Shown here piece after piece: positions 1-64,000 of a stretch of DNA of 64,000 nt (positions are counted from its first letter, which is position 1; each line of letters begins with the position of its first letter). Where the stretch lies: assembly GCA_013205245.1 (NCBI GenBank), contig JABMNH010000017.1, positions 1-64,000 of the forward strand, given 5' to 3'. Under the pieces are notes generated by a model. It had not been told where the DNA came from, made no database searches, and worked only from the letters and a program-made list of their open reading frames with translations. The position numbers and the translations under genes were made by a program. Source of the stretch: Flavobacteriales bacterium. GTDB taxonomy: Bacteria; Bacteroidota; Bacteroidia; Flavobacteriales; Flavobacteriaceae.

Positions 1-129
1 AAGTTAACTTTCCGATATTTGTTAACTGTTGCACTTATTAATTGAACTTAGTAAATAATAAGCTTTCTCTCTTCTTCTTTTAAGTTTTTTTTGTAAATTT
101 ATTATTCCTAGTTGCTTATAATTTTTTTT

Positions 130-2049
130 ATGAAAAACACCATAGCAGAACGCATTTACGATTTCTTAAAAAACTTCCCGCCTTTTGATGTTTTAGAAAA
201 AGAGCAGTTGTTAAAAATCGCTTCTCAAGTTAAGGTAACTTACTTAGAGAAAGATACTTTTATTTTTAGACAAGCAGAAAATCCAGGAGAAAATTTCTAT
301 GTCGTTAAAGATGGCGCCATCGGTTTAACCAGAATTATGGATGGCGAAGAAATATTAGTTGACATTTGCGACGAAGGTGATATTTTTGGTTTGCGTTCAC
401 CCATCCAAAACAATAATTATTTATTAAATGCCAAGTCAAAGGAGGAGTCTATTTTATATGCCATTTCTGTAGATATTTTAAAAGAAATAATTGAAACCAA
501 TGACAGTGCCCATAAATTTTTAATTGCAAGTTATTCTACAAATATTAGGGCACCTTACGCCAACGGCTCAAATGCGCAGTTATTTGCAAATGAAGATGTG
601 TTACTATCAAATAAATCTAATTTATCAGATATCCAAACGGCAAAATACAGCAAACACCCTGTAACCTGCCTACCAACTACTACAATACAAGAAGCTGCAC
701 AAATTATGTGCACAAAAAGAGTAGGCTCTATTCTAATTGTAAAAAATAAAAAACCTGTTGGCATTATAACTGATAAAGATTTACGTATAAAAATTGCCAC
801 AGGATTAATATCTATCGGCAAAAATGTTACAGAAATCATGTCGTCGCCAGTGATAACAGCTCCCGAAAAAATTACTGTGGCCGAAGCGCAAATTTCTATG
901 ATAAAAAATAAAATAACACATTTGTGTATTACAAAAGATGGGACGCCAAATTCTGAATTAATTGGGCTTTTATCTGAACATGATATTGTTGTTTTACATG
1001 GCAATAATCCTTCTGTTTTGGTAAAAGAATTAAAGCGCGCTAAAGATGTAAATACCCTAAAATACATACGCGATAAAACTTCTGATTTATTAAACGGCTA
1101 TATAGAACAAAATATTCCCATCATATTTGTTTCTAAAATAATATCAGAAATAAACGACGCTATCATTATTAAAGCCATTGAATTTTCACTTAACGAGATG
1201 GAAAATCAGCCACCCGTTAAATTTGGATGGCTCACTTTAGGAAGCCAAGGAAGAAAAGAACAACTCTTAATTACAGATCAAGATAATGCTTTGATTTTTG
1301 AGGATGTCCCTACAAAAGATTATAAAAAAACGAAAAATTATTTTTTAAAACTTGCTAAAAGTGTTACAGATAAGCTTCATATTATTGGTTACGATTATTG
1401 CCCTGCCGATATGATGGCAAGCAACCCTAAATGGTGTTTGTCATCAACCGAATGGAAAAACCAGTTTAACGCATGGATTACACAACCAACCGAAAAAGCC
1501 ATTATGATGTGTACCATCTTTTTTGATTACACTTTGCTTTATGGCGACACAAATTTGGTTAGTAATATGACCGAAAGTATTTTTAAATCTATTGATAGTT
1601 TTGATATTTTTTTAAATTTTTTAGCAAAAAACGCCTTGTTAAGTAAACCACCTTTAAGCTTTTTTAGACAATTTGTGGTAGAGCATGATGGCGAAAATAA
1701 AGATCAATTCGATTTAAAAAGCCGGGCCTTAATGCCTTTAACCGATGCCGCACGTGTGCTTACTTTGGCACATAACATTAAAGATGTTAACAACACTATT
1801 TTAAGATTTCAAGATTTGGCAGAAGCTGAACCTAACAATAAAGAACTCTATCTATCATGTATAGATTCTTTTAAAATATTGTTGCGTTACCGAACCAAAC
1901 AAGGCATAAAACACAACGATTCTGGAAGGTATGTAGGTTTAAATAATTTAAGTAAAGCTGAAAAATTAAAATTAAAAGGTTGTTTTAAACCCATTAAAGA
2001 CATCCAAGATTTATTAAGTGTTCGTTATAATTTGGCACAACTATCGTGA
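130..2049 (+). CDS. cNMP-binding / CBS / DUF294 nucleotidyltransferase protein
   Basis: This is a cytoplasmic signalling-type protein of 639 residues. It has a cyclic-nucleotide-binding-like domain (about residues 15-115), a CBS-domain pair (about 170-290), and a DUF294 nucleotidyltransferase domain. The last shows a GS...DxD motif (LGSQGRKE followed by TDQDNA, near residues 370-390), the metal-binding signature of the nucleotidyltransferase fold. A DUF294 C-terminal domain follows. The substrate of such proteins is not firmly established. I chose the ATG at 130 over an in-frame TTG at 112 because the cNMP domain alignment starts there. The stop overlaps the next gene's ATG by one base, so the two are translationally coupled. 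In other bacteria, from memory, this pair is often linked to acetate-symporter and acs genes, as here. Confidence 0.85.
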   Translation: MKNTIAERIYDFLKNFPPFDVLEKEQLLKIASQVKVTYLEKDTFIFRQAENPGENFYVVKDGAIGLTRIMDGEEILVDICDEGDIFGLRSPIQNNNYLLNAKSKEESILYAISVDILKEIIETNDSAHKFLIASYSTNIRAPYANGSNAQLFANEDVLLSNKSNLSDIQTAKYSKHPVTCLPTTTIQEAAQIMCTKRVGSILIVKNKKPVGIITDKDLRIKIATGLISIGKNVTEIMSSPVITAPEKITVAEAQISMIKNKITHLCITKDGTPNSELIGLLSEHDIVVLHGNNPSVLVKELKRAKDVNTLKYIRDKTSDLLNGYIEQNIPIIFVSKIISEINDAIIIKAIEFSLNEMENQPPVKFGWLTLGSQGRKEQLLITDQDNALIFEDVPTKDYKKTKNYFLKLAKSVTDKLHIIGYDYCPADMMASNPKWCLSSTEWKNQFNAWITQPTEKAIMMCTIFFDYTLLYGDTNLVSNMTESIFKSIDSFDIFLNFLAKNALLSKPPLSFFRQFVVEHDGENKDQFDLKSRALMPLTDAARVLTLAHNIKDVNNTILRFQDLAEAEPNNKELYLSCIDSFKILLRYRTKQGIKHNDSGRYVGLNNLSKAEKLKLKGCFKPIKDIQDLLSVRYNLAQLS

Positions 2050-2711
2050 TGTTTTCTTGGTTTAAATATAAAAAATCGCCTGATTTTTGGAAAGACTATC
2101 TAGAAACATTTAAAACAGAGCAACCTAAAAGTATTCTAAATACCAGATTTGTAATTTTTGACACAGAAACCACAGGTTTAGACACTTCTTTAGATAAAAT
2201 ACTTTCCATCGGGGCTATTGGTGTTAAAAACAATATTATTGATGTGGCCGATAGTTTAGAAATCTATTTAAAGCAAGAAGCTTTTAATGCGGGTACCGTA
2301 GAAATTCATGGCATATTAAAGGAGGGTTCTCTTACTAAAATATCTGAAGCCGAAGCTATAGAAGCATTTATAAACTACATAGGTAATTCAGTTTTAATAG
2401 CACATCACACGGCTTTTGATATTGACATGATCAACAACGCTTTAAAAAGATTACATCTTAAAAAATTAAAAAACAAAACCATTGATACAGGCATTCTTTA
2501 TAAAAAATTGGAAGGTAAAAAAGACAATCATTTTTCTTTAGACGTTTTATGTAAAGAATTAAACATCCCACAACATGACAGACATACCGCTTCTGGCGAT
2601 GCTTATATTACGGCTCAGTTGTTTTTAAAAATAGTTTCTAAACTAAAACAGGAGCGCAATTTACATTACTCAGATTTGTTTAGAAATGGCGATAAAAAGG
2701 GCTTACTTTAA
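2049..2711 (+). CDS. DnaQ-like 3'-5' exonuclease (DEDDh)
   Basis: An exonuclease-domain protein of 220 residues resembling the DNA polymerase III epsilon subunit. The three motifs are visible: ExoI as FDTETTG (about residue 38), ExoII as AHHTAFDIDM, and ExoIII as HTASGDA, which marks the DEDDh subclass. It has no polymerase or UvrC-like domain. It may act on DNA, RNA or a nucleotide-like product of its partner. A GTG at 2046 lies directly before the ATG; I take the ATG at 2049, which overlaps the upstream stop in a TGATG arrangement. A strong hairpin follows immediately, so this two-gene operon ends here. Confidence 0.88.
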   Translation: MFSWFKYKKSPDFWKDYLETFKTEQPKSILNTRFVIFDTETTGLDTSLDKILSIGAIGVKNNIIDVADSLEIYLKQEAFNAGTVEIHGILKEGSLTKISEAEAIEAFINYIGNSVLIAHHTAFDIDMINNALKRLHLKKLKNKTIDTGILYKKLEGKKDNHFSLDVLCKELNIPQHDRHTASGDAYITAQLFLKIVSKLKQERNLHYSDLFRNGDKKGLL

Positions 2712-2712
2712 A

Positions 2713-2742
2713 AAAAGCACTCTCAAATTTGAGAGTGCTTTT
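2713..2742. terminator. Bidirectional intrinsic terminator
   Basis: A perfect inverted repeat with 15-base arms (2713-2727 and 2728-2742, core GCACTCTCAAA). It is flanked by A on the left and T on the right, so it can terminate both strands. It lies between the convergent exonuclease gene and the acyl-CoA synthetase fusion gene. Confidence 0.85.
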
Positions 2743-2770
2743 ACTTAATTTAATGGGAGAGATTAATTAT

Positions 2771-5700
2771 TTATTTCACCAATGAACCTTCCATAATAGC
2801 CGCAACCACATCTGGATTTAACAAGGTAGAAATATCACCTAAATTTGATGTTTCGTTTTCGGCAATCTTACGTAATATACGTCTCATAATTTTACCAGAA
2901 CGTGTTTTAGGCAAGCCCGGAACAAACTGAATTTTATCTAATTTTGCAATATGTCCAATTGTACGTGCTATTAAATCATTAATTTCTTTTCTTAAAATAT
3001 CTTCATTATCTGGAACATCGTAAAGAATTACATAAGCATACAAAGCGTTTCCTTTTATAGCATGAGGATAACCCACAATAGCCGATTCTACAACATTACT
3101 ATGTTCGTTAATAATGTTTTCTATAGGAGCTGTTCCTAAATTATGACCAGAAACAATAACCACATCATCAACACGGCCTGTAATGCGATAATTTCCTTCT
3201 AGATCTCTAAAGGCGCCATCTCCCGTAAAATATTTTCCAGGGAAAGCTGAAAAATAGGTTTTTTTGTAACGCTCATGATCGCCATAAATAGTACGTGCCA
3301 TAGATGGCCACGGATATTTAATACACAAACTGCCATCACTAGGATTTGTATTTTGCTCGGCACCTTCGCCATCAACCAAACATGGTTGTACTCCTGGCAT
3401 TGGGCGTGTTGCAAAAGTTGGTTTTGTTGGCGTAACACCTCCTAAAGGCGAAATCATAATACTGCCTGTTTCGGTTTGCCACCACGTATCTACAATTGGC
3501 GATTTTTGTTTGCCAATTTTTTCATCATACCAGTGCCAAGCTTCTTCGTTTATAGGCTCGCCTACGGTACCAAGAATTTTTATAGAACTCAAATCGTTCT
3601 TTTCTGTAAACGCATTTCCTTGTGCTGCCAAAGCACGGATAGCTGTTGGCGCCGTGTAAAACTGGTTCACTTTATATTTCTCTACAATAGCCCAAAAACG
3701 GCTATAATCTGGATAAGATGGAATACCTTCAAACATTAATGTGGTTGCACCAGCTGCCAAAGGTCCGTAAACAATATAAGAATGTCCGGTAATCCAACCA
3801 ATATCAGCTGTACAGAAATAAATATCGCCGTGTTGGTATTGGAAAACATTTTTAAAACTGTGCGTTGTCTGAACCATATATCCACCACAGGTATGTACCA
3901 TGCCTTTTGGTTTTCCGGTTGAACCGGATGTGTATAAAATAAATAGCACGTCTTCTGCATCCATTATTTCGGCGGGACAATTCACATCAGCTGTAGCTAA
4001 TTCGTCATGCCACCAAACATCGCGTCCAGACTTCATGGTCACATCAGAATTGATGCGTTTTAAAACGATAGAGGTTTCGATGGTTGGACAGGTTTCTAAA
4101 GCTTCATCGGCAATAACTTTTAAATCTACCATCTTACTACCACGGTAAACGCCATCGGCAGTTAACAACACTTTACATTGCGAATCGTTTATTCTAGTTG
4201 AAAGTGCTACGGCCGAGAATCCCGCAAAAACAACGGAATGAACGGCGCCTATACGGGCGCATGCCAACACGGCAATGGCCAATTCTGGTACCATTTGCAT
4301 ATACAAACACACACGATCTCCTTTAACAACACCTCTGCTTTTAAGAACATTAGAGAATTTATTTACCTCTACAGCAAGCTCGTTATAGGTTAAAATTCTA
4401 TTGGCTTCGTTAGGATCGTTAGGCTCCCAAATGATGGCTTTTTCATTACCACGTTTTTCTAAATGACGGTCTATACAGTTTTCTGTAATATTTAATTTAG
4501 CCCCTTTAAACCACTCAAATTTCGGTGTTTCCCAGTTGTATTCAACAACTTTATCCCATTTTTTACGCCATGTAAAAGTATCTGCAATTTGAGCCCAATA
4601 ACCTTCGGGGTCATTCACACTATGCTGATAAGATTTGTAATATTTAATAAACGAATCAATTCTTAAATCTTCGAGTGTTTGTTTTTCTTTTTCTTCAAGA
4701 TGTACAAACACGCCAATTTTATGAAGCTTGTATTCGTGAATGATTTCTGTAATAATTTCTGGATCATCTATAGTTGAAGGAATTGTGTAGGCAACCCCAT
4801 CGGCTATATTCCGTAACAGCTTACGTAAAATCTTACCCGAACGTGTTTTTGGCAAGCGTTTAACAATCATTACTTTTTTTAATGAAGCAACGGGCCCTAT
4901 AACTTTTCTAACTTCTTGAACGATGTCATGTTCTAATTCGAAACCAGACACATAATCGCCCGATTTAAGGACAGCTAAAGCCAAAGGTACTTGACCTTTT
5001 AGTTGGTCTTCGATACCAAAAACGGCACACTCTGCAACAGAAGGATTTGAAGAAACCACTTCTTCCATTTCTGCAGTAGATAATCTGTGACCAGCTACAT
5101 TTATAACATCATCTACACGACCCGTAATAAATACATAACCATCATCATCAATATAACCACCATCGCCAGATAAATAATAACCATCAAATCGTTTCAAATA
5201 GCCATCAATATAACGTTGGGTATTGCCCCAAATATTAAATAAATTTCCTGGAGGCAATGGTAATTTTACAACCACCAAACCTTCCTCGTTTACACCGAGT
5301 TGGTTGCCATTATTATCGAGTACTTGAATATCGTAACCACACACAGGTTTTGCCGCAGAACCTGGTTTTACAGGTAAAGCTTCAACACCCATCATGTTAG
5401 ATATCATCGGCCAACCAGATTCGGTTTGCCACCAATGATCAATTACTGGAATTCCTAAATTATCTTCTAACCAATGAAGTGTAGCAGCATCGCAACGTTC
5501 TCCAGCCAAGAACTGATATTTTAGACAACTCAAATCGTAATTTTTCATCAATAAACCATCTGGATCTTCTTTTTTTATGGCGCGAATGGCTGTTGGTGCG
5601 GTAAACATAACTTTGACATTATTTTCACTAATAATACGCCAAAATGTACTTGCGTCTGGTGTTCTAATTGGTTTTCCTTCAAAAATAATGGTTGTGTTTC

Positions 5701-6595
5701 TATTTAATAAAGGCCCGTAAACTATATAACTGTGACCAACAACCCAACCCACATCTGAGGCTGCCCAATAAGTATCGCCCTCTTCTACACCATAAATATT
5801 TTTCATTGAATATTTTAGCGCTACAGCATAACCACCCGTATCTCGTAAAATACCTTTTGGTTTTCCGGTGGTACCCGATGTGTATAAAATATAAAGTGGA
5901 TCTGTTGAAGACATCTCAACACATGCCGCTGGTTCTGACTTTTTAACCAACTTTTTGTAACTTACATAGCGTTCTGTTTTATTATTAATAGCGCCCAAAT
6001 TACGTTGGTAAACGATTACTTTTTCTGGTTTATGAGTTGCCAATTTTACAGCTTCATCTACCAAAGGTTTGTAAGCTATAAGCCTATCTACTTCCATTCC
6101 AGAAGTGGCGGTAATAATAACTTTTGGTTTACAATCGTCTATTCTAATGGCTAATTCGTTTGGTGCAAAACCACCAAAAACCACAGAATGTATGGCACCA
6201 ATACGTGCGCATGCCAACATACTAAAGGCAGTATGTGGAATCATTGGCATATAAATAATAACTGTATCTCCTTTTTTAACCCCTAAATCTCGAAGGCCTC
6301 CAGCTAGTTTTTCTACTTTTCTTTTTACCTCGTTAAAAGTGTATTTTATTTTTTGTTGCGTAACGGGAGAATCATAAATAATGGCAACTTGTTCTCCAAA
6401 GCCATCTTCAACATGTTTATCTACGGCTAAATAACAAATATTTAATGTTCCATCTGCAAACCAACGGTCGAATCCGTTTTCATCTTTAGATAAAATAGTT
6501 GTCGGTTTTTTATACCATTTTAAGCTGTTAGCTTGTTCTCCCCAAAATTCTTTAGGGTTTTCTATACTGTTATTATAATTTTCTTGATAAGTCAT
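2771..6595 (-). CDS. Tandem propionyl-CoA synthetase-like / acetyl-CoA synthetase fusion
   Basis: One uninterrupted frame of 1274 residues holds two complete AMP-forming acyl-CoA synthetases. The N-terminal half (about 1-632) resembles PrpE: ATP loop YTSGTTGKPKG at 238-248, the PrpE-type GILRDTGGYAVAL, WWQTESG near 388, and acyl-adenylation lysine K588 in PKTRSGK. The C-terminal half (about 640-1274) resembles Acs: loop YTSGSTGKPKG at 888-898, WWQTETG near 1038, K1235 in PKTRSGK. At the acyl-pocket position equivalent to Salmonella Acs Val386, the first half has Ala (FLAGER, A364) and the second has Val (TVGEP, V1011). This fits propionate versus acetate preference. Both halves look catalytically intact. 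Family members are usually single units of about 630-650 residues. It is last in a tight operon, 5 bases after the preceding gene. Confidence 0.93.
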   Translation of the reverse strand: MTYQENYNNSIENPKEFWGEQANSLKWYKKPTTILSKDENGFDRWFADGTLNICYLAVDKHVEDGFGEQVAIIYDSPVTQQKIKYTFNEVKRKVEKLAGGLRDLGVKKGDTVIIYMPMIPHTAFSMLACARIGAIHSVVFGGFAPNELAIRIDDCKPKVIITATSGMEVDRLIAYKPLVDEAVKLATHKPEKVIVYQRNLGAINNKTERYVSYKKLVKKSEPAACVEMSSTDPLYILYTSGTTGKPKGILRDTGGYAVALKYSMKNIYGVEEGDTYWAASDVGWVVGHSYIVYGPLLNRNTTIIFEGKPIRTPDASTFWRIISENNVKVMFTAPTAIRAIKKEDPDGLLMKNYDLSCLKYQFLAGERCDAATLHWLEDNLGIPVIDHWWQTESGWPMISNMMGVEALPVKPGSAAKPVCGYDIQVLDNNGNQLGVNEEGLVVVKLPLPPGNLFNIWGNTQRYIDGYLKRFDGYYLSGDGGYIDDDGYVFITGRVDDVINVAGHRLSTAEMEEVVSSNPSVAECAVFGIEDQLKGQVPLALAVLKSGDYVSGFELEHDIVQEVRKVIGPVASLKKVMIVKRLPKTRSGKILRKLLRNIADGVAYTIPSTIDDPEIITEIIHEYKLHKIGVFVHLEEKEKQTLEDLRIDSFIKYYKSYQHSVNDPEGYWAQIADTFTWRKKWDKVVEYNWETPKFEWFKGAKLNITENCIDRHLEKRGNEKAIIWEPNDPNEANRILTYNELAVEVNKFSNVLKSRGVVKGDRVCLYMQMVPELAIAVLACARIGAVHSVVFAGFSAVALSTRINDSQCKVLLTADGVYRGSKMVDLKVIADEALETCPTIETSIVLKRINSDVTMKSGRDVWWHDELATADVNCPAEIMDAEDVLFILYTSGSTGKPKGMVHTCGGYMVQTTHSFKNVFQYQHGDIYFCTADIGWITGHSYIVYGPLAAGATTLMFEGIPSYPDYSRFWAIVEKYKVNQFYTAPTAIRALAAQGNAFTEKNDLSSIKILGTVGEPINEEAWHWYDEKIGKQKSPIVDTWWQTETGSIMISPLGGVTPTKPTFATRPMPGVQPCLVDGEGAEQNTNPSDGSLCIKYPWPSMARTIYGDHERYKKTYFSAFPGKYFTGDGAFRDLEGNYRITGRVDDVVIVSGHNLGTAPIENIINEHSNVVESAIVGYPHAIKGNALYAYVILYDVPDNEDILRKEINDLIARTIGHIAKLDKIQFVPGLPKTRSGKIMRRILRKIAENETSNLGDISTLLNPDVVAAIMEGSLVK

Positions 6596-6600
6596 AGCAT

Positions 6601-6819
6601 TTATTTTTTTTTGTTATTATGTAAGCCAAACCAATTTGGATTTAAAAATTTTATTTTTATCAATGCCCAAATAAATAAGAGGGCGAATAATCCCAAAAAA
6701 ATTGAGATTAAAAAGTTGCCATTTAATGCTGGTTCGTAATAAAACCTGGCATATAGTGTAACTACTATATAGATTGTTATAAAAATATCTGACGCTAAAT
6801 TTCCTAATTTAATCTTCAT
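6601..6819 (-). CDS. Small two-helix membrane protein
   Basis: A 72-residue protein I do not recognise by family. It shows two hydrophobic segments (about residues 10-27 and 36-57) separated by a short polar loop, and a basic, Asn-rich C-terminus. It sits 4 bases after the response regulator and 5 bases before the acyl-CoA synthetase gene, so it is almost certainly cotranscribed and real. The context suggests a membrane accessory of the sensor/transport module, but this is inference. Confidence 0.7.
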   Translation of the reverse strand: MKIKLGNLASDIFITIYIVVTLYARFYYEPALNGNFLISIFLGLFALLFIWALIKIKFLNPNWFGLHNNKKK

Positions 6820-6823
6820 AAGC

Positions 6824-7192
6824 TTATTTTTTATTTAAAAGTTCATTTACTTCAATTACTAATTTTTTGGTTGAAAAAGGTTTTGGTATGTATTTATTTG
6901 CCCCTAGTTTTAATCCTAATTCTATATCGGATGTTTTATTTTTTGCCGATAGAATTATGACTTTTATTTTAGCTAAGGCATCATTACTTTTTAAATGATT
7001 AAGTACTTGATAACCGTCTACATTTGGCATCATTATATCTAGTAAAATAATATCTGGAATCGTATTCTCTACAATTTCAATCGCTTCTGCACCATCGCGA
7101 GCTATAAATATTTCGAAATTTTCTTTCTTAAAAATATACTCTAATGACATCACTATGTTAGGTTCATCATCTACTATTAATAGCTTTTTCAT
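6824..7192 (-). CDS. Receiver-only response regulator
   Basis: A CheY-like receiver domain of 122 residues. The acidic pocket (VDDEP near residues 7-11), the phospho-acceptor D52 in LLDIMMP, the LSAK switch residue and the KPF lysine are all present. No output domain follows, so DNA binding would need a partner. It starts one base after the histidine kinase stop and is surely its cognate regulator. In Vibrio and Pseudomonas the analogous kinase CrbS signals to CrbR, a LuxR-type DNA-binding regulator that activates acs. The architecture here differs. Confidence 0.93.
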   Translation of the reverse strand: MKKLLIVDDEPNIVMSLEYIFKKENFEIFIARDGAEAIEIVENTIPDIILLDIMMPNVDGYQVLNHLKSNDALAKIKVIILSAKNKTSDIELGLKLGANKYIPKPFSTKKLVIEVNELLNKK

Positions 7193-7193
7193 A

Positions 7194-9827
7194 CTAATTT
7201 GTATTTAATGGTAATGTAAATGTTAAGCGCGCGCCTCCTTGGGGTTCAATATTTTCTGCCCAAATCTTACCGTTATGGCTTTCTATAATTTGTTTACTTA
7301 TAGCCAAACCCAATCCGCTGCCAGCTGGTTTTAAAATAGTTTGATTTTTAGCTTGGTAAAATTTATTAAATATAAAAATAAGCTCATCGCTGTTTATTCC
7401 TTTGCCGTTATCTTCTACTGATACTTTTAAGTTGTCTTTAACCAGATAGGTATAAATTGAAACAATGCCGCCTTCTTCATCAGAAAATTTAATAGCATTC
7501 GATAAAAAATTAATGATTACTTGTTCAATTCTGTCATCATCATAAAACAATTCGGCATCTTTAACACCTTTATCATTGATGATGATGCCATTATTAATGG
7601 CTAATTGACGTACGGCATCAATAGATTTTTGAATTGTATTTTTGATCGAATTTTCTTGTAAGTCTAATTTTTCTTTACCTGTAGCTAATTTTTCTAAATC
7701 TAAAATATTATTTATGAGTCTGCTAACGCGCTCACTCTCACTCAATATACTTGTTAAAAATTTCTTTTTTGTTGGAGGGTCTATATCATCGTCATCAAGT
7801 AAAATTTCTGACAATGCCCTTATTGATGTGATGGGCGTTTTGAGTTCATGAGAAACGGTATCTAAAAATTCATTTTTTTGTTTGTCGCGTTCTTTGAGTT
7901 CTTTATTAGATTCTTTGGCTTTTTGAGTTTCGTCTAAAATATTCAAAACCTCTAACAAACTAATTTCTTCTTCTTTTACAACCGAAGAAATTAAAATTCT
8001 AGAAGAAGCACTGCCAATACTTCCTGTCAATAATTTTTCTGAGAAATTTACCAATCGCGCATCAGCATATTGCGTATTTTTATCAATATTATATTTCATA
8101 AAAAATAAATTCATAGCACGCTCGGTTCTTTGCTCTCCTAAAAAACGTGCCAAAACTTTTCTTATATCACGCACATAAGCTTCGCCTTTCCAAACATAAG
8201 CATCTTCGTGTAATGCAGCATATTTGCTACTATCTACAAACATTTCGGCAAAATTACGTTCTCTATAACTTCCTATAATATTTACAGAAATTAAGACATA
8301 AGTAATAATGTTAAAAAACATACTCCAAAAAAAAGCATGTGGTACAGGTTCAAGTAATTGTAATCCGAAAAGCTCATAAGGTTTTAAAATTTGAATGCCG
8401 AATAAACCTTCATTTACAAATGTAGATGTGATAATTTCTGAATCTACTATAAAAGGCATGACCAAAGTATAGAGCGTTACTAAAAATCCGATAATAATTC
8501 CATATTTGGCGCCTTTCGATGAGCCTCTTCGCCAAAATAAACCACCAAAAAAAGATGGCGCCAATTGGGCAATCATCACAAAAGAAATCAAACCAATAGA
8601 CACTAAAGAATGGTCTAAGGTGAAAGTTTTATAGAAAAAATAGGCCACTATAATTAATGAAAATATTGAAATGCGTCTGATGCTTTTAATAGATTCATTA
8701 TTTTTTTCTGACTCGCCTTTACTGTATTTTCTTAAGAAACCATAGGGTATAATTAAGTTATTACTCAGCATGGTTGACAATGCCAAAGTTGACACAACTA
8801 CCATAGATATGGCCGCAGAAAAACCACCTAAAAATCCTATAAGTGCTAAAGAACTGTGGTTGTTAAAAAGAGGTAACATTAAGGTATATAAATCGCCATC
8901 AATTTGTTGATTTTGGAAAACAACATTGCCTCCCCAAGCGATAAATATGACAAATACATTGAATAGCAACAAATACAAAGGGAACAACCAAATGACCTTT
9001 TTTAAGTATTTTTCGCGTTCATTTTCTACTACAGTTACTTGAAATTGTCTTGGTAGTAGCATAATAGCTATCATTGATAGAATGCTTAAAAAGAACCAAT
9101 TTACACCGCCTTCTACACCATTAATACTTTGCTGATTTTTAAAATCGGGTAATAAAGACGCTTGTTTATAAATATCAGAAGGGCCATCAAATAAATAAAA
9201 AGTGACATAAATGCCAATAATTAAAAAGAAAAATAGTTTAATAATAGATTCTAAAGCAACAGCTGTAATAATGCCTTTATGACGCTCTGTAGCATCTGTG
9301 TGCTGGGTGCCAAAAAATGCTGCAAAAACAGCTAATAAAATGGCAATATAAAAAGTAGTATCATTTATAATAGAATTTGAACTCATATTGTGATTGGTAA
9401 TCACATTAAAAGTTTCTGAAATTGCTTTTAATTGTAATGAAATATAGGGTACAATTGCCACCACACAAATGATAGTAACCAAAGCACCTAAAAACCGATC
9501 GTTACCATAGCGGAGTGAAATAAAATCGGCTAAAGAAGATATTTTATTTCCTTTGGCAATTCTAAAAATTTTCTTCATTAAAATTATCCAAGCTGGAATA
9601 ATAATAACAGGCCCTAAATAAATTGTAAGAAATTTTAACCCCGAAGTTGTTGCTAGACCAACACTGCCATAATATGTCCAAGCCGTACAATAAACGGCTA
9701 ATGAAAGTGTGTAAATATATGGGTTGTTAACCCACTTGCTTTTAGAATTCTTTTCGGCCCAATACGCCACATAAAAAATTACGGAGAGGTAAATTACTAT
9801 TACAGATATGACTAAAAAGCTACTCAT
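7194..9827 (-). CDS. Histidine kinase with N-terminal sodium:solute symporter domain (CrbS/CbrA-type)
   Basis: An 877-residue inner-membrane sensor. Residues 1 to about 510 form an SSS-family symporter-like domain with about 13 membrane segments. A linker follows, then HisKA with phospho-accepting His660 in SHELKTP, then HATPase_c with N-box NFLSNAIK, G1 DNGKG and G2 GSGLGLA. All kinase boxes are intact. CrbS and CbrA have the same layout, and CrbS controls acetyl-CoA synthetase in Vibrio and Pseudomonas. The likely signal is acetate or a related carboxylate, or flux through the symporter domain. The start overlaps the upstream small membrane gene by 8 bases. The receiver gene follows after one base. 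Confidence 0.93.
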   Translation of the reverse strand: MSSFLVISVIVIYLSVIFYVAYWAEKNSKSKWVNNPYIYTLSLAVYCTAWTYYGSVGLATTSGLKFLTIYLGPVIIIPAWIILMKKIFRIAKGNKISSLADFISLRYGNDRFLGALVTIICVVAIVPYISLQLKAISETFNVITNHNMSSNSIINDTTFYIAILLAVFAAFFGTQHTDATERHKGIITAVALESIIKLFFFLIIGIYVTFYLFDGPSDIYKQASLLPDFKNQQSINGVEGGVNWFFLSILSMIAIMLLPRQFQVTVVENEREKYLKKVIWLFPLYLLLFNVFVIFIAWGGNVVFQNQQIDGDLYTLMLPLFNNHSSLALIGFLGGFSAAISMVVVSTLALSTMLSNNLIIPYGFLRKYSKGESEKNNESIKSIRRISIFSLIIVAYFFYKTFTLDHSLVSIGLISFVMIAQLAPSFFGGLFWRRGSSKGAKYGIIIGFLVTLYTLVMPFIVDSEIITSTFVNEGLFGIQILKPYELFGLQLLEPVPHAFFWSMFFNIITYVLISVNIIGSYRERNFAEMFVDSSKYAALHEDAYVWKGEAYVRDIRKVLARFLGEQRTERAMNLFFMKYNIDKNTQYADARLVNFSEKLLTGSIGSASSRILISSVVKEEEISLLEVLNILDETQKAKESNKELKERDKQKNEFLDTVSHELKTPITSIRALSEILLDDDDIDPPTKKKFLTSILSESERVSRLINNILDLEKLATGKEKLDLQENSIKNTIQKSIDAVRQLAINNGIIINDKGVKDAELFYDDDRIEQVIINFLSNAIKFSDEEGGIVSIYTYLVKDNLKVSVEDNGKGINSDELIFIFNKFYQAKNQTILKPAGSGLGLAISKQIIESHNGKIWAENIEPQGGARLTFTLPLNTN

Positions 9828-10014
9828 GGTATTTCTTTAGAATAACATATGATGTAATAATACTTACTATCCAAACAAAAAATATATAGAAATATATTAG
9901 AGGAAAACCTATAAAACTTATATCCTTATTAAAAATTAATAATATAGGGATATTAAACAAAATTAATAGCAGTACTGATAGTACAATTAACTTTTGTTGA
10001 TGTCTTAGTTTCAC
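9820..10014 (-). CDS. Small two-helix membrane protein upstream of the sensor kinase
   Basis: A 64-residue protein with a basic N-terminus and two hydrophobic helices (about 9-28 and 33-58). It overlaps the kinase start by 8 bases, implying translational coupling. SSS transporters often have a small two-helix partner (DUF485, DUF4212 or DUF3311 types), so this may be the small subunit of the symporter-like sensor. I cannot assign it to one of those families by sequence alone. It is the first gene of the operon running to the acyl-CoA synthetase fusion. Confidence 0.75.
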   Translation of the reverse strand: MKLRHQQKLIVLSVLLLILFNIPILLIFNKDISFIGFPLIYFYIFFVWIVSIITSYVILKKYHE

Positions 10015-10120
10015 GTCTTTAAAATTTTATAATTAGGAGTTGTAATTTATTATAAAATTTGATAAAATGCATTTTTTATAAACACATTCTTTTTAATAAA
10101 TATTTCAAGTAATTAAAAAA

Positions 10121-10149
10121 AAACAGCACTATGTAAAATAGTGCTGTTT
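10121..10149 (-). terminator. Intrinsic terminator after the symporter operon
   Basis: An 11-base stem (10121-10131 with 10139-10149, AAACAGCACTA and its complement) and a 7-base loop. A run of T follows on the minus strand. It separates the symporter operon from the sensor/acyl-CoA synthetase operon. Confidence 0.85.
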
Positions 10150-10165
10150 AATTACTAACCATTAT

Positions 10166-11878
10166 CTAATTTGTTTCTCCTGCTTTAGAAGGTATTCTGA
10201 TATGATCTACAATATCTTGAATCTCTTGAGGAGGTTCTGGTGTAAATTTTTGTACAATGATAGAAACTGTAAAGTTTACTAACATGGCAACAGTACCAAA
10301 TCCTTCTGGAGAAATTCCAAACCACCAATCGGCTTTAAGAGCACCAACAGCTTCTTTTCCACCATCAAATAAGCCAAACTTAAATTTAAGCATGTACCAA
10401 ACCATTAATGATAAACCTACAATCATACCCGAAACAGCACCTTCTTTGTTCATTTTTTTATAAAATATACCCAAAACAATGGCTGGGAAGAATGAAGCGG
10501 CAGCCAAACCAAAGGCTAATGCTACCACGGCGGCGACAAATCCAGGCGGATGAATACCGAAATAACCAGCAATAAGTACAGCAACACCAGCACTTAAACG
10601 TGCAGCAATTAACTCACTTCTTTCTGAAATGTCTGGCTTGATTATTTTCTTAATTAAATCGTGTGATATAGAAGCTGCAATTACCAATAACAAACCAGCT
10701 GCTGTTGATAATGCTGCGGCTAATCCACCTGCACCAACTAAAGCAACTACCCAGTTAGGTAAATGTGCGATTTCTGGATTGGCTAACACCATAATATCAC
10801 GGTCAATTTTCAATTCATTGGCAGGTCCGTTAACATATTGTATAAGACCATCACCATTTTTATCTGTAAAAGTTAACAAACCTGTTTTTTCCCAGTTAGG
10901 AATCCAAGCTGTTTTAGGATCAGATTTTAAATCTTCATAATTTTTATTACTTACAGTTTCTATCATGTTTGTTCTTGCAAAAACGGCAACAGCAGGTACT
11001 GTAGTGTAAAGGATAGAAATAAATACCAATGCCCAACCTGCAGATATACGTGCATCTTTTACTTTAGGAACTGTAAAGAAACGTACAATTACGTGAGGTA
11101 ATCCGGCAGTACCAACCATTAAAGCTAATGTAATTGCAAATACATCTGTCATAGATTTAGTACCCGAAGTGTATTCGGTAAAACCGAGTTGAGTGGATAA
11201 TCCATCTAATTTATCTAACAAATAGACGCCATCATGACCTGTACTTCCCATGCCTAATTGTGGAATTGGATTGCCTGTCATTTGGATAGATATAAATATT
11301 GCTGGTACCATAAAAGCAAATATCAATACACAATATTGTGCTACTTGTATGTAAGTAATCCCTTTCATACCACCTAAAACGGCGTAAAAGAAAACGATTG
11401 CCATACCCACATAAACACCATTGTTAATATCTAATTCTAAATATCTAGAAAATACAATACCTACACCACGCATTTGGCCAGCAACATAAGTAAACGATAC
11501 AATTAAAGCGGCTAAAATAGCTACGATACGTGCTGTGGTAGAATAATAGCGGTCTCCAATAAAATCTGTTACTGTAAATTTTCCAAATTTTCTTAAATAA
11601 GGCGCCAATAAAAGTGCTAAAAGCACATAACCACCAGTCCATCCCATAAGGTAAACTGTGCCATCATATCCTGTAAAAGATACAATTCCTGCTAATGATA
11701 TAAACGATGCTGCCGACATCCAGTCTGCTGCAGTAGCCATACCATTCATTACTGGGTGAATGTGACCACCCGCTACATAAAATTCTTTTGAAGAGCTTGC
11801 GCGTGCCCAAATACCAATACCGATATAAAGAGCGAATGACAGTCCAACAAGTATCCATGTCCATGCTAATATTCCCAT
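10166..11878 (-). CDS. Sodium:solute (acetate-type) symporter, VC_2705 subfamily
   Basis: A 570-residue SSS-family permease, about 13 membrane helices, starting MGILAWTWILVGLSFALYIG. Pairing with a DUF4212 small subunit places it in the VC_2705-like subfamily, whose members are usually annotated as acetate or cation/acetate symporters. An extracytoplasmic insertion (about residues 305-365) contains an EF-hand-like loop, DKNGDGLIQY, a possible calcium site. It starts 19 bases after the small-subunit gene and is followed by a terminator. With the synthetase and SSS-type sensor next door, the substrate is most likely acetate, perhaps also propionate. This is inferred from context. Confidence 0.9.
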   Translation of the reverse strand: MGILAWTWILVGLSFALYIGIGIWARASSSKEFYVAGGHIHPVMNGMATAADWMSAASFISLAGIVSFTGYDGTVYLMGWTGGYVLLALLLAPYLRKFGKFTVTDFIGDRYYSTTARIVAILAALIVSFTYVAGQMRGVGIVFSRYLELDINNGVYVGMAIVFFYAVLGGMKGITYIQVAQYCVLIFAFMVPAIFISIQMTGNPIPQLGMGSTGHDGVYLLDKLDGLSTQLGFTEYTSGTKSMTDVFAITLALMVGTAGLPHVIVRFFTVPKVKDARISAGWALVFISILYTTVPAVAVFARTNMIETVSNKNYEDLKSDPKTAWIPNWEKTGLLTFTDKNGDGLIQYVNGPANELKIDRDIMVLANPEIAHLPNWVVALVGAGGLAAALSTAAGLLLVIAASISHDLIKKIIKPDISERSELIAARLSAGVAVLIAGYFGIHPPGFVAAVVALAFGLAAASFFPAIVLGIFYKKMNKEGAVSGMIVGLSLMVWYMLKFKFGLFDGGKEAVGALKADWWFGISPEGFGTVAMLVNFTVSIIVQKFTPEPPQEIQDIVDHIRIPSKAGETN

Positions 11879-11897
11879 AATTTAATTTTTTTTAAGA

Positions 11898-12155
11898 TTA
11901 TTTTTCGTCAACATCATATTTCTTATCTAAAGCATTCATCCATTTAACATAGACAAATATTAAGACTACAAACACATACATTGACCCTTGTTGTGCAAAC
12001 CAAAAACCAAGTTTAAACCCAGCAAATCTGATGGTGTTTAACTGATCTACCAATAAAATACCGAATACATAAGAAACCAAAAACCAAATACTTAGCAAAA
12101 TTGCCAAATAGCGGAGGTTCTCTTTCCAGTACGCTTTCATTTTTTCTTGTGACAT
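11898..12155 (-). CDS. DUF4212 symporter small subunit
   Basis: An 85-residue inner-membrane protein with two hydrophobic helices (about 16-36 and 53-71). It has the family pattern YWKENLRYLAILLSIWF near the start and KLGFWFAQQGS before helix 2. DUF4212 proteins are the small partners of VC_2705-type sodium:solute symporters. It lies 12 bases after the porin gene and 19 bases before the symporter gene, so all three form one operon. Confidence 0.92.
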   Translation of the reverse strand: MSQEKMKAYWKENLRYLAILLSIWFLVSYVFGILLVDQLNTIRFAGFKLGFWFAQQGSMYVFVVLIFVYVKWMNALDKKYDVDEK

Positions 12156-12167
12156 AATTAATTATAT

Positions 12168-13346
12168 TTAAAATCCGTAGATTGCTGTTACTAATACTCT
12201 AAAATTACTAACTGAACTACCACTAGCTACAATATCCATATTGTTGGCAGCTAAAGCACCATATTGTGCAGAAGTGTATTCAAATTCAGTACCTATTTTC
12301 ATTTTACCTGATTTCCATCCTAATCTAGGCGCAATTCTAAAAACATTTTCGATTGTTGGACCTAAACCCCACATTGCACCAGTAACGGCCTCTTTAAAAC
12401 CATTATTTTTAGTATAACCGGCAAATATGCCCCATTCGCTATGTTCTTTACCACCACTCAATTCACTCCAAACAGAAAGGGTTTGATTTGATGTATAACC
12501 ACCTGCAGATTCTGCCAAACCACTAATTGATAATAAATCTGACATATTTTCGCCATAAACACCTTCTAATTTAAAAGTCGTACTTCCTGTTTTTGTTTTG
12601 AAATAAGAAATAAATGATGTACTTGTAACATTATCTGAAGTTAGAGTTGGTCTCATTGACTTAAGATTTACCCCAAAACCACCTACAGAACTTTTACCGC
12701 CAAATTGTAATTGGGCATGAAGTTGTGGAATAAGCGCATCACGCACATAAGTAGAAGTTGTACCTATAGGGCCTCTACTAGCAAAATCACGTTCAGAGAA
12801 CATAACTGCAATAAATTTAACTTTACCCTTAGTTGTAATTCTTAACTGAGGATTTCTTGAAAATGGTTGAAACGGCACTCCTGTGTTAAATGAATACGTA
12901 CCAGGAAAAACTGCAGTAACAAACATAGGATGCCAATATTGACCCATAATAATATCAACCTTGTCATTAGACAATTTGACAAAAGCATGACGCAAACGGA
13001 AACCATTGATATCTGGGTTTGAATGCCCAAAAAATGCACCTTCAATAACACCAGATGTTTTCCAACCAAAAAAATCGGGACCCGAAAAGGCACCTTTAAG
13101 TCTGGTTTGAACTGCTAAGATGTTAAAATTTGCTCTGGTACTACCAGCGGCAGCATCTGATGAAGGAAATAAAAGAAAATGCCCCTCTCTAGCGGTTACT
13201 GTTTGATGTGAATCTAACATGTAATCAACTTTAACAAAGCCACTCCATTTAATACCAACTTTTTGATCAGCTGTATTTGACTGACCATAACCATAGAATG
13301 TTAACCCCACTAAGGCGATTAACACAACTGTAAGTTGTTTTTTCAT
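12168..13346 (-). CDS. Outer-membrane porin-like protein (DcaP-like)
   Basis: A 392-residue protein with a signal peptide (MKKQLTVVLIALVGLTFYGYG then QSN). The rest alternates hydrophobic and polar residues as in a beta-barrel and ends in a terminal aromatic (AIYGF). The pattern GFVKVDYMLDS near the mature N-terminus and the central FRLRHAFVKL and GQYWHPMF segments resemble DcaP-like trimeric porins, which favour small anions such as dicarboxylates. As first gene of the symporter operon, it may bring short-chain carboxylates across the outer membrane. The family assignment is moderate; an outer-membrane barrel is likely. Confidence 0.72.
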   Translation of the reverse strand: MKKQLTVVLIALVGLTFYGYGQSNTADQKVGIKWSGFVKVDYMLDSHQTVTAREGHFLLFPSSDAAAGSTRANFNILAVQTRLKGAFSGPDFFGWKTSGVIEGAFFGHSNPDINGFRLRHAFVKLSNDKVDIIMGQYWHPMFVTAVFPGTYSFNTGVPFQPFSRNPQLRITTKGKVKFIAVMFSERDFASRGPIGTTSTYVRDALIPQLHAQLQFGGKSSVGGFGVNLKSMRPTLTSDNVTSTSFISYFKTKTGSTTFKLEGVYGENMSDLLSISGLAESAGGYTSNQTLSVWSELSGGKEHSEWGIFAGYTKNNGFKEAVTGAMWGLGPTIENVFRIAPRLGWKSGKMKIGTEFEYTSAQYGALAANNMDIVASGSSVSNFRVLVTAIYGF

Positions 13347-13465
13347 AAAAATAGTATTGGTTAATTAATAAATTTTTTGCTTAAAATGTTACTTTTAGCA
13401 CTCACAAGTTGGAAAGAAAAGGTCGTGAAATAAAATTTAATATATCTTTATGTTAAATAGTATAG

Positions 13466-13885
13466 TTATTCTTTAAAACGCTCCCAGCGGATAAGCATGT
13501 ATTTATCGCCAAGTTCAGTAACTATAGTCCCTGCGCCAATAATATTTTTTTTGTCTGCAAAGTAATTTGCCAATTCATTTGCATTTAAAATTTTGTAAGT
13601 AGAATGGTATTCAAAACTATAAGGACGCTTAATTGTGTATTTTTTTACCCAATTACTTATGCTTACGTGAGAGACACCTAGAATGCGTTCAATTTCACGA
13701 TAGCTCAAACCTTCTAAGTAAAGCTGTAAAGCTTTATTAACATAATAAGAGTCTATCTTCTTACCAACCTTATTAACAGTAAAAAAATAGCCGCATTTTT
13801 TACATTTATAACGCTGTCTATCTTTAACAATACCACTCTTAACATATGTATTAGAACTGCAATTTGGACAAAGATCAACGACCAT
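13466..13885 (-). CDS. IS1-type zinc-ribbon / HTH DNA-binding protein, probably domesticated
   Basis: A 139-residue protein with a transposase-type zinc ribbon (C6, C9, C28, C31) and a helix-turn-helix (about 55-85, LSYREIERILGVSHVSISNW) like the InsA part of IS1 transposases. The catalytic DDE domain is absent. The last 45 residues form a different short domain ending TELGDKYMLIRWERF. No inverted repeats or target duplications flank it, so it is not a live insertion sequence. I recall close relatives in many flavobacteria, often near this symporter operon. A co-opted transcription regulator is the likely role, possibly for the adjacent operon. Confidence 0.7.
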   Translation of the reverse strand: MVVDLCPNCSSNTYVKSGIVKDRQRYKCKKCGYFFTVNKVGKKIDSYYVNKALQLYLEGLSYREIERILGVSHVSISNWVKKYTIKRPYSFEYHSTYKILNANELANYFADKKNIIGAGTIVTELGDKYMLIRWERFKE

Positions 13886-14048
13886 ATATATTAATTTTGC
13901 ATAAATATACTAAATTAGCAATATAAAATGTAACAATTATAATTAAATAAAGACTCCCTAAACTGAACACCTCTATTTTATTAAGATTCTGACAAAAAAA
14001 TTGGTTTTAGTGTAAATGTCTAAATCATAAAATCAAAATAAGGGAAAA

Positions 14049-14735
14049 TTATTTTTTAAATATTTCCATGCTATCGCCAATTGGCAACAATGTCAATTCT
14101 TTGCCATTTTCTTTAAAATGTCTCATAGCATCTTTATGGTTAATTTCAATATATCCAAAGGTATCGAAATGATAACCTAAAATACGGTTACATTGCACAA
14201 AATCTGCCGCTATACAAGCACTTTCGTAACCCATCGTAAAGTTATCGCCTACAGGCAAAACAGCCAAATCGATTTTGGTTTGAAGGGGGATTAATTTCAT
14301 ATCGTAAGTTAGAGCGGTGTCTCCTGCAATGTAGATATTAGTTTCATCGGTTTCTAAAATAAATCCACCTGGTTGACCTCCATAACTGCCATCGGGAAAC
14401 GAAGAAGAATGAATGGCATTGGTATAAGTTAGTCTGCCAAAATCGAATTGCCAAGAACCGCCGTGATTCATTGGATGTCCATCAATACCTTTTGCGCCAA
14501 AATGTGTCACAATTTCATAATTAGAAACCACTTTTGCGCCTGTATTCTTAGCAATGGTTTCTACATCTAAAATATGATCTTGATGCGCATGGGTAATTAA
14601 AATATAATCCGCTTTAAGCGATGACATATCAATAGCAAATGCCAAAGGATTGGCACTGATGAATGGATCTACAATTAAATGCTTGCCTGCCAATTCTATA
14701 GCTAAACTGGCATGACCTAAATATGTGATTTTCAT
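14049..14735 (-). CDS. UPF0173 metal-dependent hydrolase (metallo-beta-lactamase fold)
   Basis: A 228-residue cytoplasmic protein with the metal-binding HxHxDH motif (THAHQDH, about residues 49-55), a later IAGDTAL aspartate, and a C-terminal GYHFDTFG histidine. Length and motif order match the UPF0173 / YtkL-type L-ascorbate-6-phosphate-lactonase-like group. The physiological substrate of this group is generally unknown. It is monocistronic, divided from the downstream TonB receptor by a terminator. Confidence 0.88.
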   Translation of the reverse strand: MKITYLGHASLAIELAGKHLIVDPFISANPLAFAIDMSSLKADYILITHAHQDHILDVETIAKNTGAKVVSNYEIVTHFGAKGIDGHPMNHGGSWQFDFGRLTYTNAIHSSSFPDGSYGGQPGGFILETDETNIYIAGDTALTYDMKLIPLQTKIDLAVLPVGDNFTMGYESACIAADFVQCNRILGYHFDTFGYIEINHKDAMRHFKENGKELTLLPIGDSMEIFKK

Positions 14736-14784
14736 GATATATACAGATTAAATTGTTCATGCAATTTAATAAAAATATCATAAA

Positions 14785-14814
14785 AAACCGCAGAAAATAA
14801 ATTCTCTGCGGTTT
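14785..14814 (-). terminator. Intrinsic terminator after the TonB-dependent receptor gene
   Basis: A 10-base stem (14785-14794 with 14805-14814, AAACCGCAGA and its complement), followed on the minus strand by a T run. It ends the receptor operon. Confidence 0.8.
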
Positions 14815-14839
14815 AATAAATAAGTATTCTCAAAAAATA

Positions 14840-17107
14840 TTAGAACTTATATTTGATATAGGTTGTGAAATTTCTACCTGGCTCAAAAATCTTACCCGAT
14901 AATGTATTAGAATTACTATAAGAAAAATTCAGATGCTCATAATAGGTTTTATCAAAAATATTTAAGAGTGCTGCTCCTATTGAGATTCTTTTATATGGCT
15001 CAAACCCTAATCTTAAATCCATCGTTCCAAATCCTGGCGATTTTTGTTCCATAAATGAAGTTGATACACGATTTTGACTTGCAATGAACCTTGAACTCAT
15101 GCTCATCCAAAATTTATCATCTTCATATTTTACACTTAAGATTGTCATAAACGGTGGTATTTGAGCAAGAGGCTCATCAAAATCATCATTTTGAGCTCTG
15201 GTGTATGAAACATCAGAAGTGAATTTTAATTTTTCTGAGGCCTTTATATTAAAAGAAAACTCAAACCCAGTTTGTGAGGCTTTGCTAATGTTTATAAATT
15301 GTTTGGCTACTACTGGTGGCGTAGTTGACATAAATTTACGTGATATATTTGTATTTACCTGAGCTGTGATATAATCTTTTAAGAATGAATAAAAAACTGA
15401 AGCGCCAATTTCTATGGTTTTAGATTTCTTACTAAAAGATAATTCAATTTGATTATTAACCTCTGGTTTTAAATTTGGATTACCAACATACTCATATGGA
15501 TCTACACCAACGTTAAAATGGTTGATATAACGTTCTACCATAGAAGCCGTCCTTATACCTCTTCCTAGAGCTAACTGGGTTTGGAATCCTTCTTTTTGAA
15601 ATTTTATTGAAATATTAGCACCAATATTGGCTTCAGTTTTATCATTAAAAACACCTCCATACAAAGCTTCAAAGTCTGCTGCTGGATCATCTATAGATGT
15701 TGAAATAAAATCTACTCTTGCCCCTGTGGTTAAGGTTGTAAAATCTGCAATTTTAAATTTACCTTCTGCAAATAATCCCAAGTCGTTTAAATTAGCATCT
15801 TGCCAAATTTTATCAATAAAAGTTTTTGGTGTAGGAAGCGCTACTCCATTCATTATTTTCACCATCCTAGTTCTATCTCCTTCCCTTCTAATTAAGTTGG
15901 CATCGATTCCTGTATATATTTTTGATTTACCAGAAGGTCTTAATACAAATTCAACTTTACCTCCAGATGTCCAAACTTGTACTGGAGAATTAGATTCTGT
16001 CATCATAAAATTAGGACGGCCCTCATTTGTCATTAAATGATCTACATGTGAATGAAAGAGTTTTGCTGAGAAACTCTCAACTTTATCGGATATTTCTTTT
16101 AATTTATAATCAATTCCAGCCAAAAAACTATCATCGTAAGGAGAATCCATAGGTAAACCTGCATGACGTATATCTCTACCAAAAGATTGCCTCCAAGTAA
16201 ATTGCACTCTTTGGTTTTCTGTTGGATTTAAACCTGCTTTAATAGAATAATCTGTCGTTCTAAAAGACGAGGGCACCTTTGCTCCATTTCCATCATTATA
16301 ATCTCCAAAATCTCTATACGAACCGTTAAAATGAATGTCGAATTTTTTAGCTACATATAACAATGATGAACCAGTTACTAAGTTATTACCATTAGTTTCA
16401 TATCCTCCTTCAACACTTCCGTGGATACCTAATTGTTCTTTTGAGGGGTTTTTTGAAACCAAGTTTATTATACCTCCAAAATTTTGACCAAACCTAACTG
16501 TAAAAGGCCCTCTAACAATCTCTATTTTTTCTATTTCTTCGGGAATAACATGCGTTGTTATTGGATCCATCCTGTTAGGGCAAGCATTCAAAATTTTCAT
16601 TCCGCCATCATACTGTATGTTTAATTGTTCATATTTAAATGAACGAAATACGGGTTCTGAGGCGTAAGCCCCCTTTTTAGCAATGCCAAATCCTTTGATA
16701 TCTTTAAATAAATGGCCAACACTTCGTGGTTGACTTATTCTTTTTGAAGCATCATTAATTACAACAGATTGTGAAATATCTCGTAATGGATTTGCATTTA
16801 CAATAATATTTTCGAGAGCTACCTCTTTCTCATCTAGCAAGATAACAGCATTATTAATAAGTGCTTGTTTAATGGTTTTATAGCCTACATGCGACACTTC
16901 TACAGTGCTCTTTTCTTTTAAATTAATTTTAAATTTACCTTCGGTATTCGTAACCGTGTAAATATTGCTATTTACAGATTTTACCATTGCATATGCAATT
17001 GGTTGTTTGGTGTTTTTATCAATCACAACTCCTTCAATAGAAGTTTGTGCCATTAATGCCATGCTGATAAACAACATCACAATAATGAAACTATTTTTAA
17101 ATTTCAT
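14840..17107 (-). CDS. TonB-dependent receptor, probable copper type
   Basis: A 755-residue outer-membrane receptor. It has a signal peptide ending ALMAQ, a CarboxypepD_reg-like domain (about 25-105), a plug domain (about 115-225) and a 22-strand-type barrel ending in Phe. The ATG at 17107 (MKFKNSFIIVMLF) is chosen because it gives a clean signal peptide; an upstream in-frame ATG at 17161 adds 18 residues of poor signal sequence. Motifs HAGLPMDSPYDD and HSHVDHLMTNEGRP resemble the OprC/NosA copper-receptor group, where Met and His residues ligate copper. The upstream gene encodes a Cys/Met/His-rich small protein, supporting a metal role. Substrate confidence is moderate. Confidence 0.85.
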   Translation of the reverse strand: MKFKNSFIIVMLFISMALMAQTSIEGVVIDKNTKQPIAYAMVKSVNSNIYTVTNTEGKFKINLKEKSTVEVSHVGYKTIKQALINNAVILLDEKEVALENIIVNANPLRDISQSVVINDASKRISQPRSVGHLFKDIKGFGIAKKGAYASEPVFRSFKYEQLNIQYDGGMKILNACPNRMDPITTHVIPEEIEKIEIVRGPFTVRFGQNFGGIINLVSKNPSKEQLGIHGSVEGGYETNGNNLVTGSSLLYVAKKFDIHFNGSYRDFGDYNDGNGAKVPSSFRTTDYSIKAGLNPTENQRVQFTWRQSFGRDIRHAGLPMDSPYDDSFLAGIDYKLKEISDKVESFSAKLFHSHVDHLMTNEGRPNFMMTESNSPVQVWTSGGKVEFVLRPSGKSKIYTGIDANLIRREGDRTRMVKIMNGVALPTPKTFIDKIWQDANLNDLGLFAEGKFKIADFTTLTTGARVDFISTSIDDPAADFEALYGGVFNDKTEANIGANISIKFQKEGFQTQLALGRGIRTASMVERYINHFNVGVDPYEYVGNPNLKPEVNNQIELSFSKKSKTIEIGASVFYSFLKDYITAQVNTNISRKFMSTTPPVVAKQFINISKASQTGFEFSFNIKASEKLKFTSDVSYTRAQNDDFDEPLAQIPPFMTILSVKYEDDKFWMSMSSRFIASQNRVSTSFMEQKSPGFGTMDLRLGFEPYKRISIGAALLNIFDKTYYEHLNFSYSNSNTLSGKIFEPGRNFTTYIKYKF

Positions 17108-17201
17108 TTTAATTATTTTGATTATTATATATTTTTTGCTGAGGTTGTTATAAAATAACACCTCCCGTTTATAAAATTATAAACAGATAAAATAAATGAT
17201 A

Positions 17202-17579
17202 TTAAGCAAAAGTGGGAGGTCTAAAAATACGTAGAATAATTTTTTGAGGAACTAAAGTGCTGTTAAAATAATGTTTGTCCTTTTTAAGCACATCAATAAC
17301 TTTAAGCACATTATTTTGGATGTTCGTATTAAATTGCAGGTTATTTAATTCTACTTTTGGAAATTTAGGGCTTTGATTATTTTCTTCTTGATTTTCCTGC
17401 TTGACCATTTTCATTAAATGACATTGCCCATTACATTGCATTTCTGGCTTATCAACATTTTCACATAAATTAGCAACAATGTAATTATAGTTGATATAAT
17501 AGTTTAATAATGGCACCATCGGCTTAATTAAAAGCGATAGATAAAGAAAAATAAAAAAGACACTTATCAGCCGTTTCAA
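17202..17579 (-). CDS. Membrane-anchored protein with C-N-G-x-C motif, putative metal-related
   Basis: A 125-residue protein with an N-terminal hydrophobic segment (about 4-28), then a cluster of potential metal ligands: C39, M47, C49, C53, H54, M57 and M59, the core being CNGQCHLMK. The rest is polar, Asn/Gln-rich, and ends in a basic IFRPPTFA tail. Similar short proteins occur, from memory, immediately upstream of copper-type TonB receptors in Bacteroidota. It probably resides at the periplasmic side of the inner membrane. It lies 94 bases upstream of the receptor and probably belongs to the same transcript. Function unproven. Confidence 0.7.
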   Translation of the reverse strand: MKRLISVFFIFLYLSLLIKPMVPLLNYYINYNYIVANLCENVDKPEMQCNGQCHLMKMVKQENQEENNQSPKFPKVELNNLQFNTNIQNNVLKVIDVLKKDKHYFNSTLVPQKIILRIFRPPTFA

Positions 17580-17597
17580 TGTGTGGTTTTAATAATA

Positions 17598-17605
17598 CAA
17601 AGATA
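17598..17605 (-). promoter_or_regulatory. Candidate -7 element (TATCTTTG)
   Basis: On the minus strand this reads TATCTTTG, an exact match to the Bacteroidota -7 consensus TAnnTTTG, 18 bases before the start of the C-N-G-x-C protein gene. No clear -33 TTG lies at the expected spacing. Confidence 0.45.
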
Positions 17606-17643
17606 CGTTTTTTTAATATAAGGTCTGGGTATCTTTTATTGAT

Positions 17644-18540
17644 TTAAAGAATAAATCCGATGCCAAATAGTATAGCAAAAAGAAAAGTTGAAAGAGCCAA
17701 TTTTTTTAATTCGGGATCTAAATTTTTTAAATCTTTTGTATGATATACAGTTTGTAGATGTTTTAAAATTGGCATAAAAGCAATGATAAATAAAAATTGC
17801 CAAGGCGATTTATAGTTAAAACTGATAAAAATTAAAGTGAATATAAAAGCACTTATAAGCAAGTAATAATGGTAATATTTGGCGAATTCGGCACCAATTT
17901 TTACAACTAAAGTGTTTTTATTGGCTAATTTATCTGATTCTAAATCGCGCATATTATTGAGATTCAACACACCAACACTTAGCAATCCGACAGAAAAAGC
18001 GGGTAAAAAAATTATAAAGTTTAAATGTTTAGTGAACAAGAAATAGCTTCCACAAACACTTAGCAAACCAAAAAACACAAACACAAAAACATCGCCAAAA
18101 CCGCTATAACCATAAGCATTTTTTCCCATGGTATATTTAAGAGCTGCGCCAATAGCTGCAATTCCTAAAACCATAAACAGCAAAGAATAGCTTAAATATT
18201 TTTGACCAAAAGCAAAATAGATCAAAATTAAGGCCAGTAAAAAACTGAGTGCTCCTGTAATTTTTATGGCATTTAGCATTTGATGCTGACTAATAGCGCC
18301 ACTTTGTAAAGCACGAACTGGCCCAACCCTATTTTCGTTATCAGTGCCTTTAACGCCATCTCCATAATCGTTGGCGAAATTAGACAAAATCTGAAAAGCA
18401 ATTGTTGTGGCTAAAGCCAATAGGCATATTTTCCAATCGAAAAGGCCTTCGGCGGCAGCCAAAAAACAGCCTACAATAATCCCCGAAACAGATAAAGGTA
18501 AAGTGCGTAAGCGTGCTGCTTGGATATATGCTTTTATCAA
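17644..18540 (-). CDS. menA: 1,4-dihydroxy-2-naphthoate polyprenyltransferase
   Basis: A 298-residue UbiA-family integral membrane prenyltransferase of menaquinone synthesis, joining DHNA to a polyprenyl diphosphate. The first Asp-rich motif is NDYGDGVKGTD (about residues 57-67), followed by the MenA-type RVGPVRALQSG. The second Asp-rich stretch is NNMRDLESDKLANK (about 195-208). About eight membrane helices are visible. MenB and MenD lie 30 kb away in this window, so the pathway is dispersed. The start at 18540 gives MIKAYIQAARLRTLPLS, typical of the family. Confidence 0.93.
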   Translation of the reverse strand: MIKAYIQAARLRTLPLSVSGIIVGCFLAAAEGLFDWKICLLALATTIAFQILSNFANDYGDGVKGTDNENRVGPVRALQSGAISQHQMLNAIKITGALSFLLALILIYFAFGQKYLSYSLLFMVLGIAAIGAALKYTMGKNAYGYSGFGDVFVFVFFGLLSVCGSYFLFTKHLNFIIFLPAFSVGLLSVGVLNLNNMRDLESDKLANKNTLVVKIGAEFAKYYHYYLLISAFIFTLIFISFNYKSPWQFLFIIAFMPILKHLQTVYHTKDLKNLDPELKKLALSTFLFAILFGIGFIL

Positions 18541-18594
18541 GATTATAGTTGTTACTTTTTTTTTGAAACTGGTAGCGTTAAGTTTATGTTGGGG

Positions 18595-18673
18595 TCTCGA
18601 CTGCGCTCGACCTGACAGTAAATAAATTGTTTATAACTTATATTGAGGCTTCGACTTCGCTCAGCCTGACAGT
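18595..18673. repeat. Two copies of a dispersed intergenic repeat (TCGACTGCGCTC family)
   Basis: Two near-identical units of about 25 bases, 18595-18619 and 18648-18673, each reading like TTCGACTGCGCTCAGCCTGACAG with small changes. They fill the gap between menA and the Fe-S protein gene. Related copies occur at 47699-47722 and, in part, 47756-47771. This is a dispersed repeat family of unknown function. Confidence 0.75.
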
Positions 18674-18684
18674 AATTAGATTAT

Positions 18685-19464
18685 TTATAAATCATCCGCA
18701 TTAGCGATTAACTCGGCAATATCTAATACTTTAATACTGTCTTCTTTTTCTTTATTTTTAACACCATCGGTCATCATGGTATTACAAAACGGACACCCTG
18801 TAGCAATAATATCTGGTTTAATTTCTAAAGCGTCTTCAGTACGTTCTACAAAAATTTCTTTATCTCCTTTTTCAGAATCTTTAAACATTTGAGCTCCACC
18901 AGCACCACAACATAATCCGTTGGTTTTACAGCGTTTCATTTCTACCAATTCGGCATCTAATTTTTGAATAAGATCTCTCGGTGCTTCATAAATATTATTG
19001 GCACGACCTAAATAACAAGGATCGTGAAAAGTTATGCGTTTGCCTTTAAAATTACCACCTTCAATTGTTAAACGGCCTTGATCTAGTAAATCTTTTAAAA
19101 AGGCGGTATGATGCATCACTTTATAAGTGCCGCCCAATTCTGGATACTCATTTTTTAAAGTATTAAAACAGTGCGGACACGCGGTAACAATGCTTTTTAC
19201 CTCATAGGCATTTAACACTTCAATATTTGTCATGGCTTGCATCTGAAACAAAAATTCGTTTCCAGCACGTTTGGCAGGATCGCCAGTACACGATTCTTCT
19301 GTGCCTAAAACAGCAAAATCTACATTTGCCTTTTGCAATAATTTAACAAATGCCTTAGTTATTTTTTTAGCACGGTCATCAAAACTTCCGGCACAGCCTA
19401 CCCAAAATAATACTTCGGGCTGTTTGCCTTGCGCCATCATTTCGGCCATTGTTGGTACGTTCAT
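18685..19464 (-). CDS. Heterodisulfide-reductase-like (CCG-domain) Fe-S protein
   Basis: A 259-residue cytoplasmic protein with two CCG domains. The first has WVGCAGSFD, the middle EESCTGDP, and ACPHCFNTLKNEYP. The second has HDPCYLGR, LCCGAGGAQMF and GCPFC. The cysteine pattern matches HdrB/GlpC/LutA-type subunits that hold a non-cubane or 4Fe-4S site. It is probably the catalytic partner of the membrane ferredoxin-like protein two genes upstream, together forming a split HdrD/GlpC-like oxidoreductase. The electron donor is unknown. It is the last gene of the amidase-MCE-Fe-S operon. Confidence 0.87.
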   Translation of the reverse strand: MNVPTMAEMMAQGKQPEVLFWVGCAGSFDDRAKKITKAFVKLLQKANVDFAVLGTEESCTGDPAKRAGNEFLFQMQAMTNIEVLNAYEVKSIVTACPHCFNTLKNEYPELGGTYKVMHHTAFLKDLLDQGRLTIEGGNFKGKRITFHDPCYLGRANNIYEAPRDLIQKLDAELVEMKRCKTNGLCCGAGGAQMFKDSEKGDKEIFVERTEDALEIKPDIIATGCPFCNTMMTDGVKNKEKEDSIKVLDIAELIANADDL

Positions 19465-19485
19465 AACTGTATTTTTAATTGATTT

Positions 19486-19932
19486 TTATTCGTGTTGTCC
19501 GTCATCAAAAACCTCAATAGTCACATCTTTGTTTATGAGGTTGGTAAATTTGCCACGGTAACGTGTTGCTTTAACCAAATGATTGTCAATCCAATGATAA
19601 TTTCCGCCACGAGGTTTCCCCATAAGCATGCCATGATATTTAAAGCCATGTTTTTTTAGCCAAGCTTCGGTAATTTCACGATGAAATTCGGTTCGCGAGG
19701 TGAAAAAGAAAATTATATGTCCTTCGTCATACCATCCGTTTAAAGTCGCAATAGCATCTGGATAAGCCTTAGCCGTAACCATACGTTCTGGTTCTTCGTT
19801 AGGGATGTCTTCGCCCACAGTGCCATCGATATCAATTAAATAATTCTTTACCCCTTTTGGTAAAATTGGACTTATGTGTACACCACTTGCTACTTTGTCA
19901 TGTAATAATTTTTCTACGTCTTCGTTGTTCAA
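19486..19932 (-). CDS. HAD-like phosphatase-fold protein
   Basis: A 148-residue protein with HAD-type motif I near IDIDGTVGED (about residues 33-42) and a motif II-like FFFTSRTEFHRE (about 75-86), and an acidic FDDGQHE C-terminus. I recall relatives labelled phosphoheptose isomerase, but there is no SIS domain, so that label is not supported. The substrate is unknown. It lies between the two halves of the Hdr-like oxidoreductase (25 bases after one and 21 before the other), a position suggesting a conserved operon rather than a shared reaction. Confidence 0.75.
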   Translation of the reverse strand: MNNEDVEKLLHDKVASGVHISPILPKGVKNYLIDIDGTVGEDIPNEEPERMVTAKAYPDAIATLNGWYDEGHIIFFFTSRTEFHREITEAWLKKHGFKYHGMLMGKPRGGNYHWIDNHLVKATRYRGKFTNLINKDVTIEVFDDGQHE

Positions 19933-19957
19933 TGTTTTTGATTTTTAATAGTTGTAT

Positions 19958-21274
19958 TTATTCGTCTTTCCAGTTGAGTCTATCCATTTGGTTGAATTGC
20001 CACGGTGCAGCATTGTTCTCAATATTCGTCATCATGGCGTTTAATTCTTGTGGCGCTGCCGATTGCTCCATCACTAAATAACGGCGCATATCTACAATGA
20101 TAGATAACGGATCAATATTTACAGGACATTCTTCTACACAAGCATTACACGATGTACATGCCCACAATTCTTCGGGTGTGATATAATCGTTTAACAATTG
20201 CTTATCGTCTGGTTTAAAAGTTTTATTAGTATCTATATTTTTACCAACCTCTTCTAACCTATCGCGGGTTTTCATCATAATGGCTCTAGGCGATAATTCT
20301 TTTCCTGTTATATTGGCTGGACACACAGAAGTGCATCGGCCACATTCAGTACAGGTGTAAGCATTTAACAACTGTACCCAGTTTAAATCGAACACATCTG
20401 AGGCGCCAAACTTTTCTGGTTCGGCAGTATCATCTGCCGGAGCAGCATAAGGGTCGGCATCTGGGTCTAACATCATTTTAACCTCATTGGTAACCGATAC
20501 TAAATTATCGAATTTCCCTTTTGGATTTAAATTCGCAAAATAGGTGTTCGGAAATGCCAATAAAATATGCAAGTGTTTTGAATAATAGAGGTAGTTTAAA
20601 AATATAAATATGCCAATAATATGAATCCACCAAGCACCACGTTCTAATAAAATTAAAGTACTTACATCTTGTGGTAACCAAGCGGCGATAAACTGACTTA
20701 TTGGGAAACTCCCTGCTTTTATATAATGGTCTGCACCCATTTGTTGAAGATTATAATCGGAGGCGTTCATCAGTAAAAATAAAGACATCAACACCATTTC
20801 GAAATACAAAATATTTAAGGCATCATTTTTTGGCCAGCTTGTCATTTCTTTATTCCAAAAACGTGGAATTTGAACAACCACTCTACGGATCCAAAATATG
20901 ATAACAGATATCAGGACTAAAAAGGCTAAAATTTCGAAAGATCCAATTAAAAAATTGTACAAGCCGCCTGCAAAAGACAACACCCGATGCGTACCAAACA
21001 AACCGTCAATGATGATTTCTATAACTTCTATGTTGATGATTATAAATCCGACATAGACCAAAATATGCAGAACTCCGGCTACGGGTCGTTTGACCATTTT
21101 TGATTGTCCTAAGGCAATCATGGCCATATTCTTCCATCGTGCATTAGCGTTATCGCTTCTGTCAATGTCTTTACCAAGTTTAATATTTCTGATGATTTTT
21201 TTGATGTTTTGAATAAAAAAACCAGTTCCAACTATAAGTAGTAGCGCAAAAATGATGTTTGGTAAGTATTGCAT
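19958..21274 (-). CDS. Membrane 4Fe-4S ferredoxin-like protein (HdrC/GlpC-type)
   Basis: A 438-residue inner-membrane protein. The N-terminal 250 residues hold about five hydrophobic helices of NarI/cytochrome-b-like layout. The C-terminal half has two 4Fe-4S motifs, CTECGRCTSVCP (about 304-315) and CTSCNACVEECP (about 374-385). This suggests quinone-linked electron transfer to the CCG-domain partner at 18685-19464. The gene follows the MCE gene by 28 bases. The physiological substrate is unknown. Confidence 0.87.
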   Translation of the reverse strand: MQYLPNIIFALLLIVGTGFFIQNIKKIIRNIKLGKDIDRSDNANARWKNMAMIALGQSKMVKRPVAGVLHILVYVGFIIINIEVIEIIIDGLFGTHRVLSFAGGLYNFLIGSFEILAFLVLISVIIFWIRRVVVQIPRFWNKEMTSWPKNDALNILYFEMVLMSLFLLMNASDYNLQQMGADHYIKAGSFPISQFIAAWLPQDVSTLILLERGAWWIHIIGIFIFLNYLYYSKHLHILLAFPNTYFANLNPKGKFDNLVSVTNEVKMMLDPDADPYAAPADDTAEPEKFGASDVFDLNWVQLLNAYTCTECGRCTSVCPANITGKELSPRAIMMKTRDRLEEVGKNIDTNKTFKPDDKQLLNDYITPEELWACTSCNACVEECPVNIDPLSIIVDMRRYLVMEQSAAPQELNAMMTNIENNAAPWQFNQMDRLNWKDE

Positions 21275-21302
21275 TTTATATAATTTTTATTGATATATTC
21301 AA

Positions 21303-22253
21303 CTATTTTAAACTGTCTTTTGGGTTATAAGCCTTGGCTTTTTTACCAAATAATGAGAAATGAACAAAGCGTTTGGGATGCAATTTCATATCGCGCAACA
21401 GTTCTTCTAACTCTTTAGAAGCATTTGTAAAATTCTGATACAATTGGTCGTCTTTTAGCAATTTACCAACGCTGCCTTTACCTGCATTTATATCGGTTAA
21501 CATTAAATCTAAATCTGAAATGGTTTTGTGAAACTTAGTAATTGTTGCTGCTATATCAACATCGGTTAACGAATCTGTTAATTGTTTTAGGTTTTGCGTA
21601 ATGTCTTTTGAATTGTTTAAAATATCATTAAAATTAGATTGGTTACCAACAACCAAAGAATCAAGAGATATAGATGTTTTTTCGAAAGTTAGCAAGGTGT
21701 TTTTTAGGCTGTTAATAGATGTTCTAATATTTTTTTCTGTTTTAACATCTAAAATATTATTCAAACTTTGCATAATTGAATCGGTATTGGCAACCATACT
21801 TTCAAATTTAGATTGCAAAGGCGCCACCTTGTCATTTAGCAATTCGAACACACCAGGTTCTATATCGCTTTTTAAAGTATCGCCACTAACAGATAATTTA
21901 CCTTCGTAATTTGGCACAATAGAAAGCGATTTTGTACCTATTAAATCTGAACTATAAATTCTTGCAATACTTTTATTTGAAAACTGGAAATCGGTATTTA
22001 AACTAAAAGTGACAATAAGATTTCCTTTTTTTTGCGGATGAAACGAAATGTTGTCAATTTTTCCGACTTTTAATCCGTTAATAGTTACCAAACTCGAAGA
22101 TTCTAAACCCTGTACATTATTATAAGTAGCGTAAAAAATGCGCTCTTTTTTAAAGATATTATCATTCTTAATAAAGCTAAAACCCCATATAAATAAGATT
22201 ATGGTAATTACAGCTATTAAACCTGTTTTTAACTCTCTTGATAATTTTATCAT
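21303..22253 (-). CDS. MCE-family (MlaD-like) lipid-transport protein
   Basis: A 316-residue protein with one N-terminal membrane anchor (about 8-27) and an MCE domain (about 38-115, including the GLKVGKIDNI and IYSSDLIGTKS patterns). A long predicted coiled/helical region follows (about 140-290). MlaD-type proteins form hexameric rings that move phospholipids between membranes. No MlaE or MlaF gene is adjacent, so the permease and ATPase must be elsewhere. It lies 54 bases after the amidase gene in the same orientation. Confidence 0.88.
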   Translation of the reverse strand: MIKLSRELKTGLIAVITIILFIWGFSFIKNDNIFKKERIFYATYNNVQGLESSSLVTINGLKVGKIDNISFHPQKKGNLIVTFSLNTDFQFSNKSIARIYSSDLIGTKSLSIVPNYEGKLSVSGDTLKSDIEPGVFELLNDKVAPLQSKFESMVANTDSIMQSLNNILDVKTEKNIRTSINSLKNTLLTFEKTSISLDSLVVGNQSNFNDILNNSKDITQNLKQLTDSLTDVDIAATITKFHKTISDLDLMLTDINAGKGSVGKLLKDDQLYQNFTNASKELEELLRDMKLHPKRFVHFSLFGKKAKAYNPKDSLK

Positions 22254-22307
22254 ACGTCCTGATTATGTAGCAATAGTAGTGATTTTTTCACAGATAGACT
22301 GCACTTT

Positions 22308-23474
22308 TTAATTAGATTTCAAGGCTTTTTGAACACTCATTTTCTGCCCATTTTTAAAAGCCACAATAAAAGCCGATTTAAAGCCTTTTTTTTTGGCTGA
22401 TTCTTGTAAAATTTTAATGTCGTCGTAACTTTCTGTAGCGCCTAAATAATATTTATATTGACGGCCCACTTTAACGCGCGCTACATTTTTTAAGCCTTTA
22501 AAGTTATAAGATTTTGGTTCTATTTTATTTGTACCAGATGCTATCTGAACTTTAAAAATAATTTTTTCGACTTTTTTTATTTGAGGTTTGCGTGCTGTTT
22601 TAGGCTTATCTTTTATAACAACTGCTGGGTTTTTTTCAAGCGTATTTTCGTCAATTACAACTTCGTTTAGTTCTAAATGCTTTTTATATTTTATCAAAGC
22701 ATTGACAATGGCATTGGCAATTTTAATTTGACCTGATTTAGAGTTTAAAAAATCTTCTTCTTTTTTGTTAGATAAAAAACCCACTTCAACCAAAACACTA
22801 GGCATATAAGTCTGATGTAAAACAATTAAACCTGCCTGCTTAACACCTCTACTAAATCGTTTGGCATCATTTGTAAAAGCATTTTCTACCATTTGCGCCA
22901 ACTCTATACTATTATCTAAATACTCTTCTTGCATTAAGGTTAAACCGATAATAGATTCTGGAGAATTAGGATCGTATTGGTAATGTTTCTCGTGGTCTTT
23001 TTCTAATAAAATAACATCATTCTCACGCTTAGCAACATCCATATTTGTTTTATTGCGGTGGACTCCAAGCACAAAAGTCTCTGTTCCATAAGCGCTGTTA
23101 CTAAATGCATTACAATGGATTGACACAAATAAATCGGCATTAGCCTCATTGGCAACTTTGGCACGTTTCCACAAATCTGGATACACATCTTTTGTTCTGG
23201 TATATAAAACTTTAATATCGGTTTGTTTGTTAGACAACAACTTACCAACGCGTAGTGTAACGTCTAATGCGATGTCTTTTTCGTGTTTTTTATAGCGTTT
23301 TGTGCCTAAATTACCAGGGTCATGACCACCATGACCTGCATCTAAAACAATGGTAAAAGTTTTATCTTGGGCATTTAAATCTAATGGATTAAAAAGCCCC
23401 AAAAGAAAAAGACCTGATAAAAATGTATATTTATAAAGTGTGATTCTTAACAAAGAATGTTTAAAATTTGACAT
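22308..23474 (-). CDS. N-acetylmuramoyl-L-alanine amidase with SPOR-like C-terminus
   Basis: A 388-residue periplasmic cell-wall hydrolase. After a signal peptide (ending LNAQD), an Amidase_3 domain (about 37-255) carries zinc ligands in DAGHGGHDPG, SIHCNAF and the VLVEVGFLSN glutamate. A lysine-rich linker and a SPOR-like domain (about 305-385, septal peptidoglycan binding) follow. The start is the ATG at 23474; a TTG at 23477 directly precedes it. It is first in the operon with the MCE and Fe-S genes and divergent from lptD. Confidence 0.92.
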   Translation of the reverse strand: MSNFKHSLLRITLYKYTFLSGLFLLGLFNPLDLNAQDKTFTIVLDAGHGGHDPGNLGTKRYKKHEKDIALDVTLRVGKLLSNKQTDIKVLYTRTKDVYPDLWKRAKVANEANADLFVSIHCNAFSNSAYGTETFVLGVHRNKTNMDVAKRENDVILLEKDHEKHYQYDPNSPESIIGLTLMQEEYLDNSIELAQMVENAFTNDAKRFSRGVKQAGLIVLHQTYMPSVLVEVGFLSNKKEEDFLNSKSGQIKIANAIVNALIKYKKHLELNEVVIDENTLEKNPAVVIKDKPKTARKPQIKKVEKIIFKVQIASGTNKIEPKSYNFKGLKNVARVKVGRQYKYYLGATESYDDIKILQESAKKKGFKSAFIVAFKNGQKMSVQKALKSN

Positions 23475-23551
23475 CAATTAATGAAATTTAACAACTAAAA
23501 TAGACCTCTTTATTTAGTAAAAATTTAAGTTTACTCAAAAAAAATATATCG

Positions 23552-23559
23552 TATGTTTG
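23552..23559 (+). promoter_or_regulatory. Candidate -7 element for lptD (TATGTTTG)
   Basis: TATGTTTG fits TAnnTTTG and lies in the divergent gap between the amidase gene and lptD, 92 bases before the lptD start. No convincing -33 TTG precedes it, so this is tentative. Confidence 0.35.
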
Positions 23560-23650
23560 TGTTGTTATTTTTAGGTGTTAAAATATTTAAGTTAATCACT
23601 CAAAACAACAATTCTATTACTTTAATAGAACAAAAATACTATTAAAAGCG

Positions 23651-26281
23651 TTGGATACAAATTTTAACAACATACATTTAACACTCCTTGCATTTCTTTT
23701 AGGTACTTTTTTAAGTTTTTCGCAAAAAGACACAAAAAATGACATCGAAAAAGACTCTTTAAAAGTATGGGCTAAAAATCAATTGGCATCTGTTAAAGAT
23801 TCAACAAAAACTGATAGTATTGCCAAACCAATAGATTTATTAGATGCTATTATTAAACGTCAAGCTTTAGATTACGAGCAAAACGATTATATTAATAACA
23901 CAGCTACTTTGGTTAATAAAGCCGAAATTCATTACAAAGAAATTGTTTTAAAAGCGGGCATTATAATTATAGATTATAAAAAAAACTTGGTCTTTGCTAA
24001 AGGAATTATTGACAGCGTTGGCACGTACACGCAACTAGCTGAATTTAAACAAGGCAACCAAGAATCTCTACAAGATTCTATGTTGTACAATTTTAAAACA
24101 GAAAAAGCCGTTATTTGGGGATTACGTACAGAACAACAAGGTGTTATTATTACAGGCATTCAGTCTAAAAAAGTAAACGATTCTACACATTATATTAAAC
24201 GTGCGCGTTTTACGACGTCTCCAAAAAAGAAACCCGATTATTACATACAGACAAACAAAGTGAAAATTGTACCTGGTAAAAAAGTTATTGCGGGCGTTAG
24301 CAACTTGGTAATAGCAGATGTACCCACACCACTTTTTTTACCTTTTGCCTATTTCCCAATTTCAAAAGGCCGTGCCTCTGGTATATTATTTCCAACATGG
24401 GGACAAAATAGCAACCAAGGTTATTTTTTACAAAATGGCGGTTACTATTTAGCTGTAAACGATTATTTTGATTTGGCCTTAATAGGCGATATTTACACAA
24501 ATGGCAGTTGGGGCTTAAGAGCCGAAACCAACTACGCAAAGCGCTATCGGTTTACAGGAAACTTAAGTACAAGGTTTGAAAATTTAATTAACAGCGAACG
24601 TGGTTTTCCTGACTATAGCAGATCTTCAAATTTCAACATTAGATGGACACATTCTCAAGACGCACATGCCAGTCCAAATTCACGATTTTCGGCTTCTGTA
24701 AACTTTGGGAGCAGTCAGTTTTTTAGACAATCTTTAAACGAATTGAGCACACCCTTATTTTTGACAAATACATTTAATTCGTCTATTTCTTACAGTAAAA
24801 AATTTGTAGGAACGCCATTTAACATGACATCTTCTATTACATTGGCTCAAAATACCAATACCAAAAAAATTGACATGTCATTTCCATCTCTTCAAGTAAG
24901 TATGGATCGTATTTATCCGTTTGCACCTAAAAATAGGCCTAAAACAAATCCGTTACACAATTTGGGTTTAACCTATAATTTAAGAGCCGATTATAAAATT
25001 AGCACCAACGATGAAGATTTTTTTAAAAAAGCCATGTTTAATAATGCCCGTTCTGGAATTCAACATAACGTAGCTGCAAGTACAAACTTAAAAATATTAA
25101 AATACTTTACACTATCGCCAAATGCTTCTTTAAAAGAAGTTTGGTACTTTGACCGTCTTGACAAACATTACGATGAAACTACAAATACGGTTGTAACCGA
25201 TACCCTTGGCGGATTTACTTCGTTTAAAGATTATAGAACATCTATGTCTATGAGCACAACATTGTACGGTGATTACAAATTTAAAAAAGGACGTCTGCAA
25301 GCTATTAGACATGTTGTTAGGCCCTCTATTTCTTTAAGCTACAAACCAGATTTCGGTTATTATTATAAAGAATATCAAGCCAGTGATGACCCTACAGATA
25401 TAAAAGAATACAATCCGTTTCAAAACGGTATTTATGGAGGCCCGTCAAAAGGTTTATCAGAAAGTATAGGCTTTTCTATAAACAGTACATTAGAAGCAAA
25501 AGTTGCATCAAAAGATTCATTAGATGCCAAACCTAAAAAAGTAACCATTTTAAATAACTTAAATTTTAATACAAGTTACAATATAGCGGCAGATTCATTA
25601 AAATGGAGTCCTGTATCTATGAATGCAGGCACGCAAATATTCAATAAAAAACTAAATTTAAATTTAAGTGGTATTTTAGATCCTTATGCTATAGATGACA
25701 ATGGCAATAAATTTAACACATTCAATATAAATAATGGTGGTGGCTTATTTAGATTAACTAGCGCCAATTTTTCTATGAATTATGCTATTTCTAGCGATAT
25801 GTTTTCTAAAGACAAGTCTAAAGAAAAATCCAAAACACAACAAAACGATAATTTTTTTGGACAAGACATCAATCAAGAAAATGACGAAGAAGAAGGTGCC
25901 AATACTGATAAGACAACAAATAAAACCGCTCGGTTATATGCCGCTACAATTCCATGGAATTTTAGTTTGAGGTATTCCATAAATTATAACAATTCTAAAG
26001 GTCAAAAAGAATTCACATCACAATCCGTTCAAGTTACTGGAAATATGGAATTAACACCTAAATTTACAGTTGGTATATCTTCTGGTTACGATTTTAAAAA
26101 CAAAGGAATTACATATACCCAATTGCGTTTTGCACGCGATTTAGATAGTTGGAAACTTTCGTTTAACTGGGTGCCTATTGGCAACCGAACAACATATTAT
26201 TTCTATATTGGTGTAAAATCGTCTGTGTTTAGCGATTTAAAATGGGATAAACGTAAAGTGCCAGATCAAAGATTATTTTAA
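23651..26281 (+). CDS. lptD: LPS-assembly protein LptD
   Basis: An 876-residue outer-membrane protein. A signal peptide is followed by an OstA-like jellyroll (about 85-235, with repeated short beta units) and a large C-terminal beta-barrel. It inserts lipopolysaccharide into the outer leaflet together with LptE. The only start that keeps the signal peptide is a TTG at 23651, an unusual codon. A low-complexity charged Lys/Gln/Asp/Glu insertion (about 720-765) sits in a barrel loop. Length fits the Bacteroidota LptD group. A RidA-family gene follows after 11 bases. Confidence 0.9.
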   Translation: MDTNFNNIHLTLLAFLLGTFLSFSQKDTKNDIEKDSLKVWAKNQLASVKDSTKTDSIAKPIDLLDAIIKRQALDYEQNDYINNTATLVNKAEIHYKEIVLKAGIIIIDYKKNLVFAKGIIDSVGTYTQLAEFKQGNQESLQDSMLYNFKTEKAVIWGLRTEQQGVIITGIQSKKVNDSTHYIKRARFTTSPKKKPDYYIQTNKVKIVPGKKVIAGVSNLVIADVPTPLFLPFAYFPISKGRASGILFPTWGQNSNQGYFLQNGGYYLAVNDYFDLALIGDIYTNGSWGLRAETNYAKRYRFTGNLSTRFENLINSERGFPDYSRSSNFNIRWTHSQDAHASPNSRFSASVNFGSSQFFRQSLNELSTPLFLTNTFNSSISYSKKFVGTPFNMTSSITLAQNTNTKKIDMSFPSLQVSMDRIYPFAPKNRPKTNPLHNLGLTYNLRADYKISTNDEDFFKKAMFNNARSGIQHNVAASTNLKILKYFTLSPNASLKEVWYFDRLDKHYDETTNTVVTDTLGGFTSFKDYRTSMSMSTTLYGDYKFKKGRLQAIRHVVRPSISLSYKPDFGYYYKEYQASDDPTDIKEYNPFQNGIYGGPSKGLSESIGFSINSTLEAKVASKDSLDAKPKKVTILNNLNFNTSYNIAADSLKWSPVSMNAGTQIFNKKLNLNLSGILDPYAIDDNGNKFNTFNINNGGGLFRLTSANFSMNYAISSDMFSKDKSKEKSKTQQNDNFFGQDINQENDEEEGANTDKTTNKTARLYAATIPWNFSLRYSINYNNSKGQKEFTSQSVQVTGNMELTPKFTVGISSGYDFKNKGITYTQLRFARDLDSWKLSFNWVPIGNRTTYYFYIGVKSSVFSDLKWDKRKVPDQRLF

Positions 26282-26292
26282 ACTTAAAGACT

Positions 26293-26673
26293 ATGAAAAA
26301 AATTATCACAACATCAAAATCACCTGCGCCAATTGGGCCTTACAATCAAGCTGTATTAAACGGAAATATGTTGTTTATTTCTGGCCAAATTGCTTTTAAC
26401 AATGCTACTCAAGCCTTTGAAATGTCTAATATAACAGAAGAAACAGATCGGGTAATGCAAAATTTAAAAGCCATTCTTTCTGAAGCGGGTTTCACTTTTG
26501 AAAATGTTGTTAAAACATCTATTTTTATTAAAAATATGAATGATTTTGGGGCAATAAATGAAGCTTATGGCGCCTATTTTAAATCGGAAACTGCGCCTGC
26601 AAGAGAAACTGTAGAAGTTGCCAGGTTGCCAAAAGATGTAAACGTAGAGATTTCTATGATTGCAATGCTATAA
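26293..26673 (+). CDS. RidA family (YjgF) enamine/imine deaminase
   Basis: A 126-residue cytoplasmic trimer-type protein. Motifs GPYNQAV near the start, FISGQIA, and the signature ARETVEVARLPKDVNVEI carry the arginine that binds the substrate carboxylate. RidA hydrolyses reactive enamine or imine intermediates from PLP enzymes. It is cotranscribed with lptD (11-base gap) and convergent with mgsA, which ends one base away. Confidence 0.93.
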   Translation: MKKIITTSKSPAPIGPYNQAVLNGNMLFISGQIAFNNATQAFEMSNITEETDRVMQNLKAILSEAGFTFENVVKTSIFIKNMNDFGAINEAYGAYFKSETAPARETVEVARLPKDVNVEISMIAML

Positions 26674-26674
26674 A

Positions 26675-27040
26675 CTATTGCAAACCTTTCATCAGCAACT
26701 CGGCTGTAGCCGGATTTGTAGCCAAGGGAATATCATGAACATCGCATAAACGCATTAACATAGAAATATCTGGTTCATGTGGATGTTTTTCTAAGGGATC
26801 TCTAAAAAAGAACACCATTGCTATCTCGCCCTCTGCCACTAATGCGGCAATTTGAGCATCGCCACCATAAGGTCCAGACAAAAACTTTTTAACTTTTAGT
26901 CCTGCTTTTTCTACTTTTGTACCCGTTGTGCCAGTAGCCACAAGCTCAATATTTTTACTGTTTAAAATGGATTTGTTTTCTTGTAAAAACTGAACCATTT
27001 CGGCTTTTTTACCATCGTGAGCAATAATAGCAATTTTCAT
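26675..27040 (-). CDS. mgsA: Methylglyoxal synthase
   Basis: A 121-residue protein converting dihydroxyacetone phosphate to methylglyoxal and phosphate. Family motifs are present: IAHDGKK near the N-terminus, ATGTTG for phosphate binding, [10 protein letters not shown] with the catalytic aspartate, and [15 protein letters not shown] with the catalytic Asp/His. It is somewhat shorter than the Escherichia coli enzyme at both ends but complete in the core. It follows the sugar kinase gene by one base. Confidence 0.93.
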
Positions 27041-27041
27041 G

Positions 27042-27890
27042 TTAATTTAATACAATATGTTTTTCTACAAAACCTTTTATAGGATGTCTTTGAATAACAC
27101 CCAAAGTTAAACCATTTTCTTTTAATGTTGATACAATCTCATCATTTAAAAAATGGGCAATAGACCCTACAAAATTTATGGGTACTTGTTTGGCTTCTTT
27201 AAATTGAAGGATTTGGTTTTCAACAAACATTTGCAAACCTTCTTTTATAATTTTTTGACAAAAAGGATGGTTTTTTTGATCTATAATAAAATGACCTAAA
27301 TCTGCCAAATATGTGTTTGGATTTGATTTTCGGTATAAATTTTCTTTAATGTAATCGGCGTCAAGATTATAACTCTCTTCAAATTTTTGAGCTAAATCTG
27401 CTGGCATCTGATTAAAATAATACGTTTTTAACAACTGTTTGCCAAAATAATTACCACTGGCATCATCCATAATAATGTAACCCAAAGACACTACTTTTTG
27501 ATGAATCTTTTCGCCATCAAAATAAGAGCAATTTGAACCGGTGCCTAAAATACAAACAATGGCGGGTTCTTTATTGGTTGTAGCCATAACAGCAACTTCG
27601 GTATCTTCTTTAATATTGACTTTGGCATTTTTAAAAACCGATTGCAAAACTTCTGCAATAATAAGCCTTGGTTTCTCGGTACCACAACCAGCGCCAAAAA
27701 AATGTAAAGTTTTTATTTGACTGCTGATATCAATCAACACCTTGTTAGACAAAACCCTACTCAACAACTCATCTACTGGAAAAACTGCTGGATTTAATCC
27801 TTCAGTTGTTTCTTCAAACAACTTTTCGCCTTGATCAGAAACTACCAACCAACTGGTTTTTGTTGAACCACTATCTGCAACAATAATCAT
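27042..27890 (-). CDS. BadF/BadG-type sugar kinase (N-acetylglucosamine kinase-like)
   Basis: A 282-residue ASKHA-fold ATPase. The phosphate-1 motif is [10 protein letters not shown] (about 5-14), the phosphate-2 motif [11 protein letters not shown], and the adenosine-motif region FVGSIAHFL. It resembles the eukaryote-like N-acetylglucosamine kinase family common in Bacteroidota. The substrate is probably an amino sugar. It is the promoter-proximal gene with mgsA downstream, a pairing that would link sugar entry to a glycolytic overflow route. Confidence 0.83.
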
Positions 27891-27906
27891 AAGAAATATT
27901 TGAAAC

Positions 27907-27914
27907 CAAAGATA
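27907..27914 (-). promoter_or_regulatory. Candidate -7 element for the kinase/mgsA operon (TATCTTTG)
   Basis: TATCTTTG on the minus strand, 16 bases before the kinase start, matches TAnnTTTG. The nearest TTG is only 11 bases upstream, shorter than usual. Confidence 0.45.
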
Positions 27915-28028
27915 GAGAATTGACCCAATTAAATTTTAAACCATAGCAACTTTTCACTAAACCGATTTCTTAAATTTTAGATTGTTAATAACCTATTTAA
28001 TAACAATGATTTAATGTTAATCTAACAA

Positions 28029-30116
28029 TTAACTAATATTAGACCAAAGTGTTGCATTTTTAATTTTCGCTGAATAAGCCGTCTTAATAAACCTATTTTT
28101 GGGTTGCATAAGGTCTAGGTCATTCTTTAAGATTTCCATCGCTTTTTGACGCGATAATTTTAACAGAGAAGCATCTTTAACAATATCGGCTATTTTAAGA
28201 TTTAAGACACCACTTTGCTGTGTGCCCATTAAATTGCCAGGCCCTCTTAGTTTTAAATCAACTTCGGCAATATCAAAACCATCACTTGTAGCTACCATTG
28301 TTTTAAGTCTCACCTTTGCATCATCAGACAATTTATTTCCAGACATTAAAACACAATAGCTTTGAGTGTTTCCACGCCCTACGCGCCCTCTTAATTGGTG
28401 TAATTGAGACAAGCCAAAACGCTCGGCACTTTCAATGACCATAACACTGGCATTGGGTATGTTTACACCAACTTCTATAACCGTTGTGGCAACCATAATA
28501 TTGGTTTCGCCTTTAACAAAACGTTGCATTTCGTAATCTTTAGCTTCGGGTTTCATTTTGCCATGCATAATGCTTATTTGATATTCTGGCATTTGAAAAT
28601 AGCGCGATAAACTTTCGTAACCATCCATCAAATCTTTATAGTCCATTTGTTCTGATTCTTGAATAAGCGGATAAACAACGTAAATCTGATGTCCTTTGGC
28701 AATTTCTTCTTTCAAAAATTTAAAAACCTTTAGCCTATTGCTATCAAACCGATGTGCCGTTTTCACGGATTTTCTGCCTGGTGGTAATTCATCGATTACA
28801 GAAATATCTAAATCGCCATAGACACTCATGGCCAATGTGCGTGGAATCGGGGTGGCTGTCATCACTAAAATATGAGGGGGGATTGTGTTCTTTAACCACA
28901 TTTTAGAACGTTGTGCCACACCAAATCTATGTTGTTCGTCAATAATGGCAAAACCTAGATTTTTAAAAATGACCTTATCTTCTAAAACGGCATGTGTACC
29001 AATTAAAATAGAGAGGTTTCCTTCTTTTAAGTCATTAAAAATGATTGTCCTTTCTTTGGTTTTTGTTGACCCCGTTAATAAAGAAACGCTTATTGGTAAG
29101 GATGCTAATAATTCTTTAACGGCATTATAGTGTTGCTTTGCTAAAATTTCTGTGGGCGCTATAAAGGCAGTTTGAAAGCCATTATCTATGGCCAATAAAA
29201 TAGTTAACACAGCTACTATTGTTTTGCCCGATCCAACATCGCCTTGTAAAAGTCTGTTCATTTGAGCCCCTGTTGCCAAGTCTTTACGGATTTCTTTTAT
29301 CACTTTTTTTTGGGCATCGGTTAAATCAAAAGGTAAATAATTATTATAAAAATCTGTGAAATTTTCACCTACTCTATCAAATATAAATCCTTTAAATTTT
29401 TTCTTATGGTTTATTTTTTGTCTGAGTAATTGTAATTGGATAAAAAAGAATTCTTCAAATTTTAAGCGATTCTGGGCTTTTGACAACAACTCTTGATTAA
29501 TAGGAAAATGAATGTTAAAAAGAGCTTCCTTTTTAGATATTAAGTGCAAATCATTTAACAGCTCATCCGACAAGGTTTCTTGAATAGGAACACCATCAGT
29601 AAATACTTGTTTAACTAATTTAATAAAAGTGCGGTTGTTTAAACCTTTTGCCATTAATTTTTCTGACGACGCATAAATAGGTTGCATTTTTGACTGAACG
29701 CCTTTTTTATATTCTGAGAGTAATTCTAAATCGGGATGCGGCATACTGGCGATGCCATTAAACCAATTTAATTTACCAAAAGCCACATACGGTTCATTGA
29801 TTTTTAAATTGGCTTTTATCCATTTGGCGCCCTTAAACCAAACCAAATCCATTAAGCTTGAACCATCAGAAAATTTAGCAACCAAACGACTCCCTCTATT
29901 TTGATCTATAGAATTAAAAGAAATGATTTTACCAACCAATTGCACTTCGGCAGTATTTTGTTGTAAGTCTTTTATTTTATAAAATTGAGACCTATCAATA
30001 TACCTAAATGGATAAAATTCAAGTAAATCCTCAAAAGTATTTACTTGTAATTCTGATTGTAAAACAGTCGCTTTAATTGGCCCAACGCCCTTTAAATATA
30101 CAATTGGTGTATTCAA
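28029..30116 (-). CDS. recG: ATP-dependent DNA helicase RecG
   Basis: A 695-residue superfamily-2 branch-migration helicase. It has an N-terminal wedge/OB-fold domain (about 1-230), Walker A GDVGSGKT (about 292-299), a DEQH box (IIDEQHRFGVAQR), motif III VMTATPIPRT, and motif VI QLRGRVGRG. It rescues stalled forks and resolves Holliday junctions. The start is a TTG at 30116 giving MNTPIVYLKGVG; no in-frame ATG lies upstream. It is divergent from the usher-like gene. Confidence 0.95.
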   Translation of the reverse strand: MNTPIVYLKGVGPIKATVLQSELQVNTFEDLLEFYPFRYIDRSQFYKIKDLQQNTAEVQLVGKIISFNSIDQNRGSRLVAKFSDGSSLMDLVWFKGAKWIKANLKINEPYVAFGKLNWFNGIASMPHPDLELLSEYKKGVQSKMQPIYASSEKLMAKGLNNRTFIKLVKQVFTDGVPIQETLSDELLNDLHLISKKEALFNIHFPINQELLSKAQNRLKFEEFFFIQLQLLRQKINHKKKFKGFIFDRVGENFTDFYNNYLPFDLTDAQKKVIKEIRKDLATGAQMNRLLQGDVGSGKTIVAVLTILLAIDNGFQTAFIAPTEILAKQHYNAVKELLASLPISVSLLTGSTKTKERTIIFNDLKEGNLSILIGTHAVLEDKVIFKNLGFAIIDEQHRFGVAQRSKMWLKNTIPPHILVMTATPIPRTLAMSVYGDLDISVIDELPPGRKSVKTAHRFDSNRLKVFKFLKEEIAKGHQIYVVYPLIQESEQMDYKDLMDGYESLSRYFQMPEYQISIMHGKMKPEAKDYEMQRFVKGETNIMVATTVIEVGVNIPNASVMVIESAERFGLSQLHQLRGRVGRGNTQSYCVLMSGNKLSDDAKVRLKTMVATSDGFDIAEVDLKLRGPGNLMGTQQSGVLNLKIADIVKDASLLKLSRQKAMEILKNDLDLMQPKNRFIKTAYSAKIKNATLWSNIS

Positions 30117-30216
30117 AATTGCATTAAAAATTTAAAATAAAATACGAATATAACCATTAAAAACATAAAATTGATAAACGAATAATTTACAAAAAATAAT
30201 TTTAAACCTTTTTTAT

Positions 30217-32511
30217 TTGTTTTCAGAAATTGAACAAAAAGACAGAAATGTTAAAAAAGTATCTATAGATAACTATTTGCCTAATGCAAATCTTAGCTAC
30301 AAAAAGCACAGCCTCTTTATTAACACAAGTCCAACAAAAATTAAATCGAAAGGTTCCCCTAGAAAAGACATTAAGGTCGACTTTATAAAACTGCCCAACC
30401 TTATTGAAGTACAACCTTATGGCTATCCGTCTTTACCGCTCACACTTGAGTTAAGTGCTCAAAACTTACTAGACAACAATGCTGTTATGACGCTTAATTT
30501 AAGAGGATATAAACAACTTAATAATAGAGCGAGCTTGGCATATTACACGCAAGTTAATTACAACAAATCTTATTATTCTAGTGACCCTTTTAAAAATGCT
30601 TCTTGGTATGTGGGTTATTATGATGATATTAAAACAATTGAAGTTGGGCAAATTAGTGGCAATATTATAGGTCTTTCAAGTTCAGGATACGGTTTAAAAG
30701 CATCTTATAAATATTTAGAACAACATAAAACAGATGCGTTTTATCTTAACAATAATAGAAATAGTTTAACCTCTAACCGCTCTTATGGTTTAAGCCATAT
30801 TTACACACCTTCTAGCAGTCTTAAAATAAGGGCAAGTTTAGCCCGTAATGAAAGAGAATTAGAAAATAGAAATACCACTGTTTTTTCGGTTGAACCCTCA
30901 TTTAAATTTCTAAAAAAACACTTTGTAAATTTTCTTGGTGCTGTTTCTACAAGAACAGACGATCTAAATACCGAAGCAAAAAAAGACATGTCTTTTGGTG
31001 GTACGTATAGTACAACCTTTTTGGAAAGAAACTTAAAACTCAATTTCAATGCATGGTATAATGATAAAGATTTTAGTCTTGGGTCTTTTGAACGTTTATA
31101 CTTTAATCACAGAAGTAACTATATCATAAATAAAAAATGGACTGTTAACTTAAATAATTTTTATCAAAATGTAAATCTGTTTAGTTTGACTGATAACAGC
31201 CTGTTATCTAGACAGGAAATTTTATTTAACAGTGTTATTTTTAATACCAATACACAATACGGAAACGTACAGCCAGGATTGTATTATGAATACACAAATT
31301 ACCCTTTTAACAAACTTGTTTCTAGAGGCGCCAGTTTTAGAGTTTCAAAATTTGATTTTAGTCAAAATTTCTTTTCATCCTTAAATTTAAAAGCTGGCTA
31401 CAGCATCCCTAAAAATGGCAATGAAGAAAAAAACTTTTTTAGCACACAAATGTCATTATTATTACGCTACAAAGTATTTAATTTTAATGTAAAATACAAT
31501 TATGGTTTTATAACTTCTACAAATTCATTTACACAACAAAATAACAATATCACACCACAATCAATAAGAATGTCTTTACAAAACCAATATGCATTTAAAA
31601 ATCGGCATTTGGTAATAGATAACAACATCGTTTATAGTTATATTAATGTTTTTAAAAATCACAGTATTGGTATATTTCCGATACTCTACTATTTCACCGA
31701 TTCTGGTTGGCGTATAAGTATTAATTCGAGTTACTCATTTAGCACACGAAATTTTACCAATGTTTTTGGCGATAATTTTATTACTAATAACAATACCAAC
31801 GCCGCCCCTAATACAGGTGCTTCTATTAATAGCGATTTTACCTTAGGTTTTAGCCTTAAAAAGGATTTTGGCATACCAATACCCTTTTTAGAAAAAACAG
31901 CAGCTAGCATTAATATTAAATCTTTTTATGATTTGGATGGTGATGGCAATCAAAATTCTCGAGAAGAAGGTAGCATTGGTAACGTTGTGGTAAGAATAGG
32001 GAATTATGAAATAATTACCAATGAAAATGGCAAGGCTATAATGAAAAATGTGCCTCAGAAAAAATATGCCTTACAAGTTATTCCGCTCGATAATATAGAC
32101 GGTTGGTTTCCTAACGTACACGATTCAATAATAATAAACCAAGATGGCATAGCTACCATTCCTTTTGTTCGAGGTGCTAAAATATCTGGTGATATTGTTT
32201 TAGACCGTCAAAAGATTGCCATTACAAACGAAAATCCTGTAGATTTATCTCGCATCATAATTTCGGCCTTTAATAATAAAAAAGTATTCAATACTTTAAC
32301 TGATAAAAAAGGTCATTTTGAATTTTATTTACCAAATGGCAAATACATTGTTACAATGGATGAAAAAGTGCTAGGAATGAAATATAAACTCGCTAGAAAT
32401 AATATCCCCGTTACCCTTAAAAGTACCCAAGAAGGCATGTATGTCTCTTTTTATGTTGTAGAAAATAGACGTAAAGTCATTATCAGAGATTTTAATAAAA
32501 AGTCTAATTAA
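30217..32511 (+). CDS. Usher-like outer-membrane barrel protein, N-terminus incomplete
   Basis: A 764-residue protein. Residues about 60-560 are rich in short amphipathic strands with Tyr/Phe/Asn, like an outer-membrane barrel reminiscent of chaperone-usher ushers. A DLDGDGNQN calcium-type loop (about 573) and two carboxypeptidase-regulatory-like beta domains (about 585-750) follow. The first start in frame is a TTG at 30217, which leaves no complete signal peptide. The frame stays open upstream to a stop at 30175 and encodes a hydrophobic stretch (KIILNLFYLF) without ATG or GTG. The start is either a rare codon or the gene is damaged at its 5' end. No chaperone or pilin gene is nearby. The family call is tentative. 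Confidence 0.55.
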   Translation: MFSEIEQKDRNVKKVSIDNYLPNANLSYKKHSLFINTSPTKIKSKGSPRKDIKVDFIKLPNLIEVQPYGYPSLPLTLELSAQNLLDNNAVMTLNLRGYKQLNNRASLAYYTQVNYNKSYYSSDPFKNASWYVGYYDDIKTIEVGQISGNIIGLSSSGYGLKASYKYLEQHKTDAFYLNNNRNSLTSNRSYGLSHIYTPSSSLKIRASLARNERELENRNTTVFSVEPSFKFLKKHFVNFLGAVSTRTDDLNTEAKKDMSFGGTYSTTFLERNLKLNFNAWYNDKDFSLGSFERLYFNHRSNYIINKKWTVNLNNFYQNVNLFSLTDNSLLSRQEILFNSVIFNTNTQYGNVQPGLYYEYTNYPFNKLVSRGASFRVSKFDFSQNFFSSLNLKAGYSIPKNGNEEKNFFSTQMSLLLRYKVFNFNVKYNYGFITSTNSFTQQNNNITPQSIRMSLQNQYAFKNRHLVIDNNIVYSYINVFKNHSIGIFPILYYFTDSGWRISINSSYSFSTRNFTNVFGDNFITNNNTNAAPNTGASINSDFTLGFSLKKDFGIPIPFLEKTAASINIKSFYDLDGDGNQNSREEGSIGNVVVRIGNYEIITNENGKAIMKNVPQKKYALQVIPLDNIDGWFPNVHDSIIINQDGIATIPFVRGAKISGDIVLDRQKIAITNENPVDLSRIIISAFNNKKVFNTLTDKKGHFEFYLPNGKYIVTMDEKVLGMKYKLARNNIPVTLKSTQEGMYVSFYVVENRRKVIIRDFNKKSN

Positions 32512-32553
32512 ATCTAATATTAGCATTATAAAAAAGCCCTCAAAATATTTTAG

Positions 32554-33804
32554 TTAAGCTTTCATCATAGTCTCAGCTATGCGTTTATACACACCACCTT
32601 TTAGTTTTTCTCTAATATTAGTAAAAGCTTTTAATGTAACTTCAACATCATCTAGTGTATGAGAAGTTGTAGGTATAAGTCGTAGTAAAATAAGCCCTTT
32701 AGGGATAACAGGATACACAACTATAGAGGTGAAAATATCATAATTTTCTCTTAAATCTTTTACCATAACCATGGCTTCTGGAATGTCGCCTTCTAGAAAT
32801 ACAGGTGTTACGCAGGTGTTTGTAGAGCCAATATTAAAACCATTTTCTTTTAGCCCATTTTGTAAAGCATTGGTATTTTCCCAAAGTTTATTTTTTAATT
32901 CTGGCATGGTTCTAATCATATCCAGACGCTTTAAAGCCCCTTTAACCATCGCCATTGGTAAAGATTTTGCAAATATTTGAGAGCGCATATTGTACTGTAA
33001 ATACTGAATAACATCTTTATCTGCAGCAAAAAAAGCACCAATACCTGCCATTGATTTTGCAAAAGTTGCAAAATACACATCTATGTCATTTTGCACACCT
33101 TGCTCTTCGCCAGTACCTGCTCCAGTTTTACCTAAGGTGCCAAATCCATGAGCATCATCAACTAATAGTCTGAAGTTATATTTTTTCTTTAAAGCAACAA
33201 TCTCTTTTAATTTACCTTGCTCACCACGCATCCCAAAAACACCTTCAGAAATAACTAAGATGCCTCCATTGTTTTCATTTGCTAATTTTTCTGCACGTTT
33301 TAAATTTGTCTCTAAACTTTCAATATCATTATGTCTAAAGGTAAAACGTTTACCGTGATGTAATCTAACACCATCTATAATACATGCATGCGCATCCATA
33401 TCGTAAACAATAACATCATTTTTTGTTACCAAAGCATCAATGGCAGATACCATTCCTTGATAACCAAAATTTACCAAATAGGCTTTTTCTTTATTTACAA
33501 ATTTGGCGCATTCTTCCTCAAGTTGTTCATGAAATTCTGTATGACCAGACATCATTCTAGCACCCATTGGGTAAGCCATACCATAATCTTTTGCCGCTTC
33601 TGCATCAGCTTTTCTAACCTCGGGATGGTTGGCTAAGCCCAAATAATCATTGATACTCCAAGTAAGCACTTTTTTACCGTTAAAGTGCATTTTATTTGAT
33701 ATAGGTCCATCTAATTTAGGAAAAACAAAATATCCTTCTGCTTGAGAAGCCCACTTTCCTAAAGGCCCTTTATTGTTAACGATTCTTTCAAAAAGATCTT
33801 TCAT
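32554..33804 (-). CDS. Alpha-oxoamine synthase, probable cysteate-fatty acyltransferase (sulfonolipid synthesis)
   Basis: A 416-residue PLP enzyme of the KBL/AONS/serine-palmitoyltransferase group. It shows the DDAHGFG motif (216-222), PLP lysine K250 in TFAKSMAG, and SGHTEFH near 86-92. Flavobacterium johnsoniae has a characterised member that condenses cysteate with an acyl thioester to make capnine, the sulfonolipid base required for efficient gliding. The neighbouring gene encodes a probable cysteate synthase, which supports that reaction over biotin or threonine roles. I use the ATG at 33804; an upstream TTG at 33828 is less likely. A terminator lies between the two genes. Confidence 0.85.
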   Translation of the reverse strand: MKDLFERIVNNKGPLGKWASQAEGYFVFPKLDGPISNKMHFNGKKVLTWSINDYLGLANHPEVRKADAEAAKDYGMAYPMGARMMSGHTEFHEQLEEECAKFVNKEKAYLVNFGYQGMVSAIDALVTKNDVIVYDMDAHACIIDGVRLHHGKRFTFRHNDIESLETNLKRAEKLANENNGGILVISEGVFGMRGEQGKLKEIVALKKKYNFRLLVDDAHGFGTLGKTGAGTGEEQGVQNDIDVYFATFAKSMAGIGAFFAADKDVIQYLQYNMRSQIFAKSLPMAMVKGALKRLDMIRTMPELKNKLWENTNALQNGLKENGFNIGSTNTCVTPVFLEGDIPEAMVMVKDLRENYDIFTSIVVYPVIPKGLILLRLIPTTSHTLDDVEVTLKAFTNIREKLKGGVYKRIAETMMKA

Positions 33805-33877
33805 ATTATGATTTTTTGCGAAATGCAAAGTAACTAATTTTTTAGGAGTATTTCAATTATTTTAGGACATAAAAAAA

Positions 33878-33893
33878 CTCCTGTAAACAGGAG
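33878..33893 (-). terminator. Intrinsic terminator after the cysteate synthase-like gene
   Basis: A 7-base stem CTCCTGT/ACAGGAG with a short loop, followed on the minus strand by seven T. It separates the PLP synthase gene from the downstream acyltransferase gene, so part of the latter's expression may need its own promoter. Confidence 0.7.
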
Positions 33894-33925
33894 CTTTTAA
33901 ATTTTTATAGAAATATTTTATGTGT

Positions 33926-34963
33926 TTATTTAATAAACTCTACCTCAGATTGTGCTTGTTTTTGAGTGTCGAAAAAACCTTGTTCTTGCATCCATTTATC
34001 GTTATAGATTTTACTCATATAACGAGAACCATGATCTGGAAAAATAACAACTACAACGCTATTTTCATCAAACTCACCTTTAGCAGCATATTGAAAAGTA
34101 GCTTGCATAGCAGCACCACTTGTATAACCTGCAAAAATACCTTCGGTTAATGCTATTTCTCTACCTCTATGAGCACTATCTTCATCACTTACTTTTTCAA
34201 ATTTATCTATCAAATCAAAACTTGTAGCCGTTGGGATTAAATTTTTACCCAAACCTTCAATCCGATAAGGATAAATTTCGTCTGGGTCTAATTCGCCAGT
34301 TTCATGGAATTTTTTTAATACAGATCCAAAAGCATCTACACCCAAAATTTGGATGTCTGAATTTTGTTCTTTTAAGTATTTAGCAGTTCCAGAAATTGTA
34401 CCTCCTGTACCACTAGCAGCTACTAAATGTGTGATTTTACCTTCTGTTTGCTCCCAAATTTCTGGTCCAGTAGTTGCATAATGCGCTTCAATATTTAAAT
34501 TGTTAAAATATTGATTAATGTAAACTGAATCCGCCATTTCATCATGTAGTCTTTTAGCTACTTGATAATAAGAACGTGGGTCGTCTGCACTAACATTCGC
34601 TGGACAGACATACACTTTTGCACCCATCGCTTTAAGCATATCTATCTTGTCTAAAGACGATTTAGAACTAACGGCTAAAACACAGTCATAGCCTTTAATA
34701 ATACTCACCATAGCGAGGCTAAATCCGGTATTGCCCGAAGTTGTTTCGATTATAGTGTCTCCAGGTTTTAAAATGCCCAATTTTTCTGCATTTTCAATAA
34801 TATGCAATGCTATTCTGTCTTTTGTAGAATGGCCTGGGTTAAATCCTTCGAACTTAGTGTAAAATTTTCCTTTGAGATCTTTGGTGATTTTATTTAACTT
34901 AATCATCGGTGTATTACCAATTAAGTCTAACACACTATTTGTGATTTTTGATGCTCTTTTCAT
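33926..34963 (-). CDS. PLP-dependent cysteine-synthase-family enzyme, probable cysteate synthase
   Basis: A 345-residue fold-type II PLP enzyme. The PLP lysine is K48 in PGHSTKDR, the substrate loop is TTSGNTGFS, and the phosphate loop is [10 protein letters not shown]. It lacks the C-terminal CBS pair of its paralogue at 54941-56302 and has PGHSTKDR where that enzyme has PGNSVKDR. Adjacency to the cysteate-acyltransferase-like gene suggests it makes L-cysteate from a serine derivative and sulfite. Ordinary O-acetylserine sulfhydrylase activity is the alternative. Confidence 0.8.
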
Positions 34964-34998
34964 AAACTAGTTTATGATTTTATATTTTGATTAACGTG

Positions 34999-35006
34999 CA
35001 AATTTA
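34999..35006 (-). promoter_or_regulatory. Candidate -7 element (TAAATTTG)
   Basis: TAAATTTG on the minus strand, 35 bases before the cysteate-synthase-like start, matches TAnnTTTG. No TTG was found at the normal upstream distance. Confidence 0.45.
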
Positions 35007-35021
35007 ACATTTATTTTTTAT

Positions 35022-37070
35022 TTAACAGTCGATTTTCTCTAAATCCATCAAAAAACTATAGTCTCTTGCTACCTCTTTTAAAGAATCAAACCTACCCGAT
35101 GCGCCTCCATGTCCAACTTCCATGTCAATATGAAATAAAAGCTTGTTAGTATCTGTTTTTAAATCCCTCAATTTAGCCACCCATTTAGCTGGCTCAAAGT
35201 ACTGTACCTGAGAATCGTGAAGGCCTGTAGTTACATAAAGGTTTGGATATTTCTGTTTCTTCACATTATCATAAGGCGAATAAGATTTAATATATGTGTA
35301 CATATTTTCTTCTTCTGGGTTGCCCCACTCATCAAATTCTCCTGTTGTAAGTGGTATTGATGTGTCTTGCATGGTGGTTACAACATCTACAAAAGGCACA
35401 GCAGCAATAACACCGTTAAATAACTCTGGATTATAATTTACAATAGCACCCATGAGCAAACCTCCTGCTGAACCTCCCTCGGCGTATAAATGATTTGAAC
35501 TGGTATAATTTTCGGCAATTAAATATTTAGCCGCATCAATAAAATCGTAAAAAGTATTCTTCTTGTCTAGCAATTTCCCATTGTCATACCACTGTCTTCC
35601 TAAATATTGTCCGCCTCTTATGTGGGCGATGGCAAAAACAAAACCACGGTCTAGCAAACTCAATCTCACAGTGCTAAAAGTATCGTCAACAGTGTGACCA
35701 TAAGAGCCATAGGCATACAAAAGTAAAGGTGTGTCTTTTGATAATTTTGTGTTTTTATGATAAACCAACGACACAGGCACTTTTTTACCATCTCTGGCTG
35801 GTGCCCAAATACGTTTGCTGATGTAATTTTCTTTTTTAAAGACACCTCCCAAAACTTGTTGCTCCTTTTTAAGAAATTTCTCACGCGTAAATACATCAAA
35901 ATCTGTTAAAGAATTTGGCCTTGTTAAGGATTGGTATGCATAGCGGATTAAATTCGTGTCGAATTCTGGGTTATAAGCAACGTAGGCTGTATAGGTTTCT
36001 TCATCAAAAGGTAAATAATAATCTAAACTGCCATCCCAACTCTTAATTCTTATTTTAAGTAATCCGTTACAGCGTTCTTCTATGATCATAAAATTTTTAA
36101 AAACAGAGAAATCTTCTAGCAACACATCAGGCCGATGCGCAATAAGGTCTTTCCAATGGATCATCTCTGTTTTATCAAGAGGTGTGACCATTATTTTATA
36201 ATTTTCAGCTTTATCTTTATTGGTTAAAATGTAGAATTTATCTTCGTAATGTTCAATAGCATATTCTAATTCACGCTGCCTTTTTTGAAATATTTTAAGA
36301 GCGCCGTCAGGAGTGTCGGCATCTAGCAATTGGTATTCTGTTGTTAAGGTACTCGAACTGCCTATTACAATATATTTTTGTGATTTTGTTTTAGATACAA
36401 AAGCATCAAAAGTTTCATCTTCTTCTTCAAAAACCAAAGTATCTAAAATAGATTTTGATTTTAATTTATGTTTAAAAATTTGGAAAGAGCGCAGGGTTTC
36501 TTCGTCTTTATTGCTATAAAAAAGGGTGACATTATCGTTTGCCCAAACAGCACTTCCTGTGGTATTCTCAATTTTATCTTTTAATATTTTACCCGTTTTT
36601 AAATCCTTAATATAAATAGTATAAATACGCCGACTCAAAGTATCTACACCAAAAGCCAAATACCTGTTATTTGGACTCACAGACAAGCCTTTAAGACTGT
36701 AATAATTAAACCCTTCTGCCATTAAATTGACATCTACTAAAAGTTCTTTTTGCGCTTTCGAGATGTCTTTTGTTCTAAAATATTGGGGGTATTGTTTGCC
36801 TTTTTCAAACTTAGTAATGTAATTATAGCCATTCTTTTTATAAGGCAAAGATTCATCATCTTCCTTAATTCGTGCTTTCATTTCTTCAAACAAACGTGTC
36901 TGAAAATCTTCTGTATGTTTGGTTTGAGATTTATAATAAGCATTTTCTTCCTCTAAATATTGAATTACTTTGGGGTTCTCTTTTTGATTTAGCCAATAAT
37001 AATCGTCAATTCTAGTGTCGTTGTGCGCTTTTAATTCAAAAGGAATTTTATCTGCAATAGGTTGTTTCAT
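35022..37070 (-). CDS. S9 family oligopeptidase (protease II / PtrB-like)
   Basis: A 682-residue serine peptidase with a seven-bladed propeller region (about 60-400) and an alpha/beta-hydrolase domain (about 405-682). The catalytic serine is in EGGSAGGLLMGA, and the histidine is in MEVGHGGASGRFD. It has no signal peptide, so it is likely cytoplasmic. Oligopeptidase B members cut after basic residues in short peptides. It starts 23 bases after bshC and may share its transcript. Confidence 0.92.
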   Translation of the reverse strand: MKQPIADKIPFELKAHNDTRIDDYYWLNQKENPKVIQYLEEENAYYKSQTKHTEDFQTRLFEEMKARIKEDDESLPYKKNGYNYITKFEKGKQYPQYFRTKDISKAQKELLVDVNLMAEGFNYYSLKGLSVSPNNRYLAFGVDTLSRRIYTIYIKDLKTGKILKDKIENTTGSAVWANDNVTLFYSNKDEETLRSFQIFKHKLKSKSILDTLVFEEEDETFDAFVSKTKSQKYIVIGSSSTLTTEYQLLDADTPDGALKIFQKRQRELEYAIEHYEDKFYILTNKDKAENYKIMVTPLDKTEMIHWKDLIAHRPDVLLEDFSVFKNFMIIEERCNGLLKIRIKSWDGSLDYYLPFDEETYTAYVAYNPEFDTNLIRYAYQSLTRPNSLTDFDVFTREKFLKKEQQVLGGVFKKENYISKRIWAPARDGKKVPVSLVYHKNTKLSKDTPLLLYAYGSYGHTVDDTFSTVRLSLLDRGFVFAIAHIRGGQYLGRQWYDNGKLLDKKNTFYDFIDAAKYLIAENYTSSNHLYAEGGSAGGLLMGAIVNYNPELFNGVIAAVPFVDVVTTMQDTSIPLTTGEFDEWGNPEEENMYTYIKSYSPYDNVKKQKYPNLYVTTGLHDSQVQYFEPAKWVAKLRDLKTDTNKLLFHIDMEVGHGGASGRFDSLKEVARDYSFLMDLEKIDC

Positions 37071-37093
37071 CGGTAAATTTTATATCTTTTAAA

Positions 37094-38704
37094 TCAAAAT
37101 CTTAAAATGCTAAATTCAAGGGTTAGAGGTTCTAAATTTTTAATTAAGTGTGGGATTAATTGGGAGCCATATAGCAAGTATAATTCTGAGAAATTTAAAT
37201 AGCGCTCTTGCAAACTCTGATTGGGAAACAACTCATTTTGAAGGATTTTAATGCGCTCTGTTATATCAACATATTTACGTTTTTGAGCTTTTAACAAACG
37301 TATCTCTAAAACAGTCATCCCTTTTAATTGTTTGTGTTCTTGGGCATTTACAGCACCAATAAATGATTTATCCGTTTTAAGAGCTAACTGTTTTAAATCA
37401 GAAAACATGTTTTGTAAATTGTTTTTTTGCTCAGAAAAATCTATGCTAATATCAGAAATATCCTTAATGACTTTGCTTAATAAGGCATCTTGATTTAAAA
37501 ATAAATCTTTAGCTTTTAAATTAAGTTTGGTTATTTTTTGTGCTTGTTTTTCCGAAATGGCCAAAACAGAATTCCGCAACAACAAAATAGGAAATGGCAC
37601 ATTTCTTTGCTCAAAATAAGCTTTCATTTCGAACCAATAAGCCAATTCGCCGCCGCCGCCCGCATAACTTAAATTGGGTAAAATTGTTTCTTGATAAAGT
37701 GGGCGCGTCAATACATTTGGACTAAACCTTTCGGGATATCTATCTACTTCGTCTAAAATTTGATCTTTGGTAAATACTAAAGACGTATTTAAAACCTTAT
37801 AACTATTTTGCTCAAAAACAATGCGTTCTCTTAGATTTTCTTTTAAATAAAATAAGTTAATCGGTCTGGGGTTAACCTGTACTTTATAATTTAAATTTGA
37901 TAAAGCTTCCGCCGATTTTGACACAGCATTAAAACACGTTTGGTTTAACAATTCATCTTTTACAGTACCAGAAAAGAGTGATTTTAATTCCGATTTATCG
38001 GCATCTAAAATAACCAAGCCATAAGCCGAAAATAATTGATTAGCCAAATAGAAAGTAGCATCGGCAAGATTATCATGTTCTAAATAGGCTTTTTTGAACA
38101 AACTTTTAAGTTCATCTGCAAACTGACTTTCTCCTAAGTTTTTAGAAAACGCTTCAAAAACATCGTTCAATCCTTCGGTTGATAAACGCCCAACACCACC
38201 GCCAAAAGAGCGCTCCCATTTTACTTTTTGATTCTTAAAATTAAAATAGTTAATCTCTTCAAAATCGTGATCTTCTGTCGCCATCCAGTAAATGGGCACA
38301 AAATTATTTTCTGGAAAAGCCTTTTTTAGTGATTTTGACAAATTAATAACAGTGACTATTTTATATAAAAAATAGAGCGGCCCAGTAAATAAGTTAAGCT
38401 GATGCCCTGTGGTAACTGTAAAAGTGTTGTCGTTTAAAAGCGATTGAATGTTATTTAAACTAAGCTCAGAGGCTTCCACTTTTTTGTATTGCAAATTCAA
38501 AGAAGCCACCAAAACAGAACGTGATTCTGCGGTAAAAACTTCCTTTTTTAAGGCCATCTGATTTTTATATCCGTTAAGGTCTGAGAAATTTTGATACAAA
38601 GGTTTTAACGATTCCTTTTGATCTAGATAATCGCAAATGAGATTTGAAAAATAACCCGTTTCTTTAAAGGGTAGGCTGCTATGTTCTGATTTAAAATCGC
38701 TCAA
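37094..38704 (-). CDS. bshC: Putative cysteine ligase BshC (bacillithiol biosynthesis)
   Basis: A 536-residue cytoplasmic protein of the BshC family, which adds cysteine to glucosaminyl-malate as the last step of bacillithiol synthesis. It has a Rossmann-like core with TVTTGHQLNLFTGPLYFLYK, IYWMATEDHDFEEI (catalytic-site region), GPFGG-like SFGGGVGRL, and a C-terminal coiled coil (about 400-470). The start is a TTG at 38704 giving MSDFKSEHSS. BshA and BshB are not in this window. It lies 8 bases after a methyltransferase gene. Confidence 0.92.
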   Translation of the reverse strand: MSDFKSEHSSLPFKETGYFSNLICDYLDQKESLKPLYQNFSDLNGYKNQMALKKEVFTAESRSVLVASLNLQYKKVEASELSLNNIQSLLNDNTFTVTTGHQLNLFTGPLYFLYKIVTVINLSKSLKKAFPENNFVPIYWMATEDHDFEEINYFNFKNQKVKWERSFGGGVGRLSTEGLNDVFEAFSKNLGESQFADELKSLFKKAYLEHDNLADATFYLANQLFSAYGLVILDADKSELKSLFSGTVKDELLNQTCFNAVSKSAEALSNLNYKVQVNPRPINLFYLKENLRERIVFEQNSYKVLNTSLVFTKDQILDEVDRYPERFSPNVLTRPLYQETILPNLSYAGGGGELAYWFEMKAYFEQRNVPFPILLLRNSVLAISEKQAQKITKLNLKAKDLFLNQDALLSKVIKDISDISIDFSEQKNNLQNMFSDLKQLALKTDKSFIGAVNAQEHKQLKGMTVLEIRLLKAQKRKYVDITERIKILQNELFPNQSLQERYLNFSELYLLYGSQLIPHLIKNLEPLTLEFSILRF

Positions 38705-38712
38705 TTTATTGA

Positions 38713-39408
38713 TTATTTTATGCGTTTAAAAAGTGTGTAAACATAATTGCGCTTATCGCCACTTGGCATCGTGTAAACATAATCAAACGCATTTAAAAGT
38801 TGAAAATTGTTTCCTAATTTATCAGCTAAAATATTTACATCATAACGTTTAACTGGTAATCCGCTACATTTTGTAGCGCCACTTAAATTAAATTCAGCCA
38901 AAATAACATAGCCATTCAGCGCCATTTTAGATTGCAACAAATTGAAATAGGTTTCTTGATCTTCTGCTTCGGTAAAAAAATGTAAAACAGCGCGGTCTAT
39001 CCAAAGTTTTACGGATGCTATTTTATTTAATTCTTGTGGTTGTGTCAAATCGTCAACAAGCCATTCAACTAAATTTGATTGTTTTCCGATGCGTTTTTTT
39101 AAAGTTTCTAGACCTTCTTTACTAATGTCATTTGCAATTAAATTAGTAAAGTCATCAGCTATTAAACTATCAATTAATGTTGTAGAACCTGCACCAACAA
39201 ACAATATAGGATCATTTTTTTTAAGTTCACAGTTAGAAATTAACTCTAAAATTGGAGATGATTCTGTTTCATACCAACCCAATTTTGAAACCTCATATTT
39301 AGTATAAACCGTATTCCAATGGTTTTTATAATCAACTTCATTGTGGGTGGCCGAACTACAACAATCGGCATTTTTTGAAGTGATATCGCAAGAATCTTTT
39401 GGCATCAT
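38713..39408 (-). CDS. Class I SAM-dependent methyltransferase, Cys-rich N-terminus
   Basis: A 231-residue methyltransferase. Motif I is LFVGAGSTTLID (SAM binding), with an acidic LIANDISKEGL for motif II and VKLWIDRAVLHFF further on. It resembles the EEF1A-lysine/METTL-type or thiopurine-like small methyltransferases. The substrate is unknown. The first 17 residues carry C7, C16 and C17, unlike the rest. It is 8 bases upstream of bshC and likely cotranscribed, so a thiol- or metalloid-related substrate is possible, but that is inference. Confidence 0.78.
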   Translation of the reverse strand: MMPKDSCDITSKNADCCSSATHNEVDYKNHWNTVYTKYEVSKLGWYETESSPILELISNCELKKNDPILFVGAGSTTLIDSLIADDFTNLIANDISKEGLETLKKRIGKQSNLVEWLVDDLTQPQELNKIASVKLWIDRAVLHFFTEAEDQETYFNLLQSKMALNGYVILAEFNLSGATKCSGLPVKRYDVNILADKLGNNFQLLNAFDYVYTMPSGDKRNYVYTLFKRIK

Positions 39409-39453
39409 TAAAAAATGTTTTTGTAAAAATAATTAATTTAAACTTAGCAAAAA

Positions 39454-39483
39454 CAAATTTAGCTTTTGTTAACCAAACTCAAA
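39454..39483 (-). promoter_or_regulatory. Promoter of the methyltransferase-bshC operon
   Basis: On the minus strand TTTG (39483-39480), an 18-base spacer and TAAATTTG (39461-39454) match the Bacteroidota sigma-ABfr consensus closely. The gene starts about 45 bases downstream. Confidence 0.65.
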
Positions 39484-39504
39484 TTGCTTTTAAGAAAAAC
39501 TTAA

Positions 39505-40815
39505 CTAAACTGGTTCTCCATACAAATCAAAATCGCCTGCTTCGGTGATTTTAATATTGATAAACTGACCCATTTGAATGTAATGTTTGGTGGCGTCAAC
39601 CAACACTTCATTATCAACATCGGGCGAATCGAATTCGGTTCTACCCACAAACTGATTCCCGTCTTTTCTGTCAAACAAACATTTAAAAACCTGTCCTACT
39701 TTAAGCTGATTGAGCTCAAAAGAAATTTCACTTTGAATGTCCATAATTTCGGAAACACGTTGTTGTTTTATCTCTTCGGGCACGTTATCTTCTAGTTTGT
39801 AAGCGTGTGTATCCTCTTCATGCGAATAAGCAAAACAGCCCAAACGTTCGAAACGCATATCTATTACCCAATCTTTTAATTCTTGAAATTGCGCTTCTGT
39901 TTCGCCAGGATACCCCACAATTAATGTGGTTCTTATCGCCATATTTGGCACAGCCTCTCTAAATTGAGAAATTAAAGTTGTTGTTTTTTCGTGTGTTGTG
40001 CCACGACGCATCGATTTTAAAAGCTCGGTATTGATATGTTGTAACGGAATATCAAGATAGTTACAAATTTTAGGCTCGGCATTCATTACTTCGAGCACAT
40101 CTAAAGGAAATCCTGTAGGAAAAGCATAATGTAAACGAATCCATTCTACACCGTCAATTTTAACAAGTGCTTTTAACAAACGCGCTAATTCTCTTTTTTT
40201 GTAAATATCTAATCCGTAATAAGTCAAATCTTGCGCAATCATAATCAATTCCTTAACGCCTTTTTTTGCGAGTTTTGTGGCTTCTTCAACCACTTCTTCA
40301 ATAGGTGTAGAAATGTGTTTGCCACGCATTAACGGAATGGCGCAAAACGAACAAGGTCTGTCGCAACCTTCGGCAATTTTAAGATACGCGTAATGTTTTG
40401 GAGTTGTGGTTACACGCTCACCTATCAATTCGTGTTTATAATCGGCTTCGAGTGCTTTTAACAAATTTGGCAAATCGTGCGTGCCAAAATACTGATCTAC
40501 ATTGGTGATTTCTTTTTCTAAATCGGGTTTGTAACGCTCGCTTAAACATCCGGTAACAAAAACTTTATCAACTTCACCCAACTCTTTTTTATGTGCGTAA
40601 TGTAAAATGGTGTTGATAGATTCTTCTTTGGCATCACCAATAAATCCGCAGGTATTTATGACCACAATATTACCCTCGTCATTTTCGTCTTCGTGAACAA
40701 CTTCTTTATTATTGGCTTTGAGTTGCCCCATTAAAACCTCGCTGTCATAAATGTTTTTTGAACATCCTAAAGTAACGACGTTGATTTTATTTTTTTTTGC
40801 TGATTTTGTACGCAT
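39505..40815 (-). CDS. rimO: Ribosomal protein S12 methylthiotransferase RimO
   Basis: A 436-residue radical-SAM methylthiotransferase that thiolates and methylates the S12 aspartate. The N-terminal UPF0004 domain carries Cys in TLGCSKNIYDSE, INTCGFIG and VTGCLSERY. The radical SAM triad is CDRPCSFC. The C-terminal TRAM domain is about 370-436. I use the ATG at 40815 (MRTKSAKKNK); a longer in-frame start at 40905 would run through a repetitive intergenic stretch. It lies 97 bases after ftsY. Confidence 0.95.
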   Translation of the reverse strand: MRTKSAKKNKINVVTLGCSKNIYDSEVLMGQLKANNKEVVHEDENDEGNIVVINTCGFIGDAKEESINTILHYAHKKELGEVDKVFVTGCLSERYKPDLEKEITNVDQYFGTHDLPNLLKALEADYKHELIGERVTTTPKHYAYLKIAEGCDRPCSFCAIPLMRGKHISTPIEEVVEEATKLAKKGVKELIMIAQDLTYYGLDIYKKRELARLLKALVKIDGVEWIRLHYAFPTGFPLDVLEVMNAEPKICNYLDIPLQHINTELLKSMRRGTTHEKTTTLISQFREAVPNMAIRTTLIVGYPGETEAQFQELKDWVIDMRFERLGCFAYSHEEDTHAYKLEDNVPEEIKQQRVSEIMDIQSEISFELNQLKVGQVFKCLFDRKDGNQFVGRTEFDSPDVDNEVLVDATKHYIQMGQFINIKITEAGDFDLYGEPV

Positions 40816-40827
40816 AGTTTGGATTTT

Positions 40828-40905
40828 GGTATCAGGTATCTGGTAATTTGAGTTTTGTGATTTGTGTTTTAATCTTAATACATGATACCAATTACTTGAT
40901 ACCAA
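40828..40905. repeat. Short GGTATCA repeats between ftsY and rimO
   Basis: GGTATCA occurs at 40828-40834 and its complement GATACCA at 40884-40890 and 40898-40904, with further partial copies (GGTATC, GATAC). They form imperfect inverted and direct repeats. Function unknown. Confidence 0.45.
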
Positions 40906-40911
40906 CTGATA

Positions 40912-41865
40912 CTATTTGAAAAATGAATCTACAAATTCAATTTTATTGAAGACTTGTAAATCGTCTATTCCTTCGCCAACACCAATATATTTTACTGGAA
41001 TTCGGAATTGATCTGAAATACCAATCACAACACCACCTTTGGCTGTACCGTCTAATTTAGTAACAGCAAGAGAAGTTACCTCAGTCGCTTTTGTAAATGC
41101 CTTGGCTTGTTCAAAAGCATTTTGTCCGGTTGAACCGTCTAAAACCAATAAGACATCATGTGGCGTATCTGGTATGACTTTTTGCATCACTTTTTTAATT
41201 TTTGTGAGCTCATTCATCAAATTAATTTTGTTGTGCAATCTGCCAGCGGTATCAATAATAACCACATCGGCATTTTGTTTTACAGCCGATTCTAAAGTAT
41301 CGAAAGCTACAGAAGCAGGATCGCTGCCCATTTGCTGTCTTATCATTGGCACATCTACACGATCTGCCCACACTTGCAATTGATCTATAGCCGCGGCTCT
41401 AAAAGTATCTGCCGCACCTAGAACAACCTTTAATCCTTGCTTTTTAAATTGTGATGCCAGCTTACCAATAGTTGTTGTTTTACCAACACCATTAACGCCT
41501 ACTACCATGATTACATAAGGTTTCTTATCGGCTGGAACCGAAAAATCGATTTCATTGCCCTCATTTGTCATCGCCAATAAGGCGGCTATTTCTTCACGTA
41601 AAATTTGGTTGAGTTCAGCGGTGCCCAAAAATTTATCTTTTGCCACACGAGCTTCTATGGCTTTAATAATTTTTAAAGTGGTTTCTACACCCACATCAGA
41701 CGAAACCAAAACTTCTTCAAGCTCATCAAGTACGTCGTCATCTACTTTAGATTTTCCGGCAACAGCCTTAGATAGTTTAGAAAAAAAAGTAGTCTTGGTT
41801 TTTTCTAAACCTTTATCTAAATTTTCTTTCTTTTCTTTAGAAAATAAATTTTTAAATAAACCCAT
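40912..41865 (-). CDS. ftsY: Signal recognition particle receptor FtsY
   Basis: A 317-residue SRP GTPase. A four-helix N domain (about 25-100) is preceded by only a short basic/acidic leader. The G domain has G1 GVNGVGKTTTIGKLA, the DTFRAAA insertion motif, DTAGRLHN, TKLDGTAKGG, and the closing GVGEGIDDL. It docks ribosome-SRP complexes to SecYEG. It lies 114 bases downstream of the DUF4295/ribosomal protein operon, past a terminator, with its own candidate promoter. Confidence 0.96.
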   Translation of the reverse strand: MGLFKNLFSKEKKENLDKGLEKTKTTFFSKLSKAVAGKSKVDDDVLDELEEVLVSSDVGVETTLKIIKAIEARVAKDKFLGTAELNQILREEIAALLAMTNEGNEIDFSVPADKKPYVIMVVGVNGVGKTTTIGKLASQFKKQGLKVVLGAADTFRAAAIDQLQVWADRVDVPMIRQQMGSDPASVAFDTLESAVKQNADVVIIDTAGRLHNKINLMNELTKIKKVMQKVIPDTPHDVLLVLDGSTGQNAFEQAKAFTKATEVTSLAVTKLDGTAKGGVVIGISDQFRIPVKYIGVGEGIDDLQVFNKIEFVDSFFK

Positions 41866-41907
41866 CGTTATTTTAATTAAAAACTAAGTGTATAATAATT
41901 ATTGCTA

Positions 41908-41938
41908 CAAATATAGAAAAACAAAAAGCTACTTTCAA
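41908..41938 (-). promoter_or_regulatory. Candidate ftsY promoter
   Basis: On the minus strand TTG (41938-41936), a 20-base spacer and TATATTTG (41915-41908) fit the Bacteroidota consensus. It overlaps the terminator of the upstream operon. The ftsY start is 43 bases downstream. Confidence 0.5.
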
Positions 41939-41952
41939 TGAGAAAGTAGCTT
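41926..41952 (-). terminator. Intrinsic terminator of the rpmB-rpmG-DUF4295 operon
   Basis: An 11-base stem (41926-41936 with 41942-41952, AAGCTACTTTC and its complement), followed by T-rich sequence on the minus strand. Confidence 0.8.
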
Positions 41953-41979
41953 CTGTATAATGTATGCTAAAGTTGTGAT

Positions 41980-42129
41980 TTATTTTTTGAAAAAACTATC
42001 AACTTTAGTAGGATCCATAATAGCTTCTGCAAAAGTATAAGCTCCTGTTTTAGGAGATTTTACCATATTTACAGCTTTAGTTAAACGCTTTGAACCTGTT
42101 TGTAATGATGCTACTGATTTCTTAGCCAT
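41980..42129 (-). CDS. DUF4295 small basic protein
   Basis: A 49-residue protein from the ATG at 42129, starting MAKKSVASLQTGSKRLTKAV and ending DPTKVDSFFKK. I recognise it as DUF4295, a small basic protein regularly found after rpmG in Bacteroidota. It is Lys-rich and likely ribosome-associated, though its function is not established. It follows rpmG by 16 bases in the same direction, just before a terminator. It is easily missed because of its size. Confidence 0.88.
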   Translation of the reverse strand: MAKKSVASLQTGSKRLTKAVNMVKSPKTGAYTFAEAIMDPTKVDSFFKK

Positions 42130-42145
42130 GACTTAAAATATTGTA

Positions 42146-42331
42146 TTATTTAATTTCTTTATGAACCGTTACTTTTTTCAAAATTGGATTGAATTTCTTA
42201 ATTTCCATCCTATCTGGCGTGTTCTTTTTGTTCTTAGTTGTAATATATCTAGATGTACCAGGTAAACCTGTTGCTTTATGCTCTGTACATTCTAAAATCA
42301 CCTGAATTCTATTGCCTCTTGCTTTTGCCAT
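42146..42331 (-). CDS. rpmG: 50S ribosomal protein L33
   Basis: A 61-residue basic protein, [19 protein letters not shown] to the end, with the L33 pattern [25 protein letters not shown]. The second Cys pair of zinc-binding L33 variants is absent; only one Cys (residue 15) remains, so this is the non-zinc type. It is the middle gene of rpmB-rpmG-DUF4295. Confidence 0.96.
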
Positions 42332-42339
42332 GACTTAAC

Positions 42340-42579
42340 TTATTTTTTTAAAAAACCTTTTGTTCTTGCTTCTTTAATTACAGCAGCAATGCCATTTTTA
42401 TTAATATTCTTTAAAGCAGAAGTTGATACTCTTAAAGTTAACCATTTATCTTCTTCAGGAATATAAAAACGTTTTTTCATTAAATTAACATTAAACTTTC
42501 TTTTAGTTCTGTTTAATGCATGAGAAACATTATTTCCTGTCATTGCTTTCTTACCAGTAAGCTCACAAACTCTTGACAT
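42340..42579 (-). CDS. rpmB: 50S ribosomal protein L28
   Basis: A 79-residue basic protein starting MSRVCELTGKKAMTGNNVSHA, with the L28 patterns NRTKRKFNVNL and RVSTSALKNINKNG. It is first in its operon, with rpmG 8 bases downstream. A good promoter lies directly upstream. Confidence 0.96.
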   Translation of the reverse strand: MSRVCELTGKKAMTGNNVSHALNRTKRKFNVNLMKKRFYIPEEDKWLTLRVSTSALKNINKNGIAAVIKEARTKGFLKK

Positions 42580-42616
42580 TTTATATGGTATTTAAAAATT
42601 AATTTTTTACGAGGTG

Positions 42617-42647
42617 CAAATTTACATTTAAATTATTCATTTGCAAA
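42617..42647 (-). promoter_or_regulatory. rpmB operon promoter
   Basis: On the minus strand TTTG (42647-42644), a 19-base spacer and TAAATTTG (42624-42617) match the Bacteroidota consensus TTTG-N19-TAnnTTTG exactly. It lies about 38 bases before rpmB. Confidence 0.7.
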
Positions 42648-43901
42648 CTATTTTTTAAGGTTTTTTAGCAATTGATTTTTAAGCATTTCTAAAGCTTTGT
42701 TTGCTGTTCTTGTAATAACCTTCTCTCGCGGTTGCCCAAAATTGAATTCTTTAACAATTGTGTCATTAGGTGTTACTAAAGCTATAAAGACCACACCCAC
42801 ACTTTTATCGGTTTTATCTGTGGTTGGGCCTGCGTTTCCTGTTGTGGCAATGGCATAATCTGACTGTAATAATAGTCTCACTTTTTGTGCCATTTCTAAA
42901 GCCACTTGAGCACTAACTACAGAATATTTTTTTATTGTTTCTGCATCCACACCTAAAATATTTTCTTTCACACTTGTATCATAACTTACAATAGCCCCTT
43001 TAAAATATTTTGACGCTCCTGGAACAGCCGTAATCATTGATGCTATAGTACCACCCGTACAGCTTTCGGCTACAGCCAAAGTACACTTTTGTTGTATTAA
43101 AAGTATACCGATGCTTTCTTCGATGGTTTCATTTCCCTCAAAACCCATAACAATGTCACTTATTAAAGGTATCAAATTCTCAATTTCGTTTTCTACTGCT
43201 TTAATAATGGCAGATTTTGATGCGCCTTTTGCTGATAAACGCAAACGCACTTTTCCGTATGCAGGCAAATAAGCCAGTTTTATAAACTTAGGTAACTGAT
43301 TTTCCCAGTCACTTATTCTTTCGGCCACCATGCTTTCGCCCATACCATAAGTCAACACGGTTTTATGATAAATAAAAGGCAATTTAAATTTTTCTTTAAG
43401 CATCGGTAAAACCGATGCGCTCATCAACCCTTTCATTTCGTTTGGCACACCCGGCATCGATACAAATATTTTACCATCTTCTTCAAACCACATACCCGGT
43501 GCTGTGCCAAAATTGTTTGTTAAAGCTTTTGCTTTTGATGGCACAAGTGCCTGATAGCTGTTTATTTCTGTAAAAGGATAATTTATTTTTTCGAATAACT
43601 TTTTTATATGCTCAATAATATCTGGATGCAGTACCAATTCATCATCAAAGTACTTTGTAAGCGTATGTTTTGTGATGTCGTCTTTAGTAGGGCCTAATCC
43701 GCCTGTTATTAAAATGATATCAGCATGATTTTTAGCTTCATCTAAAGCTTGTAAAATATGTGCTTCGTTATCACTTATAGAAGTTATCTGAAACACCTCA
43801 ATACCAATAGTATTAAGCTGTTCTGCCATCCATTTAGAATTGCTGTCTAAAATTTGGCCTATTAAAATTTCGTCGCCAATGGTAATGATTTCTGCCTTCA
43901 A
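42648..43901 (-). CDS. cinA: CinA family nicotinamide-nucleotide amidohydrolase
   Basis: A 417-residue protein with an N-terminal MoaB/MogA-like (COG1058) domain (ITIGDEILIGQ, TGGLGPTKDD, MPGVPNEM) and a C-terminal CinA/PncC domain (about 255-417: AESCTGGTIASMITAVPGAS, ATTGNAGP). It recycles NMN by deamidation and hydrolyses ADP-ribose-type pyrophosphates. I place the start at the TTG at 43901 (KAEIITIGDE follows), matching family starts. A longer in-frame TTG at 43925 exists; an ATG at 43921 is out of frame. Confidence 0.92.
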   Translation of the reverse strand: MKAEIITIGDEILIGQILDSNSKWMAEQLNTIGIEVFQITSISDNEAHILQALDEAKNHADIILITGGLGPTKDDITKHTLTKYFDDELVLHPDIIEHIKKLFEKINYPFTEINSYQALVPSKAKALTNNFGTAPGMWFEEDGKIFVSMPGVPNEMKGLMSASVLPMLKEKFKLPFIYHKTVLTYGMGESMVAERISDWENQLPKFIKLAYLPAYGKVRLRLSAKGASKSAIIKAVENEIENLIPLISDIVMGFEGNETIEESIGILLIQQKCTLAVAESCTGGTIASMITAVPGASKYFKGAIVSYDTSVKENILGVDAETIKKYSVVSAQVALEMAQKVRLLLQSDYAIATTGNAGPTTDKTDKSVGVVFIALVTPNDTIVKEFNFGQPREKVITRTANKALEMLKNQLLKNLKK

Positions 43902-44052
43902 AAAAACTATTTTAAACTCATTCAAAAATAATTCAATTTTACCGTTAGACCTATTATTATTAGTAATAATAATCTAAAAAAGGGGAAATCTCCTTGTTCA
44001 CCAATTTAAATAATTTATTATATTTACATTATAATTAATAAATCAACCTATT

Positions 44053-44655
44053 ATGTTAAAAAAAACTCTTTTAGTAGCTTTCACAATTCTGTTTTGTGTA
44101 GCCACACAAGCACAAGACAAACAAAAAAGTGTTAAACCATTTAGAATTGGTTTTAAAGTTGGTGTGCCAAATATTGTTGGTGGAAATGCCGAATTAGTCT
44201 TATTTAAACGCATTGCTGTTTATGCCGATTATTCTGCTTATTCTGGCACTTTTGATCAAGTAGAGGCTGGTTTCAATCATTTTGAAATTGGTGGAAACAT
44301 TTATTTTAACCCAACTGGAAAAGGTTTTTATGCTTCTTTAGGGTATAGCAATTTTAGTCTTGATGGCACTTACACCGATGCTCAAACTATTGGAGGTATT
44401 GATTTTACAGGCACAGCAACTGGTAATGTCACTTTAAATACTATAAATGCTAAGCTAGGTTTAAAACTAGGTCGTACATTTTATATGAGAACAGAAGTTG
44501 GTTATGGTTTTGGAACCATTCCTGATAAAGTTATTATAACAGGTGATGTTAATGGTGTAACTCAAACAGGTGAAGAAGCCATTCCTAATATCCCAGGCAT
44601 TAGCTCAAGTGGATTACTGATCTTTAATATTGGCTTTGGTTTTGGATTCCTATAA
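44053..44655 (+). CDS. Small outer-membrane beta-barrel protein
   Basis: A 200-residue protein with a signal peptide (MLKKTLLVAFTILFCVATQAQ). The mature part consists of alternating strands (about 8) with glycine turns and ends in GFGFGFL. It resembles generic OmpA/OmpW-sized porin-family barrels of Bacteroidota. No specific function can be assigned. It is monocistronic, with a terminator downstream. Confidence 0.75.
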   Translation: MLKKTLLVAFTILFCVATQAQDKQKSVKPFRIGFKVGVPNIVGGNAELVLFKRIAVYADYSAYSGTFDQVEAGFNHFEIGGNIYFNPTGKGFYASLGYSNFSLDGTYTDAQTIGGIDFTGTATGNVTLNTINAKLGLKLGRTFYMRTEVGYGFGTIPDKVIITGDVNGVTQTGEEAIPNIPGISSSGLLIFNIGFGFGFL

Positions 44656-44672
44656 AATCTTTTAAAACATCT

Positions 44673-44708
44673 AAAAGCAGGACTATTAATTTAGGCCTGC
44701 TTTTTTTT
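44673..44708 (+). terminator. Intrinsic terminator after the small barrel gene
   Basis: A 9-base stem (44673-44681 AAAAGCAGG with 44696-44704 CCTGCTTTT), a 14-base loop, and eight T (44701-44708). Confidence 0.78.
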
Positions 44709-44774
44709 GCACTTTAATTACAAATTTCAAATCTTAAGATTTTTGTTTTATTTATCTTTACTCAAAATTTTGAA

Positions 44775-45815
44775 ATGCAAAATAAAACACAAAAAATAGT
44801 TGGCTATTGGTTATTGCTAGGCGCTTTTTTAGTAATAGCCATGGTGGTTATTGGCGGCATAACACGCCTCACACATTCTGGATTATCTATAGTAGCATGG
44901 AAACCCATTTCTGGGATTGTGCCACCACTAAACCTTGCTGAATGGAATACCGAATTTAACAACTACAAAACCTCTCCAGAATATATTAAATACAATTATC
45001 ATTATAGTTTAGAAGATTTTAAATCGATTTTTTGGTGGGAATTTATTCACCGCTTTATAGGACGTGTTATTGGATTTATATTTCTGTTTCCGTTTTTATG
45101 GTTTTATTTTACCAAAAAACTACAAGATAAAAAACTGCGTAAACATTTGATTGTTATTTTTCTCCTTGGCGGATTACAAGGTTTTATAGGTTGGTTTATG
45201 GTTAAAAGCGGTTTGGTTAACCGCCCAAGTGTGAGTCATTACCGCTTGGCATTACATTTAAGTACGGCCTTATTTTTAGTGGCTTATATTTTATGGACGG
45301 CGCTACCCATACTCTCTCCTATTTCTAAAAAATTGAATTTCCATCCCAAACTATACAGTAAACTAAAAATTATGTTGGGATTGGTGAGCATTCAAATAGT
45401 TTATGGTGCTTTTACAGCCGGATTAAAAGCGGGCTATATTTACACCACTTATCCTAAAATGGGTCCCGATTGGTTGCCAGATACTGGTATTAAAGCTTTT
45501 CAAAACCTAGGATTTATGGCGTTTTTTGAAAACCCCATTTTAGTACAATTTATCCACCGTTGGTTTGCAGCTTTGGTATTATTCTATTTTGTTAAGTTTT
45601 ATTTGAGTGCCCGTAAATTGGGATTGTCACCCATTCAAACACATTGTAATAATGCGCTTATGCTCTTTTTGGCTGTACAAATTACACTTGGTATTTTTAC
45701 TTTGATTAATGCTGTACCTGTAACATTAGGTGTTTTACACCAATTGGGTGCAGTTATTCTTTTGGCTACGCTTATTGTGGCGCTTTATTTCTATAAGGAC
45801 ACAAAAAACGTGTGA
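44775..45815 (+). CDS. ctaA: Heme A synthase (COX15/CtaA)
   Basis: A 346-residue inner-membrane protein with eight predicted helices that oxidises the heme O methyl group to make heme A for cytochrome oxidase. Family patterns include IGGITRLTHSGLSI and WWEFIHRFIGR, with histidine heme ligands also in SHYRLALHLS, FIHRWFA and LHQLGA. The four-histidine set is complete. It appears monocistronic. The following 276 bases are repeat-rich. Confidence 0.95.
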   Translation: MQNKTQKIVGYWLLLGAFLVIAMVVIGGITRLTHSGLSIVAWKPISGIVPPLNLAEWNTEFNNYKTSPEYIKYNYHYSLEDFKSIFWWEFIHRFIGRVIGFIFLFPFLWFYFTKKLQDKKLRKHLIVIFLLGGLQGFIGWFMVKSGLVNRPSVSHYRLALHLSTALFLVAYILWTALPILSPISKKLNFHPKLYSKLKIMLGLVSIQIVYGAFTAGLKAGYIYTTYPKMGPDWLPDTGIKAFQNLGFMAFFENPILVQFIHRWFAALVLFYFVKFYLSARKLGLSPIQTHCNNALMLFLAVQITLGIFTLINAVPVTLGVLHQLGAVILLATLIVALYFYKDTKNV

Positions 45816-45845
45816 TACTATTTGTAGTAGTTAGTTAGACCTAAA

Positions 45846-45930
45846 TCTCCCATCCTATATCCTTCCCAAAGGGAAGGACTTTAAAACTGTTGATTTCTCC
45901 CTTTCCTTTGGAAAGGGTTGGGGATAGGAT
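45846..45930. repeat. Imperfect long inverted repeat with nested palindromes
   Basis: Two palindromes, CCTTCCCAAAGGGAAGG (45861-45877) and CCCTTTCCTTTGGAAAGGG (45899-45917), sit inside outer inverted arms ATCCTAT (45852-45858) and ATAGGAT (45924-45930). The composition is more GC-rich than surrounding DNA. It looks like a dispersed mobile-type repeat without coding capacity. Confidence 0.65.
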
Positions 45931-45954
45931 ATATCTGGCACAACAATTAAAAAT

Positions 45955-45983
45955 CTGTCATTCCCGCTTTCTCGGAAATCTAA
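45955..45983. repeat. CTGTCATTCCCGC-type dispersed repeat fragment
   Basis: CTGTCATTCCCGCTTTCTCGG followed by AAATCTAAG resembles a unit I recall as widely dispersed between genes in flavobacterial genomes. It has no coding capacity. Confidence 0.4.
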
Positions 45984-46010
45984 GCTAAGTATTTATACGT
46001 TCTTTTGCTT

Positions 46011-46077
46011 GCGCGAGCATCACGCTCGTGCAGACTTTATCTTTAAACTCTTTGGCACGAGCAAAGGATGCTCGCGC
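46011..46077. repeat. REP/BIME-like pair of inverted palindromes
   Basis: Two imperfect palindromes, 46011-46031 (GCGCGAGC...GCTCGTGC) and 46055-46077 (GCACGAGC...GCTCGCGC), are arranged as inverted copies of each other, 23 bases apart. This is the layout of bacterial interspersed mosaic elements mobilised by REP-associated tyrosine transposases. No such transposase is in the window. Confidence 0.65.
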
Positions 46078-46091
46078 TAGCTGGGACTTCA

Positions 46092-47003
46092 TTATTTTTT
46101 ATTCTTTTTTATAGACTGTTTTACAAGACTTAAAATATATTCTAAATCATCGTCATTGTTCGTCTGAATTTCATAATCTCCATTTCCCCAATGTCCCGTA
46201 GTTGAAACATCTCTTGTAATTTTCTTGGCATCGTCTAATTCTCCTTTGCTCATATTAATCCACATTTTTAATGCTTTTTTCTGAGGTAAAATATCAATTA
46301 CATTTCGACCTGAAACAAATGCAATATATTTTTTCTTAGGTTTGATTTCTAAATTATCTAAATTCTGAATAGCACTTTTAAATTTCTCATAAAGTTCTAT
46401 TATTTCTTCATTTACCTTTTCTAAATGTTTTTGTTCTGAATAGACTTTTATTTCTTTAGCAACATTGTCTATCGTGTGATCTGTTTTAGAAATTGTCTTT
46501 ATACTTTCTTGAGACCCTGCTTTTTGAATTTGATCATACGAAATAATATTGTTTTCAAATCTTTTTACTTCCCATAATTCTATTGGCAAGTCTTTAAAAT
46601 TAATCGCTTCTCTTTGGTAATTAGTAAAAGCAGGAGAGATAAACAGGACTCTTGATTGTGACCAATCAACATCATTCCTTTTTAAAGTTTTATCAAGATT
46701 CTCGTTAAATTCCAAAATGAAGTCTGCTTTATTGTTTAGCATTAAAGATAAATAAGCATAACCTTGGTCAATTACACTAAAGTTTTTATCTCTTTTGTAT
46801 TCAATGATTACAAAAGCATTTGCTTCTTTATCAAAAGCAAGAGTGTCTATCCGGAAATTATTTAATGCAAATTCAGATTTTACAAAATCAAGTCCTAAAA
46901 TAATCTTTAGATTCTCTTCAGTTAAGTCTTGAATTTCTTTTTCAAGTCTGAAAGGTTTTTCCTTGATGTACTCTAATTTTTTTTTAATATTGAATAGTGC
47001 CAT
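46092..47003 (-). CDS. Predicted PD-(D/E)XK nuclease-like protein with DUF5655 domain
   Basis: A 303-residue cytoplasmic protein. The N-terminal part (about 20-140) has a nuclease-like core: D53 in RIDTLAFD and E68-x-K70 in FVIIEYKRD, as in DUF91/NucS-type endonucleases. A helical linker follows, then a DUF5655 domain (about 220-303: YIAFVSGRNVIDILPQKKALKMWINM, GHWGNGDYEI). Similar proteins are widespread accessory genes whose function is not known; some sit near restriction or defence genes. Its stop touches the repeat mosaic. Weak homologues are often annotated as transport proteins, without support here. Confidence 0.75.
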   Translation of the reverse strand: MALFNIKKKLEYIKEKPFRLEKEIQDLTEENLKIILGLDFVKSEFALNNFRIDTLAFDKEANAFVIIEYKRDKNFSVIDQGYAYLSLMLNNKADFILEFNENLDKTLKRNDVDWSQSRVLFISPAFTNYQREAINFKDLPIELWEVKRFENNIISYDQIQKAGSQESIKTISKTDHTIDNVAKEIKVYSEQKHLEKVNEEIIELYEKFKSAIQNLDNLEIKPKKKYIAFVSGRNVIDILPQKKALKMWINMSKGELDDAKKITRDVSTTGHWGNGDYEIQTNNDDDLEYILSLVKQSIKKNKK

Positions 47004-47069
47004 TATTTTGACTTTTAATATGTTTTATAAATTACTATATTTCAACAAATATAACTCTTTATCAGCAAC

Positions 47070-47678
47070 TTACTTTATCTTAAGCTCAAAAGCTGTATTG
47101 CCTTCTAAAACACCTACCAATATATCATCAGGATGCACTTGCCCAACACCAGCTGGTGTGCCTGTAAAAATAACATCGCCTTTTTTAAGGGTAAAAAACT
47201 GAGAAACATAACTTATCAGTTCATCTATCTGCCAAAGCATAAATTTAGAATTTCCGTCTTGAACAGTCTTGCCATTTATGATGAGTTGGAATTTAATTCC
47301 GGATAAGTCAAAATCTGTCTTAGGGTAAAAATCGCCAATAACGGCAGAGCCGTCAAAAGCTTTGGCTTTTTCCCAAGGCAAGCCTTTTGCTTTTAATTTG
47401 CTTTGCAATGTGCGCTCGGTAAAGTCAATTCCCAAACCTATTTCATCATAATACTTATGAGCAAACTTTTGTTCAATATGCTTTCCTACCTTGTTAATTT
47501 TAACCAATATTTCTACTTCGTAATGAATGCCTTCCGCGAAAGCTGGAATAAAAAATGGCATCTTTTTAGCCAAAATAGCCGAATCTGGTTTTAAAAAAAT
47601 AACGGGCTCTGTGGGTTTTTCGTTTTGTAATTCTTCTATGTGTTTGGTGTAATTACGACCGATACAAATTATTTTCAT
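47070..47678 (-). CDS. Fumarylacetoacetate hydrolase family protein
   Basis: A 202-residue FAH-fold enzyme of the short YcgM/FAHD1 (acylpyruvase or oxaloacetate decarboxylase) type. Metal-binding acidic residues lie in EGIHYEVEILVKI and the later GIDFTERTLQ, followed by KAFDGSAVIGDF and FTGTPAGVG. The natural substrate cannot be told from sequence. It is flanked downstream by the nuclease-like gene and upstream by a dispersed repeat. Confidence 0.9.
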   Translation of the reverse strand: MKIICIGRNYTKHIEELQNEKPTEPVIFLKPDSAILAKKMPFFIPAFAEGIHYEVEILVKINKVGKHIEQKFAHKYYDEIGLGIDFTERTLQSKLKAKGLPWEKAKAFDGSAVIGDFYPKTDFDLSGIKFQLIINGKTVQDGNSKFMLWQIDELISYVSQFFTLKKGDVIFTGTPAGVGQVHPDDILVGVLEGNTAFELKIK

Positions 47679-47698
47679 AAGGTTAGATTTTACAAAGC

Positions 47699-47771
47699 CC
47701 TTCGACTGCGCTCAGGGTGACATTATTTATTTTGAGGTTTATCCCGAAATTTCGGGACGCTCAACCTGACA
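47699..47771. repeat. Dispersed intergenic repeat with internal palindrome
   Basis: CCTTCGACTGCGCTCAGGGTGACA (47699-47722) and a partial second unit GACGCTCAACCTGACA (47756-47771) flank the palindrome CCCGAAATTTCGGG (47743-47756). It belongs to the same family as the copies at 18595-18673. Confidence 0.7.
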
Positions 47772-47784
47772 ATTTATATTAGCA

Positions 47785-48606
47785 TCAAGGAAACTTAGGA
47801 AACTGTTTAAAATCGGGATCGCGTTTTTCTAAAAAAGCATTTTTACCTTCTTGCGCTTCTTCCATCATATAAAACATAAGGGTAGCATCTCCAGCCAATT
47901 GCATCAATCCGTGTTGGCCATCTAATTCCGCGTTAAGCGAACGTTTTATCATACGCAATGCCATAGGCGAGCGCTTTTGCATGGTTTTACACCAAGCTAC
48001 CGTGGTGTCTTCTAAATCTTTTAGCGGCACAACTTTATTTACCAAGCCCATATCTAAAGCTTCTTTAGCGGTATATTGCTCGCATAAAAACCAAATTTCA
48101 CGCGCCTTTTTCTGACCGACAATGCGTGCCAAATAAGACGATCCAAAGCCACCATCAAAACTACCCACTTTAGGTCCGGTTTGTCCGAATTTAGCATTTT
48201 CTGAAGCGATGGTTAAATCGCAAACCACGTGTAGCACATGACCGCCACCAATGGCATAACCATTTACCATAGCAATAACAGGCTTTGGAATTTCGCGAAT
48301 TTTTCGATGTAAATCCAATACATTTAAACGCGGCACACCATCTTTACCAACATATCCTCCAACGCCTTTTACGTTCTGATCGCCACCGGCACAAAAGGCT
48401 TTATCGCCAATACCTGTAAGAATAACCACATCAATATCTTGGCGTTCTCTGCAAATATCCATCGCATCGAGCATTTCAAAATTGGTTTCTGGTCTAAAAG
48501 CGTTATACACTTCTGGCCTGTTAATTGTTATTTTAGCAATCCCTTCAAAATAGTCGAATTTAATATCTTCGTAATCTTTTATGGACGTCCATTTTCTGTC
48601 TGACAT
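47785..48606 (-). CDS. menB: 1,4-dihydroxy-2-naphthoyl-CoA synthase
   Basis: A 273-residue crotonase-fold enzyme of menaquinone synthesis that cyclises o-succinylbenzoyl-CoA. Family signatures: [36 protein letters not shown] and [33 protein letters not shown] split over the middle. Full length. menD lies 2.4 kb upstream on the same strand, interrupted by two opposite-strand genes. Confidence 0.96.
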
Positions 48607-48685
48607 GTTGTGTTTTTTAGGATTGTAAATATATAACTATTGCTTTTACTAAAAAAATTTTACTACCTTCGGATTTTAAAATTAT

Positions 48686-49852
48686 ATGATGAAAAAAATC
48701 ATTTTTGGCCTCTTTTTAATAGGTTTTATAAACAGCTCTTTTTCGCAAATTACCTCTAAAAATTTTGAATCTAAAATATTACTACAATACAGAACGCTTA
48801 AAATTTATGTGCCACCTTCGTATGAAATTGACGCCACAAAAATTTACCCTTTAACCATTATTTTAGATGCCGAAGATTTGTTTGATGTCTATGTTGCCAA
48901 TGCCAAATTATTGGCCCGTAAACAAGAAGCACCAGAGCAAATTATAGTAGGTATTTCTCAAATTGAATCGCGTACAGAAGATTGCGCTTACGATGCCATC
49001 TCAAGTTTACCTACGTCTTTTTCGTCCGATTTTCAACTATTTATCAATTTAGAATTGTTGCCTTTTATAGATGACGAATACCGCCTATCACCTTTTAAAG
49101 CAATAGTTGGCAGATCTTTAACTGCTAATTTTATAAATTATTTCTTTATCCAAGACAAACCTGTTTTTAATGCGTATATAAATATAAATCCGAGTTATGC
49201 CGAAGGCATGGCGTCTTATATAAAGAATACCATTCCTAATATTAATTTACCCACTTATTATTATATGAGTTCGGGATCTTATAACAGTAAAGATAAACAA
49301 GCCAACATTAGTGGCATTTTTAGTTTGCTTGACACGTATAAAAACCCTTTTATAAATTACAAATTAGATGTTTTTAACGAAGTTACATATTCAACTTCTT
49401 TAGGTTTATCTATTCCTAGTGCTTTGGCTTATATTTTTAAAATGTATGGTCCCATTACAAAAGAAGAATACGACACTAAAATATCTAAAATGACGCCACC
49501 AGAAGCGATCGCATATTTAGAAAAAAAATATGTTGAAATTGAATATTTTTTCGGCACAGATATTCAAATAAGGCAGAAAGATATTTTGCGTATTGAACCT
49601 TTAATTATGGATACCCTAGATGGCGATTATCTTAACGAATTTGGTAAAATGATTATACGTCTGTATCCAGATTCTCCTTTAGGCTATTATTATATTGGCC
49701 AATATTACGAAACAGGAAATTCATTAAAAAAAGCTATTAAATATTATAAAATAGGCTATTCTAAAATAGATGAAAACGACCCAAATTTAGATGCTTTTTA
49801 TGTCAATATTGAACGGGTTATGAAAAAATTAAAATATGGAAATGACGATTAA
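48686..49852 (+). CDS. Secreted esterase-like alpha/beta-hydrolase protein with degenerate nucleophile elbow
   Basis: A 388-residue protein with a signal peptide (ending SSFSQ). The region about 35-250 resembles the putative-esterase family (Fes/IroE, esterase D-like), with YVPPSYEIDATKIYPLTIILDAE split as strands and a nucleophile region VGRSLTANF where S144 is kept but the usual GxSxG is GRSLT. The C-terminal 120 residues are helical and TPR-like. The catalytic histidine is not obvious, so activity is uncertain. It starts 80 bases upstream of menB's start, divergently. A C1 peptidase gene follows after 25 bases. Confidence 0.72.
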   Translation: MMKKIIFGLFLIGFINSSFSQITSKNFESKILLQYRTLKIYVPPSYEIDATKIYPLTIILDAEDLFDVYVANAKLLARKQEAPEQIIVGISQIESRTEDCAYDAISSLPTSFSSDFQLFINLELLPFIDDEYRLSPFKAIVGRSLTANFINYFFIQDKPVFNAYININPSYAEGMASYIKNTIPNINLPTYYYMSSGSYNSKDKQANISGIFSLLDTYKNPFINYKLDVFNEVTYSTSLGLSIPSALAYIFKMYGPITKEEYDTKISKMTPPEAIAYLEKKYVEIEYFFGTDIQIRQKDILRIEPLIMDTLDGDYLNEFGKMIIRLYPDSPLGYYYIGQYYETGNSLKKAIKYYKIGYSKIDENDPNLDAFYVNIERVMKKLKYGNDD

Positions 49853-49877
49853 TTTTACTAATAAAAAAATTTCTGCT

Positions 49878-50987
49878 ATGAAAAAAATATTTCTTGTGCT
49901 ATTTGCTTTTATAATAACAGCCCCCATCTTTTCTCAAAAATATACCTTTACAGTTGTAAAAGATATTCAAGCAACGTCTGTTAAAAGTCAGGGACATACG
50001 GGAACCTGTTGGAGCTTTTCTACATCATCATTTGTAGAATCAGAAATTAAGCGCTTAAGCGGATTAGACATTCCTGTGTCTGAAATGTATTTTGTAAGAA
50101 ATACCTACATGCTTAAAGCTTGGAATTATGTGATGCGTCAAGGCAATGCACAATTTGGCGAAGGTGGTTTAGCTCATGATGTTACTAATGCTGTTCGAGA
50201 ATTTGGTATTGTACCTAGAGATGAATTTACTGGTTTGTTAAATGATCAAAAATCTTATGATCACGAAGAGATGTCTACTTTGCTAAAAACAACACTTGAC
50301 GAGTTTATTAAAAGTGATGCTAAAAAAAGTGCGCGTGACTGGGAAGATGCTATCAACCAAATTTTAGATACTTATATGGGTAAAAACCCCATTACTTTTA
50401 ATTATAATGGCAACATTTATAGCCCAAAAACATTTGTTGAGATGACAAAATTTAATCCAGACGATTATGTGTCAATCACGTCTTTTACACAACAGCCATT
50501 TTACTCAAAATTTATCCTAAATATTCCCGATAATTTTTCTAATGGCAGTTTTTATAATGTGTCAGTAAATGATATGATTGGCGTTATAAATACGGCGCTT
50601 GCCAATGGATTTACAATTTCTTTAGATGTTGATGTTTCTGAGCCTACTTTTTCGGCTAAAAATGGCGTGGCTGTCTTACCGCTTAACGCCGATGATAATA
50701 CAAAAAGTTTGACAGAAATTGTGCCAGAACAAAATGTGACGCAATTGTCTAGACAACAAAATTTCGAAAATTACACGACTACAGACGATCATTTAATGCA
50801 CATTACAGGCATGTTGACAGATCAAAAAGGAACAACCTATTATAAAGTAAAAAACTCTTGGGGTAACACTTTGGCAAATGGCGGTTATGTATATATGTCT
50901 GAAATTTATGCTAAAATGAAATTTATTTCTGTAATGGTGCATAAAGATGCTATTTCTAAAGAATTAAAAGCCTTGTTGAAGCTTTAA
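49878..50987 (+). CDS. Secreted C1-family cysteine peptidase (PepC/bleomycin-hydrolase-like)
   Basis: A 369-residue papain-fold peptidase. A signal peptide (MKKIFLVLFAFIITAPIFSQ) precedes the active-site cysteine C44 in GHTGTCWSFS. The catalytic histidine is in DDHLMHITGM and the asparagine in VKNSWGNT. The layout is the C1B aminopeptidase type, but secreted. The ATG at 49878 is preferred over one at 49836, because it yields a clean signal peptide and avoids overlap with the preceding gene. Likely cotranscribed with the esterase-like gene. Confidence 0.9.
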   Translation: MKKIFLVLFAFIITAPIFSQKYTFTVVKDIQATSVKSQGHTGTCWSFSTSSFVESEIKRLSGLDIPVSEMYFVRNTYMLKAWNYVMRQGNAQFGEGGLAHDVTNAVREFGIVPRDEFTGLLNDQKSYDHEEMSTLLKTTLDEFIKSDAKKSARDWEDAINQILDTYMGKNPITFNYNGNIYSPKTFVEMTKFNPDDYVSITSFTQQPFYSKFILNIPDNFSNGSFYNVSVNDMIGVINTALANGFTISLDVDVSEPTFSAKNGVAVLPLNADDNTKSLTEIVPEQNVTQLSRQQNFENYTTTDDHLMHITGMLTDQKGTTYYKVKNSWGNTLANGGYVYMSEIYAKMKFISVMVHKDAISKELKALLKL

Positions 50988-50990
50988 ATT

Positions 50991-52658
50991 TCAATTAAGA
51001 GTTTTGAAATAATCTTTTAATACCTTATCATTTAATTCTCTTGGTGTTGTAACTTCAAGCAGTTTTGGCTGAGGACTCTCTTTAAAAAAGTGTTCTAAAG
51101 AAGTATTTAATGTGGCATCATCACCTACTTGCGTGTATTCAAAACCATACATTTTACATAAATGTTCTGCGGTTAAATTATGAGGCGCTTCAAAATAGTC
51201 TAGTGCTTTTGTAGTTTGCGGACCAGGTAAAATTCTGAATATGCCACCACCACCATTGTTAATCAAAATTATTCTAAAATTAGTAGGAATATAATTATTC
51301 CACAATGCATTGCTATCATAGAAGAAACTTAAATCGCCTGTCATAAAAACTGTTTGTTGTTTGGTAGTAAGTGCTGCACCAATGGCTGTAGAAGTACTGC
51401 CATCAATACCACTTGTACCGCGATTACAAAACACAGTAATCGTTTTATCTAAATGAAATAATTGTGCATATCTTATAACCGAACTGTTTGCCAATTGCAA
51501 CATAATATGTTTTGGCAAAGCCTTGTTGATGTTGTTAAAAACAGACAAATCAGAAAAAGGCACTTTTTCCATAAAGGTATTATGCGCTTGCTCTACAAAC
51601 ATCTTTCTTTGAAGCCAATCCTTTTTAAAATGACTTTCAACCGTACTTTTATTTTCAATTAATTGTGTAAAAAAATCGGCAGAAGGCATGGCTACTTGAC
51701 CCGACAAACAAAAATAAGTATCGGGCGCCGTAAATTCAGAAACGTGCCAATGATGTTGTGGTTTAAATTGTCTCAAGAATTGTTTGACTCTTTTAGAAAC
51801 CACCATCCCGCCAAGCGTAATCAAACAATCGGGTTTTAGAAATTCTAATTGGTCATCAGATAACGAAAAAATCAAGTTATCGATGGTATTTATAAAATTT
51901 GGATGGTGTAGGTTTGAGGTGGTTTCGGTTAAAACAATAACCGAATCATCTTCTGATAAAATGGATAACAACTTATTTAATTCCTTATCAGGATAATGAG
52001 TGCCAACCAAAATCATTTTTTTATCACTAGCATTCCAACTGTCAAGAACATTTGAATCTATTGTATTTGGCTGTTTTAATTCATCTGATATTTTATCAAA
52101 CTTAAAAGTATCAGGAATTTTCGATGTGGTTACAGTTTTGTAGAGAGGTTCTTCAAATGGCATATTGATATGCACAGGGCCTTTTTTAAGAATTGCAATG
52201 GCAATGGCTTTTTCTATTTCAGCGACATTGTATGCAAATTCATCCTCGGCGTCAAGTAAATTGGCATTGTATAACGAATGATTTGCAAACACATTTTTTT
52301 GCCGAATGGTTTGTCCATCGGCTATATCAATTTTGTTACTAGGTCTATCGGCAGAAACAATAATTAATGGAATATTGCTATAAAAAGCTTCGGCTACAGC
52401 CGGATAATAATTGAGCAATGCCGAACCTGAAGTGCAAAAAACAACAACAGGCTGCTGTGTTTGTTGTGCCATACCTAATGCAAAAAAAGCAGCGCAACGC
52501 TCATCTACAATACTGTAGGCTTCAAAAAAGGATTTGTTTGTGAATTCAATAATAAGTGGGGCATTGCGTGAGCCTGGCGATATAACAATCTTGTTTATAT
52601 TTCTTGAAACACAATTTTTTTCAAGCAATTGTGCCAGAATTTGAGACGAATATATCAT
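50991..52658 (-). CDS. menD: SEPHCHC synthase (MenD)
   Basis: A 555-residue ThDP-dependent enzyme that joins 2-oxoglutarate and isochorismate in menaquinone synthesis. The N-terminal part has ISPGSRNAPL and DERCAAFFALGMAQ with the ThDP glutamate, then SADRPSNKIDIADGQTI. The C-terminal ThDP-binding motif is GDLSFFYDSNAL to INNGGGGIF. Complete length. The C1 peptidase gene converges on it with a gap of 3 bases. Confidence 0.95.
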   Translation of the reverse strand: MIYSSQILAQLLEKNCVSRNINKIVISPGSRNAPLIIEFTNKSFFEAYSIVDERCAAFFALGMAQQTQQPVVVFCTSGSALLNYYPAVAEAFYSNIPLIIVSADRPSNKIDIADGQTIRQKNVFANHSLYNANLLDAEDEFAYNVAEIEKAIAIAILKKGPVHINMPFEEPLYKTVTTSKIPDTFKFDKISDELKQPNTIDSNVLDSWNASDKKMILVGTHYPDKELNKLLSILSEDDSVIVLTETTSNLHHPNFINTIDNLIFSLSDDQLEFLKPDCLITLGGMVVSKRVKQFLRQFKPQHHWHVSEFTAPDTYFCLSGQVAMPSADFFTQLIENKSTVESHFKKDWLQRKMFVEQAHNTFMEKVPFSDLSVFNNINKALPKHIMLQLANSSVIRYAQLFHLDKTITVFCNRGTSGIDGSTSTAIGAALTTKQQTVFMTGDLSFFYDSNALWNNYIPTNFRIILINNGGGGIFRILPGPQTTKALDYFEAPHNLTAEHLCKMYGFEYTQVGDDATLNTSLEHFFKESPQPKLLEVTTPRELNDKVLKDYFKTLN

Positions 52659-52733
52659 GAACCCATTTATTTTTGAAAGGTAAAATTAAGCATAATTAGT
52701 ATGTAAAACTACCTATTAAACACTAAAAATAAT

Positions 52734-54023
52734 CTAATTAGAAGTGTTTTTATGCAGCAGTAAAGCATTGCCAATGGCACACTGTACACATTTATTTTTT
52801 GAGCAATAGTTGTTTTTTAATTGCAATAGCGCCTGTGTTTTAAAAGCTGATTTGGCTTCTATATTTAAACTATTAAAATGATTGATTATGGTGTTCTTTT
52901 CAGGTTTAAGCTGACGCATCATTTCTATAATAAGCTCTCCTTTGTCTTTTCCGTGTTGTTTGTGATAGATAAATTGCAGAGGCATCACGGTATTAATAAG
53001 CAATAAATCTATAAACGATTTCGTTAATTTCTTATTTCTTTTAGATTTAGTAGCTGCTGAAAAGGTGTAATGTGTTTGCCAAAAATCTGAGGTTATTATT
53101 TCAAAAATAGTGTAAAAATCTTTGCTATTTTTCACTTCATTTATTTTTGAAAACAGATTGTGATGTTTGTAATATAACGCCGCTAATTGAGCCAACCGTA
53201 TGGTAGGGAAATTATTGGGTCGCAATCTAAAAAATTGCACCTTTTTATGAAAAGTATTCTTTAATTTGAATTTTACTTTCTGATATTCATACCGCGCTTT
53301 TAACTCAGAGAAATACGTATTATCTACAACATCTTCTAATAAATTTGCACATCCAAACAAAAGGGCCTCCAAATCTTTTTGATTCTGTCTTACTTTTCTC
53401 ACCACATTAAAATCTATAGATTTGGCAAAACTCAAAAAAGCATCTCCGTTTACTTTTAATCCGAAATTTTTAGCTAGTAAAATAAAAAGAACAGCTTCCC
53501 AATCGTTTTTTGATGTTTCTAGCAATTCTAAAATAAGCGCCGATTTTTGTTCTAAACGTTCAATATATAAACGTTCTAACCAATTATTAAATAAAAAATC
53601 ATCAATACTTGAAATATCATTTTCGCAATTTATCCAATTGTGTGACTTTGACAAAAGCTGTCTATAATTTTGCAATACGGCATCAGGAACAAAATCTTTT
53701 AAAATCAGCGTTGGAATAACCGAATTATCCTTTCTAAATATTTGTGCATCGTTTTCCCAAACCACATGTAAAATAACCGCATCGTAATTGCTATCAACTT
53801 CATGGTTGTGAACATACCAATCTGACGCCTTTACATGAATCTCTACATTCCCAGCCCAAATCTGATTGCCAATTTTAATTTTTGCGTTAAAAAAATCGGG
53901 ACCAGCATCAAAATTATGTTGCCCTTGATTGAGAACAATAAGCGCTTTCTTATCTGTACAAACCAGATTTTTATGAGTTACCAATTGCAACTTCCAAATA
54001 TAATGTAGAAAATCTTCTTTCAC
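52734..54023 (-). CDS. DUF2851 family protein
   Basis: A 429-residue protein I recognise as DUF2851, common in Bacteroidota and without a known function. It begins MKEDFLHYIWKLQ from a GTG at 54023, and has family patterns QGQHNFDAGPDFFNAKI, GNVEIHVKASDWYVHNH, and a C-terminal CSKNKCVQCAIGNALL with three cysteines in a CxxxxCxxC arrangement. The Cys cluster may bind metal. It is monocistronic and divergent from the peroxiredoxin-like gene. Confidence 0.88.
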   Translation of the reverse strand: MKEDFLHYIWKLQLVTHKNLVCTDKKALIVLNQGQHNFDAGPDFFNAKIKIGNQIWAGNVEIHVKASDWYVHNHEVDSNYDAVILHVVWENDAQIFRKDNSVIPTLILKDFVPDAVLQNYRQLLSKSHNWINCENDISSIDDFLFNNWLERLYIERLEQKSALILELLETSKNDWEAVLFILLAKNFGLKVNGDAFLSFAKSIDFNVVRKVRQNQKDLEALLFGCANLLEDVVDNTYFSELKARYEYQKVKFKLKNTFHKKVQFFRLRPNNFPTIRLAQLAALYYKHHNLFSKINEVKNSKDFYTIFEIITSDFWQTHYTFSAATKSKRNKKLTKSFIDLLLINTVMPLQFIYHKQHGKDKGELIIEMMRQLKPEKNTIINHFNSLNIEAKSAFKTQALLQLKNNYCSKNKCVQCAIGNALLLHKNTSN

Positions 54024-54083
54024 TTTTTTACAATTAAAGCGTAAGTTTTTACTAAGTTAGCCTACTAAGTTATAAAAAATATC

Positions 54084-54944
54084 ATGGAAAATAAATTAAA
54101 ATCAGTTTTTGTAATGCTTTTTATTAACGCAGCCGTCATTCTAGCGTTTTACACCATGTTCTTATTTTATTTTAATGGCTTTCAATATATTTTATTAGGG
54201 CGCTTTATCGTTAGCACTACCATCGCCTTTTTATTTATAAAAGCCATGTCTATGCATAACACCGCAAGAACAAGTGCCAATATGTGGTTACGAACTTCCA
54301 TTATTTTTATTGGATTATTGATTAACCTTTACGGGATAACATCTGAGCACTTAAATATTATATCTGCTTTACCTAGCACCTTATTGTTTGTAGGTTGGCT
54401 GCTTTATGTATTTTGGTATTCACGTTTCGGAAAACGTGAATCGGATATTTTAAAAGTGGGTAATATGTTACCAGATTTTGATTTAGAAGATGCCGAGCAC
54501 AAACCTATAAAAGCATCTTCTTTTAATGGCAAACCGAATATATTTATGTTTTACCGTGGCAATTGGTGTCCGCTTTGTATGGCGCAAATAAAAGAAATTG
54601 CTGGCCAATATAAAGAGTTAGAAAAACGTGGTGTCAATATGAATTTAATAAGTCCGCAACCTCATAAATTCACAAAAGGATTGGCAAAAAAGTTCGATGT
54701 TAATTTTAATTTTTTAGTTGATGCCAAAAATAATGCCTCTAAAAAATTAGGTATTTTTCATAAAAATGGCTTACCAGCAGGGATGCAAGCTTTGGGTTAC
54801 GATACTGATACCGTGATGCCAACCATTATTATTACCGATAAAAACGGAAAAATTCTCTTTGCAGATTTAACCGATAATTACCGCGTAAGACCAGAGCCCG
54901 AAACATTTTTTAGAATACTTGATGCCGAACTGCAATTAGGTTAA
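54084..54944 (+). CDS. Membrane-anchored peroxiredoxin-like protein
   Basis: A 286-residue protein. Four hydrophobic segments (about 6-29, 34-53, 70-86 and 91-112) are followed by an AhpC/TSA-type thioredoxin fold (about 125-280). The redox motif is GNWCPLC (C162 and C165), so it has a CxxC motif more like the peroxiredoxin-like/PRX-like2 group than classic AhpC. The domain probably faces the cytoplasm or periplasm depending on helix count; I cannot decide. It ends overlapping the convergent gene by 4 bases. Confidence 0.82.
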   Translation: MENKLKSVFVMLFINAAVILAFYTMFLFYFNGFQYILLGRFIVSTTIAFLFIKAMSMHNTARTSANMWLRTSIIFIGLLINLYGITSEHLNIISALPSTLLFVGWLLYVFWYSRFGKRESDILKVGNMLPDFDLEDAEHKPIKASSFNGKPNIFMFYRGNWCPLCMAQIKEIAGQYKELEKRGVNMNLISPQPHKFTKGLAKKFDVNFNFLVDAKNNASKKLGIFHKNGLPAGMQALGYDTDTVMPTIIITDKNGKILFADLTDNYRVRPEPETFFRILDAELQLG

Positions 54945-56302
54945 TGAATGGCGCTTACAATATCGTGTTTGGTTATAATATCAAAATCGCCATCTTCTAG
55001 CGTTACTAAAATTGCTTGATTACCCATATTCATCAATTTGGTAATTTCCTCAATATTGGTGTTTAAATTCACTATAGGAAATGGTTTTTGCATCACCTCT
55101 TTTATAGGTTTGTCAGCGATGTTTTTATCGCTAAAATATAATTTTAACAAACTCCCTTCATCTACCGAACCAACAAACCCAGATGAATCGACAACTGGAA
55201 TTTGAGAAATCTGATATTTACGCATGCGCTCAATGGCGTGTTGTACCAACTCCTCAGTTCTTACATTTACCAATGGGCGTTTTTCATGCCCTTGAATTAA
55301 GTCGTCTGCATTGGTAAGTTTATCTTCTACAAAACCTTGTGCACGCATCCAATCGTCATTAAACATTTTACCCACATACCTGCTGCCGTGATCGTGAAAT
55401 AAAACCACCACCACATCATCTGGTTTAAAATGATCTTTTAATTGCAACAATCCTTTTACAGCAGAACCTGCAGAATTACCTACAAAAATACCTTCTTCAA
55501 TTGCTAATTTTCTTGTAAACAACGCGCCGTCTTTATCGGTTACTTTGGTAAAACCATCAATAATATCAAAATCGACATTTTTAGGTAAGATATCTTCGCC
55601 AATACCTTCGGTCACATAAGAGTAGATTTCGTTTTCATCAAAGATACCTGTTTCGTGGTATTTTTTAAAAACTGAACCATACGTATCAATTCCCCAAATT
55701 TTAATATCAGGATTTTGTTCTTTTAGATATTTTCCGACACCAGAAATGGTGCCACCTGTACCAACACCCACAACAAAATGCGTTATTTTTCCATCGGTTT
55801 GTTTCCATATTTCTGGCCCCGTACTTTCGTAATGTGCCAATGCATTGGACGGGTTGTCATATTGATTTACATACCAAGAATTTGGTATCTCTGCTGCCAA
55901 TCGTTTTGAAACCGAATAATAAGAACGTGGATCTTCTGCATCTACACTCGTCGGGCAAACCACAACCTCAGCGCCAACGGCACGTAAAATATCGACCTTT
56001 TCTTTAGATTGTTTGTCGGCCATTACACAAATAAGTTTATAGCCTTTTAAAGTAGCCACCAAAGCCAAGCCCATGCCGGTATTGCCTGATGTTCCTTCAA
56101 TAATAGTTCCCCCTGGCAACAATCTGCCATCCGCTTCAGCGTCGGCTATCATTTTTACAGCCATGCGATCTTTAACCGAATTGCCCGGATTAAAGGTTTC
56201 TACTTTGGCTAAAACCAAGGCGTCAACACCGTCAACAATTTTGTTTAGTTTAACTAAAGGTGTATTACCAATGGTTTCGAGTATATTTTTGGCGTAAATC
56301 AT
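54941..56302 (-). CDS. Cystathionine beta-synthase-like PLP enzyme with CBS domains
   Basis: A 453-residue fold-type II PLP enzyme (about 1-325) followed by a CBS-domain pair (about 335-453). The PLP lysine is K44 in PGNSVKDR, the loop is GTSGNTGMG, and the phosphate cup is [12 protein letters not shown]. The C-terminal pair may bind an adenosyl ligand as a sensor. The likely reaction is condensation of serine with homocysteine, or cysteine synthesis. It is paralogous to the CBS-less enzyme at 33926-34963, sharing TGPEIWxQTxGKITH. Confidence 0.9.
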   Translation of the reverse strand: MIYAKNILETIGNTPLVKLNKIVDGVDALVLAKVETFNPGNSVKDRMAVKMIADAEADGRLLPGGTIIEGTSGNTGMGLALVATLKGYKLICVMADKQSKEKVDILRAVGAEVVVCPTSVDAEDPRSYYSVSKRLAAEIPNSWYVNQYDNPSNALAHYESTGPEIWKQTDGKITHFVVGVGTGGTISGVGKYLKEQNPDIKIWGIDTYGSVFKKYHETGIFDENEIYSYVTEGIGEDILPKNVDFDIIDGFTKVTDKDGALFTRKLAIEEGIFVGNSAGSAVKGLLQLKDHFKPDDVVVVLFHDHGSRYVGKMFNDDWMRAQGFVEDKLTNADDLIQGHEKRPLVNVRTEELVQHAIERMRKYQISQIPVVDSSGFVGSVDEGSLLKLYFSDKNIADKPIKEVMQKPFPIVNLNTNIEEITKLMNMGNQAILVTLEDGDFDIITKHDIVSAIH

Positions 56303-56348
56303 TTGTGTCTAAATTTTGAAGCAAAAGTAAGAAATTTAGCATTGGGTT

Positions 56349-57344
56349 TTAGCTAAACATTTTTGGAAAAGTCTGCTCTGGTGTGTCGCCTAAAATATGC
56401 AATTTAATTTGCGATTGTAAAAAGCCAAATCCATAACCAAACATTTGTGTTAATGTGCTATAAATACTTAATAAACCAACTAAAACATTTTTATTTTTAA
56501 CCGACGAATGCATACAAATAACCAACAAATAAAAGGCGTATACTAAAGTGAGGTGTTGATAAAAAGGAAATATAATGAGGCTTATCACAAATCCAACAAG
56601 AAAAATACTCGGAAACCAATAGGTCAATTTAGCAGTGTTTTTATGTTGTGTATTTAAAATGGGACGTGCTGTGCCAAAACTGTAGGTCTGGTTAAAAAAT
56701 TGCTCAAAATTGGTACGACGTTTATGATACACAAAAGCATCTTCAATAAACTGGGTTTCGAATCCATTTTGCCATAATCTAAAGCATAAATCAATGTCTT
56801 CGCCGATGCGCTGTTTGCCAAATCCACCAGTAATTTCAAATGTTTTTTGAGACAATCCCATATTAAAACTACGCGGTTGGAATTTAACATTGTTTATATG
56901 ACCTCTTAATCCGCCTGTGGTTAATACCGACGTCATACTGTAATTAATGGCTTTTTGAGTGGTTGAAAACGATGAATGCGCCGCATCGGCACCACCAAAA
57001 GCATCTGTAAAATTAGATTTTAAAGCTTCTTTTATAGCTGATAAATAAGGTTTTGGCAAGATGACATCAGAATCTAAGATGATAAAATAGTTTCCTCTTG
57101 CTTTTTGCATCCCAAAATTGCGGCTCAATCCGGGACCCGAATTTTCTTTAAAAAAGTATTTGATGTTTAATTTATCTTGGTATTCCTTTACAACAGTATC
57201 CACTTTAAGCGTTGACCCATCTTCTACAATAACTACTTCAAAGTCTGGTTTATAATCTTGCTGAACCAAACTTTCTAAAAGTTCGTCAATTTCATTCGGT
57301 CGGTTATAAACCGGAATGATGATTGAAAAATATAAATCTTGCAA
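56349..57344 (-). CDS. Family 2 glycosyltransferase with C-terminal membrane helices
   Basis: A 331-residue enzyme, GT-A fold: SIIIPVYNRPNEIDELLESL, VIVEDGS, SGPGLSRNFG and ILDSDVILP (the DxD-type motif). Two or three membrane helices follow residue 245. It probably adds a sugar to a lipid or cell-surface glycan. I put the start at the TTG at 57344 (MQDLYFSIIIPV), because the upstream TTG at 57368 overlaps a TATCTTTG promoter element. Confidence 0.85.
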   Translation of the reverse strand: MQDLYFSIIIPVYNRPNEIDELLESLVQQDYKPDFEVVIVEDGSTLKVDTVVKEYQDKLNIKYFFKENSGPGLSRNFGMQKARGNYFIILDSDVILPKPYLSAIKEALKSNFTDAFGGADAAHSSFSTTQKAINYSMTSVLTTGGLRGHINNVKFQPRSFNMGLSQKTFEITGGFGKQRIGEDIDLCFRLWQNGFETQFIEDAFVYHKRRTNFEQFFNQTYSFGTARPILNTQHKNTAKLTYWFPSIFLVGFVISLIIFPFYQHLTLVYAFYLLVICMHSSVKNKNVLVGLLSIYSTLTQMFGYGFGFLQSQIKLHILGDTPEQTFPKMFS

Positions 57345-57365
57345 GGTCTGTTGTTTTGTAAAAAT

Positions 57366-57373
57366 CAAAGATA
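57366..57373 (-). promoter_or_regulatory. Candidate -7 element for the glycosyltransferase gene (TATCTTTG)
   Basis: TATCTTTG on the minus strand, 21 bases before the TTG at 57344, matches TAnnTTTG. It overlaps the longer possible start, which argues for the shorter protein. Confidence 0.45.
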
Positions 57374-57478
57374 CTTATTAAAAGCAAAACTATATAAAAG
57401 GATTTTTAAAAACTCCTGTTTCAGAGAATCTTCTCCCGAGATTTTGGAATGTTCAGATTGACAATCCTAATTAACAGA

Positions 57479-57504
57479 AAAAGCCCTCAAAATTGAGGGC
57501 TTTT
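57479..57504 (-). terminator. Intrinsic terminator after fabI
   Basis: A 12-base stem (57479-57490 with 57493-57504, AAAAGCCCTCAA and its complement), directly downstream of fabI. T-rich sequence follows on the minus strand. It also has T on the other side. Confidence 0.82.
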
Positions 57505-57526
57505 AAAATGTTTATAATGAATCTTA

Positions 57527-58345
57527 TTAAGAATCTTTTTCCATAAAGGTATCCATAACAATATTGCTGATGCCCATATTTGAGAATCCACCGTCATGAA
57601 ATAGGTTTTGAAGCGTCACTTTTTTGGTTAAATCAGAAAATAAAGAAATAGTGTAATCGGCACATTCTAAAGCTGTGGCATTTCCAAGAGGCGACATTTT
57701 ATCCGCGTAAGCGAAAAAACCGTCAAAACCTTTAACACCCGTACCAGCAGTAGTAGGCGTTGGCGATTGTGAAATGGTATTGACACGCACTTTAAAATCG
57801 CGGCCGAAAAAATAACCAAAACTACGCGCGATAGATTCTAAATAAGCTTTATTATCTGCCATATCATTATAATCTGGAAAAACACGTTGGGCGGCCATAT
57901 AAGATAAGGCAACGATGCTGCCCCAAGGATTCATGGCTTCTTTTTTGTATAAAACGCTCATTACTTTATGGAAAGACATGGCAGATACATCAGTACCTTT
58001 TTGTGTCCATTCATAATTTTGGTCTGTATAATGTCTGCCTTTTCTTACGTTAACCGACATGCCGATTGAATGTAAAACAAAATCGATTTTACCTCCTAAT
58101 ATTTCCATTGATTTTGCAACCAAGTTTTCTAAATCTTCAATAGAAGTTGCATCGGCTGGAATTATTTGAGAACCTGTTTTCTTTGCCAATTCATTAATAG
58201 TTCCCATGCGCATGGCTATTGGTGCATTGGTTAATACAAATTCTCCACCTTGTTCATGAACGCGTTCTGCGGTTTTCCATGCGATTGAATTTGGATCTAA
58301 TGCGCCAAAAATAATTCCTTTTTTACCTTTTAATAAATTGTACAT
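57527..58345 (-). CDS. fabI: Enoyl-[acyl-carrier-protein] reductase (NADH)
   Basis: A 272-residue SDR-type reductase of fatty-acid elongation. It starts MYNLLKGKKGIIFGALDPNSIAW, with the cofactor loop, and has the FabI Y-x6-K triad as YNDMADNK plus SQSPTPTTAGTGVKGF, the substrate-binding loop. This is the target type of triclosan. It follows recN by 47 bases and has its own candidate -7 element at 58379-58386. Confidence 0.95.
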   Translation of the reverse strand: MYNLLKGKKGIIFGALDPNSIAWKTAERVHEQGGEFVLTNAPIAMRMGTINELAKKTGSQIIPADATSIEDLENLVAKSMEILGGKIDFVLHSIGMSVNVRKGRHYTDQNYEWTQKGTDVSAMSFHKVMSVLYKKEAMNPWGSIVALSYMAAQRVFPDYNDMADNKAYLESIARSFGYFFGRDFKVRVNTISQSPTPTTAGTGVKGFDGFFAYADKMSPLGNATALECADYTISLFSDLTKKVTLQNLFHDGGFSNMGISNIVMDTFMEKDS

Positions 58346-58378
58346 CGGTTATGTGTTTAGTGTTTTTTTAATTGTTGG

Positions 58379-58386
58379 CAAATATA
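58379..58386 (-). promoter_or_regulatory. Candidate -7 element for fabI (TATATTTG)
   Basis: TATATTTG on the minus strand, 33 bases before fabI, overlapping the recN-fabI gap. No -33 TTG at the standard distance. Confidence 0.4.
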
Positions 58387-58392
58387 ATCTAT

Positions 58393-60045
58393 TTACTGTA
58401 ATAATGATTTGGCATGTACAACTGCCGATTCTGTGATTTTTTTACCTCCCAACATCTCGGCCAATTCGGCTACACGCTCATTTTGGTTTAGTATTTTGAG
58501 ATAGGTTTTGGTATCTTCTAATGCTACTTCTTTATAAACTTTATAATGTTGTGCACCTTTTGCGGCAATTTGAGGCAAATGTGTGATGGCCATAACTTGC
58601 ATATTTTTAGCCATTTTTTGCAATATTAAACCAACTGTATTGGCAACTTCGCCAGACACGCCTGTATCAATTTCGTCAAATATAATTGTTGGAAGCTTAC
58701 TATAATTTGATAAAATGGCTTTAAGAGCCAACATTATGCGAGAGCGTTCGCCTCCAGAAGCTACTTTAGATATTTTTCCAAATTCACCACCTTTATTGGC
58801 TTTAAATAAGAACGCTAAAGTGTCTATGCCATTAGCATGAATCTGATTTGTTTTAGAGAGTTCAATACAAAATTTGGCGTTTTGCATGCCTAATTTTGAT
58901 AAATATTTTTCTAAATTGGTTTGCAAATTGGGTATAATATGCTCGCGTTTTTTATGAATTTCGGCACCTAACAACAATAATTCTTTTGTGAGGTTGTTTA
59001 TAAATGCTTCTTTTTCTAACAAATCGGTTTCGGCATTATTTACAAGGTCTATGTCAACTTCAAATTGCTCTTTTAAAACAATAAGTTCTGCAATTGTTGT
59101 CACACGATGCTTTTGTAATAAAGCATTAAGTACATTTAAACGCAATTGTTTATTGTCAAGCTCTTGAGGATCTGAATCTATATTCTCTTGGTAATCTAAA
59201 ATTTCTTGCTGAATGTCATCAAATTCAATTTTTAAACTATCGGTCCTATCGGCTATAGGCTCAAAAGACGCATCATATTTGGCAATGGTTTTTATTGCTA
59301 AAACGAATTTTTGAAAATTATCTGATAAACCAATATCTTCAGTTTGCCCTAATTGGATGGCATTGCTTACAGATTGACTAATCTGATCTATATGTTCTAA
59401 TTTTTCTATTGCTGTTTCTAAAATTTCTAATTCGTCTGCTTGTAAATTGGCAGTATTTAGCTCTTCAAAAAGGAAAAGGTTATAATTAAAAGCTTGCTGT
59501 TTTTGAGTTTGAGTTTCTTTTAAAAGTTGCAATTCTTTTTCTTTTTGCCTTAACTGATGTAACTTTTGGGTAAATACAATCAAGTCTGTTTTTGTAGTAG
59601 CAATAGCGTCAATAAAATTATATTGGTATGCCAATTCATTTAGTTTGGCAGCGTCTTGTTGTGAATGAATATCGATTAAAAACTGACTTAAATTTTGGAG
59701 TGTATTTAAAGTTACAGGTGTATCGTTTAAAAAAGCACGCGATTTTCCGCTTGGCAGAATTTCTCTGCGGATAATGGTTTCATCTTCGTAATCTAAATCG
59801 GCTTCATTAAAAAAATCTTGTAAAGGATAATTTTTAACGTTAAAAATTGCTTCTATAACGCATTTCTTATCTGTCTTTTTTATGGTAGATAAATCGGCTC
59901 TATCACCTAACACCAAACCTAAAGCGCCTAAAAGAATAGATTTTCCTGCGCCAGTTTCGCCAGTAATGGTAGACAAACCTTCTTTAAAATTAATTTGAAG
60001 ATTGTCTATTAAAACGTAATTTTTTATAGATAATGAAATGAGCAC
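58393..60045 (-). CDS. recN: DNA repair protein RecN
   Basis: A 550-residue SMC-like ATPase for double-strand-break repair. Walker A is GETGAGKSILLGALG (about 29-43), two coiled-coil arms run about 155-390, the ABC signature is KVASGGERSRIMLALK and Walker B is TIIFDEIDTGVSGE. The start is a GTG at 60045 (MLISLSIKNYVLID). It lies 67 bases after the DUF4835 gene. Confidence 0.95.
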   Translation of the reverse strand: MLISLSIKNYVLIDNLQINFKEGLSTITGETGAGKSILLGALGLVLGDRADLSTIKKTDKKCVIEAIFNVKNYPLQDFFNEADLDYEDETIIRREILPSGKSRAFLNDTPVTLNTLQNLSQFLIDIHSQQDAAKLNELAYQYNFIDAIATTKTDLIVFTQKLHQLRQKEKELQLLKETQTQKQQAFNYNLFLFEELNTANLQADELEILETAIEKLEHIDQISQSVSNAIQLGQTEDIGLSDNFQKFVLAIKTIAKYDASFEPIADRTDSLKIEFDDIQQEILDYQENIDSDPQELDNKQLRLNVLNALLQKHRVTTIAELIVLKEQFEVDIDLVNNAETDLLEKEAFINNLTKELLLLGAEIHKKREHIIPNLQTNLEKYLSKLGMQNAKFCIELSKTNQIHANGIDTLAFLFKANKGGEFGKISKVASGGERSRIMLALKAILSNYSKLPTIIFDEIDTGVSGEVANTVGLILQKMAKNMQVMAITHLPQIAAKGAQHYKVYKEVALEDTKTYLKILNQNERVAELAEMLGGKKITESAVVHAKSLLQ

Positions 60046-60112
60046 ACAAATATTGTTTAATTGTTGTAAAAATAGTAATTACAAAAGAGAAAAGGTGTAA
60101 AAAAAACCAAGA

Positions 60113-61006
60113 TTAATTACCTAGTTTTTCCCATTTAGAATTATTGTAGGGTGATATTTTTAATAAAACATCACGTAATTTAGAAACATCGTAAGTTGGG
60201 CCATCTGAAAAAATAGATACAATTTCGTCTGTTTTAGCATCGGTAAAAACGCGTAATAAAAAGGCTGTTGGACGTAAATCATAAATTTTTTGTAAACGAA
60301 AAATAGCGTTGGCTATAGCGCTTTTCCCCACTTTTGTACTCGTGTACATTATGTCTAAACCTTCTCTATGGTATTGATACATGGCTTTTCTAAAATCAGA
60401 AAAAACAGGTGATAAAAGATTTTCATTCAGCTCATAACGTGTGCCATTGCCGTCTGTACTGTTCCATCCTATATAACCACTTTGTTGCGCTTGATTTACT
60501 GTATTCTCGGCTTTCTTAAAAAACAATTCTCCTCCGTTAGGTGAAAATGTATCGGCATCTAAGCCCAAAATAGTGTAGGCGTAAAATGTTAAAACAGAAA
60601 CTAAGTTTGAGTCGAAACCATTTTCGCTATAGAAAAAAGGGTCGAATTCTTTGTAAGAAAACGAAAAGTTGTCATCCTTAAAATTAAAAATGGTGGTTTG
60701 GTAAGACGCATTATACACAGGTCTGTTAACGCGAATCTGAATATTACCTTTAAATTGGTTTGGACTGGGTTGTTCTAAAATAAAAATACTGATGGCACAT
60801 TGTATTTTTTCATTAGTTTTAACCTGTTTATTTGTCCACCTTGTGGTGTTTAAGTATTCTGAAATGCTGTTTTTAAGAGTTTTAAACACCTCTTTATTAG
60901 AACCTCTAATTTTATCGGAATTAACCGTTACCGTACAGTTTAATTCTTGCGCGCTTAGATTAAGCGTTACAGAAAATAATATGATGAATATAAAAAACTT
61001 ACGCAT
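60113..61006 (-). CDS. DUF4835 secreted protein
   Basis: A 297-residue protein with a signal peptide (MRKFFIFIILFSVTLNLSAQE), which I recognise as DUF4835, a Bacteroidota-specific family of unknown function. Patterns NCTVTVNSDKIRGSNKEVF and RPVYNASYQTTIFNF are typical. Its position after coaBC and before recN is conserved in flavobacteria as far as I recall. It overlaps the coaBC stop by 8 bases, so it is cotranscribed. Probably periplasmic. Confidence 0.9.
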   Translation of the reverse strand: MRKFFIFIILFSVTLNLSAQELNCTVTVNSDKIRGSNKEVFKTLKNSISEYLNTTRWTNKQVKTNEKIQCAISIFILEQPSPNQFKGNIQIRVNRPVYNASYQTTIFNFKDDNFSFSYKEFDPFFYSENGFDSNLVSVLTFYAYTILGLDADTFSPNGGELFFKKAENTVNQAQQSGYIGWNSTDGNGTRYELNENLLSPVFSDFRKAMYQYHREGLDIMYTSTKVGKSAIANAIFRLQKIYDLRPTAFLLRVFTDAKTDEIVSIFSDGPTYDVSKLRDVLLKISPYNNSKWEKLGN

Positions 61007-62210
61007 TAATTTTGTTTAGGATCTCGGTGAAAATATCTTTTGCTACTAATTCTTTATCCTTTAACGGAAAGCTTTTAATATTAGTATCGGCATCAATAAT
61101 AGTTATTTTATTGGTGTCTTTTTTAAAACCAGCACCTTTGTCATTTAGAGAGTTTAAAATGATTAAATCTAAATTTTTACGTTTTAATTTTTCTTTGGCA
61201 TTTTCTACTTCATCATTGGTTTCTAAAGCAAAACCTACTAAAAATTGATGCTTTTTATTTGCGCCTAAAGTGGCTAAAATATCTTTTGTAAGCACCAAGT
61301 CAATATGCAAAGAGCTGTCTTTTTTCTTTATTTTTTGATTTACTTGTTGGGCCGGTTTATAATCGGCTACAGCTGCAGCAAGAATGGCAATATTTGCTGT
61401 ATCAAAATGAGATGTGGTTGCTTCAAACATATCTTCGGCGCTCACAACATCAATCTGATTGATCTGACTATTATTTGTTTTAAGTGCAGATGGACCCATA
61501 ACTAGCGTTACAGATGCGCCCAAATTGACCGCCGTATTTGCCAAGGCAACACCCATTTTACCCGAAGAATGATTGCCAATAAACCTAACAGGATCAATAG
61601 CTTCGTAAGTTGGACCAGCCGTTATCAAAACTTTTTGACCAAAAAGAGGTAATGTTTTAACAATACTTTGTTCTAAAAATTGTACAACAGACTCAGGTTC
61701 TGCCATGCGCCCTTCACCAACAAGTCCACTAGCCAACTCGCCACTTTCTGGCGGAATAAAACGATGTCCATAAGACTGTAAAATTTCAATATTTTTAGCT
61801 GTTGTTGGATGTTTGTACATGTCTAAATCCATCGCTGGAGCGAAATATACAGGGCATTTTGCCGATAAATACACGGCCATCAATAAATTATCTGTAACAC
61901 CTTGCGCCATTTTTGCCAATGTATTGGCAGTTAAAGGTGCAAACAACATATAATCGGCCCAAAGGGCTAAGTCTACATGACTGTTCCATGTTGCATCTTT
62001 ATCTTCTTCGTTAAAAAAAGAAGCATAAACGGGCTTTTTTGAAAGTGTGGAAAGTGTAAGTGGTGTTACAAAATCTTTTGCAGCAGGTGTAATTACAACT
62101 TGCACCTCTGCGCCTGCTTTAATTAACAACCTAATTAAAAAAGGAATTTTATAAGCAGCAATTCCCGCAGTAACTCCTAAAAGGATTTTTTTACCGCTTA
62201 AAACTGACAT
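60999..62210 (-). CDS. coaBC: Bifunctional phosphopantothenoylcysteine decarboxylase/phosphopantothenate-cysteine ligase
   Basis: A 403-residue coenzyme A biosynthesis enzyme. CoaC flavoprotein part (1 to about 180): GVTAGIAAYK, active-site histidine in WNSHVDLALWAD, FAPLTANTLAKMAQG and CoaC motif CPVYFAPAMDLDMY. CoaB part (about 185-403): TAGPTYEAIDPVRFIGNHSSGKMG and the lysine loop KIKKKDSSLHIDLVLTKDI. Start overlaps the rpoZ stop by one base. Confidence 0.96.
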   Translation of the reverse strand: MSVLSGKKILLGVTAGIAAYKIPFLIRLLIKAGAEVQVVITPAAKDFVTPLTLSTLSKKPVYASFFNEEDKDATWNSHVDLALWADYMLFAPLTANTLAKMAQGVTDNLLMAVYLSAKCPVYFAPAMDLDMYKHPTTAKNIEILQSYGHRFIPPESGELASGLVGEGRMAEPESVVQFLEQSIVKTLPLFGQKVLITAGPTYEAIDPVRFIGNHSSGKMGVALANTAVNLGASVTLVMGPSALKTNNSQINQIDVVSAEDMFEATTSHFDTANIAILAAAVADYKPAQQVNQKIKKKDSSLHIDLVLTKDILATLGANKKHQFLVGFALETNDEVENAKEKLKRKNLDLIILNSLNDKGAGFKKDTNKITIIDADTNIKSFPLKDKELVAKDIFTEILNKINA

Positions 62211-62536
62211 TATTCTTGAATTTCGGTTACTTTTCTATGGTGAATTTTACCTTCTAACCACTCTTCTATAGCAATGGCATTAGCTTTAGGTAATTTTTCG
62301 TAAAATCTAGAAACTTCTATTTGTTCTTTATTTTCAAAAATTTCTTCTAAATTATCGTTATAAGTAGCAAATTCTTCTAATTTTTCGATGAGTTCTCTTT
62401 TTAAATCATCATTTATTTGACTGGCACGTTGAGAAATAATAGTGATAGCTTCATAAATATTAGATGTAGGAGCCTCTATTTTAGTTCTTTCGTAAGTAAT
62501 AGTAGAAATTGGTGCCTCAGAATTTTTATAATCCAT
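62210..62536 (-). CDS. rpoZ: RNA polymerase omega subunit, Bacteroidota type
   Basis: A 108-residue protein of the RpoZ/Rpb6-like group: NIYEAITIISQRASQIN corresponds to the conserved omega helix, followed by an acidic region (ENKEQIEVSRFYEKLPKANA) typical of Bacteroidota. Its place directly upstream of coaBC supports the call, as omega and coaBC are neighbours in many genomes. It follows bamD by 11 bases. Confidence 0.85.
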   Translation of the reverse strand: MDYKNSEAPISTITYERTKIEAPTSNIYEAITIISQRASQINDDLKRELIEKLEEFATYNDNLEEIFENKEQIEVSRFYEKLPKANAIAIEEWLEGKIHHRKVTEIQE

Positions 62537-62547
62537 AATAATTAAAT

Positions 62548-63342
62548 TTATTTTGTTGATGCTAATAATTGATTATCTAATATGATTTTTGATTTTTGTA
62601 TTTCATCCAAATATTTTGACTTTGGAAATGTTTTTTTGAGTTTTAAATAATAGTTTAATGCGTTCTTAAAACGGTCCTTTTTCTTATACTCAACACTCTT
62701 AACGGCTAAATCAAAAGCCGATTTAAACTTATAATAATATACTTCTTCTTTATAAGTAGTGCCTGGAAAATCTTCTAAAAAATTATCAAAAGACACAATG
62801 GCCGCTTCGTATTTTTCTAAGCTATAATTTTGTTTAGAAATTTCGAAATATTTTTTTTCTAAACGATTACTCAAGGTTTTATAAATATCATTGGCCTCTT
62901 TTAATTTATCGGAATCTGGATATGTATTGATAAACTCTTGAAGAACTTCAATAGCTTTACGTGTATCGGTTTGGTCTAAACTGTATTTAGGCGATGACAA
63001 ATAATAGCCTTTAGCCGATAAAAACATGGCTTCTTCTCGTTTTGAGCTTTTTGGATAATTGCTAGAAAATCGGCTAAAATAATAACCAGAAGTGCTGTAA
63101 TCTTTTGTTTTATAATGAGATTCTGCCTTCATGTATTGTATGCGCTCCATTTGAGGTTTTCCTGTATATTCAGGTAATACCTTATCAAACAATGTAATGG
63201 CTTTAGCATACTGACCTTTATTATAAAAGTCGGTTGCCATTTTGTAGCGTTCGTCTGCATTTCCTTTATTCAAAACTTTTTGATAAGGGCTACAAGAAGC
63301 CATCATTATAAAAGTTAGAACTATGACACTAAAATGTTTCAT
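62548..63342 (-). CDS. bamD: Outer-membrane assembly lipoprotein BamD
   Basis: A 264-residue lipoprotein of the Bam complex. The signal ends in a lipobox-like MMASC, with the lipidated Cys followed by SPYQKVLNKGN. Five TPR-like repeats follow (about 35-255). The start is ambiguous: ATG codons at 63351 and 63342 are in frame. I choose 63342 because a TACTTTTG -7 element ends 5 bases before the first. First gene of the rpoZ-coaBC-DUF4835 operon. Confidence 0.9.
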   Translation of the reverse strand: MKHFSVIVLTFIMMASCSPYQKVLNKGNADERYKMATDFYNKGQYAKAITLFDKVLPEYTGKPQMERIQYMKAESHYKTKDYSTSGYYFSRFSSNYPKSSKREEAMFLSAKGYYLSSPKYSLDQTDTRKAIEVLQEFINTYPDSDKLKEANDIYKTLSNRLEKKYFEISKQNYSLEKYEAAIVSFDNFLEDFPGTTYKEEVYYYKFKSAFDLAVKSVEYKKKDRFKNALNYYLKLKKTFPKSKYLDEIQKSKIILDNQLLASTK

Positions 63343-63355
63343 TTTTTGCATTCGG

Positions 63356-63363
63356 CAAAAGTA
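63356..63363 (-). promoter_or_regulatory. Candidate -7 element for the bamD operon (TACTTTTG)
   Basis: TACTTTTG on the minus strand, 13 bases before the ATG at 63342, matches TAnnTTTG. No clear -33 element. Confidence 0.4.
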
Positions 63364-63498
63364 GTTATTTAAAATGGATTAATAAAATGGTTTGTATAGC
63401 TTTATACGCCGACAAAAATAAGATACTTCTCTTTTTAATAGACAGATATATTATTAAATGTTTGTTAATATATTTTGGGTAATTCTAGTGTAAATGGC

Positions 63499-64000
63499 TT
63501 ATCGCTTAACAAAATCACTTAGCTTGGCTTCTAGTTCTTTGCTTGCAGCAACCAAAGGCAATCTAACAAAAGGCGCACAAATATCTTTTACAGACAATAA
63601 AGCTTTGATACCTGCCGGATTTCCTTCTTCAAATATCATATCAATACTGTCCATTAATTGATAATGAATTTTATAAGCTTCGGCTGATTTCCCTTCTAAA
63701 CCCAATTGAATTAAACTTGAAAAGGCTTTAGGTAAACCTTGACCTATCACAGAAATAACACCATTACCTCCTGCCAAAACCATAGGTAACGCCAACATGT
63801 CATCACCAGAAATAACTAAAAATCCTTCTGGTTTATTTTGCAAAAGACGCATGGCTTGTACAATATCTCCAGCAGCTTCTTTTATGCCAATAATATTTTT
63901 ACAATCATTTGCTAATTTAATTGTGGTTTCTACAGCAATATTAGAAGCCGTTCTCCCTGGTACATTGTAAATAATTATAGGTAAAGACGATGCTTCAGAA
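63499..64000 (-). CDS. dapA: 4-hydroxy-tetrahydrodipicolinate synthase, 5' end beyond window
   Basis: The C-terminal 166 or so residues of a DapA-type class I aldolase in lysine/diaminopimelate synthesis; the frame is open to the window edge. The YNVPGRT motif with the proton-relay tyrosine and the Schiff-base lysine in [10 protein letters not shown] are visible, followed by SGDDMLALP and GGNGVISV. The first ATG within the window (63852) lies inside the domain and is not the true start. Confidence 0.92.

Follow-up and report, generated by a model that had tools for sequence, protein, structure and literature searches.

C0, the protein encoded at positions 13466-13885 of the window (the whole 64,000-nucleotide stretch of DNA that was analysed), is probably a domesticated InsA protein whose binding sites are its own former ends and which serves as the DNA-binding output of a kinase/receiver pair. 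We are evenly divided on a wider claim, that a whole insertion sequence was frozen into a circuit across several Bacteroidota orders, with the ORF1 protein as a detached two-component output and the terminal repeats as operators. We read from sequence the descent of C0, its linkage to the operon, the selection on it, the site, the resemblance of that site to IS1 ends and the joint losses, and from these we predict that C0 binds DNA and controls the operon in one direction or the other, that phosphotransfer occurs and that the receiver contacts C0. The first-pass annotation had proposed a domesticated regulator, perhaps acting on the adjacent operon or with the receiver, and the sequence tests mostly favor that proposal: C0 is single copy, linked to the operon and low in dN/dS, its site is restricted to genomes with C0, and losses are joint, while a mutual-information test of the receiver gave no signal.

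C0 adjoins an acetate-uptake operon (Table 1), as was first annotated, and at all loci that offered sufficient sequence its immediate neighbors on the same strand were operon genes. Linkage was found in 115 of 115 loci of a first survey (119 loci with a C0 match, less L077, which is a different gene, and three contigs ending right after C0) and in 88 of 88 loci of a second (93 loci, less two truncated contigs and three non-C0 loci), the two surveys partly overlapping in genomes. The C0 stop codon is followed by a short intergenic gap and the next operon gene, with no ORF2. C0 is the sole predicted DNA-binding protein of the cluster; the cluster's regulator is a bare receiver without a LuxR-type DNA-binding domain, and C0 is a separate protein. 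We take the operon kinase to be of the SLC5 type from the match of its residues 7-613 to the solved histidine kinase 10ed_A (E = 3e-64); Pfam SSF had no match in the window kinase. In the locus survey, the SLC5-type kinase was linked to acs, as in CrbS/CrbR systems.

The composition of the operon varies among relatives. In genus g113, C0 is followed directly by AcsA in fourteen genomes, and two genomes carry C0, the receiver and the synthetases without the kinase. In presumed Chryseobacterium-like genomes (f5, g40), and in some of g56, presumably Flavobacterium, the place of the symporter pair is taken by an MFS transporter; at L048, L055, L059 and similar loci, an MFS metabolite/H+ symporter stands in place of the sodium symporter and DUF4212 protein in an operon that is otherwise alike. 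The PrpE-like/AcsA-type fusion of the window is also found at L039 and L042, and elsewhere the two are separate tandem genes.

Table 1. Features of C0, its flanking elements and the neighboring operon in the window.
Feature	Position	Strand	Remarks
C0 gene, InsA-derived zinc-ribbon/HTH protein	13466..13885	-	139 aa
C0 zinc ribbon	residues 6 to about 35/36		from NF050000 match
C0 HTH	residues 46-82		Pfam PF13384 at 52-84
C0 C-terminal beta-alpha-beta-beta	residues 96-135		ends in W-E-R-F
UP element	13887..13919	-	two direct 14-mers, GCTAATTTAGTATA / GCAAAATTAATATA, 19 bp apart; predicted C0 operator, putative former IRL
DN element	13433..13464	-	weaker inverted copy of UP; predicted second operator, putative former IRR
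Porin-like outer-membrane protein, first gene downstream of C0	12168..13346	-	presumed porin; no Pfam/NCBIfam match
DUF4212, sodium/substrate symporter small subunit	11898..12155	-	PF13937, TIGR03647
VC_2705-type sodium/solute symporter, ActP-like acetate uptake	10166..11878	-	TIGR03648, 850 bits; presumed substrate
SLC5-type (presumed) sensor histidine kinase	7194..9827	-	877 aa; without receiver or DNA-binding domain
Receiver-only response regulator	6824..7192	-	122 aa; PF00072 over residues 5-115
Small membrane-like ORF	6601..6819	-	72 aa; retained in some relatives
Fused tandem acyl-CoA synthetases	2771..6595	-	1274 aa; PrpE-like half and acetate--CoA ligase (AcsA) half

C0 has the four-Cys zinc ribbon and HTH of IS1 ORF1. 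The likeness to InsA noted in the first-pass annotation held, as both parts scored above cut-off (NF050000 IS1/IS1595 zinc-binding, 36.3 bits against 28; PF13384, 26.4 bits against 24.6), and the whole-length IS1 model NF033558 scored 86.3 bits, below its cut-off of 100, over profile positions 1-122 of 199. Also as annotated, C0 has no catalytic domain: ORF2 is absent, the column of the IS1 catalytic Asp is variable in an alignment of C0 proteins, and neither the IS1 DDE catalytic residues nor an ORF2 or InsAB' fusion was found at the C0 locus. The supposed extra C-terminal domain is instead homologous to the end of IS1 ORF1 and is no addition. A profile of 38 C0 proteins aligned with one IS1 ORF1 over residues 5-127 in hhalign (E = 9e-35, 42% identity), and we rejected an unrelated added domain because this alignment runs through the C-terminus. 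An AlphaFold2 model built from a 46-sequence input was of modest confidence (mean pLDDT 74.5, pTM 0.50) and gave the strands of the zinc ribbon, helices at 46-57, 62-69 and 73-82, a strand at 96-100, a helix at 102-110 and strands at 118-125 and 128-135. Foldseek returned no match to the model at E <= 0.001. The rows of VIA-align mostly covered residues 43-90 and barely probed the C-terminal fold, and the best of them was the GcrA DNA-binding domain at Z 6.7. The closest named genomes are Lutibacter species, with C0 identity up to 86%; the loci found with names include those of Lutibacter flavus DSM 27993 and Mesoflavibacter zeaxanthinifaciens DSM 18436. No paper on C0 itself was recognized in the literature covered, which includes few subscription journals.

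By sequence comparison, C0 is a descendant of InsA, the protein that ORF1 encodes in a subgroup of IS1. C0 proteins were monophyletic (support 99/98) and grouped with L276, L077, L308, L309, L310 and L324, in a tree flagged for long branches. Among mobile elements, the nearest kin of C0 are found in IS1 elements whose ORF1 is 144-150 aa long and whose ORF2 is shifted. A search of 159 family genomes with IS1 ORF1 gave 10 matches at E <= 1e-22, five of them at known C0 places. A second IS1-like gene in the Chryseobacterium-like genome G424 (L077:7450-7896) adjoins an oppositely oriented kinase and receiver gene; it is 34% identical, keeps the catalytic Asp column and is not a C0. In G560, an IS1-type zinc ribbon (L267, near 6069) lies in frame with a LacI-family-like regulator in a 400-aa open frame, possibly another recruitment of the zinc ribbon.

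We propose that an IS1-subgroup element once stood at the head of the acetate operon in an ancestral Bacteroidota and that ORF2, the catalytic Asp and the outer tip of each end have since been lost from it. The ORF1 product would have kept its zinc ribbon and HTH and would still bind the inner part of the former terminal repeats. UP, the upstream end doubled into two direct units, would be an autoregulatory operator over the start region of C0 itself, in the manner of InsA, and DN, the downstream end, which in most loci precedes the next gene by about 60-90 bp, would be the operator of the porin/symporter/kinase/receiver/AcsA operon. The SLC5-type kinase would phosphorylate the receiver-only regulator, itself without a DNA-binding domain, and this receiver, once phosphorylated, would exert its effect via the C-terminal beta-alpha-beta-beta of C0, around Arg136-Phe137. 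Kinase, receiver and C0 may thereby be a CrbS/CrbR acetate system in split form, in which C0 would either activate or repress the operon.

How C0 might be tied to the receiver is suggested by the end of the protein. Among 182 distinct C0 proteins from receiver-containing loci, a few of them on truncated contigs counted as receiver-containing, the conservation of Arg136 was 1.00 and that of Phe137 was 0.99; in 15 receiver-less proteins (14 of g113, plus L268), both stood at 0. Between each receiver-less g113 C0 and its nearest receiver-containing relative, identity was 0.78-0.88 in the N-terminal part and 0.20-0.56 in the C-terminal part. G575 (L268) and G681 (L275) had no orthologous kinase or receiver, and Arg-Phe was absent there too. 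Moreover, L042 and L080, which have the receiver and no kinase, retained Arg136/Phe137 and UP. Thus, the residues follow the receiver and not the kinase. The 14 receiver-less g113 genomes formed one clade in a synthetase tree that included 12 of them; this tree mixes paralogues, with a long inner branch, and was used only for grouping receiver-less rows. We therefore count only three losses that look independent, one of which is a single draft genome.

C0 might instead be a local repressor or autoregulator at UP and DN, with no input from the kinase or receiver, and the receiver might act elsewhere, for example, on the kinase or symporter. We consider this unlikely. Receiver loss was accompanied by loss of Arg136-Phe137 in three lineages and by loss of UP in the largest, and both features were kept where the kinase was lost and the receiver remained. 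In its favor, C0 and AcsA stay together in the 14 genomes without kinase and receiver, and mutual information between C0 and the receiver showed no C-terminal concentration (the C-terminal domain holds 39 of the 106 variable columns and took part in 33 of the 100 highest-scoring pairs). Local repression would also resemble Escherichia coli IS1, in which InsA reportedly binds both ends with its zinc finger and HTH and represses transcription of the element (PMC12428005).

UP is the candidate site of C0 binding. In the window, UP ends one base before the C0 start codon, matches the 33-bp pattern exactly and scores 44 bits against -4.2 for the next best match in the window, by a PWM whose training set contains the window UP itself. 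When the window and 17 Lutibacter-like upstream regions were compared, a nearly invariant block ran up to the start codon and the flanks had diverged. Across Bacteroidota, UP is made of GCTAAWTTRRTATA and GCWAAAWWRRTATA, two direct units at a spacing of 19 bp. The 33-nt pattern occurred with at most five mismatches at 188 of 205 loci; the remaining 17 had eight or more and were the 14 receiver-less g113 loci, L268, L269 and L272. Receiver-less L268 has both units at a spacing of 20 bp, and receiver-containing L269 and L272 lack the two-unit UP and show one unit. In 395 whole genomes, a looser pattern that allowed a single mismatch at most was matched 101 times, and the 98 genomes with a match all carried C0. 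A reversed-pattern control gave 1 match. UP was found in 0 of 14 receiver-less g113 genomes and in 98 of the 99 other genomes with C0. All matches lie within tens of bases upstream of C0 except three, found in G363 (a site with one mismatch), G383 (a second match that overlaps another) and G076 (a contig-edge site). The lone single-mismatch site away from C0 could be due to chance.

What UP resembles is the inner part of the IS1 ends. The Tenacibaculum IS1 element has the ends GGCATTGCTAATTTAATATAG and GGCATTGCTAATTCAATAAAG, with which we compared the start of the window UP, TTGCTAATTTAGTATA. A matrix of the first UP unit, applied to four sister IS1 elements, scored best at offset 6 from the tip in 8 of 8 arms (shuffle p 0.00005 to 0.046), and the same matrix gave p 0.005 to 0.08 on two cyanobacterial elements; L311 (a near-copy of L310) and L323, L324, L327 and L077 (ends unclear or different) were left unscored. 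The outer GGCATTG tip was not seen in any of 78 C0 upstream sequences. One could argue that C0 is a DNA-binding regulator, that UP is a core promoter or leader read by other factors and that its likeness to IS1 ends is that of AT-rich promoter sequence. At 149 of 188 loci UP does lie only 1-3 nt ahead of the start codon, and 49 of 131 distinct UP sequences carry TAnnTTTG, the Bacteroidota -7 consensus. The 33-bp pattern, however, is absent at other genes bar the one single-mismatch site and is found in 0 of 282 genomes without C0, compared to 98 of 113 with it. Together with the register in which the IS1 arms match the UP unit, this makes the promoter explanation improbable.

A second, weaker site follows C0. 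The first-pass annotation reported no terminal repeats, a claim that did not stand: inverted elements flank C0 and match the inner part of the terminal inverted repeats of the IS1 subgroup. A repeat search found 13-nt inverted arms at the ORF ends (13433-13445 and 13886-13898, 92% complementary), and these are the core of the inward-facing UP and DN elements. DN directly follows the C0 stop codon, 86 nt before the porin start. In many Chryseobacterium-like loci, DN is exactly 62 nt before the start of the next gene while its distance from C0 varies widely, and DN therefore seems linked to the operon promoter. Comparison of UP with the gap between C0 and the next gene gave p <= 0.05 for the reverse complement in 49 of 95 loci and for the forward strand in 9 of 95, a count that leaves out 14 receiver-less loci and short gaps, and by this measure the DN signal is weak. 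Most simply, C0 would be an IS1 frozen in place, with the protein and the inner part of each end retained. Alternatively, the sites may have evolved independently toward a conserved DNA-binding specificity.

C0 is found once in its own genome, in 12 of 60 relatives and in 113 of 395 genomes of the order, as a single copy in 111 of the 113. The two multi-copy exceptions look like assembly overlap (G141) and a different IS1-like gene. In G141:C1, C0 and the kinase each occur twice at the same offset near two contig ends, and the duplication of identical C0 copies looks like the overlap of an untrimmed circular contig. In a phylum set, the C0 profile matched 33 of 395 genomes at E <= 1e-12, three of which (G560, G587 and G598) have IS1 remnants or another frame. 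In the order, C0 tracked the kinase almost perfectly: the two occurred together in 93 genomes, C0 alone in 20, the kinase alone in 1 and neither in 281. These counts include related, non-independent genomes, and Fisher values for them are therefore overstated; by genus, C0 was present in 26 of 109 and the kinase in 24 of 109. The match in the sole kinase-only genome is 691 bp from a contig end. A closer search of the 20 C0-only genomes found the kinase in four, the receiver alone in two and neither in fourteen, whose best receivers were at most 39% identical. These fourteen g113 genomes are drafts of 74-99% completeness, yet the direct abutment of C0 and acs also points to loss of the kinase and receiver.

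By copy number and place, C0 lacks the mobility of IS1. A mobile element would be expected in multiple variable copies with terminal repeats, and C0 has one copy, at a fixed place, with repeats that lack the outer tip. No copy above 60% identity was found in 72,556 plasmid records, and the plasmid matches among those listed were IS1 family transposases or unannotated. There was no C0 match in 50,697 phage records, and a scan of viral contigs gave one short partial match. On the plasmid and phage records we rejected a phage or plasmid origin of C0. That C0 is an ordinary resident IS1 element or a recent, functionless remnant is scarcely credible and is ruled out by copy number, place and selection, for although its zinc ribbon, HTH and length fit IS1 ORF1 and NCBIfam scores it nearest an IS1 transposase model, its place and strand are fixed across the class, its dN/dS is 0.04, and ORF2, the catalytic Asp and the tips are all missing.

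C0 is derived from a transposase, immobile and under strong purifying selection, and it is predicted to regulate host genes. Residues 6-88 had a median dN/dS of 0.040 in receiver-containing genomes (247 pairs), and residues 97-137 had one of 0.209 (1488 pairs). Values for the N-terminal and C-terminal parts were 0.011 (11 pairs) and 0.065 (12 pairs) in receiver-less genomes and 0.034 and 0.057 in a Lutibacter-like set. In the largest receiver-less g113 sub-clade, the changed C-terminus is conserved (median dN/dS 0.037, 8 pairs) and must therefore have another use there. We rejected a description of the receiver-less clade as decaying, as its C-terminus changed and was then conserved again. At the receiver-less g113 loci L075, L076, L082, L084, L087, L090 and L091, C0 occurs without receiver or UP, and it probably has an altered but real function there because dN/dS is very low.

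C0 resembles known systems in part. With the InsA of its IS1 subgroup (Tenacibaculum plasmid element CP116296 and Methanomethylovorans NC_019972), C0 shares the zinc ribbon, the HTH, a similar length (139 aa against 144-150), a predicted binding site formed by the inner 16 nt of the terminal repeat and the placement of the gene between inward-facing repeats. Unlike InsA, C0 has no ORF2 or frameshift product, a variable catalytic Asp column, no GGCA tips, an UP doubled to two direct units, a single conserved locus before an operon and a C-terminal W-E-R-F. The CrbS/CrbR (MxtR/ErdR) system of Vibrio and Pseudomonas likewise has an SLC5-type kinase that controls genes for acetyl-CoA synthetase and an acetate symporter, a control that linkage suggests here. 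CrbS of these bacteria is a hybrid kinase, and CrbR belongs to the LuxR family and activates acs (PMC5436829, PMC5715377). The operon kinase, in contrast, lacks a receiver, the regulator consists of a receiver alone, and DNA binding is predicted to be left to C0. Transcription factors derived from transposases are best known from eukaryotes. In FHY3/FAR1 of plants, too, the DNA-binding module of a transposase was recruited as a transcription factor. FHY3/FAR1 is Mutator-like and eukaryotic, however, whereas C0 is bacterial, IS1-derived and accompanied by transposon-end-like sites at the same locus.

A protein and a transposon-end-like predicted site are both kept at one bacterial locus, such that the sequence itself records how a mobile element could become a regulator. 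The receiver-less lineages are natural mutants of the system. If our reading is true, it would explain by what route an acetate-linked kinase acts on DNA when its partner is only a receiver, and it would give a function to proteins resembling the "IS1 family transposase" in hundreds of genomes. Ultimately, C0 appears to be a permanent switch before the acetate-uptake genes in many Bacteroidota.
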